27,561 nucleotides of DNA. Origin: a virus. Each line of letters starts with the position of its first letter. Position 1 is the stretch's first letter. The stretch covers positions 1 to 27,561 of the IMG/VR virus record IMGVR_UViG_3300031758_000453; one strand, given 5' to 3'. The notes beneath the pieces were generated by a model. It searched no databases, was not told the DNA's origin, and saw only the letters and a list, made by a program, of their open reading frames with translations. The position numbers and the translations under genes were made by a program. This document shows, one piece after another, positions 1 through 27,561 of this stretch.

Positions 1-123
1 CCTGGACGCCCCCCAGCCGGTTTTCGTGCGTGCCGTGGCATCGGCCACCATCGACGCGCCGACCTTGCCAAGCCGCGCGAGCTTCCATTCCTCCGAGCCT
101 TGCTCGACATCAACCACGCGCAT
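1..123 (-). CDS. YqaJ/lambda-exonuclease-like recombinase (N-terminal fragment)
   Basis: Only the first 41 codons are present; the gene runs off the left edge. The N-terminus reads EQGSEEWKLARLGKVGAS, the hallmark opening of the YqaJ/lambda exonuclease nuclease superfamily, in which a Gln/Gly-Ser-x-x-Trp segment precedes the helix that enters the catalytic core. Such enzymes resect double-stranded DNA 5'-3' to expose single strands for annealing. The ATG overlaps the end of the ERF-family annealing gene by 14 nt, so the two would form a Red-like recombination pair. The acidic catalytic residues and motif III lie outside the window, so activity cannot be judged. Family call is from the motif and the partner gene. 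Confidence 0.72.
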   Translation of the reverse strand, partial: MRVVDVEQGSEEWKLARLGKVGASMVADATARTKTGWGASR

Positions 124-895
124 TGGCCTTCCTCACGTGTGCGAGCTTTGCCGTGAGCCTTGTCTTGATCTCGTCCCGCTGCTTGCCGGTCAGATCGTCA
201 AGTGCCTCGACCGAGTAATGCGCGAGAACGTCGACTTTCTTGACGCCGGTATCGGCGATCAGCTTTTCGATTTCGTCGAGCGTGGCTGTCGCCGGTTTTT
301 CGCCGCCGGCTTGGCCGTCGTCGTCCTCGCCGCGAGCCACAATGTTCAGCAGTGCGAACGCCGTGTATCGCTTGCCGTAGCTGACGCTCGAGCCCCAGCC
401 TTGCATGTTGTTCTTGGCGCCGCTGTCGTCGATCGGCAGAGACATCGAGGTCTCCTCGCAATGGCCGGCCTTGTGGCCAAGAACGGCCGCCACTTCGACG
501 CGCGCCTCCTGCTTGATACGAAACGACAAGGCGAAGCCGTGCTTAGCCAGGATCGGTGTGATCGCTTCGACAACGTCTTCCCACTTGGCATACTTGGTCG
601 CTTTTGCAGCCTGCCTCTGGCCCTTGTCGTCGCGTTTGCTACGGTCGATCTCGCCGCGCTTGTCGACAACTGGCAGCTCCGGCTGCATGTCAGCCAACGC
701 GGCGAGATAGAATACCTTTGCCCGTCGCGCCTCGGCAGCGATGTGCATCTGATAGAGCCGCTCCATCTTGTCGATATCAACCGATGGATCACGGGCCGCG
801 CGCTCGATCATGCTGATCAGCGCTCCGGTGCCGTCCTGCTGGGCTGGCGCTGGCGCTTGCACTTCAGCAGGCGTGATTTTAGCCACCTCACTCAT
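110..895 (-). CDS. ERF-family single-strand DNA annealing protein
   Basis: This 261-residue protein matches the ERF family of phage annealing proteins (P22 Erf type), which bind single-stranded DNA and promote annealing during phage recombination. Visible signatures are the segment KYAKWEDVVEAITPILAKHGFALSF (about residues 105-130, split here only by position), a following beta-rich core with HKAGH, and the conserved tract near SVSYGKRYTAFALLNI, typical of the core end. The C-terminal third is charged and probably flexible. The ATG at 895 was chosen over an upstream in-frame ATG at 985 because GGGGG precedes it and it overlaps the upstream gene by only 8 nt. It is followed by the exonuclease-like gene with a 14-nt overlap. 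Confidence 0.85.
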   Translation of the reverse strand: MSEVAKITPAEVQAPAPAQQDGTGALISMIERAARDPSVDIDKMERLYQMHIAAEARRAKVFYLAALADMQPELPVVDKRGEIDRSKRDDKGQRQAAKATKYAKWEDVVEAITPILAKHGFALSFRIKQEARVEVAAVLGHKAGHCEETSMSLPIDDSGAKNNMQGWGSSVSYGKRYTAFALLNIVARGEDDDGQAGGEKPATATLDEIEKLIADTGVKKVDVLAHYSVEALDDLTGKQRDEIKTRLTAKLAHVRKANARG

Positions 896-1094
896 CGCTG
901 ACCCCCATCTGTTTGAGCGCTTCCACGGCGCGGGCGTATTGGTCTCGGCTCTGTGTCGTGTCCCGCATGAGGCGCAGGGCCTCAATGGCCGTGGCGTTCG
1001 GGACCGGCGGGGCGATGCGCACGACCGTTTCGATCCTGCCGGGCGCGCTCATGCGCTTTCGCAGTTCGTCGAAAAATTCCTGGGTCATCTTCAT
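888..1094 (-). CDS. small hypothetical protein, 68 aa
   Basis: A 68-residue protein of unknown function, starting MKMTQEFF. It is mostly helical by composition (FFDELRKRM, then AIEALRLMRDTTQSRDQYARAVEALKQMG) and has no cysteine cluster, signal peptide or membrane segment. The ATG at 1094 is preceded by AGGGA at good spacing and overlaps the stop of the small membrane-protein gene as ATGA; its own end overlaps the annealing-protein start by 8 nt. A second ATG two codons later is possible. The operon position suggests an accessory early function, but nothing in the sequence shows which. Confidence 0.6.
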   Translation of the reverse strand: MKMTQEFFDELRKRMSAPGRIETVVRIAPPVPNATAIEALRLMRDTTQSRDQYARAVEALKQMGVSDE

Positions 1095-1195
1095 TCTGGT
1101 TGTCCCTTCTTCGTCACTGCAAAGCCGGTGCGCGCCGCCACCAGAGCGAGGCCAGCGACGATGAGATAGAGCCCGATGATCTGCCACGTGGTCAT
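1091..1195 (-). CDS. 34-aa single-pass membrane peptide
   Basis: A very short gene encoding 34 residues: a short N-terminus with Thr-Thr-Trp, one hydrophobic helix (about residues 5-21, IIGLYLIVAGLALVAA), then a basic tail ending KKGQPE. Both ends are translationally coupled: its ATG overlaps the TGA of the 102-aa gene upstream, and its TGA overlaps the ATG of the 68-aa gene downstream. This double ATGA coupling is the main reason to believe it is real. It would sit in the inner membrane. Function is unknown; early phage membrane peptides can act in host takeover, exclusion or lysis timing, but none of these is shown here. Confidence 0.55.
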   Translation of the reverse strand: MTTWQIIGLYLIVAGLALVAARTGFAVTKKGQPE

Positions 1196-1500
1196 GTTTC
1201 ACCTCGGGCCTTCTTGAGGGCGGCAAGGCCCTTTTCGATCACGCATTCACCATCGTCGGGACCACCTCTGTCGCACAGGTCTCGAAGCGCCTCGTACAGG
1301 TCCGGCGCTGCCGCGATCAGGGCGGCGTCGTGCTCATCGATGCAGCCACTGACACTCATGTATCGGCCGCTTGAGTGAGTGCCGAAAACGCCGCCGCCCA
1401 TCTCGTTGAGCATCACTCCAATTGTGTGATGGGTGCCGGTTTCCTTTGTCGCGCGGCGCTCAACGAGCCAAGGCCCCGGCGTGAATTTCGTCTCTCTCAT
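1192..1500 (-). CDS. phage early protein with FTPGPW...LIAAAPDLYEAL signature
   Basis: A 102-residue protein of a type common in phages and prophages: an N-terminal FTPGPW motif, a variable middle, then DAALIAAAPDLYEALRDL followed by a Lys-rich C-terminal helix. I know the signature as widespread but know of no established function. The ATG at 1500 overlaps the TGA of the upstream gene (ATGA), with GAGG about seven nucleotides upstream. Its TGA in turn overlaps the start of the 34-aa membrane peptide, so it lies inside a tightly coupled leftward operon. There is no membrane segment or obvious metal site. Confidence 0.68.
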   Translation of the reverse strand: MRETKFTPGPWLVERRATKETGTHHTIGVMLNEMGGGVFGTHSSGRYMSVSGCIDEHDAALIAAAPDLYEALRDLCDRGGPDDGECVIEKGLAALKKARGET

Positions 1501-1841
1501 GCCGCTACCTCGCCGCGATCGGGACCAGAGTCCACAGAACGGCCAGACCTGCCGCCAGAACGCTGAATATGATGAAGGGCAGATTGGTATGCCCTGACGG
1601 CGCGGCGGGTGCGCTTCGCTTGGTTTGCGAGTTTTGATCGCAGTTCGGCGTTTTTGCGTTTGAGTTCGGCACTTTTAGCCTCCGGATCGATTACGTATTC
1701 GCGGCGCTTTTGCATTTCGGCCAGGATCGCGCGGCCGGCTTCATATCCGCAGCAATATTGCCTCCCGCCGTCTGCTGGGATTGGATGGCCATCTAATGCC
1801 GCCCACATTCCCCGCTCAAACTCGACCCACTGATGCAACAT
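1497..1841 (-). CDS. hypothetical early protein with C-terminal coiled coil, 114 aa
   Basis: A 114-residue protein starting MLHQWVEFERGMWAAL. The N-terminal half contains a CysCys pair (QYCCGYEAG); the second half has a heptad-like charged helix (AELKRKNAELRSKLANQ) followed by an Arg-rich tail. ATG at 1841 is preferred over an in-frame GTG at 1853 because GAGGG lies five nucleotides upstream of the ATG. It ends with ATGA overlap onto the 102-aa gene. Its last 55 codons or so overlap, in another frame, a likely second small gene (1505-1672), so the low-complexity tail may be shaped by the overlapping frame. Function unknown. Confidence 0.55.
   Translation of the reverse strand: MLHQWVEFERGMWAALDGHPIPADGGRQYCCGYEAGRAILAEMQKRREYVIDPEAKSAELKRKNAELRSKLANQAKRTRRAVRAYQSALHHIQRSGGRSGRSVDSGPDRGEVAA
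1505..1672 (-). CDS. out-of-frame nested membrane peptide, 55 aa
   Basis: Nested in the +1 frame of the 114-aa gene is a 55-codon frame starting GTG at 1672. A strong Shine-Dalgarno CGGAGG lies six nucleotides upstream of that GTG. The product has a polar N-terminus (Asn, Gln, Lys, Ser, Pro rich, about residues 1-30) followed by one clear transmembrane helix (about 31-51, LPFIIFSVLAAGLAVLWTLV) and stops in TAG just five nucleotides before the next gene's ATG. A good SD, a clean helix and exact fit to the downstream start support a real overlapping gene, although the helix could be fortuitous in GC-rich DNA. Function unknown. Confidence 0.5.
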   Translation of the reverse strand: MPNSNAKTPNCDQNSQTKRSAPAAPSGHTNLPFIIFSVLAAGLAVLWTLVPIAAR

Positions 1842-1956
1842 GATTACCCTCACATCGGGGATGGCGCGGCCGGGTTAGAATGCAACGTCCAGCCCCCGGC
1901 CGCGCCTCGCGCTCGGACGCCCCGCAACGCCCGATGGAGACGGCTGGACGTATCTG

Positions 1957-2304
1957 CTATGCGACGCGGCGCTGACGGCCGGCGTGGCGAAACCTGCGGT
2001 CGGTGTAGTCGGGCAGCTCGACCTCGATCAGGTCGGATATCCCGCAAATCTCCCGGATGTGGTCGGCGCAGCGCTTCACGGCCTCGCGCGCTTCCTGAAA
2101 AATGATGCTTTTGTCCCCGGTCGAGTCCCGACTGATCTTGATCGACGGCGGGGGCTTGATGACGCTGGAAGTCCAAGCGCGCAGGTCCAAGCGGATCAGG
2201 TCGCAGTGCTCGTCCACTACGATCCGGCAGTGTTGCTCGGCATAGCCGACGATCAAACCGTCGACGACCATTGCAAGCTCCAGCTCATAATCGGTGACGT
2301 ACAT
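1957..2304 (-). CDS. first gene of the leftward operon, hypothetical, 115 aa
   Basis: A 115-residue acidic protein, the first gene after the leftward promoter at about 2392-2420. AGGGAGA precedes its ATG. The N-terminus (MYVTDYELELAMVVDGLIVGYAEQH is split here by description: beta-like, hydrophobic and acidic) is followed by a mixed middle and a helical stretch around EAREAVKRCADHIREIC. There is no membrane helix or recognised catalytic motif. Being first in a repressor-controlled operon, it would be made early after infection or induction, the place where lambda-like phages put regulators and anti-host proteins, but no such role can be read from the sequence. The 115 nt to the next gene show nothing recognisable. 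Confidence 0.6.
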   Translation of the reverse strand: MYVTDYELELAMVVDGLIVGYAEQHCRIVVDEHCDLIRLDLRAWTSSVIKPPPSIKISRDSTGDKSIIFQEAREAVKRCADHIREICGISDLIEVELPDYTDRRFRHAGRQRRVA

Positions 2305-2391
2305 CGGTCTCTCCCTCTGTCACCAGCCGCCGCTATCCGGGACCATTCCCTTGGGCTCGAGGCGACGAGCCGGGCGGCTGGTGATGCAGGG

Positions 2392-2420
2392 ACAATGCTT
2401 GGGAATTCCCAAATCGTCAA
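2392..2420 (-). promoter_or_regulatory. candidate leftward early promoter (PL-like)
   Basis: Read on the minus strand, TTGACG (2415-2420) and CATTGT (2392-2397) are separated by 17 nt. The -35 is a near-consensus sigma70 box and the -10 is weak (3 of 6). A perfect operator palindrome occupies the spacer, so repressor binding would block polymerase. It points at the leftward operon beginning at 2304. Confidence 0.55.
2399..2412. promoter_or_regulatory. operator, left pair, perfect palindrome
   Basis: TTGGGAATTCCCAA is a perfect 14-bp palindrome identical to the site at 3118-3131. It lies between the -35 and -10 of the leftward promoter. By analogy with lambda it would be an oL site for the CI-like repressor or the Cro-like protein. 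Confidence 0.75.
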
Positions 2421-2429
2421 GCAAAAAAA

Positions 2430-2443
2430 TTGGTAATTCCCAA
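2430..2443. promoter_or_regulatory. operator, left pair, one-mismatch copy
   Basis: TTGGTAATTCCCAA differs at one base from the perfect palindrome. Its centre is 31 bp (about three helical turns) from the perfect left site and it lies just upstream of the -35, so two dimers could bind the same face of the helix. Confidence 0.7.
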
Positions 2444-2462
2444 ACCGGCTGTGGATAGCCGT

Positions 2463-2807
2463 TCAGGTCTGGCCGCGCAGGATCATTTGGATTGGCGCCA
2501 CCCAATCAATCGTAGCGCCTTCAATGTCTTCAACATTTCGATCGAGCGACCGCAGCGTGTAGCGGCCCGCCGACGCGCCGCGGTGCAACGTCCGGATAAG
2601 TTGCTCCCCCGTCGCCAGCCTGATGATGCAGTCGTCGCCGATGTGATTGTCGACGTGGCGCCCGACAGACTTAGGCCCGCAAACGACATCGCCACGTCGG
2701 TAGACCGGCTGTAAGTCATTGGTTTCTATTACAAGAGTGACGAGGTCTTGCGTTAGCACACGCAGCGTAATCGCCTGACCGTTCGCAACGGTCGTGTCGG
2801 TCCACAT
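2463..2807 (-). CDS. C-terminal part of CI-like repressor (S24/LexA-like domain, catalytically dead)
   Basis: This frame encodes the S24/LexA-like C-terminal domain of a CI-type repressor, which mediates dimerisation. The segment NDLQPVYRRGDVV aligns by eye with the usual D-S-M-x-P...GD motif, and GEQLIRTLHR with the segment carrying the catalytic Lys. Ser is replaced by Asp and Lys by Arg, so autocleavage is not expected. It is out of frame with the HTH half (2716-3060); removing one G from the G9 run at 2812-2820 would join them into a 198-residue protein of normal size, with Asp at 115 and Arg at 156. Alternatively the G run followed by CGAC may act as a ribosome site for ATG 2807, giving a separate 114-aa product. 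Confidence 0.65.
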   Translation of the reverse strand: MWTDTTVANGQAITLRVLTQDLVTLVIETNDLQPVYRRGDVVCGPKSVGRHVDNHIGDDCIIRLATGEQLIRTLHRGASAGRYTLRSLDRNVEDIEGATIDWVAPIQMILRGQT

Positions 2808-3060
2808 GTCGCCCCCCCCCAACTCGGCCTAGCACCTGTAGTTGAGGCGCATTATTTGCGGAGGGCTCTAACAAGTCAATGAGTCGCACCCCTAGTGCTG
2901 ATGCCAGCTTGGCCAGATTCGCGATGGACGGGGTTTGCCCCCGCTTCAGGAGGTCGTGAACCATCGTAGCGTTCACGCCCGCGCGCCGAGTCAGCTCGGC
3001 AGGGGTAATTCCTCTGTCGGCCATAGCCTGCTCAAGCCGTTTTTTCCACGCAGCGTCCAT
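2716..3060 (-). CDS. N-terminal part of CI-like repressor (XRE-type HTH), frameshifted
   Basis: Residues 8-58 form a clear XRE/Cro-CI helix-turn-helix: RLEQAMADRGITPAELTRR, then VNATMVHDLLKRG as the recognition region and SIANLAKLASALGV to close the domain. It would bind the TTGGGAATTCCCAA operators as a dimer. After residue 83 the frame passes a run of nine G and then reads Arg/His-rich nonsense to a stop at 2716 (114 aa), while the expected dimerisation domain continues in another frame. The start ATG 3060 lies downstream of the operators; in-frame ATG 3147 would translate through operator DNA and is unlikely. Either an inactivating indel, phase variation, slippage or a sequencing error explains the split. 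Confidence 0.7.
   Translation of the reverse strand: MDAAWKKRLEQAMADRGITPAELTRRAGVNATMVHDLLKRGQTPSIANLAKLASALGVRLIDLLEPSANNAPQLQVLGRVGGGRHVDRHDRCERSGDYAACANARPRHSCNRNQ
2812..2820 (-). repeat. G9 homopolymer at the repressor frameshift point
   Basis: Nine consecutive C on the plus strand (G on the coding strand) sit exactly where the HTH frame and the S24-like frame must join. Eight G restores a single 198-codon frame. Such runs are prone to slippage in replication and to base-calling errors. Confidence 0.9.
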
Positions 3061-3095
3061 TCCGTGGTTTACCCAATCCACAAGCCTGTGTGTGC

Positions 3096-3109
3096 GCGGT
3101 AATTCCCAC
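3096..3109. promoter_or_regulatory. operator, right pair, degenerate copy
   Basis: GCGGTAATTCCCAC keeps the core GGTAATTCCCA of the left one-mismatch site but has four differences from the perfect palindrome. Its centre is 22 bp (two helical turns) from the perfect right site, and it sits just upstream of the rightward -35. Confidence 0.6.
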
Positions 3110-3138
3110 TTGCTTGCTTGGGAATTCCCAACTACAAC
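3110..3138 (+). promoter_or_regulatory. candidate rightward early promoter (PR-like)
   Basis: TTGCTT (3110-3115) and TACAAC (3133-3138) are separated by 17 nt, with the perfect operator in the spacer, the same arrangement as on the left. Predicted transcription would begin about 3145, essentially at the ATG of the Cro-like gene (3146), implying a leaderless message. Confidence 0.55.
3118..3131. promoter_or_regulatory. operator, right pair, perfect palindrome
   Basis: A second exact copy of TTGGGAATTCCCAA, lying between the -35 and -10 of the rightward promoter and between the divergent repressor and Cro-like genes. Occupation would shut off the rightward early operon. Confidence 0.75.
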
Positions 3139-3145
3139 GTTTGGC

Positions 3146-3370
3146 ATGACGATACGCGATCAACTCCTGGCCGAAATCGAAGAGTTTCTGACCCGCCATG
3201 GAATCTCCGCCAGCCGGTTTGGACGCCTCGCCGCGAACGACACCGCTTTGGTCTCGCGCATGAGGGCTGGCACAGCCGTCCGCATCGATACGGCGGACCG
3301 GCTGCGTCAGTTTATGGCCGAGTACCGCCCTTCCCTGAGCACGGCGGGAAACGACCGCGTCGCCGCCTAG
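3146..3370 (+). CDS. Cro-like small HTH regulator, 74 aa
   Basis: A 74-residue protein transcribed divergently from the repressor. Residues about 17-60 look like a compact HTH: HGISASRFGRLAANDTALVSRMRAG followed by TADRLRQFM. Similar FGRLA...DxxxVxRLRxG proteins are familiar small regulators in alphaproteobacteria. Position between the right operators and the rightward operon makes it the Cro counterpart. ATG 3146 was chosen because an upstream in-frame start (3092) would translate through both operators. No Shine-Dalgarno is visible and the predicted transcription start nearly coincides with the ATG. Binding to the same palindromes is inferred. Confidence 0.68.
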   Translation: MTIRDQLLAEIEEFLTRHGISASRFGRLAANDTALVSRMRAGTAVRIDTADRLRQFMAEYRPSLSTAGNDRVAA

Positions 3371-3422
3371 CTGAGTAGCGTCCCCGTATCCGTTGCGTCC
3401 TGCGTCCCTTGTGCCCAACTGG

Positions 3423-3438
3423 CCGGGCTTTGGCCCGG
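3423..3438 (+). terminator. possible weak terminator hairpin after the Cro-like gene
   Basis: CCGGGC-TTTG-GCCCGG forms a perfect 6-bp stem followed by TCTCTTT, about 50 nt after the Cro-like stop. The U-rich tail is imperfect. A lambda-like tR position would fit, so that readthrough needs antitermination, but this is a guess. Confidence 0.35.
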
Positions 3439-3463
3439 TCTCTTTGGGCCGAAAACGATGAAG

Positions 3464-3489
3464 CCTCGAGCTGCTGTAACAGCCCGAGG
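3464..3489 (+). other. second hairpin in the 3371-3558 gap
   Basis: CCTCGAGCTG pairs with CAGCCCGAGG across a 6-nt loop with a single A-C mismatch. It has no T-run. Together with the preceding hairpin it makes this 188-nt gene-free stretch unusually structured; a nut-like RNA or leader is possible. No frame here looks coding. Confidence 0.35.
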
Positions 3490-3558
3490 CCCCTGGTTTG
3501 AGGTCGGTAGTAGCCGAGGCTCAACCGTTGAACGCGCCGATAGGAGGTCGGCGAACAG

Positions 3559-3771
3559 ATGAAGATTATACTTGACAGGATACGGGTTTGCAACACCGAG
3601 CCCGAGCCGGACATGCTCATAATCCACTGCCCGCGATCGATGACCACCTCGCCTTGGGGCGAATGGGCAGCGGCAACAGCCGAGTGGCTGGAGTCTAAGG
3701 GGTGGATCAGACATCGCGAGTGCGACGCGGTGCACATCATTTGTCCCGGTCACCCGGCGAGGCTGCAATGA
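3559..3771 (+). CDS. small hypothetical protein, 70 aa
   Basis: A 70-residue protein starting MKIILDRIRV, with two Cys-containing segments (IIHCPRS and the later HIICPGH) and a helix around EWAAATAEWLESKGW. The phrase TAEWLESKGWIRH has the feel of a small phage-encoded substrate-like domain, but I do not recognise the family. GGAGG lies eleven nucleotides before the ATG, a longish but usable spacing. It ends in ATGA overlap with the next gene, which supports both. First gene after the structured gap in the rightward early operon. Confidence 0.55.
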   Translation: MKIILDRIRVCNTEPEPDMLIIHCPRSMTTSPWGEWAAATAEWLESKGWIRHRECDAVHIICPGHPARLQ

Positions 3772-3956
3772 GCGAGATCAGCGACCTCGAGGCCACGGTC
3801 AACACGCCCTGGCCCAAACGCACGCCCAAAGGCCCGCGCGGCATGGCCAACGCCCAACGCCGGCAGGCCCGGTCACTGGAGACGCGGGCCCGCCAGCTAT
3901 TCCAGAGCAAGGGCCGCGAGCCGTCCTTGCCTCAGTTCAAGTGTCTTGAAGATTAG
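3768..3956 (+). CDS. small basic hypothetical protein, 62 aa
   Basis: A 62-residue protein, rich in Arg, Lys, Pro and Gln, beginning MSEISDLEATVNTPWPKRTPKG and continuing with a basic helix (NAQRRQARSLETRARQLF). It could be a nucleic-acid-binding peptide, but there is no defined motif. The ATG overlaps the upstream TGA (ATGA) and GAGG lies just upstream. An in-frame start at 3702 would overlap the neighbour heavily and is not favoured. Confidence 0.5.
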   Translation: MSEISDLEATVNTPWPKRTPKGPRGMANAQRRQARSLETRARQLFQSKGREPSLPQFKCLED

Positions 3957-3966
3957 CGAAAGAAAA

Positions 3967-3997
3967 GAGGCCGGCGCCTGCAAGCTAAACCGGCCTC
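3967..3997 (-). terminator. 8-bp GC hairpin with T-rich tail on the minus strand
   Basis: GAGGCCGG (3967-3974) and CCGGCCTC (3990-3997) pair perfectly around a 15-nt loop. On the minus strand the stem is followed by TTTTCTTTCG, the usual terminator form; on the plus strand it is followed by AAATCAC. It would stop leftward antisense transcription, although no minus-strand gene lies to its right. It may instead affect translation of the zinc-ribbon gene that follows. Confidence 0.35.
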
Positions 3998-4019
3998 AAA
4001 TCACTACAGCGAGGAAATC

Positions 4020-4169
4020 ATGCCAGATACCGACGAAGCAGTCAAAGAAATTATCGAACCCGATCCGGAGGATATGGGGTATTGCTCAGTCTGCGACGTG
4101 GAAATCTCCATTCCAGACGCACCAAATCATCTTTGTGCGCATTGCCGGAATGACGAGGTGGCGTCGTGA
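4020..4169 (+). CDS. 49-aa zinc-ribbon-like peptide
   Basis: A 49-residue acidic peptide with two CxxC pairs: Cys22-Ser-Val-Cys25 and Cys39-Ala-His-Cys42, separated by 13 residues. This is the layout of a small structural zinc ribbon. GAGGA lies just before the ATG at 4020, and the stop overlaps the GTG of the replication gene. A longer frame that overlaps it (3946-4212) is lysine-rich and lacks a motif, so this one is preferred. Small zinc-ribbon proteins often bind nucleic acid or proteins; its position directly before the replication initiator suggests, without proving, a replication or transcription role. Confidence 0.65.
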   Translation: MPDTDEAVKEIIEPDPEDMGYCSVCDVEISIPDAPNHLCAHCRNDEVAS

Positions 4170-4906
4170 GCATGCAAGCGATCAACTACGCGATGACGCT
4201 GCCGGTCGATGAGCCCGGCCCGCGCCTTCTGCTGATCGTCGTCGCGCATCATGTTAACTGGCAGACTGGCACCATGTACGTCAGCCAGGACGTTCTTGCC
4301 AAGGAGGTGCGGGCGTCAAAGCGCAGCGTCCAGCGCTGGCTTTTGCAGCTTGAAGAGGGCGATTACATTTCGCGTTCTAAACAACGCGGCGCTGACGGTC
4401 ATCAGGGCGTGGATGCCATTGAACTGTTGGGGTATCTCGAATGGCAAAACGTCATCAACAACGGCGGTACTCTGCCCAACCCCGAGACGCGCGGAAAGCC
4501 TATCAAATCCCAGGGCGACAAATTGGCCACCGGGCAAATTCCAGGGCGACAAACTGAGGCTTCCAGGGCGACAAATCAGGTAGTCCAGGGCGACACACGT
4601 GTCGCCCATAATAGAAACCCTTATTTAACCATAGATAACCTTAGCGCGGACGTGCGCGCGAGCGAAGGCGCTCGCACTCCCGCGCCAAAAAAGCACCTCC
4701 CCCAATTTGTCATCACGCCTGCCGATAGCTCCTGGGGCCATTGGGTCGCGTGGCTGACCGACAACGACCGTCGCGACCTCGTTCTAGCGGCTCAAGAGGC
4801 TCGGCAGATGGTGACCGCGTCTAGGTGGCCATCTGACAATTCACCGTTGCCCAGCGTCGACGGTCGGCCCGCGCTCGAGAAGCGCAAGCGCGGGGAGGCG
4901 GCATGA
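4166..4906 (+). CDS. O-like replication initiator with winged-HTH domain, origin inside gene
   Basis: A 246-residue protein. Residues about 1-105 form a winged-helix DNA-binding domain of the phage replisome-organiser type: LLLIVVAHHVNW, then VSQDVLAKEVRASKRSVQRWLLQLEEGDYISRS, split by description as helix-turn-helix plus wing. Residues about 115-147 form a polar linker coinciding with four DNA iterons; a Pro/Lys-rich segment and a helical C-terminal region (about 175-246) follow, which in lambda O contacts the helicase-loading partner. Start GTG 4166 overlaps the upstream TGA (GTGA); ATG 4172 is an alternative. The next gene overlaps as ATGA. No helicase or P-like loader is recognised nearby, so a host helicase is probably recruited. 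Confidence 0.72.
   Translation: MSMQAINYAMTLPVDEPGPRLLLIVVAHHVNWQTGTMYVSQDVLAKEVRASKRSVQRWLLQLEEGDYISRSKQRGADGHQGVDAIELLGYLEWQNVINNGGTLPNPETRGKPIKSQGDKLATGQIPGRQTEASRATNQVVQGDTRVAHNRNPYLTIDNLSADVRASEGARTPAPKKHLPQFVITPADSSWGHWVAWLTDNDRRDLVLAAQEARQMVTASRWPSDNSPLPSVDGRPALEKRKRGEAA
4510..4607 (+). repeat. four iterons (CCAGGGCGACAAA) plus inverted half-copy
   Basis: CCAGGGCGACAAA occurs at 4510-4522, 4541-4553 and 4563-4575, and with one change (CCAGGGCGACACA) at 4585-4597. Start-to-start distances are 31, 22 and 22 bp, close to three, two and two helical turns. The last copy continues into GGGCGACAC-AC-GTGTCGCCC (4588-4607), a 9-bp inverted repeat. Because spacings are not multiples of three, the copies are read in different codon frames, so selection is on the DNA and not on the protein. 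Confidence 0.88.
4510..4645. other. candidate phage replication origin
   Basis: The iteron array is followed directly by a locally AT-rich stretch (about 4608-4645, containing ATAATAG and TTATTTAACCATAG) in otherwise GC-rich DNA. Iterons plus adjacent AT-rich DNA inside the initiator gene is the arrangement of lambda ori in gene O. The initiator's N-terminal domain would bind the iterons and melt the AT-rich side. Confidence 0.72.
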
Positions 4907-5052
4907 CCCCTACTCCACTCGACCTCGCCCGGGAGCTTACCCTGCTCAAGGCGTACCGCCCTCGCAAGCGCAGATCAAAGCGGTCCATGAAATCTCGACG
5001 GGCTCGCATCGTGAAGCAGATCCGCAAGGCGGTTGCAGGGGGAAGGCAATGA
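4903..5052 (+). CDS. 49-aa highly basic peptide
   Basis: A 49-residue peptide with an N-terminal helix (PLDLARELTLLKAY) followed by a cluster of Arg and Lys (RPRKRRSKRSMKSRRARIVKQIRK, about residues 19-43, written here as description). It probably binds nucleic acid non-specifically or a protein partner. GGGGAGG precedes the ATG, which overlaps the initiator's TGA, and its own TGA overlaps the next ATG. The double coupling supports it as a real gene. Function is unknown. Confidence 0.55.
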   Translation: MTPTPLDLARELTLLKAYRPRKRRSKRSMKSRRARIVKQIRKAVAGGRQ

Positions 5053-5264
5053 CCGACAAAGAATTTAGAGAGAAGCTGATCGACGCACTGCGGTTCATCG
5101 GCGGCGGAGAACTAAGCGGGCCGTCTGGCCTTGAAGGCTTGGCAATGGCGATGGCCGGCAAGGATTTCATCACGCGCGAAAACGATATTACCAGCGCTCT
5201 TTATGCCATTGCTGGCGCTTTAGAACGGATCGCGGATCATCTCGAAGCCGAGGGCAAATTATGA
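5049..5264 (+). CDS. small helical hypothetical protein, 71 aa
   Basis: A 71-residue mostly helical, acidic protein starting MTDKEFREKLIDALRFIGGG and ending in an amphipathic helix (ALYAIAGALERIADHLEAEG). There is no cysteine, signal or recognised fold. GGGGGAAGG lies just upstream of the ATG, which overlaps the previous TGA; its end overlaps the next ATG. The C-terminal helix could mediate oligomerisation. It belongs to the chain of small coupled genes between the initiator and the methyltransferase. Confidence 0.6.
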   Translation: MTDKEFREKLIDALRFIGGGELSGPSGLEGLAMAMAGKDFITRENDITSALYAIAGALERIADHLEAEGKL

Positions 5265-5413
5265 TCCCTGCAACAGTCTACCTCCGCTACGTGACCCACG
5301 AAGACGTTCCGGCATTCGAGGCCAAGGGCTGGCGCAAGCATTCAGACATGCAGCGTCACCATGGCCACTACTCAATTCTGATGATCTGGGAGGGCGACGG
5401 TGAGCCGGCTTGA
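5261..5413 (+). CDS. small hypothetical protein, 50 aa
   Basis: A 50-residue protein beginning MIPATVYLRYVTHEDVPAFEAKGW and continuing through a His-rich stretch (DMQRHHGHYSILMIWEG). It looks like a compact beta-alpha domain of the sort often found as small phage accessory proteins. GAGGG precedes ATG 5261 at about six nucleotides, the start overlaps the previous stop, and the last 14 nt overlap the methyltransferase GTG start. No function can be assigned. Confidence 0.55.
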   Translation: MIPATVYLRYVTHEDVPAFEAKGWRKHSDMQRHHGHYSILMIWEGDGEPA

Positions 5414-6077
5414 GATCATCGGCGATTGCACGCTGTACCTGGGCGACTGCAGGGAAATCCTGCCGACGCTCGGCAAGGTCGATGCCGTTGTGACTGATCC
5501 GCCTTATGGGATTGGCATGGACGGTGGAAAAATCGGCAAAGCAGTTTACGAGCAAGCAGACTGGGACAAAGCCCCAGCCGACGTTGCCCCGGTTCTGGGG
5601 CTAGATGTCCCGTCGATTATCTGGGGCGGGAATTACTTCAATGTGCCGCCGTCAAGTAATTGGATCGTGTTGGACAAGCAAAACGATCCAACAACGTTTG
5701 CGGATTGCGAGTTGGCGTGGACGAATCTGGCCGGAGCCGTCCGCGTGTTCCGATGGTTGTGGTCAGGTCCTTATCAGAAGAAGAAAGAGATGCGTTTCGG
5801 GCATCCGACGCAAAAGCCACTCGAATTAATGCAGTGGTGCATTGAGCGGCTACCAGAACCTAGCTACACCATCCTAGATCCTTTCATGGGCTCTGGCACC
5901 ACTGGCGTTGCCTGCGTCAAGCTAGGCCGCAAGTTCATCGGTATTGAAATTGAAGAGCGTTATTTCACGATTGCTTGCCGTCGTATCGAAGCCGCCTACG
6001 CTCAGCCTGATTTTTTCGTCTCCCCGCCAGCCCCGAAAGCCGAGCAGCTTGGCCTTGGCCTGGAGGCCGCAGAATGA
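5400..6077 (+). CDS. DNA methyltransferase, beta-class, N6-adenine type
   Basis: A 225-residue S-adenosylmethionine-dependent DNA methyltransferase. The catalytic motif IV DPPY is at residues 33-36 and the cofactor motif I DPFMGSGTT at 160-168, the order of beta-class enzymes; HPTQKP (135-140) is also characteristic. DPPY favours adenine N6 methylation over N4-cytosine. It starts at GTG 5400 with GGGAGGG upstream. No restriction endonuclease is adjacent, so it is an orphan enzyme that could protect phage DNA from host restriction or alter regulation. At 225 residues it is shorter than CcrM-type enzymes and lacks their C-terminal domain; the target sequence cannot be predicted. It overlaps its downstream neighbour by ATGA. 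Confidence 0.88.
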   Translation: MSRLEIIGDCTLYLGDCREILPTLGKVDAVVTDPPYGIGMDGGKIGKAVYEQADWDKAPADVAPVLGLDVPSIIWGGNYFNVPPSSNWIVLDKQNDPTTFADCELAWTNLAGAVRVFRWLWSGPYQKKKEMRFGHPTQKPLELMQWCIERLPEPSYTILDPFMGSGTTGVACVKLGRKFIGIEIEERYFTIACRRIEAAYAQPDFFVSPPAPKAEQLGLGLEAAE

Positions 6078-6295
6078 TCCCCGCCCCTGCGATCCAAATC
6101 GCACTCGCATTCGACAAGGCAGTGGAGAGGACCATGGCTAAAGCCCCCACACTAGTTCGGCGTGGCATCCCCATAGGCGGCTCATTCAAGGCCACCGACA
6201 CCGGGAAAGTCGAGCCCAAGCCCAAGCGCGCCAAGCTCTCTCCGCCGGCTCAGTACGCAGCGAAGAACAAGCGCAAGTGGAGGGCTGCGAAGTGA
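6074..6295 (+). CDS. basic hypothetical protein, 73 aa (or 53 aa)
   Basis: A Lys/Pro/Ala-rich protein with a low-complexity basic C-terminus (KPKRAKLSPPAQYAAKNKRKWRAAK in the last third, described here). Two starts are credible: ATG 6074 overlaps the methyltransferase stop (ATGA) and has GGAGG upstream; ATG 6134 (MAKAPTLV) has GGAGAGG seven nucleotides upstream. The basic tail suggests nucleic-acid contact, but no fold is recognisable. It ends in GTGA overlap with a possible micro-gene. Confidence 0.5.
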   Translation: MIPAPAIQIALAFDKAVERTMAKAPTLVRRGIPIGGSFKATDTGKVEPKPKRAKLSPPAQYAAKNKRKWRAAK

Positions 6296-6366
6296 AGCTC
6301 GATAGAGTGCGCAGACCGTCAGCCTTCGATGATTTCCCCAAGACGACACCAGACAAGATCATCTGA
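6292..6366 (+). CDS. possible 24-aa micro-gene
   Basis: GTG 6292 overlaps the TGA of the gene before it, with AGGG upstream, and encodes 24 residues (KLDRVRRPSAFDDFPKTT, then PDKII) before TGA. The overlap pattern matches this operon's habit, but the size makes it weak evidence. It may simply be leader for the NusG-like gene. Confidence 0.25.
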   Translation: MKLDRVRRPSAFDDFPKTTPDKII

Positions 6367-6397
6367 CCACGAGTGCCCGCGTATCGAACGGGACACC

Positions 6398-6847
6398 ATG
6401 AGCATGAACGACGTTTTAACCGCCTTCCACATCGCCCCACAGCGGGAGTTCAAAGCCGCTCGCGAGTGTGAGCGCGCCGGCATTGGCTACGAGCTGCCAA
6501 CGGAGACCGTTACGACCCGCCGCGCCGGCAGTCGCAAGCCAGTAGATCGCACCGTGCCGGCAATCCGGGGCTATCTCCCGGCGGAAGGCAAGCCCCATGA
6601 CGCCCGCTACATCGGCCGGGCGGTTGGGCCAGTGCTGCGCCGTGATATGATCCGCGTCGCTACCCATCTCGACCGCGTCCAGGGGCGCCGCTGCGACAAT
6701 CCTTTCAGTGTCGGCCAGTCCGTCTATCGTGGCGAGGTGCCGGGGACTGTGGTCGACCGCAATGGCGAAACGTGTTGGTTTGCATGGACTATGCTTGGCA
6801 AGCAACACGTCCGCCCCGTCCACTACAAGCAATTGCGCCCTGGTTGA
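6398..6847 (+). CDS. NusG-like transcription antitermination protein (candidate)
   Basis: A 149-residue protein with the outline of NusG/RfaH: residues 10-35 (FHIAPQREFKAARECERAG, then IGYELP) resemble the NGN-domain opening in which aromatic-x-x-x-x-x-x-x-E-x-x-A leads to a helix and a strand; PAIRGYLP (54-61) matches the P-x-x-x-GY-x-F turn; residues 103-120 (FSVGQSVYRGEVPGTVVD) look like a KOW motif. NusG paralogues bind RNA polymerase and suppress pausing or termination. Located last in the early operon and immediately before a promoter match and the late genes, it is in the Q-protein position. ATG 6398 has GGGAC upstream; ATG 6404 is possible. Family assignment is by motif only. Confidence 0.62.
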   Translation: MSMNDVLTAFHIAPQREFKAARECERAGIGYELPTETVTTRRAGSRKPVDRTVPAIRGYLPAEGKPHDARYIGRAVGPVLRRDMIRVATHLDRVQGRRCDNPFSVGQSVYRGEVPGTVVDRNGETCWFAWTMLGKQHVRPVHYKQLRPG

Positions 6848-6872
6848 CTACGTGGCGGAAATACGGCATAAC
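6844..6872 (+). promoter_or_regulatory. candidate late promoter (pR'-like)
   Basis: TTGACT (6844-6849, 5 of 6 to consensus) and CATAAC (6867-6872, 4 of 6) are exactly 17 nt apart, overlapping the stop codon of the NusG-like gene. It is the best sigma70-type match noticed outside the immunity region and points at the membrane and structural genes. Transcript would begin near 6879 and carry a leader of about 285 nt. Confidence 0.5.
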
Positions 6873-6988
6873 GCGCAGTGACGGACGCCCGCGCCTTGTC
6901 ATCAGTGTGCGGACCCAGGCATCTCCCGCAGCATCCGAGCGGTTGAGAGTAAAGCCAGCCAATTCCAGCATTGCGCCCGAAGCACCAA

Positions 6989-7011
6989 GGCGGCTCCACA
7001 CCAGGGCCGCC
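6989..7011 (+). terminator. hairpin in the late leader, possible tR'-like site
   Basis: GGCGGC and GCCGCC pair across an 11-nt loop, followed by CTATTCG. The stem is short and there is no true U-run, so it could be a pause or weak termination site. The rest of the 316-nt gene-free stretch 6848-7163 shows no convincing coding frame, and I could not fold a tRNA. Confidence 0.3.
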
Positions 7012-7057
7012 CTATTCGCGCATCGACGCCACTCACCCACGGTACGCTTACCGAGAC

Positions 7058-7128
7058 CCCCTGACCGGATTGCACATCAGCCGGCCTGCCGCACGCACCG
7101 GACACACCCAACGTCGACCGGTCAGGGG
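7058..7128 (+). promoter_or_regulatory. 11-bp inverted repeat in the leader of the outer-membrane gene
   Basis: CCCCTGACCGG (7058-7068) and CCGGTCAGGGG (7118-7128) are perfect inverted copies separated by 49 nt. In RNA they would close a large stem-loop ending 35 nt before the ATG at 7164; in DNA they could be paired protein-binding half sites. Function unknown. Confidence 0.6.
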
Positions 7129-7163
7129 AAACTACCGCAGCCAGCAAAAAAGGACCACGCACG

Positions 7164-7697
7164 ATGCGGAAAGTTGCGATATTTGCCGCGCTGGTCGCGC
7201 TGGTCTCCCCCGCCGCCGCTGCCGACAAGGGCGGGCCTCCGGCTACGCTCGAGCAGATCATCAACGCTCCAGCCCCATCCGCGTTGCGTGGCTGCTATGT
7301 GGAGGCCGGGCTCGCCGGCACGTTTCTCGCCGCTGGCGACCGCACGGCCAATGGCGCCCTCGGCGGTGGCTGCAACATCAAGATCGACCGCGCATTCATC
7401 GGCGCCAACATTCGCGGGTTCTTTGGTGAGGCCGAGACCCGCGGCGGCTCGCTCGGCGCCCGGCTTGGCTTTGCCCTCAATCCCAACGTGGACCTCTACG
7501 GCTTGGTGGACTGGCGTGCCCAAGACTTCAAGCTCGGCACCGCCGGCCAGCTCTACGTTGGCGGAGGTCTGGAGACTACCGTTTTCGTCGAGGGACTGTC
7601 TGCATTCGCCGAAGGATCATTCGCCGTCAGCAAGTGGGGCGCCGCCACCAAGGATGACTTTGCCACCATCATCGGCCTGAGATGGCGTTTCCGGTGA
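7164..7697 (+). CDS. outer-membrane beta-barrel protein with signal peptide
   Basis: A 177-residue protein with a classic signal peptide (basic start, hydrophobic core, Ala-rich cleavage region after about residue 20, mature start DKGG). The mature part has alternating hydrophobic/polar strands and glycines (LGARLGFALNPNVDLYGLVDW; LYVGGGLETTVFVEGLSAF, described) and ends in the aromatic strand IIGLRWRF, typical of small Omp25/OmpA-like barrels. AAGGA lies about ten nucleotides before the ATG. In an otherwise phage-only context it resembles the lambda lom type of cargo that remodels the host surface: exclusion of other phages, or altered adhesion, is possible but inferred. Only two cysteines are seen. 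Confidence 0.75.
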   Translation: MRKVAIFAALVALVSPAAAADKGGPPATLEQIINAPAPSALRGCYVEAGLAGTFLAAGDRTANGALGGGCNIKIDRAFIGANIRGFFGEAETRGGSLGARLGFALNPNVDLYGLVDWRAQDFKLGTAGQLYVGGGLETTVFVEGLSAFAEGSFAVSKWGAATKDDFATIIGLRWRFR

Positions 7698-7777
7698 GCC
7701 TCGTCATCCTCTGGATCGTGTTCATCCTGCTAGTCCATTTCGTCGCGACTGCCAACGCTGTCACTCTGGACGACTGA
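7682..7777 (+). CDS. 31-aa single-pass membrane peptide
   Basis: A tiny gene encoding an almost entirely hydrophobic helix (VSLVILWIVFILLVHFVA) followed by a short polar tail TANAVTLDD. It could start at ATG 7682, overlapping the barrel gene by 16 nt, or at GTG 7694, which overlaps the TGA of that gene in the GTGA style used elsewhere here. It stops one base before the next ATG. It would insert in the inner membrane; a holin-like or accessory role is possible given its position, but nothing specific is seen. Confidence 0.5.
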   Translation: MAFPVSLVILWIVFILLVHFVATANAVTLDD

Positions 7778-7778
7778 C

Positions 7779-8009
7779 ATGAACGCCGCCACCATCAAAT
7801 CCTCGCTGCTCCAGATCGCCGGCACAATCAGCCACTGGTGCGTCTGGTGGGCAAAGCTCGTGCTCGCCATCGGCCTGGCCTACGCGGCTTCCCGGATGTT
7901 CTCGCTCGGCTGGATCAGCATCGACGCCGTCCGCATCCCCATTCCCCGCGTCACTGCCGAGCCGCTGCAGCTCTTGTATCTGGCCGGCGCTGTATGGGCC
8001 CTCAAGTAA
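7779..8009 (+). CDS. small membrane protein, 76 aa, holin-like size
   Basis: A 76-residue protein with a main hydrophobic helix (about residues 19-42, CVWWAKLVLAIGLAYAAS and onward) and a second hydrophobic C-terminal stretch (LQLLYLAGAVWAL, about 63-75). It sits in the block between the NusG-like gene and the terminase, where lambda and P22 place holin and lysis genes. Size and two hydrophobic segments would fit a holin or a pore regulator, but no charged dual-start motif is evident and no endolysin gene accompanies it in this window. Another option is an exclusion protein. Confidence 0.6.
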   Translation: MNAATIKSSLLQIAGTISHWCVWWAKLVLAIGLAYAASRMFSLGWISIDAVRIPIPRVTAEPLQLLYLAGAVWALK

Positions 8010-8054
8010 TTGCCGCCCGCACCCGTGAGCGTATCACTCAATGGAGGCTCACCC

Positions 8055-9041
8055 GTGAAGCAGATCATGAAAGACCTGTTCGGAGACCTCAGCCCGTGGG
8101 GCCGCCTCTGGCTCTACTTCGGCGTCTTCGCCCTCATTGCAGCGTCGTGGATGTCCTTCATGGTCGGGCTCAAGATGACGCTCGCTCATGCCCTGTTCCT
8201 CGTGATTCTGTCGTTCGTCGCGGCGTTCCTGCCCGTCACGGCTGAGTTCATGTGGCAGCGCGGCCGAAAAGTCATGGCCGTCGTGCTCGGCGCCCTCTGC
8301 ATCCCGCTGCTCGCCATCGAGTTTGGCCAGCATGCAGCCTACACCGCCGGCATTCGCGGCCATGACCTCGCCGTCACCCGAGTGCAGAACGTCAAGCACA
8401 AGGGCGCACAGGACAACGTCGACGAACTGCGAAGCCAAATCGCATTCTGGAACAAGCGCCGCGCCGACCTGATCCAGCAGAACGGTTGGACCGCATCCGT
8501 GACGGCTGATGCTCTTCGCGCCCGCATGGCCAGCCTGAACCTCGCGATCGATCAGGAAGCCGCCCGCGGGGGCTGCAAGCAGCGCTGCCTCGCCCGCACT
8601 CAAGAGCGCGACGAGGTCGCCTCTCGCATTGCCGTGCTCGAGGAAACCAAAGGGCTAGACGATCGGATCAAGCACGCTACGGCCAAGGTCGAGGAGTTGC
8701 GCGGAAAGGCGGCAACGGTCGAGTTCAAGTCGAGCCAGACCGAGCACATGAACGCCTTCCTCTCCAAGGCGGTCGCCTTTTTCGGGCAAGGCGAGCTTCA
8801 GCCCGACGCGAGGACAGAGGAAGGCACGCAGCTTTCCGCTAATCTCGCCATGGCACTCGCCGGCACTGGCCTTCCCGCGCTGTGTTTCTTCGCCGCCGGC
8901 TTGTTCCGCCGCAAGGACGACGAGTCCACCAGCAGTGTTGCACGTGAAACAGCCAACACCACAGCAACAGTCGCCAAGACTGAGCACATGAGCCTCGGCG
9001 ATGCTGCTGCACTCATGGCGAACATGAAGGCCACGGCATGA
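8055..9041 (+). CDS. multi-pass membrane protein with central coiled coil, 328 aa
   Basis: A 328-residue membrane protein. Three N-terminal transmembrane helices are visible (about 17-39, 41-65, 72-91), then a long charged helical region (about 115-240, with AxxLxxxI patterns and a CKQRC pair near 174-178), then a fourth helix (about 262-284) and a soluble Ser/Thr/Ala-rich tail. GTG 8055 is chosen because GGAGG lies seven nucleotides upstream; an in-frame TTG at 8010 would extend it by 15 residues. The topology suggests a large domain held between membrane anchors. I do not recognise the family. With the barrel protein and two small membrane proteins it could form an envelope-spanning system. 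Confidence 0.65.
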   Translation: MKQIMKDLFGDLSPWGRLWLYFGVFALIAASWMSFMVGLKMTLAHALFLVILSFVAAFLPVTAEFMWQRGRKVMAVVLGALCIPLLAIEFGQHAAYTAGIRGHDLAVTRVQNVKHKGAQDNVDELRSQIAFWNKRRADLIQQNGWTASVTADALRARMASLNLAIDQEAARGGCKQRCLARTQERDEVASRIAVLEETKGLDDRIKHATAKVEELRGKAATVEFKSSQTEHMNAFLSKAVAFFGQGELQPDARTEEGTQLSANLAMALAGTGLPALCFFAAGLFRRKDDESTSSVARETANTTATVAKTEHMSLGDAAALMANMKATA

Positions 9042-9340
9042 CTCGTCTGTTTCCTTTGCCCAAAACCGTGCTGGAGCGCTGGAACGGCATGAGGGCAGCC
9101 CTTGATGCAGCAGCGTCCCCCTTCACCGGCAAGCCCGCGCTGCCTCTGTCCGTCATGTACCTGCACGAAATAACTGGCGCAGAAGAGGCCCTAGACCGCG
9201 CAATGAGCGAGGTACGCAAGACGGTGCCTGAAATCCCGATTCGTGGCGCGTTCGTTCTCAAAAACGGCGAGCCCATGTGCGAGGTCACTTGGTGGCAATC
9301 GGTAGGGAAGGCCACGTCTACTACAGAAGTCACAACTTGA
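9038..9340 (+). CDS. hypothetical protein, 100 aa
   Basis: A soluble 100-residue protein starting MTRLFPLPKTVLERWNGM and containing helix AEEALDRAMSEVRKTVPEI and a final beta-like segment around GEPMCEVTWWQSVGKA. No family is recognised. ATG overlaps the stop of the membrane protein (ATGA). It is the last gene before the terminase, separated from it by a 30-nt AT-rich island. Its role could be linked with the membrane proteins or with packaging. Confidence 0.58.
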   Translation: MTRLFPLPKTVLERWNGMRAALDAAASPFTGKPALPLSVMYLHEITGAEEALDRAMSEVRKTVPEIPIRGAFVLKNGEPMCEVTWWQSVGKATSTTEVTT

Positions 9341-9366
9341 ATTCATGAAACGAAAATCAAGATAAT
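9337..9366 (+). promoter_or_regulatory. AT-rich island with promoter-like boxes and short direct repeat before terS
   Basis: TTGAAT (9337-9342) and GATAAT (9361-9366) are 18 nt apart. ATCAAGAT occurs twice with a 9-bp period (9356-9363, 9365-9372). The predicted start would fall at or after the terS ATG, so as a promoter it would serve a leaderless or downstream message; alternatively the repeats may be a packaging-related site. Confidence 0.3.
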
Positions 9367-9370
9367 CAAG

Positions 9371-9700
9371 ATGCACGGTGGAAAGCGGACAGGGGCCGGA
9401 CGGCGAAGAGGATCGACCAACACCAAGACCGCAATCGAGCGTGCTGCGGTGCGTGAGAAGGTGGAGGCGATCAAGAGCGAGGGCGATCTTCCGTTGGACG
9501 TGCTGCTGCGGATCATGCGCACGTCCAAGGACGAGACCGTCATCATCGACTGCGCCAAGGCGGCGGCCCCGTACATCCATCCCAAGCTCGCATCTGTCGA
9601 GCACAAGGGCGACCCTGACAACCCGCTCGGCATCATGATCGCAACCGGCGTCCCGAATGCAACGGCAGACGACACAGACGACCGGCCGCAGGCTCATTGA
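9371..9700 (+). CDS. terS: terminase small subunit
   Basis: A 109-residue protein beginning HGGKRTGAGRRRGSTNTKT, the basic GGxRxGAGRxxG N-terminus found in many phage small terminase proteins, followed by helices PLDVLLRIMRTSKDETVIIDCAKAAAPYIHPKLASVEH (described), a segment I recognise from podovirus small subunits. The C-terminus is acidic. The small subunit recognises the packaging site and presents DNA to the large subunit. No clear ribosome site precedes the ATG. It overlaps terL by 44 nt. The gene itself often carries the pac site in headful phages, and short direct repeats lie at its start. Confidence 0.75.
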   Translation: MHGGKRTGAGRRRGSTNTKTAIERAAVREKVEAIKSEGDLPLDVLLRIMRTSKDETVIIDCAKAAAPYIHPKLASVEHKGDPDNPLGIMIATGVPNATADDTDDRPQAH

Positions 9701-11027
9701 TCTGGGCTATCGGCCCCGAGAGCAGTTCATCGAGTTTCATCGGCGCCGGCAGAGATGGGCGTGTCTCGTCGCCCACCGACGCGCTGGAAAGACCGTCGCT
9801 TGCGTGATGGACCTCGTCGATAAGGCTCTCAGGTGCCAGCAGAAGGATGGCCGCTTTGCCTACGTCGCCCCGCATTGGAACCAGGCCAAGGACGTTGCCT
9901 GGCTTTATGTGAAGAGGTTCACGGCGCCGATCCCCGGTGTAAGGCTCAACGAGAGTGAATTGTTCGTCGAGTTTGAGCACAACAAGGCGCGCGTTCGATT
10001 GGCCGGCGCCGACAATTACGACCGGCTCCGCGGCGCGTATCTCGACGGAGTGATACTCGACGAGTACGGCGACATGCACCCGGCTGCATGGCCAGAGGTC
10101 ATTCGCCCCATGCTCGCAGATCGTAAGGGCTGGGCCACGTTCATAGGCACACCCAAAGGGCGCAACGACTTTTTCGATGTGTGGGAGCGCGCAAAGTCGT
10201 CGACTGACTGGTTTCGCCTGATGCTTCGAGGTTCGGATAGCGGCATTATCGACGACGACGAATTGCAGGGCATTCGCGCCGAGCTATCGCCTGAACAATA
10301 CGAGCAGGAAATCGAGTGCAACTTTAACGCGGCGATCCTCGGCGCCTACTACGGCAAAGAGATCGTGGAAGCCGAGCGCGCCAACCGCGTGCGGCCGGTG
10401 CCAGTCGATCCAACCGTGCCAGTCCACGCCGCGTGGGACTTGGGTATCGGGGACAGCACTGCGATCTGGTGTTTCCAGATGGTCGGCGGCGAGATCAGGT
10501 TCGTTGACTATTACGAGGCGCACGGTCAGCCACTTGCTCACTACGCAGCCGAACTGAAAGCCCGCGGCTATCACGGTGACGATTGGGTGCCGCATGATGC
10601 CAAGGTGCGCGAGCTGAGCACGGGCCGGACCAGAGTTGAGACGCTGCAGCAGTTACAACGCAAGCCGCGTCTGGTGCCAGATCACAAGGTAGAGGACGGC
10701 ATCAACGCCGCCCGCGTCTCGTTTCCGCGCATGTGGTTCGACGAGACGCGCTGCAAGTACGGGCTCGAGGCGCTGCGCCAGTATCGCACCGAGTTCGACG
10801 AAAAAGCCAAGGTGTTCAAGAACGCGCCTAAGCACGACTGGACGAGCCACGCTGCTGACGCCTTCCGATACGCCGCCATGGCCTGGCGCGAGATTGTGCC
10901 GAGAGTTGAGGTCAAGAAACCGACCGACCACGTGCTCAAGGTAGATCACACCGGCCGCATCCGTTCCAACATGAGCGTCAGAGAGATCATCGAATTGAAG
11001 CGCAGGAAGAAATCGATCGATGGCTGA
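9657..11027 (+). CDS. terL: terminase large subunit (ATPase-nuclease)
   Basis: A 456-residue packaging motor. The ATPase domain shows the Walker A variant AHRRAGKT (39-46), Walker B GVILDE (131-136) and the coupling motif GTPKG (164-168). The RNase H-like nuclease domain shows acidic residues in AWDLGIGDST (Asp261), HDA (Asp314) and SHAADAFRYA (Asp401). It cleaves concatemeric DNA and drives it through the portal into the prohead. Domains and size are complete. ATG 9657 gives a 44-nt overlap with terS; no better start is seen. It overlaps the portal gene by 8 nt. The strategy (cos or headful) cannot be told from this alone. Confidence 0.95.
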   Translation: MQRQTTQTTGRRLIDLGYRPREQFIEFHRRRQRWACLVAHRRAGKTVACVMDLVDKALRCQQKDGRFAYVAPHWNQAKDVAWLYVKRFTAPIPGVRLNESELFVEFEHNKARVRLAGADNYDRLRGAYLDGVILDEYGDMHPAAWPEVIRPMLADRKGWATFIGTPKGRNDFFDVWERAKSSTDWFRLMLRGSDSGIIDDDELQGIRAELSPEQYEQEIECNFNAAILGAYYGKEIVEAERANRVRPVPVDPTVPVHAAWDLGIGDSTAIWCFQMVGGEIRFVDYYEAHGQPLAHYAAELKARGYHGDDWVPHDAKVRELSTGRTRVETLQQLQRKPRLVPDHKVEDGINAARVSFPRMWFDETRCKYGLEALRQYRTEFDEKAKVFKNAPKHDWTSHAADAFRYAAMAWREIVPRVEVKKPTDHVLKVDHTGRIRSNMSVREIIELKRRKKSIDG

Positions 11028-12981
11028 GACCTACGACGGCCAGATGATCGAGACCGAAGCCAAGGCTATTGAAACCGGCATGGCGCCGGTCGATGTCTGG
11101 CTGCGGCATATCGAGAAGTCGAAAGACGACGAAAAGGAATGGCGCGAGCAGGCAGAGCGCGCGATCGAGATCTATGAGGCCGGCGACCCTGGCACGGCGC
11201 AAAGCGGCAAGACCGCATTCAACATCTATCACAGCAACATCGAGACGATGGTGCCGGCGGCGTATAACTCCACGCCCGTTCCTGACATCCGCCGCCGCTA
11301 TGACGACCCGGACCCGACATCTAAGCTTGGCGTCGACATCATCGAGCGCGCTATCAGCTATGCGGTCGATCAGTACGAGTTCGACACCACCATGCGCGAC
11401 GTGGTCCGCTCGGCGCTGACGGCGGGTCGCGGTGTGCCGCGCGTGCGCTACAAGCCGCAGATGCGCGAGGAGATGGACCCTCAAACGCAACAGCCCGTCG
11501 AGGTGATCGGCTACCAGGAAGTTACGTGCGAAATCGTCGCGTGGGATCGGTTCATTCGCGGCCCTGGCCGGACATGGGACACGATCCCGTGGATCGCTTT
11601 TGAGCACGACCTGACAAAAGACGAGATTGACCAGCTCACAGGCGGCGACACTGAAGTCACCATGAGCGAGACGGATGCCAATCGGGATCGCGAGCTGAAA
11701 GCCAAGCCCGACGCCGGCATTTTCAAGACGACTAAGGTCTATGAGATCTGGGACAAGCGCCGCGAAGTCGTGGTGTTCATCCGGGACGAGGCCAAGTCAG
11801 AGCCGCTGAAGGTCGAGCGCGACCCGCTGAAGCTGCCCGGCTTCTTTCCCGTGCCGAGGCCATTGCAACCGATCTGGCGTCTCAGCGGCATGACGCCGGT
11901 CTGCCCCTATGAGGTCTACCGGCAGCTGATCGAAGAGCTGGACATCGTCACCAAGCGCATCAACAAGCTGGTGAAGCAGCTTCGCGTAAAGGGCCTGTAC
12001 GACTCGGCAATGAAGGCCGACTTCATCAAGCTGCAGACGGCCGACGATGGCATTTTTGAGCCAGCCGAAGAGGCGACCAAGTTTGCCCAAGGCGCAGGCG
12101 GCATTGAGAAGGCCATCTTCCAATGGCCGATTGAGACAATCGCGGGCGTTGTCGAAAAGCTTTACCAGCACCGCGACAAGATCATCGAAACGATCTTTCA
12201 GGTCACGGGCCTGTCCGACATCGTGCGCGGGCAGAGCCAAGCGAGCGAGACGGCCACGGCGCAGCAGATCAAGGCGCAATATGCGGGCTTGCGCATCCAG
12301 CACTTCCAAAAAGAAGTGGCCAGGATCGCTCGTGATCTGTTCCGCATGAAGGCGGCGATCATCTGCACCCACTTCACAACTGAAAACCTGCAGGTGATGA
12401 CGGGATTGCAGGTTACGCCGGAAGCCGAGCAGTTGCTCAGGTCTGACGCGCTCCGCTCCTATCGCATTGACATCGAGACGGATTCGACGATCCGCGGCGA
12501 CGTCGGCCGCAAGCTTGAGCAGATGTCGCAGTTCATCCAAGGCACGGCATCGTTCGCCCAGGCTATCGGCGGCGTGGTGCAGCAGGCCCCGCCACTGTTG
12601 CCGATGTTCACCGAGGTCTATGCATCGTTCGCCCGCCAGTTCGACTTGGGCAAACAGGCCGAAGACGCGCTCGACCAAGTCAGTCAGACGATGCAGCAGT
12701 TCGTTGCGCAGCAGCAGCAGGCCGCATCTGGGCCGTCTCCAGAGCAGCAGAAGGCTGAGATGGACAAAGCCGCACGCCAAGACGAAATGGCCATGAAGCG
12801 CGAGGGCCACCAGCTCGATATGCAGATGAAACAGACGGAAATGGCCTTCAAGCAGCAGGGCCTTGAGATGGACATGGCTGCCAAGCAGCGGGCCGCCGAG
12901 ATTGATGCGGAAAAGATGGTGCTCGGCGCGCAGGTGGCACAGCAGAAGGCGCAGATGATGCCGCAGAAAGGGATGGCGTGA
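11020..12981 (+). CDS. portal protein
   Basis: A 653-residue protein directly after terL, of portal size for P22-like podoviruses. The N-terminal region (HSNIETMVPAAYNS, VPDIRRRY, then MRDVVRSALTAGRGVPRVRY) and the helix around TGLSDIVRGQSQASETATAQQIKAQYA (described; about residues 400-425) are typical of the portal wing/stem of this class. Twelve copies would form the DNA entry channel at one capsid vertex. The C-terminal 110 residues are Gln/Met/Lys-rich with repeated MKQ/EMA patterns and probably make the long helical barrel seen in P22-type portals. No frameshift or truncation is visible. Confidence 0.88.
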   Translation: MAETYDGQMIETEAKAIETGMAPVDVWLRHIEKSKDDEKEWREQAERAIEIYEAGDPGTAQSGKTAFNIYHSNIETMVPAAYNSTPVPDIRRRYDDPDPTSKLGVDIIERAISYAVDQYEFDTTMRDVVRSALTAGRGVPRVRYKPQMREEMDPQTQQPVEVIGYQEVTCEIVAWDRFIRGPGRTWDTIPWIAFEHDLTKDEIDQLTGGDTEVTMSETDANRDRELKAKPDAGIFKTTKVYEIWDKRREVVVFIRDEAKSEPLKVERDPLKLPGFFPVPRPLQPIWRLSGMTPVCPYEVYRQLIEELDIVTKRINKLVKQLRVKGLYDSAMKADFIKLQTADDGIFEPAEEATKFAQGAGGIEKAIFQWPIETIAGVVEKLYQHRDKIIETIFQVTGLSDIVRGQSQASETATAQQIKAQYAGLRIQHFQKEVARIARDLFRMKAAIICTHFTTENLQVMTGLQVTPEAEQLLRSDALRSYRIDIETDSTIRGDVGRKLEQMSQFIQGTASFAQAIGGVVQQAPPLLPMFTEVYASFARQFDLGKQAEDALDQVSQTMQQFVAQQQQAASGPSPEQQKAEMDKAARQDEMAMKREGHQLDMQMKQTEMAFKQQGLEMDMAAKQRAAEIDAEKMVLGAQVAQQKAQMMPQKGMA

Positions 12982-13361
12982 TGGGCAACCCGTTTATGAG
13001 CTTAGCTGTGCGGAACCGTGCCGAACCGATCGGTTGCATATTCTTTGGCAAGAGCGAAATCGGCGCAATTTACCGAATGCGCATTATGTCCAACAGTGGA
13101 CGCACTGCCATCAAACAACGCGACAACGAAGAGAAAGATCGTCGGAGTTTGCGGGGGCTGAACCCTCACAACGTGCGCCGTCGCCGATGCAAAGTGAAGT
13201 TGAAGGCAGATCGCGTGCGGGTCGCATGGTCGTGCGTTGTCTATAATGTTCGGTTCGGCGTGTTTGCGCCCAAGGATGCGCTGCGGGCAACCCAGCGTCT
13301 CTATCCAACAAGATTATCAGCCCTAGAAGAAATCAACCGATTGGGATTTACGGTTCAATGA
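12981..13361 (+). CDS. basic hypothetical protein between portal and scaffold genes, 126 aa
   Basis: A 126-residue, strongly basic protein, with Arg/Lys clusters (HNVRRRRCKVKLKADRVRV) and a C-terminal SALEEINRLGF. ATG 12981 overlaps the last base of the portal stop; GTG 12978 is an alternative. Its stop overlaps the next ATG. Base use looks less GC-rich than its neighbours, suggesting it is a later insertion (a moron). Domain unknown: the repeated basic strands and the ending YPTRLSALEEINRLG recall small phage DNA-binding or AP2-like domains, but this is only an impression. Confidence 0.55.
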   Translation: MGNPFMSLAVRNRAEPIGCIFFGKSEIGAIYRMRIMSNSGRTAIKQRDNEEKDRRSLRGLNPHNVRRRRCKVKLKADRVRVAWSCVVYNVRFGVFAPKDALRATQRLYPTRLSALEEINRLGFTVQ

Positions 13362-13636
13362 CGCGCTATGTCTGGGACAGTCAGTCTTTCATCTTCCGCG
13401 ACCGCAAGACGGGCGAGCCCATGCAGGTCGCAGACGACAACGCGATCTGCATGCCGGTAGTCCGCTCGGACATCCCCGAATATCGCAGCCCCATCGACGG
13501 CAAGCTGATCACGTCGCGCTCGCATCGTCGCGAGGATCTGGCGCGGAATGGTTGCGTCGAGATGGACCCGCCCAAGCGCCCGCGCGGGTTCAAAAACAAG
13601 CGGTTCACCAAACGGCACAGCCTGCCTTACCTCTGA
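13358..13636 (+). CDS. conserved small virion-region protein, 92 aa
   Basis: A 92-residue protein with YVWDSQSFIFRDRKTGEPM at the start, then EYRSPIDGKLITSRSHRREDLARNGCVEM and a basic end (KRPRGFKNKRFTKRH). I have seen this SPIDGxxITSRxxRREDL...C pattern in phage genomes next to portal and scaffold genes; a small FmdB-like domain has been suggested by its shape, but the paired cysteines of a zinc site are incomplete here (one Met/Cys region only). ATG overlaps the stop of the preceding gene, with no obvious Shine-Dalgarno. Function unknown; possibly head assembly. Confidence 0.65.
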   Translation: MTRYVWDSQSFIFRDRKTGEPMQVADDNAICMPVVRSDIPEYRSPIDGKLITSRSHRREDLARNGCVEMDPPKRPRGFKNKRFTKRHSLPYL

Positions 13637-13642
13637 GGTCTC

Positions 13643-14746
13643 ATGTCACTCGAAGCTGAAGTTGTCGAGCCAGTAGCCGAAGCGCCAGCCGCGCCCGCCC
13701 CGGAAACGCCGGCACCTGCGCCAGAAGCCAAATCGGAGCCGCAAAGCGAGGGCGACAAGGCCGCAGCGGCAGAAGCCGCGCTTGACGACGATCTGCGCAA
13801 GGTGTTCCGCAGCACCAATCGCGAGCGCGACGAGAGCGGCAAGTTTGCGCCGAAGGACGGCAAGGCCGAAGCTCCGCCCGTTGAGGAGGCCAAGCCCGCA
13901 GAGGTGGCTAAGCCTGCCGTGCCGCCCCCGCAAAGCTGGACGGCTGACGCCAAAGCGCACTGGACCAAGCTGCCGCCCGATGCACAAGCCTATGTGGCAC
14001 AGCGCGAAGCCGACGCACACAAAGCAATCAGCCAACTCGGCCAGACGGTGAAGAATTTCGAGCCCTTGGCCAAGGTCATCACGCCCCACGCTGACCGCAT
14101 CGCAGCCGTGGGCGACACACCAGCCGCCTATATCGAAAAGATGTTTGCGGCTGATCAGTTTCTCATGCGTGATCCCGTCAACGCCATCAAATGGCTGGCG
14201 GACAGTTACAAGGTCGATCTCTATGCGCTGGCCGATCCGTTCGCGTCGCCAGTCGATCCGCAGTCACAGCAGCACAATGCCCAGCTGTCGGCCGCGTTTC
14301 AAGAAATCGACCAGCTTAAGCGTATGCTCAACGACACGCGCCAGGTTGTTCACGGTCGCGAGACCCAGGAACAAATGGCTCGCCAGTCGCAGGTAGAGAG
14401 CACGATAGAGAGTTTCGCAGCCGACAAGCCGGATTTCGACTCGTTGGAGACGGAAATTCTCACACTCATCCCAGCCGTAAAAAAGAGCAAGCCCGACCTG
14501 TCCCACAAAGACGTGCTGCAAGAGGCTTACGACCGCGCCAGATGGGCCAACCCCGCCACGCGACAGAAGCTGATTGAGCAGCAGCGCACGGAGGCAGAGG
14601 CCAAACGGCTCGAGACGGCGAAGTCAGCGGCAGCCAACGCCAAGCGCAGCGCTGCCATCAACGTCAACGGTTCGGCCCCCGTCCGAGGTCTCCCCGTCCT
14701 CGAGGATGACCTGCGCTCGATCTGGCGCCGGAACCACGCCAACTAG
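13643..14746 (+). CDS. scaffolding protein (candidate)
   Basis: A 367-residue protein located between the portal and capsid genes, the usual place of the scaffold. The first 110 residues are Pro/Ala/Glu-rich and disordered, containing a GKFAPKDGK motif. Next, QSWTADAKAHWTKLPPDAQAYV leads into long charged helices (about 115-340) and a basic C-terminus (LRSIWRRNHAN), which in scaffolds contacts the coat. Scaffolds direct procapsid size and leave before packaging. Starts at ATG 13643 with GAGG upstream. Assigned by position and composition; sequence motifs support it moderately. Confidence 0.75.
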   Translation: MSLEAEVVEPVAEAPAAPAPETPAPAPEAKSEPQSEGDKAAAAEAALDDDLRKVFRSTNRERDESGKFAPKDGKAEAPPVEEAKPAEVAKPAVPPPQSWTADAKAHWTKLPPDAQAYVAQREADAHKAISQLGQTVKNFEPLAKVITPHADRIAAVGDTPAAYIEKMFAADQFLMRDPVNAIKWLADSYKVDLYALADPFASPVDPQSQQHNAQLSAAFQEIDQLKRMLNDTRQVVHGRETQEQMARQSQVESTIESFAADKPDFDSLETEILTLIPAVKKSKPDLSHKDVLQEAYDRARWANPATRQKLIEQQRTEAEAKRLETAKSAAANAKRSAAINVNGSAPVRGLPVLEDDLRSIWRRNHAN

Positions 14747-14758
14747 GACCACTAAGCC

Positions 14759-15760
14759 ATGCCTTCTCCAAACTCGACGTTCACCGAAATGGTGACGACC
14801 ACGATGCGCAAGCATTATCGCAAGGTCGTGGACAACGTGACCGACAACAACGGCTTGTTGACCGTGCTCAAGGAGCGCGGGAACATCAAGACGGACGCTG
14901 CTGGCGGCTACGAGATCGCCCTCCCGCTCAGCTACGCCGAAAACAGCACGTATCAGCGCTATTCCGGCTACGACACGCTCAACATCGGCGCATCGGACGT
15001 TCTGTCGTCTGCCAAGTACGACTGGAGCCAGGTTGCGCTCCACGTCACTGCGTCCGGCCGCGAGCTTCGCATGAACAACAGCGAAGAGCGCATGATCAAC
15101 CTCGTGAAGGCTCGCACGGACGTAGCGTTTGCCACGGCGGCGAACAACATGAGCGTTGATCTCTACTCGGACGGCGCGCTGTCGAACCAGATCGGCGGTC
15201 TCGCCCACATGATCACGAACGACGGCACCGGCACTGTCGGCGGCATCGTAGCCGGCACGTATACGTTCTGGAAGAACAAGTTCCAGGAAGTCGCGGGCGG
15301 CGACGTGGCGGTCGACGGCGCGGCCACGGGTACGGCGCTCACCTACGCCAACCTGCGCTCGGCGATGAACACCCTCTGGCTTGCCACCAATCGCGGCAAC
15401 GACAAGCCGGACGTGATCGTGGCCTCGCACGACATGTACTCGCTCTATGAGGGCGGGCTGCAGGATCTCCAACGCTACGCTGACGCCAAGATGGCTGCGG
15501 CCGGCTTTGAGGCCCTGAAATACAAGTCGGCGTCGGTCATCTTCGACGACAACACCAACTTCGGCACCACGGCCGAGAAGATGTTTTTCCTCAACACCAA
15601 GTATCTATTCCTCATGGAACACCCGGACGCGCGGTGGACTGAGGATGACGAGAAGGTGCCCGTGAATCAGGATGCCGTGGTCATCCCGATCTATTGGATG
15701 GGGCAGCTATGCTGCTCGAACCGCTCGCTACAGGGCGTCCTGTTCGACGTGGCAACCTGA
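14759..15760 (+). CDS. major capsid protein
   Basis: A 333-residue protein immediately after the scaffold. N-terminal helices (FTEMVTTTMRKHYRKVVDNVTDNNGLLTVL) are followed by beta-rich segments, YANLRSAMNTLWLATNRGNDKPDVIVASHDMY (described; about 195-225) and a C-terminal strand pair ending in the core of the coat (SLQGVLFDVAT). This layout is that of HK97-fold coat proteins of P22-like podoviruses: the PDVIVAS...Y segment is the central A-domain feature. Several hundred copies form the shell. No obvious propeptide; start ATG 14759 is preceded by AGGAC. Confidence 0.85.
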   Translation: MPSPNSTFTEMVTTTMRKHYRKVVDNVTDNNGLLTVLKERGNIKTDAAGGYEIALPLSYAENSTYQRYSGYDTLNIGASDVLSSAKYDWSQVALHVTASGRELRMNNSEERMINLVKARTDVAFATAANNMSVDLYSDGALSNQIGGLAHMITNDGTGTVGGIVAGTYTFWKNKFQEVAGGDVAVDGAATGTALTYANLRSAMNTLWLATNRGNDKPDVIVASHDMYSLYEGGLQDLQRYADAKMAAAGFEALKYKSASVIFDDNTNFGTTAEKMFFLNTKYLFLMEHPDARWTEDDEKVPVNQDAVVIPIYWMGQLCCSNRSLQGVLFDVAT

Positions 15761-15787
15761 TCCCAACTCTGACACGGAGCAACATTC

Positions 15788-16270
15788 ATGACTATCAGCG
15801 CAGGAGCCCTCCTCACGGGCACGTGGACCTCATCTGAACTGCGGCAGGGCAGCGCGCACGGTGCCGGCGATCACTTCACCGGTCCGGACGGCAAAATCTA
15901 CAAGTTCGTTCAGTACGACACTGGGGCAGGGTCGGTCGCTGCCGTTGCTGGCAACGTCTGCTACTACTACGCGCCGAGCGGAGCATCTGCTGGTGCCACA
16001 ACCGTCGTTACGTCCGACCTGTCGGACTCGGCTGGTCTGGGCGCTGGTGTGCTGCAATCGGCTCCGGCCGATGGCGAATATTGCTGGATTCAGATCAAAG
16101 GTCCGGCAACCATCACCCCCGCTCTTACGGCTGGAGCTGACGGCAACGCGCTCACTGCAGTTGGCGCGACTGACGGCACGCTCGACGTGTCGGCGCTCGC
16201 GACTGACGCGATCGTTGCCTACGCGGTCGACGCTTCCGCGAAGATCATTTTCTGCGACTTCCCGTTCTGA
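15788..16270 (+). CDS. capsid decoration-like protein, 160 aa
   Basis: A 160-residue, Ala/Gly/Thr-rich, beta-predicted protein directly downstream of the coat gene. It starts MTISAGALLTGTWTSSEL and contains a GPDGKIYKFVQYDT segment, and the repeated TAGADGNALTAVGATDGTL section. Head decoration proteins of phages often have this size, composition and location; they cement the expanded capsid. A terminator-like hairpin follows within 10 nt, as often seen after abundant head genes. Assignment is by position and composition. Confidence 0.65.
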   Translation: MTISAGALLTGTWTSSELRQGSAHGAGDHFTGPDGKIYKFVQYDTGAGSVAAVAGNVCYYYAPSGASAGATTVVTSDLSDSAGLGAGVLQSAPADGEYCWIQIKGPATITPALTAGADGNALTAVGATDGTLDVSALATDAIVAYAVDASAKIIFCDFPF

Positions 16271-16278
16271 GGTCACTA

Positions 16279-16304
16279 GGCCGGGGGCAATCACGCCCCC
16301 GGCC
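16279..16304 (+). terminator. 10-bp GC hairpin after the head genes
   Basis: GGCCGGGGGC pairs perfectly with GCCCCCGGCC around AATCAC; GCTTGCTT follows. It sits between the decoration gene and the next gene (16324). A partial terminator that boosts head protein over tail protein levels would fit. T content after the stem is modest. Confidence 0.6.
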
Positions 16305-16323
16305 GCTTGCTTAAGGAAACACG

Positions 16324-16950
16324 ATGTCCGCGCAAACCGCACCGTTTCGCATCATCAAGTTCTGGACCGAATACAAGCGTGCCGCTGGCGGCTTGAAGGA
16401 AATCGACAAGGTCGAATATTGCGCGGTCGGCATGGCGCAGAAGGCGACCACGGTCGCGCGCATCGCCGACCTGCGGCGCATTCGCGAGGCGCCCGATCCC
16501 GACGACGTGGCGTCAAACATCGCCCGCGATCGCTGGGCGTTCATCGAGCGGCACTACAACGCCTGGAAAGCCGGCCAAGCCACGCCCGAACATGGCACGC
16601 CGCTTGCCGCATGGCCTGGGATCACGGCAGAGCAGGCCGACGTATTCCGCACTGCGGGGCTCAGGGCTGTCGAAGACATTGCCCAGGCAACGGATAGCGT
16701 CATCAACCGCATCAACCTGCCCGGCGTGCGCGAAATCCAGAAGAACGCACAGCGGTTCCTCGAGGCGGCGGACAGCACCGCCATTGCCGACCGCATGGCA
16801 GAGAAGGACAAGCAGATTGCCTCACTGACGGCTGATCTGGAAGAGCTGAAGCAACTCATTTTGAGGCAGCAGGACGAGGACGAGGAAGAAGACAAGCCCA
16901 AGCGCCGCGGCCGGCCGCCGAAGGTCGCTGCCGATGAGGCGACTACGTGA
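16324..16950 (+). CDS. helix-hairpin-helix-like structural-region protein, 208 aa
   Basis: A 208-residue protein. The first half starts FRIIKFWTEYKRAAGGLKEIDKVEYC, then a segment resembling a helix-hairpin-helix (GITAEQADVFRTAGLRAVEDIAQ, about 100-122; then NLPGVREIQKNAQRFLE). Its C-terminus has a coiled-coil helix (ADLEELKQLILRQQ) and an acidic-then-basic tail containing RRGRPPK, an AT-hook-like sequence. The tail suggests DNA contact, perhaps near the portal or with ejected DNA. AAGGA precedes the ATG and it ends in GTGA overlap with the adaptor gene. Family unrecognised. Confidence 0.62.
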   Translation: MSAQTAPFRIIKFWTEYKRAAGGLKEIDKVEYCAVGMAQKATTVARIADLRRIREAPDPDDVASNIARDRWAFIERHYNAWKAGQATPEHGTPLAAWPGITAEQADVFRTAGLRAVEDIAQATDSVINRINLPGVREIQKNAQRFLEAADSTAIADRMAEKDKQIASLTADLEELKQLILRQQDEDEEEDKPKRRGRPPKVAADEATT

Positions 16951-17660
16951 GCAGTCTTGTCGATATCGTCGGGGACGTAGCCACGCGCATTGGCATTCAC
17001 GTGCCGGCGGCTGTGGTCGGTTCGTCGGACCCGAACACGCGGCTGTTGCTTGCCCTGACACAACAGGAGGGGCGCGATCTTGCATCGCGTCACCCCTGGC
17101 AGGTGCTTACGAAGGAGAAGACGTTCACGGCCACAGCAACGGAAGAGCAGGCGAACGTCATCCCAGCCGATTTTGACCGGTTCGTCGACAGCACGTTCTG
17201 GAACCGCACTGAAAACAGGCTGGTGCTTGGCCCCGTATCGGCCGTGGATTGGCAAGCGCTCAAGTCGGATCGTATCCAAGCGGTCCACGACACATTCCGC
17301 CAGCGCGGCAATAGCCTCTACATGCTGCCGACGCCCACGGCCGGCGCCACGTATGCATTCGAGTACGTGTCGACGTATTGGGTCGGTCTGACAGGCTCGA
17401 CGACGGCCACGCTCGATGAGTTCGCGGGCGACACAGATATTCCCTATCTCGATGCAGAGTTAATCCGGCTCGGCGTGGTGTGGCGCTATCTACGGGCGCG
17501 CGGGCTCGACTATGCCGAGGCGTTTCAGTCCTACGAGCTGGCCGTAAAGCGCAAGATCGGCCGCGACGGCGGCTCGCCTACGCTCAACATGAGCGGCCCG
17601 AGTGACCGTTATCCGATCCCGCGTGCCACGATTCCCGATGGGAGCTGGAATCTCAGCTAA
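16947..17660 (+). CDS. head-tail adaptor (P22 gp4-like tail accessory / tubular A type)
   Basis: A 237-residue protein with features common to podovirus adaptors: N-terminal helix LVDIVGDVATRIGI, then DPNTRLLLALTQQEGRDLASRHPWQVLT (residues about 28-55), a beta region with FTATATEEQANVIPADFDRFVDSTFW, YAFEYVS, and ending with an ELIRLGVVWRYLRARGLDYAEAFQSYE helix. Such proteins dock onto the portal and close the capsid. GTG 16947 overlaps the previous TGA. Twelve copies are usual in relatives. Homology is judged by layout and motifs. Confidence 0.7.
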   Translation: MSSLVDIVGDVATRIGIHVPAAVVGSSDPNTRLLLALTQQEGRDLASRHPWQVLTKEKTFTATATEEQANVIPADFDRFVDSTFWNRTENRLVLGPVSAVDWQALKSDRIQAVHDTFRQRGNSLYMLPTPTAGATYAFEYVSTYWVGLTGSTTATLDEFAGDTDIPYLDAELIRLGVVWRYLRARGLDYAEAFQSYELAVKRKIGRDGGSPTLNMSGPSDRYPIPRATIPDGSWNLS

Positions 17661-19282
17661 TGATGCTCGCGCCCGCTCGCACCAACTCAAATCGTAGACC
17701 TGTCGCGCGCATCATGCCGCTGCCGTTCCCAACGAAGGGATGGAACGCCAAGCTGCCGCTAGCGTCGATGCCGCAAGATTACGCTGTCGAGTTGCGCAAT
17801 TGGTTCCCGCAGCCCGGTTATGGGGAGGTACGGCGTGGCTTTCAGCGGTGGGCGTGGTCGATCGGCGCCGACGTTCCCGTTGAGACGCTTATGGCGTGGC
17901 GCGGGCCTGCCTCGAGCAAGATGTTCGCCATCGCTGACGGCACCATTTGGGACATTACGCTTCAGCAGGCCGCGACATCGGCAGCAACGGGCCTGACGCT
18001 GTCACGGTGCCAACACGTTAATCACACGACATCGGCCAATCATTTTCTTTTTGTCGTCAACGGCCAGGACGCGCCGCAGCACTACAACGGCTCGGCGTGG
18101 GCAGCGCCGACGATAACGGGCGTTACCCCAGAAGATATCGTTCACGTCAACTCGCACAAAAAGCGGCTGTGGTTTACGCTGGTTGACTCGACGACGGCCT
18201 ATTACCTCGGCACCGAAGCCGTTGCGGGTGCGGCAACAGCGTTTGCGCTTGGCTCGCTGTTTACGCGCGGCGGCTATCTCATGGCCATGGCGACGTGGAC
18301 TAGAGATGGCGGCTCTGGATCAGACGATTACGCGGTGTTCATCTCGTCAGAGGGGCAGATCGCGCTTTACCAAGGCACCGACCCATCAAGCGCCAACACG
18401 TGGGCACTTGTCGGCACGTTCGATGTTCCGCCCCCGATCGGCCGGCGCTGTTTCTTCAAGTACGGCGCGGATCTGGGTTTGATCACGGTTGAGGGCGTGT
18501 TTCCGCTGTCGCAGCTCCTTTCTGTTGATCAGAGCCAATCGCAGCGCGTGGCGATGACGGACGACATCACGCCGGCATTTGCGACTGCGTTTCAGTCCTA
18601 CGGCTCAAATTTTGGTTGGGAGGCGTGCGTCTATCCCAAAGGCACGCGGCTCATCGTCAACATTCCAACGGCCGAGAACAGCCAAGCCAAGCAATACGTC
18701 ATGAACACGGTAACGGGAGCGTGGTGCGAATTCGATTCGCACAATGCCAATTGCTGGGTTGTGTTCGGCGACAATCTCTATTTTGGCGCCAACGATGGCA
18801 CCGTTTACAAGGCGGACAGCGGATCAATCGACTACGATACCGAGATCGTTGCTGTAGGCCAGACGGCATACACGGCCGTAAAATCGCCGATGGTCAAGCA
18901 GTGGAAGATGGTTCGCCCGATCGTCACCACCTCCGGCTCATCGGTGCCGGAGGTTGGTGTGTCGGTGGACTTCCAAGAGACTGACAGCCTCGCAACCACG
19001 GGCGAGGCAACGGCGGCAACGGCGCGGTTCGACACCGCTGTTTTCGACGCCGCTGTGTTTGCGTCGGACAGCAACAACATCTCCGAATGGGTTGGTGTGA
19101 CGGGGATAGGCGTCTTCGGCTCGATCAAGTTCAGGGGCGAGACCGGCGAAACAAAAACCGGCTCGACGTTGTGGGGCAGCGCCGTGTGGGGCGTGTCAAG
19201 CTGGGTCGAAAGCACGTCGGCTGACGAGATTATCCGCGTCAATGGCTTTATGTTGATGACTGAGGTCGGGGGGCATTTGTGA
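17660..19282 (+). CDS. tail hub / DNA stabilisation protein (P22 gp10-like)
   Basis: A 540-residue beta-rich protein. The opening PLPFPTKGWNAKLPLASMPQDYAVELRNWFPQPGYGEVRRGF is the conserved N-terminus of podovirus hub/stabilisation proteins. A repeated blade pattern follows (FLFVVNGQDAPQHYNGSAW; VVFGDNLYFGANDGTVYKAD; LGLITVEGVFPL, described), as in a beta-propeller. It would sit under the adaptor and hold DNA in the head. ATG 17660 overlaps the previous stop by one base; an internal ATG at 17714 is possible. The C-terminus is Gly/Ser-rich with repeated WGSAVWGVSSWVES. Confidence 0.72.
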   Translation: MMLAPARTNSNRRPVARIMPLPFPTKGWNAKLPLASMPQDYAVELRNWFPQPGYGEVRRGFQRWAWSIGADVPVETLMAWRGPASSKMFAIADGTIWDITLQQAATSAATGLTLSRCQHVNHTTSANHFLFVVNGQDAPQHYNGSAWAAPTITGVTPEDIVHVNSHKKRLWFTLVDSTTAYYLGTEAVAGAATAFALGSLFTRGGYLMAMATWTRDGGSGSDDYAVFISSEGQIALYQGTDPSSANTWALVGTFDVPPPIGRRCFFKYGADLGLITVEGVFPLSQLLSVDQSQSQRVAMTDDITPAFATAFQSYGSNFGWEACVYPKGTRLIVNIPTAENSQAKQYVMNTVTGAWCEFDSHNANCWVVFGDNLYFGANDGTVYKADSGSIDYDTEIVAVGQTAYTAVKSPMVKQWKMVRPIVTTSGSSVPEVGVSVDFQETDSLATTGEATAATARFDTAVFDAAVFASDSNNISEWVGVTGIGVFGSIKFRGETGETKTGSTLWGSAVWGVSSWVESTSADEIIRVNGFMLMTEVGGHL

Positions 19283-19698
19283 GGCTGGTGGCAGGCCACA
19301 ACGACACGGTAAACGCCTGGATCAGTCATTTTCACGGGGCGGACATTCTGCACCGGCCGTCCGAGACGTTCGGCGTGATCGATGCGGATGGTGTGCTGCG
19401 CGGGGCTATGGTGACGTGGTTCAAGACCGATGCCACGGCCGAATTGAGCGTGTTTGGCCGAACATCGAATGATGTGTGGAAGGCTTACTTTAATTGGGTG
19501 TTCGCGCACATCCATCGCCTCGAGGTGCGCACCAGCCGGCGCAACAAGGCCGTTAAGAAAGCCGCGCCGAAGTTCGGCTTCGCTTATCAGGGGCCTGATC
19601 GTGACTACTACGGTCCAGGTGACGATGCGTTGGTGTTCTACATGACCCCCGACAAATGCAGGTGGATCAATCATGGGCTCGATGTTCAAGTCGCCTAA
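19279..19698 (+). CDS. GNAT-like phage protein, 139 aa (T7 gp13-like position)
   Basis: A 139-residue protein that looks like a shortened GNAT acetyltransferase fold: a central strand-turn (FGVIDADGVLRGAMVTWFK; ELSVFGRTS), then an amphipathic helix (DVWKAYFNWVFAHIHRLEVRTSRRN, described) and a C-terminal Phe-Gly-Phe-Tyr stretch. Similar small GNAT-like proteins occur in podovirus tail/ejection clusters, where they are structural or chaperone-like rather than proven enzymes. The usual acetyl-CoA pyrophosphate loop (R/Q-x-x-G-x-G/A) is not seen. Starts at GTG 19279 (GTGA) and overlaps the next gene by 26 nt. Confidence 0.55.
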   Translation: MRLVAGHNDTVNAWISHFHGADILHRPSETFGVIDADGVLRGAMVTWFKTDATAELSVFGRTSNDVWKAYFNWVFAHIHRLEVRTSRRNKAVKKAAPKFGFAYQGPDRDYYGPGDDALVFYMTPDKCRWINHGLDVQVA

Positions 19699-20569
19699 GG
19701 CGCCGGCACCAATGAACGTGGGCGCAGTCGGCGCGCAGCAGCAGCAGCAGAACACGGCCAACGCTTTTCAGCAGGCGGCATTCAACCGGCCGAACCAGTC
19801 CGATGCGTTCGGCAACACGTTGAACTATGCGCAAAGCGGCACGGATGCGCAGGGCAACCCGATTTTTTCCGTCAATCAGCAGCTCGGCCAGACCGGGCAG
19901 CAGATGGCGGGCGGGTTCGCTGGGCTTGGCCAAGCGTATTTCGATCAGGCGGCCAATCGTCCTGATCTGGGCTCCGGCGCGGCTCTTGATCGAGCCTATT
20001 CGGCAGCGACGGCCAACATCGAACCGCGGTTCCAACGCGCTAACGATCAGATGGTGAACCGCCTGCGCAATCAGGGCCTTGATCCGACCAGCGAAGCCTA
20101 CAAGAGCCAGGCAAACGATTTGGCTTTGCAGCAGCACGAAGCGCGGAACAGCCTCTATTCTCAGCTCCAAGGCCAGATGTTCAACCAGGGCCTCGCTCAG
20201 CGCCAGCAGCAGATGGGCGAGCTGAACCCCGGTTTGCAGTTCGGCATGGGCACCACACGGCCGAACGTCGTCAACACACCGGGCGTAAACGTCGGCAACG
20301 TCGACTATGTCGGGCTGAACCAAGCCCGCTACGCTCAAGAAATGGAACAGTACAAACAAAAGCAAGCGGCGCGAAGCGCTGGTCTTGGCGGACTGGCCAG
20401 CTTGGGCGGAACGGTCATCGGCGGTGTGCTGGGCGGCCCCATCGGGGCATCGATTGGCAAGTCGCTTGGCAACGCACTTGGCGGCGGTGGGGGCATGGGT
20501 ATGCCGGGCGGCGGTTCCGCATTCGCGGGCGATAATGACCCGGCGGGCTCATATTATTACTACGGGTGA
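19673..20569 (+). CDS. internal virion / ejection protein, Gln- and Gly-rich, 298 aa
   Basis: A 298-residue protein with a Gln-rich N-terminus, long predicted helices (NIEPRFQRANDQMVNRLRNQGLDPTSEAYKSQANDLAL, described, about 108-150), and a C-terminal glycine-zipper/hydrophobic part (SLGGTVIGGVLGGPIGASIGKSLG, described) that may insert into membranes. This combination, together with location after the GNAT-like gene, matches first members of podovirus ejection protein sets, which form a channel for DNA delivery. It ends in a short Tyr-rich tail. Overlaps its 5' neighbour by 26 nt and its 3' neighbour as GTGA. Confidence 0.62.
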   Translation: MGSMFKSPKAPAPMNVGAVGAQQQQQNTANAFQQAAFNRPNQSDAFGNTLNYAQSGTDAQGNPIFSVNQQLGQTGQQMAGGFAGLGQAYFDQAANRPDLGSGAALDRAYSAATANIEPRFQRANDQMVNRLRNQGLDPTSEAYKSQANDLALQQHEARNSLYSQLQGQMFNQGLAQRQQQMGELNPGLQFGMGTTRPNVVNTPGVNVGNVDYVGLNQARYAQEMEQYKQKQAARSAGLGGLASLGGTVIGGVLGGPIGASIGKSLGNALGGGGGMGMPGGGSAFAGDNDPAGSYYYYG

Positions 20570-22278
20570 CGCAATTGTCTGACGCAACGCCTCTGACGCT
20601 GCGCTATAACAATCCGGGCGCGGTGGAGTTCAAGCCCTGGATGTCGGCCTACGGCGCAACGCTTGGGCCGAATGGCCGCTATGCGCAGTTTCCTGGCCCC
20701 GAGCAGGGCTATCAGGTCATGTCGCGCATTCTGGACACCTACCAAAACAAGCACGGCCTGAACAACGTCGCCGGAATCGTGAACCGATGGGCTCCGCCGC
20801 AGGTCGATAGAAATTCGACCGCGCAGTATATCGCCAACGTCTCGCGCTCGCTCGGTGTCGATCCCAACTCGCCGCTATCGCCCGAGCAGCGTCCTGGCTT
20901 GATGCGCGCCATGGCGGCTTATGAGGCCGGACGAGCGCCAGCACCTCTTGGCGGTGCGCCACAGCCTGCCGCGTCGAGTCCGCAGCCACAAGCCACATCT
21001 TCTGTCGGAGCGCGACCAATGTCGTCTACTGATTCCTATTGGAACCCGTCAACCGTCAATTGGAATAGGCAGTTTGGCGGCAATCTGATGCAGCAGGGCA
21101 CTGATGCGTCGCCTGTTGGCCATTGGACGCAAGCGCTTGCGCGCGTGCTGCAGGGCGGCATGGGCGGCTATATGACGGGCCAAGCCAACAGGGCGGAATC
21201 GGCCGGCAAGCAGGGCGTGTCCGACATCTACCGCCAAGGGCTCGAGCGCGGCGACGGGATGAATAAGATCGCCGCGGCTCTTCTCGGCAACCCGTTCGGC
21301 GCGGAAGACGGTCAGAAGCTTGCACAGCAACACATGATGTTGCAGGCCAAGGGGCCAGAGCAGACCGAAGCACAGCGCAACTTTGCCTATGGTGTGAGGA
21401 ACCCGGATTTTGCCAAGCGCGAAGTCGAGTTGAAGCAAGCCGCGCGCCCGCAGGTCAACATCGACCAGAAAGGCGAGACAACATTTGCCTCGGAGTCGGC
21501 CAAGGCGACCGTTAAGCGGCTCGACGAGAACATTCAGCAGGGCCAGACCGCGCGGGCGCAGGGCGCTGACATTGACCGGCTCGACGAGTTGTCGATGTCG
21601 ATTGGCACGCAAGGCGCTGCCGCGCAGATCAAGGCCGCGCTTGGACCCTATGCCAACGCTCTCGGCATCAAGATCGACGGGCTGGACGAAGTGCAAGCTT
21701 TCACGGGCATCGTGTCGAAGCTGGCCCCGCTGATGCGTCCGCCAGGCTCGGGCGCAACGTCTGATTTTGAGTTCCGCCAATACTTGGCCGCTCTGCCGCA
21801 GCTTGCCCAAACCGTCGAAGGCCGCAAGCTGATCCTCGATCAGATGCGCGCTTTGAACAATCACAAGGTTGCAGTCGGCGAGATCAGCGAGCGCGTGATT
21901 GCCGGCGAGATCGACCGCAAGTCGGCCGACGCCGAAATCCGCAAGTTGGGAAATCCGCTTGGCTTGTGGCGGCAGAAACCAGAAGCCTTGCCGCCGACGC
22001 CGCAAGCTGCGCCGCAGCAGGGCGCCCCGGTCGTCAACATGGGCAATCAGATCATCGAACAGGGCCGACAGATGATCCAGTCCGGCCAGATCAACTCGCA
22101 AGCCGCCATCGAGAGCGCCATCCGCGCCATCGAGAGCGGTGTTGATCGTGCCGCTGTGATTCAACGCTTGCAAACGCTCGGCATCCCCGTGCCGCCCGAG
22201 CTGATGCAGCCCGCGGCCCCACAGCCAGCGCCGCAGCGCCGCGGCACGCTCAACCGCGAGGTGATCCGCAATGGCTAA
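20566..22278 (+). CDS. ejection protein with N-terminal peptidoglycan-hydrolase-like domain, 570 aa
   Basis: A 570-residue virion protein. Residues about 8-95 (LRYNNPGAVEFKPW, GRYAQFPGPEQGYQVMSRIL, GLNNVAGIVNRWAPP, YIANVSRSLGVDP) match the muramidase-like domain found in many phage virion proteins. It could locally open peptidoglycan for DNA entry; the catalytic Glu might be E18 but is not certain. The remaining 470 residues are helical, Ala/Gln-rich, with a regular ending (IESAIRAIESGVDRAAVIQRLQTLGI). GTG 20566 overlaps the previous TGA. No separate endolysin is found in the window, so this is the only hydrolase-like domain seen. Confidence 0.7.
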   Translation: MTQLSDATPLTLRYNNPGAVEFKPWMSAYGATLGPNGRYAQFPGPEQGYQVMSRILDTYQNKHGLNNVAGIVNRWAPPQVDRNSTAQYIANVSRSLGVDPNSPLSPEQRPGLMRAMAAYEAGRAPAPLGGAPQPAASSPQPQATSSVGARPMSSTDSYWNPSTVNWNRQFGGNLMQQGTDASPVGHWTQALARVLQGGMGGYMTGQANRAESAGKQGVSDIYRQGLERGDGMNKIAAALLGNPFGAEDGQKLAQQHMMLQAKGPEQTEAQRNFAYGVRNPDFAKREVELKQAARPQVNIDQKGETTFASESAKATVKRLDENIQQGQTARAQGADIDRLDELSMSIGTQGAAAQIKAALGPYANALGIKIDGLDEVQAFTGIVSKLAPLMRPPGSGATSDFEFRQYLAALPQLAQTVEGRKLILDQMRALNNHKVAVGEISERVIAGEIDRKSADAEIRKLGNPLGLWRQKPEALPPTPQAAPQQGAPVVNMGNQIIEQGRQMIQSGQINSQAAIESAIRAIESGVDRAAVIQRLQTLGIPVPPELMQPAAPQPAPQRRGTLNREVIRNG

Positions 22279-24016
22279 TCCGGCCGATGCGCTGTTTGCC
22301 GATTTAATCGCACCGACACCGGATCGTCCGGCCAATCCGGCTGATGCGCTGTTTGCTGATCTGGCCACGCCCCAACAGCCCACAACGCCATCCGGGTTTG
22401 TCCGCGACGTCGGCAAGTCGACGGCGGCCGGCGTGGTCAAGGGTGCTATCGGTATTGCGGCATTGCCGGGAGCGGTCGAACAGCTCAGCCGCATGGGCAT
22501 CAACTACGCCGGCCGGCAATTGGGCGCACAAGGCGAGGTCGTCAATCCGCAAGCCGCTTTGCCGCAGTTTTCCGACATCAAAAAGAAGGTGGAGGACAAC
22601 GTCACTGGCGAGCTTTACAAGCCGCAGACGACGGCCGGCCGCTATGCTGGCGCCGTGGCTGAGTTCCTGCCTGGCATGCTGTTTCCGGTGGCGGGCGCGG
22701 CTGGTGCGGGTGCACAGCTCGGGCGCCGCTTTGCGCTCAATGTGGCCGGGCCTGGCGCAGTCAGCGAAACGGCAGGTGAGGCGACCAAGGGCACGGCGCT
22801 TGAGCCTTATGCCAGAGCTGGTGGCGCGCTTCTAGGCGGCGTGGCTCCGCAGATGATTGGCCGTGTCGTGTCACCGGGCGCGATCAATCGCAGCTCGGCA
22901 AAAGGCGTCGAGCGTGCCGAGTACGTCGATGCCATGCGCAAGGAAGGCGTGCCGTTGTCGGCGGGCGACATCAGCGGCAATCGCTCGATCCGATGGGCAG
23001 AAAGCGTTGCGGCCGACACTCCAGGCGCGGCAAGCAAGGCGGCCGTATTCCGCGATGCGCAGTCGGAAAAGTACGTTGAAGCTGTGTTGAAGAAGGCGGG
23101 AATCGACGCCAAGGCGGCCACACCAGAGGTTATTGATCAGGCGTTCACGCGCATTGGCAGCGCATTCGAGTCGGCTGCGCAGCGTATCGCCGTGCCGCTC
23201 AATGTCCAGTCGGGCGCTGTCAATGTGCAATCGCGCGTGGCCAAGATCGCCGACGATTATGAGCGCATCACCGAGCCGTCGTTGCGCAGCGCGCTCCCAC
23301 GCGCCATTGCCGACGACGTGGCGTCGCTGGCCGCTCAGAACAGCCACATGACGGGCGACATCTATATTGTCTGGCGGTCTCAGCTAGGGTCCGCCGCACG
23401 CAACGCACAAGATCCCCGTACCCGTGACGCGCTTTATGCAATGCAGAACACGCTAGACGACATCGCAGAGCGGTGGGTGTCGTCGACAGGGCGGCGCGAC
23501 GTGGCGCAAACGCTGCGAACCGCTCGGAAAGAGTATCGCAACCTGCTGGCCATCGAACGCGCAGCGATCAGTGCTGGAGAGGGCGCAGCGCTCGGCATTT
23601 TCTCGCCGCAACAATTGGCCCAAGCCGTCAAAACCGTGCACGGGCAGCGCAACTATTCCCGCGGGCGTGGTGATCTTGTCGATTTGGCCCGTGGCGGCGC
23701 GGCACTCATGGCGCCGTTGCCCAACAGCGGCACGCCAGCGCGGCTTGTGATGTCGGCTCTCGGCGCTGCAGCTGGCTCGGCTGTGGCTGGCGCTCCAGGC
23801 GCGGCGGTCGGCGTGCTTGCGCCTTTGGTCGGCCAAGCGATTGCAGGCCGCAGCATCATGAGCCCGACCATGCAACGCTACCTCGGCAATCAGGTGGCGG
23901 CCCCCATGGTGAGCCTGCCAGCTGCGAACCGTATGTCGACGCGGTCTGGCGCGGCGGCACAGTTCAACGAAACTGAGAGTGAGCGCCAGCTCATCGCGCG
24001 GGCGTTGGCGCGTTAG
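22271..24016 (+). CDS. ejection/internal virion protein with glycine-zipper helices, 581 aa
   Basis: A 581-residue helical protein. It opens with two copies of ANPADALFADL (residues 2-12 and 21-31), then hydrophobic glycine/alanine-rich helices (VVKGAIGIAALPG; YAGAVAEFLPGMLFPVAGAAGAG, described) and a long soluble helical region (about 215-470). The C-terminal region again is a hydrophobic glycine zipper (about 480-545). Dispersed membrane-active stretches and its place after two other ejection proteins point to a third component of the transenvelope conduit. It overlaps the previous gene by 8 nt. No enzymatic domain seen. Confidence 0.6.
   Translation: MANPADALFADLIAPTPDRPANPADALFADLATPQQPTTPSGFVRDVGKSTAAGVVKGAIGIAALPGAVEQLSRMGINYAGRQLGAQGEVVNPQAALPQFSDIKKKVEDNVTGELYKPQTTAGRYAGAVAEFLPGMLFPVAGAAGAGAQLGRRFALNVAGPGAVSETAGEATKGTALEPYARAGGALLGGVAPQMIGRVVSPGAINRSSAKGVERAEYVDAMRKEGVPLSAGDISGNRSIRWAESVAADTPGAASKAAVFRDAQSEKYVEAVLKKAGIDAKAATPEVIDQAFTRIGSAFESAAQRIAVPLNVQSGAVNVQSRVAKIADDYERITEPSLRSALPRAIADDVASLAAQNSHMTGDIYIVWRSQLGSAARNAQDPRTRDALYAMQNTLDDIAERWVSSTGRRDVAQTLRTARKEYRNLLAIERAAISAGEGAALGIFSPQQLAQAVKTVHGQRNYSRGRGDLVDLARGGAALMAPLPNSGTPARLVMSALGAAAGSAVAGAPGAAVGVLAPLVGQAIAGRSIMSPTMQRYLGNQVAAPMVSLPAANRMSTRSGAAAQFNETESERQLIARALAR
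22277..22363 (+). repeat. 57-bp-period tandem duplication coding NPADALFADL twice
   Basis: Two 30-bp units (22277-22306, 22334-22363) match at 26 of 30 bases and code the same ten residues; differences are all synonymous. Peptide conservation with silent changes suggests the protein motif is kept, perhaps as a docking peptide. Confidence 0.85.
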
Positions 24017-24039
24017 GCACACAACACGGGATGATCATC

Positions 24040-24150
24040 ATGGCAGACCCAGTCAACAACTTCAGCCCCCTCACGCCGGAGCAGCAAGCGATGAGCATGG
24101 AGGCAATGAGCACAATCGCGAGCGCGCGTCGCAGCATCGACAACATGTAG
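24040..24150 (+). CDS. 36-aa hypothetical peptide
   Basis: A 36-residue peptide (MADPVNNFSPLTPEQQAM then MEAMSTIASARRSIDNM) in the gap after the large ejection gene. An upstream ATG at 24031 would add three residues. The LTPEQ motif is echoed in the next peptide. Size is small and the ribosome site weak (GGGATGA), so it is moderately supported. Confidence 0.4.
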   Translation: MADPVNNFSPLTPEQQAMSMEAMSTIASARRSIDNM

Positions 24151-24165
24151 CAAAGGATTCAGGTC

Positions 24166-24399
24166 ATGAACAATCAAGGCGACATTCTTCAGCAGCTCAC
24201 GCCCGAACAAATCATGATGCTTCAAGCGTTGCTGTCCGGCAGCGGCGGCGCCGGCCAGGCCATGCCCGCGGAGCAAGCGCAGGCAATGGGGCAGATGCCA
24301 GCGGTGAGCAATGGAGCCCCGCCGCAGATGATGCAGCAGCAGGCTGGCATGAACCCAGCCGCACGGCAGAAGATGATTCAAGAGCTGATGCGCCGATAA
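24166..24399 (+). CDS. small Gln/Met-rich peptide, 77 aa
   Basis: A 77-residue peptide, starting MNNQGDILQQLTPEQIMMLQALLSG, with a middle low-complexity section (GGAGQAMPAEQAQAMGQM) and basic end (RQKMIQELMRR). AGGATTCAGG precedes the ATG. Composition like the ejection genes suggests a virion or assembly peptide. It shares LTPEQ with its neighbour. No fold recognised. Confidence 0.55.
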   Translation: MNNQGDILQQLTPEQIMMLQALLSGSGGAGQAMPAEQAQAMGQMPAVSNGAPPQMMQQQAGMNPAARQKMIQELMRR

Positions 24400-24443
24400 T
24401 CGCCCAAACCTAGTGCCTGCGTATCATCCAAGGATAACGCCCC

Positions 24444-25433
24444 TTGCCCCGCAACGGATCAGGCACCTATTCAGTCCCGACCACGTACACATCTGGTCAG
24501 ACCATCACCGCCGCGGTCGTCAACTCCAACTTCTCCGACGTTGGAAGCGAGCTGACCAACAGCGTCGCGCGCGATGGTCAAACCACAATGACTGGACCGC
24601 TGAAGGCGGCCAACGGCACAGCGGCGGCGCCGGCCGTGACGTTCGCCGCGGATACAGACACCGGCATCTATCGCAAGAGCGCCAACACAATCGGCGTGGC
24701 GTGCGGTGGCTCCGAGGTGGCGGCAATCTCGTCGTCTGGCATCGAGCTTTCATCGGGGTTTGTGACCGTCATGCCGCCCGGCGCCATGATGCCGTATGTC
24801 GGCACGTCTGCGCCGACAGGATGGGTTCGCGCGAACGGCCGCACCATCGGCAACGCTTCCTCGAGCGCAACGGAACGCGCCAACGCTGACACAGAAGACC
24901 TGTTTACTGTTCTATGGGACAGCTACAGCGATTCGGTCTGTGCCGTCTCGTCTGGTCGAGGCGCGTCGGCTGCCGCGGACTATGCCGCGAACAAGACAAT
25001 TGCGCTTCCCGATTTGCGCGGCCGATCGTTCTTCGGCCTCGATGACATGGGCAACAGCGCGGCATCGCGCCTTGGCACGGTCATCACGTCGGCAACCACT
25101 AACGGCGCATCAGGCGGCACGGAAACCGTTGCTCTGGCGACCGGCGAACTGCCGAGCCACACCCACGGCCCCGGCACGCTGGCAACGTCCTCGGCCGGCG
25201 CGCACACGCACGACATCACGGGCGGTACGTCGGCCAACACCGAGACGGCGGGCGCGGGACCACGCGTATCCAACATCACGGCGGGGCAGCCCGTCATCGG
25301 CGTCGCTGGCGCGGCCTCGGCCGGCGCGCACACCCACAGCGTTACCAGCGGCGTAACTGCGGCGACCGGCTCCGGCACGGCGCATTCCAACATGCCGCCC
25401 GCTTGGCTCGCAACCTTTATCATCAAGCTCTGA
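24444..25433 (+). CDS. tail collar-domain protein / tail fibre, 329 aa
   Basis: A 329-residue protein. The start MPRNGSGTYSVPTTYTSG is a familiar N-terminus of phage tail proteins and justifies TTG 24444 (AAGG about ten nucleotides upstream). The domain VMPPGAMMPYVGTSAPTGWVRANGRTI (about 108-135) is the phage collar domain and LPDLRGRSFFGLDDM is the following conserved turn. Three His-Thr-His motifs (239-241, 254-256, 296-298) resemble the metal-binding knots of T4 short fibres. The product likely binds the host surface. RBS and TTG suggest modest expression. Confidence 0.78.
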   Translation: MPRNGSGTYSVPTTYTSGQTITAAVVNSNFSDVGSELTNSVARDGQTTMTGPLKAANGTAAAPAVTFAADTDTGIYRKSANTIGVACGGSEVAAISSSGIELSSGFVTVMPPGAMMPYVGTSAPTGWVRANGRTIGNASSSATERANADTEDLFTVLWDSYSDSVCAVSSGRGASAAADYAANKTIALPDLRGRSFFGLDDMGNSAASRLGTVITSATTNGASGGTETVALATGELPSHTHGPGTLATSSAGAHTHDITGGTSANTETAGAGPRVSNITAGQPVIGVAGAASAGAHTHSVTSGVTAATGSGTAHSNMPPAWLATFIIKL

Positions 25434-25442
25434 GGTCAAGCG

Positions 25443-26825
25443 ATGTCGCGCAGCGCCGGCACTTATACGCTCCCGTCTAATTCCGTTTCGCCAGCCGTGG
25501 CGGACACGGTAATCAGTCCTACCGACTTCAACGCGGTGATGGACGATATTGAAACGGCGGTTAACGAAAGCACCTATACCGCAGGGCTTGGCGCGACCGA
25601 CAATCGCCTCGTGCGCACGGATGGGACCGACACAAAGAAAATTCAGGGTGCCAGCGTCACGCTCGACGATAGCGCCAACATGTCGGGTATCGCTGCACTG
25701 TCGGCGACAACGATAGAGCTGGGGCACGCAACGGATACTACCCTTGCGCGGTCTGGTGCGGGCGATATCACCATCGAGGGCAACGCAGTCTATCGGGCCG
25801 GCGGTGTGGATGTTGCCCTCGCCGATGGCGGCACGGGCGCGAGCCTGACAGATCCGAATGCCGATCGAATTATGTTCTGGGACGACAGCGCCAGCGCTGT
25901 GACGTGGCTTGAGGTCGGGTCGGGGTTGTCGATTACAGGGACGACGCTATCGGCAAGCGGCGCGGCCGGCGACGTGACGGCAGCCTCGGCATTTGCAACG
26001 GATAACCGTCTGATCCGTTCGGACGGCACCGGCAAGGGGGTGCAGGCATCCGGCATTGACATCGACGATAGCGATGTGATGACCACGCCGGGGCGGATCA
26101 TCGCGACCAAGAACGGTGCGCTCGATGCGCCTACCATCGCCGTTAATGGCACTCCAATAAGCGGGGGCACGGCGACAACGACCAAACCGCTCGTCTTACT
26201 GGAGCACGGCGGCGCGACAAGCAACGCATGGAGCACGAGCGGCACGGTTCTGGGAATCAACTTTCCCACTGGTTTTACTGGCAACGCAATCGACATTCAG
26301 CGGAACGCTGTAAGTGTGCTCTCATGGTCGACTTCCACAGGCTGGAGATTTGGGTCAAACGTCAACTTAACAGTAAGTGGGGCCACACTTTCCTGGACCG
26401 GTTTAGGAAATACAATTCTTACATCTCCAGCAGCCGCAACGCTTCAATTCGGCGCCACCGATACAGCGTCTCCGGTCGCTCAGACGCTCCGCGCCCAGGG
26501 CTCTCGCTCTGGCACTGATACCAACGTCGGCGGCGGCAACCTCACGATTCAGGCCGGCACGGGCACGGGCACGGGAACGGCAGCCTCGCTGATCCTGCGT
26601 TCGCCCGTGACTGTCGCGTCTGGCACAGGCGCTCAAACGCAGACGACGGGCCTGACGATCACGAGCGGCGTGCCCTACGTGCCGAGCTACACGGTAGCTG
26701 GTGCGCCGTCTGCCGCGACTGCGGCCGGCATCATTTACGTGAGCAACGAAACCGGCGGCGCCGTGCTCGCGTTTTCGGATGGCACCAATTGGCGCCGCGT
26801 CACAGATCGCGCGATTATTGCTTAA
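25443..26825 (+). CDS. tail fibre / spike-like protein, 460 aa
   Basis: A 460-residue protein rich in Thr, Ser, Ala and Gly. Its N-terminus (MSRSAGTYTLPSNSVSP...ISPTDFNAVMDDIETAV) resembles that of the collar protein, suggesting a common virion-attachment module. LADGGTGASLTDPNADRIMFWDDS and GLSITGTTLSA are frequent phage-fibre motifs. Residues about 51-80 (ATDNRLVRTDGT) and 186-213 (ATDNRLIRSDGT) are an internal duplication. The C-terminal part is repetitive (AGTGTGTGTAASLILRSPV) and ends in a small globular tail. It would trimerise for host recognition. ATG 25443 lies just after the previous stop. Confidence 0.68.
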   Translation: MSRSAGTYTLPSNSVSPAVADTVISPTDFNAVMDDIETAVNESTYTAGLGATDNRLVRTDGTDTKKIQGASVTLDDSANMSGIAALSATTIELGHATDTTLARSGAGDITIEGNAVYRAGGVDVALADGGTGASLTDPNADRIMFWDDSASAVTWLEVGSGLSITGTTLSASGAAGDVTAASAFATDNRLIRSDGTGKGVQASGIDIDDSDVMTTPGRIIATKNGALDAPTIAVNGTPISGGTATTTKPLVLLEHGGATSNAWSTSGTVLGINFPTGFTGNAIDIQRNAVSVLSWSTSTGWRFGSNVNLTVSGATLSWTGLGNTILTSPAAATLQFGATDTASPVAQTLRAQGSRSGTDTNVGGGNLTIQAGTGTGTGTAASLILRSPVTVASGTGAQTQTTGLTITSGVPYVPSYTVAGAPSAATAAGIIYVSNETGGAVLAFSDGTNWRRVTDRAIIA

Positions 26826-26834
26826 GGACCGACG

Positions 26835-27377
26835 ATGAGCGAGACACCAGAAGTCCCGACCGTAAAGCCGCAGATCGAGACACCGCCTCCTCCCTACGAT
26901 CCGCGCTATCAGAACGCGGTGGCGACGTACACCGAGACGGCCGACGCGATTGTGCAGGAATGGCACGTCGAGACGTGGCCGATCGACCGGGTGAAAACGA
27001 TCTATCGCAACCGGGTGGAAGAGGAAGCGGAGCGCATCCGTCTGCGCTACATCACGCCGGGCGCTGGCATGGCGATGACCTACACCGAGAAGCATCAGCA
27101 GGCACAGGCTGTGGAGGCGATGGGAGAAGCGGCGGCCAACGCGCTGACGCCAGAACAGCGCACGTCTCAGTTCCCGACGCTGGCCGCATCGGTCGGCATC
27201 GAGGCGCCGACGCTGTGGGGCTGCGCCCTGCTGGTGATCCAGAAATACGAGCAGTTTGCACAACTCTCCGGTGCCATCGAGCGCGCGCGTTTGCTCGGTA
27301 AGAAGGCGATCAGTGATGCGTCCGATCAGGCGGCGGTTGTCGCTGCATATGGGGCGATCACATGGCCGAACCCGTAG
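26835..27377 (+). CDS. tail-fibre-associated protein, 180 aa
   Basis: A 180-residue helical protein after the fibre gene. After a Pro-rich start (PQIETPPPPYDPRYQNA), it has EEEAERIRLRYITPGAGMAMTYTEKHQQAQAVEA, a segment of a type often seen in proteins downstream of phage tail fibres, and a final helical repeat (QLSGAIERARLLGKKAISDASD). Likely an assembly helper or fibre attachment protein. AAGGACC precedes the ATG. I could not tie it to a named family with confidence. Confidence 0.58.
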   Translation: MSETPEVPTVKPQIETPPPPYDPRYQNAVATYTETADAIVQEWHVETWPIDRVKTIYRNRVEEEAERIRLRYITPGAGMAMTYTEKHQQAQAVEAMGEAAANALTPEQRTSQFPTLAASVGIEAPTLWGCALLVIQKYEQFAQLSGAIERARLLGKKAISDASDQAAVVAAYGAITWPNP

Positions 27378-27561
27378 CATCGAGGGATTGGCGCCAGAAG
27401 CACCGCGAAGTCCGCCACGAGCGCACGACCGAGGTGCGCGCCGAGACGCTGCCCGCTGATGTCGTCGACCTCATCACCGACATGGCCCAGCAAGTCGCGC
27501 GGATCAACCTCGAGCTGATCGACGCGAAGCAGCGGCTAGCGGCCATTGAGTCCATCGAGAT
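27362..27561 (+). CDS. coiled-coil protein, truncated at the window edge
   Basis: The first 66 codons of a gene starting at ATG 27362, overlapping the previous stop by 16 nt. The sequence is charged and helical: basic start (DWRQKHREVRHERTTEVRAET), then LPADVVDLITDMAQQVARINLELIDAKQRLAAIES, a coiled-coil pattern. Small proteins of this type can be spanins, tail proteins or regulators; the rest lies outside. Confidence 0.55.
   Translation, partial: MAEPVASRDWRQKHREVRHERTTEVRAETLPADVVDLITDMAQQVARINLELIDAKQRLAAIESIE

Follow-up and report, generated by a model that had tools for sequence, protein, structure and literature searches.

The window analysed here is the whole stretch of 27,561 nucleotides of IMG/VR virus record IMGVR_UViG_3300031758_000453, which also carries genes for a terminase, a portal, an Erf-like annealing protein and a repressor-like protein. 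The gene at 4166..4906 on the plus strand (246 codons, GTG start) encodes a putative replication initiator. This assignment is based on family matches, as the N-terminal part of the product (P0001) matches HTH_36 (PF13730) with 27.8 bits, above the Pfam gathering cut-off of 25, and its top PHROG matches are 'replication initiation' families. The winged helix-turn-helix (HTH) DNA-binding domain is encoded by 4169..4480 on the same strand, and residues 1-100 are modelled by AlphaFold as a confident winged helix (pLDDT 94-98 per ten-residue block). Judging from the HTH fold, the residues K-R-S-V-Q-R, ending in R56 (P0001 numbering), would form the recognition helix; R52 and R56 were almost unvarying in a 16-row alignment. 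The matches in the PDB include winged-helix replication proteins, namely 2vn2 by sequence and 2v79 (DnaD) and 4pt7 ('Structure of initiator', which we take to be RepA of plasmid pSK41) by fold. Fold searches with P0001 led to the generic winged helix and added little, 4pt7 being ranked among transcription factors with a Z of about 8; the likeness to the N-terminal domains of DnaD and of winged-helix initiators is at the score level of a common fold, which does not show a shared function.

The domain is followed by a predicted disordered linker (residues about 113-192, plus strand 4505..4744), with pLDDT below 50 at residues 113-120, 125-186 and 188-192. On the plus strand, a simple scan for sigma-70-like promoters gave none between 3000 and 5100, and no helicase or helicase loader was recognised in the six downstream open reading frames (ORFs) tested. 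Downstream of the gene, 6329-6847 weakly matches a family of transcription antiterminators in PHROG (E 1.1e-5).

Upstream of the initiator gene the palindrome TGGGAATTCCCA occurs at 2400-2411, 2431-2442 and 3119-3130, one copy with a mismatch, and three such matches were found in 0/100 shuffles. The copies flank a repressor-like gene of the HTH_26 type on the minus strand (2716-3147) together with a second, distinct ORF that is weakly similar to peptidase S24 (2463-2822). The arrangement looks like a lysogeny switch that has a left and a right operator and whose repressor is split over two ORFs.

Iteron array and AT-rich stretch

Three exact copies of the 13-bp repeat CCAGGGCGACAAA lie on the plus strand at 4510..4522 (iteron 1), 4541..4553 (iteron 2) and 4563..4575 (iteron 3), followed by CCAGGGCGACACA, with one mismatch, at 4585..4597 (iteron 4), so that the spacing is 31, 22 and 22 bp. 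The preliminary description of this DNA had placed four such near-identical repeats in the linker-coding part of the winged-HTH gene, each framed differently from its neighbour, and all of this was borne out. The gene-relative frames are 2, 0, 1 and 2, copies 1 and 4 thus sharing one. The iterons code for residues about 114-143, inside the predicted disordered linker, where repeats shifted in frame would be expected to cost the protein little. They cannot be attributed to chance, since none of 800 shuffles of the gene (400 synonymous-codon and 400 dinucleotide) gave even three copies, the best 13-mer family with at most one mismatch never exceeding two. Moreover, the window holds six matches at up to two mismatches, a number reached in 0/100 shuffles of the whole window.

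An inverted half-copy, TGTCGCCC at 4600-4607, is an exact GGGCGACA on the minus strand and pairs with iteron 4 in a 20-bp palindrome, GGGCGACA-CACG-TGTCGCCC (4588..4607). Over 20 bp the self-complementarity is 90% for iteron 4, 60% for iteron 1 and 0.2 and 0.3 for iterons 2 and 3, in which no second half-site is recognisable. The consensus of the relatives is weakly palindromic, and a second half spaced by N4 is weakly visible in their base frequencies. Next to the palindrome lies an AT-rich stretch (4608..4645), a candidate unwinding element, with 29% GC against 61.5% for the window; 15 of the 27,524 38-mers, itself counted, are as low or lower. Both the AT-rich stretch and the inverted half-copy are thus present after the repeats as previously described, but their order had to be corrected: the repeats are followed by the inverted half-copy and this by the AT-rich stretch. 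In addition, the ten bases CCAATTTGTC at 4702-4711, beyond the AT-rich stretch, exactly match 4517-4526 (iteron 1 and its flank) in inverted orientation, 175 bases upstream.

Recurrence of the arrangement in relatives

Among the matches listed, proteins of annotated phages share 25-45% identity with P0001 over the matched part, mainly the DNA-binding domain, and the highest identity among these listed matches in the phage collection is 44.6%; no plasmid relatives were found at E 0.01. Scanning viral contigs (viral_contigs) with the single protein and the exact repeat pattern yielded one contig, which is 99.89% identical to the window over 9,895 bp and therefore represents the same phage and no independent test, while an alignment scan of the viral contigs gave three more distant loci. 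Gordonia phage DatBoi, one of six phages examined, has CACGGGGTGACA spaced 31, 22 and 22. CGGGGTG repeats, mostly 22 apart, are present in Arthrobacter phages Juno112 and Andrew, and in Halomonas phage QHHSV-1 there are four copies similar to CCCCCTGACAC, at spacings of 47, 22 and 24. Of the distant relatives, Rhodobacter phage RcDormio has only three copies, exact, of ACCCGACTCCGAA, and in ZF40 the repeat occurs in two copies only and in a single frame.

A search starting from the protein was made with PF13730 in 142, 143 and 148 genomes of three classes, and several of the better matches had repeats of other sequence at similar spacing. As the sole probe this family proved too broad, giving many weak matches and frames of very different length, and alignment A3 was used instead in 369, 385 and 394 genomes of three classes; a search with L016 added 18 of the 19 viral loci. 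From the 99 loci taken, 82 genes were within the score and length limits, two of them (L445 and L466) being loci also found by the repeat scan described below. In 56 of the 82 genes a 10-mer occurs three or more times with one or more spacings of 20-24 bp (46 with two or more such spacings), against 4/79 upstream stretches, 4/76 downstream stretches and 3/82 shuffles; the 56 include 11 near-perfect tandem repeats and a few near-duplicate genes. Of the remaining 26, seven reach three copies or more, but outside this range of spacing (17 and 39 in L454 and L455), and 19 have none. The expectation that relatives keeping the protein would also keep the repeats is thus mostly borne out: in the 56 genes they are found at the corresponding position, in several frames and often as a different motif, while the 26 lack them by this measure.

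The repeat was also searched for without regard to the protein. GGGYGACA three times at exactly 22 bp was found in 13 stretches of viral contigs, eight of them lying inside a winged-HTH ORF or at its end (seven recognised by HMM and L024 by eye), including the window's own phage (L003); in three of the eight the repeats are on the opposite strand. The others (L014, L015, L017, L021 and L023) have no winged-HTH ORF at the array. Three of these, L015 (1348-1450), L017 (5059-5160) and L023 (minus strand, 3134-3185), are related contigs in which GGGTGACA is arrayed every 22 bp, mostly with an inverted CTGTCACC-like half after the copy. No winged-HTH ORF was found within about 1.5 kb of these arrays, which may represent iterons of this kind located outside a gene.

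The same 22-bp triplet gave 90 stretches in 84,980 cellular genomes, and the 80 loci read were mostly tandem-like 22-bp repeats, with a winged-HTH ORF at the array in 4/80 (two from one assembly). Such tandem repeats, which make up many of the cellular matches, raise the question of whether the array in the window is a recent local duplication of DNA without function, as slippage could give a 22-bp spacing. This is highly improbable, as the 14-bp spacers on either side of the third copy agree at only 7/14 bases while the 13-mers are nearly identical, and as phage DatBoi shows the 31-22-22 spacing too, with a motif that is related to this one but not the same. Slippage was accordingly rejected for the window, where the spacers are less conserved than the repeats.

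With the spacing left free, two viral scans together with the earlier matches comprised at least 254 loci and at least 267 GGGYGACA arrays. Among the matches listed, 102 of 267 arrays are located in winged-HTH ORFs or overlap them (12 of the 98 tandem-like arrays and 90 of the 169 others), and these 102 fall into 56 clusters at 60% identity, with a median pairwise identity of 26% and the window's phage as one of the clusters. For the matches listed, the spacing in these clusters is 21-23 bp in 93/150 cases and a multiple of three in 55/150 (a third being 50), whereas in the 165 arrays outside winged-HTH ORFs, which were not clustered, multiples of three account for 325/416 spacings. Spacing in the initiator arrays thus tracks the DNA helix, whereas that in the others mostly tracks the genetic code.

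These counts also bear on the idea that the linker repeats a peptide and that the DNA repeat is merely its consequence. Many GGGYGACA arrays outside winged-HTH genes do look so, with spacings of 18, 27 and 36. However, adjacent copies in the window differ in frame and encode different peptides, 48/56 cluster arrays among the matches listed use more than one frame (8/56 use one), and some arrays are on the strand opposite the gene. A protein-level repeat was therefore rejected for the window, whose reading frames contradict it, and its probability is next to nil.

The AT-rich flank recurs as well. Taking as AT-richer the side that holds the lowest-GC 30 bases, this was the 3' side of the gene in 44 of the 51 decided cases of the 56 clusters among the matches listed. 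Within these matches, the 3' flank was the AT-richer in 37/47 where the repeats are on the coding strand (6 opposite, 4 ties) and the gene's 3' flank in 7/9 where they are on the other strand (1 opposite, 1 tie).

Four loci (L020, L025, L031 and L047) have short winged-HTH ORFs of about 110-140 amino acids that end inside or beside the iteron array, and from these ends it appears that the initiator may be little more than a DNA-binding domain.

Recognition helix and iteron sequence

The first sign of a link between protein and repeat was that the residue ending R-x-V-Q-X tracks the repeat, R going with GACA, K with CGAA and L with TGCA. For R and GACA the protein-first genes gave 12/28 versus 1/28 (Fisher 5e-4), in a set of 56 genes defined by a slightly different criterion, with identical pairs removed and the genes that gave the idea included. 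In loci outside the idea-forming set R alone was weak (6/20 versus 1/20, p 0.046), and R[ST][VAI][QR]R, a pattern refined after the data had been seen, gave 6/7 versus 1/33 (p 1e-5).

As a prospective test, viral contigs were scanned for CCCCGAAC triplets, for which K was expected. The scan gave 112 stretches with 113 arrays, 58 of these in winged-HTH ORFs that form 22 clusters, and the residue was K in 18/22, L in two, S in one, I in one and R in none. Two of the 18 (L570 and L641) are contigs of the loci that had suggested the rule (L453 and L446), and without them K is found in 16/20. The same recount of the GGGYGACA clusters, which had been seen before the prospective test, gave R in 49/51, G in one and K in one among the matches listed, the window's phage being left out; the window itself has R56 with GACA, as the rule predicts.

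The tree of the 73 cluster representatives (22 and 51), with the helix columns removed, was poorly resolved as it has too few columns. The best tree has 13 motif changes, and 11 independent pairs were obtained when all branches were used, but the starred branches alone give only two, with none in the opposite direction. As only two independent switches are certain, shared descent may explain part of the link between helix and motif.

Taken together, it is probable that the PF13730 phage initiators have one self-contained origin design and a recognition-helix code that predicts the iteron. The design would consist of iterons in the linker DNA two helical turns apart, with an unwinding stretch on the 3' side of the gene. 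The code would pair R-[STQH]-V-Q-R with GACA and R-[GA]-V-Q-K with GAAC, and perhaps G with CGCAG and L with TGCA. No report of such a family-wide rule or helix code was found in the open PMC literature searched.

Phage origins are rarely annotated. If the rule is true, a gene annotated just as 'helix-turn-helix protein' marks the origin, the binding site and the unwinding element together, and this applies to phages without a cultured host. Origin, initiator and specificity would move as one cassette, so that for many uncultured phages and prophages the sequence could reveal both the origin and the incompatibility class. Moreover, a paired change of helix residue and iteron makes the recognition code of winged-HTH initiators directly testable, and the code gives an expectation of which prophages and plasmids compete for one initiator.

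The predicted origin and its comparison with known origins

The region 4510-4645 is very likely a phage replication origin of the lambda ori type, as predicted by computation. The lambda-style origin inside the initiator gene proposed in the preliminary description is supported in this sense by the lambda-like layout and by the relatives with repeats. The N-terminal winged-HTH domain would bind the GGGCGACA iterons, probably in dimeric form with each half-site taking up one protomer, and the resulting protein array, at a spacing of two helical turns, could bend or strain the DNA so that the adjacent AT-rich stretch opens. The C-terminal part of the initiator may then recruit a helicase or its loader. 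The position of the iterons in the DNA of a predicted disordered linker would allow any frame to be tolerated.

The array might instead be an operator, bound by the protein in its own gene for the control of transcription or copy number, with the origin elsewhere. A co-varying recognition helix argues for cognate binding and not for initiation, and the matches of the broad PF13730 family in genomes probably include transcription regulators. Operators are expected close to a promoter, however, and the array lies some 340 nt into the gene. An AT-rich stretch is found consistently on the 3' side of the array and also points to an origin, and both the PHROG replication-initiation matches and the match to the lambda layout favour it. 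A role as operator only is unlikely, but the two roles may coexist.

Origins located within initiator genes have been described in other systems. The distantly related origin-binding proteins of P22 and phage L have different iterons within their coding sequence (gene 18), phage L with six imprecise 11-bp repeats, an arrangement like that of the window; the authors regard L gp18 as a possible distant homologue of lambda O (PMC8022706). Francisella phage KIRK is a further case (PMC7924643). The oriV of repABC plasmids lies within the initiator gene repC and has an A+T-rich region, as in the window, but the abstract of PMC3155836 reports no iterons in repC. RepC models gave weak matches for a few relatives (two at 17.9 and 13.5 bits, against a cut-off of 150) and none for P0001 at E<=0.1. 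HTH_36 proteins occur in five types of replication region of Stx phages in the main text of PMC8951638, where the word 'iteron' is absent.

In layout the window closely resembles lambda. The lambda origin comprises four iterons of 18 bp and, adjoining them, an AT-rich sequence of 38 bp (PMC3349717), and lambda O is described as existing as dimers, its minimal site being an imperfect inverted repeat of 19 bp (PMC7466680). The four annotated iterons of lambda start at nucleotides 348, 368, 392 and 415 of the gene and the next 38 bases have 24% GC; those of the window start at nucleotides 344, 375, 397 and 419, and the AT-rich stretch after them has 29% GC. Several iterons in the middle of the initiator gene, at a near-identical position and with a 38-bp AT-rich stretch on the 3' side, are therefore common to both. 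The iteron sequences are unlike, and no P-like gene was recognised among the window ORFs tested. The initiators also differ, that of the window belonging to PF13730 and lambda O to PF04492 (Phage_rep_O), which lambda O matches at 5.7e-36 and which is absent from the six families matched by P0001 at E<=1. No homology with lambda O was found, hhalign giving a probability of 4% and no meaningful profile similarity. With a lambda-like architecture and proteins that are not recognisably related, the window would thus hold a lambda-type origin by architecture, in another protein family.
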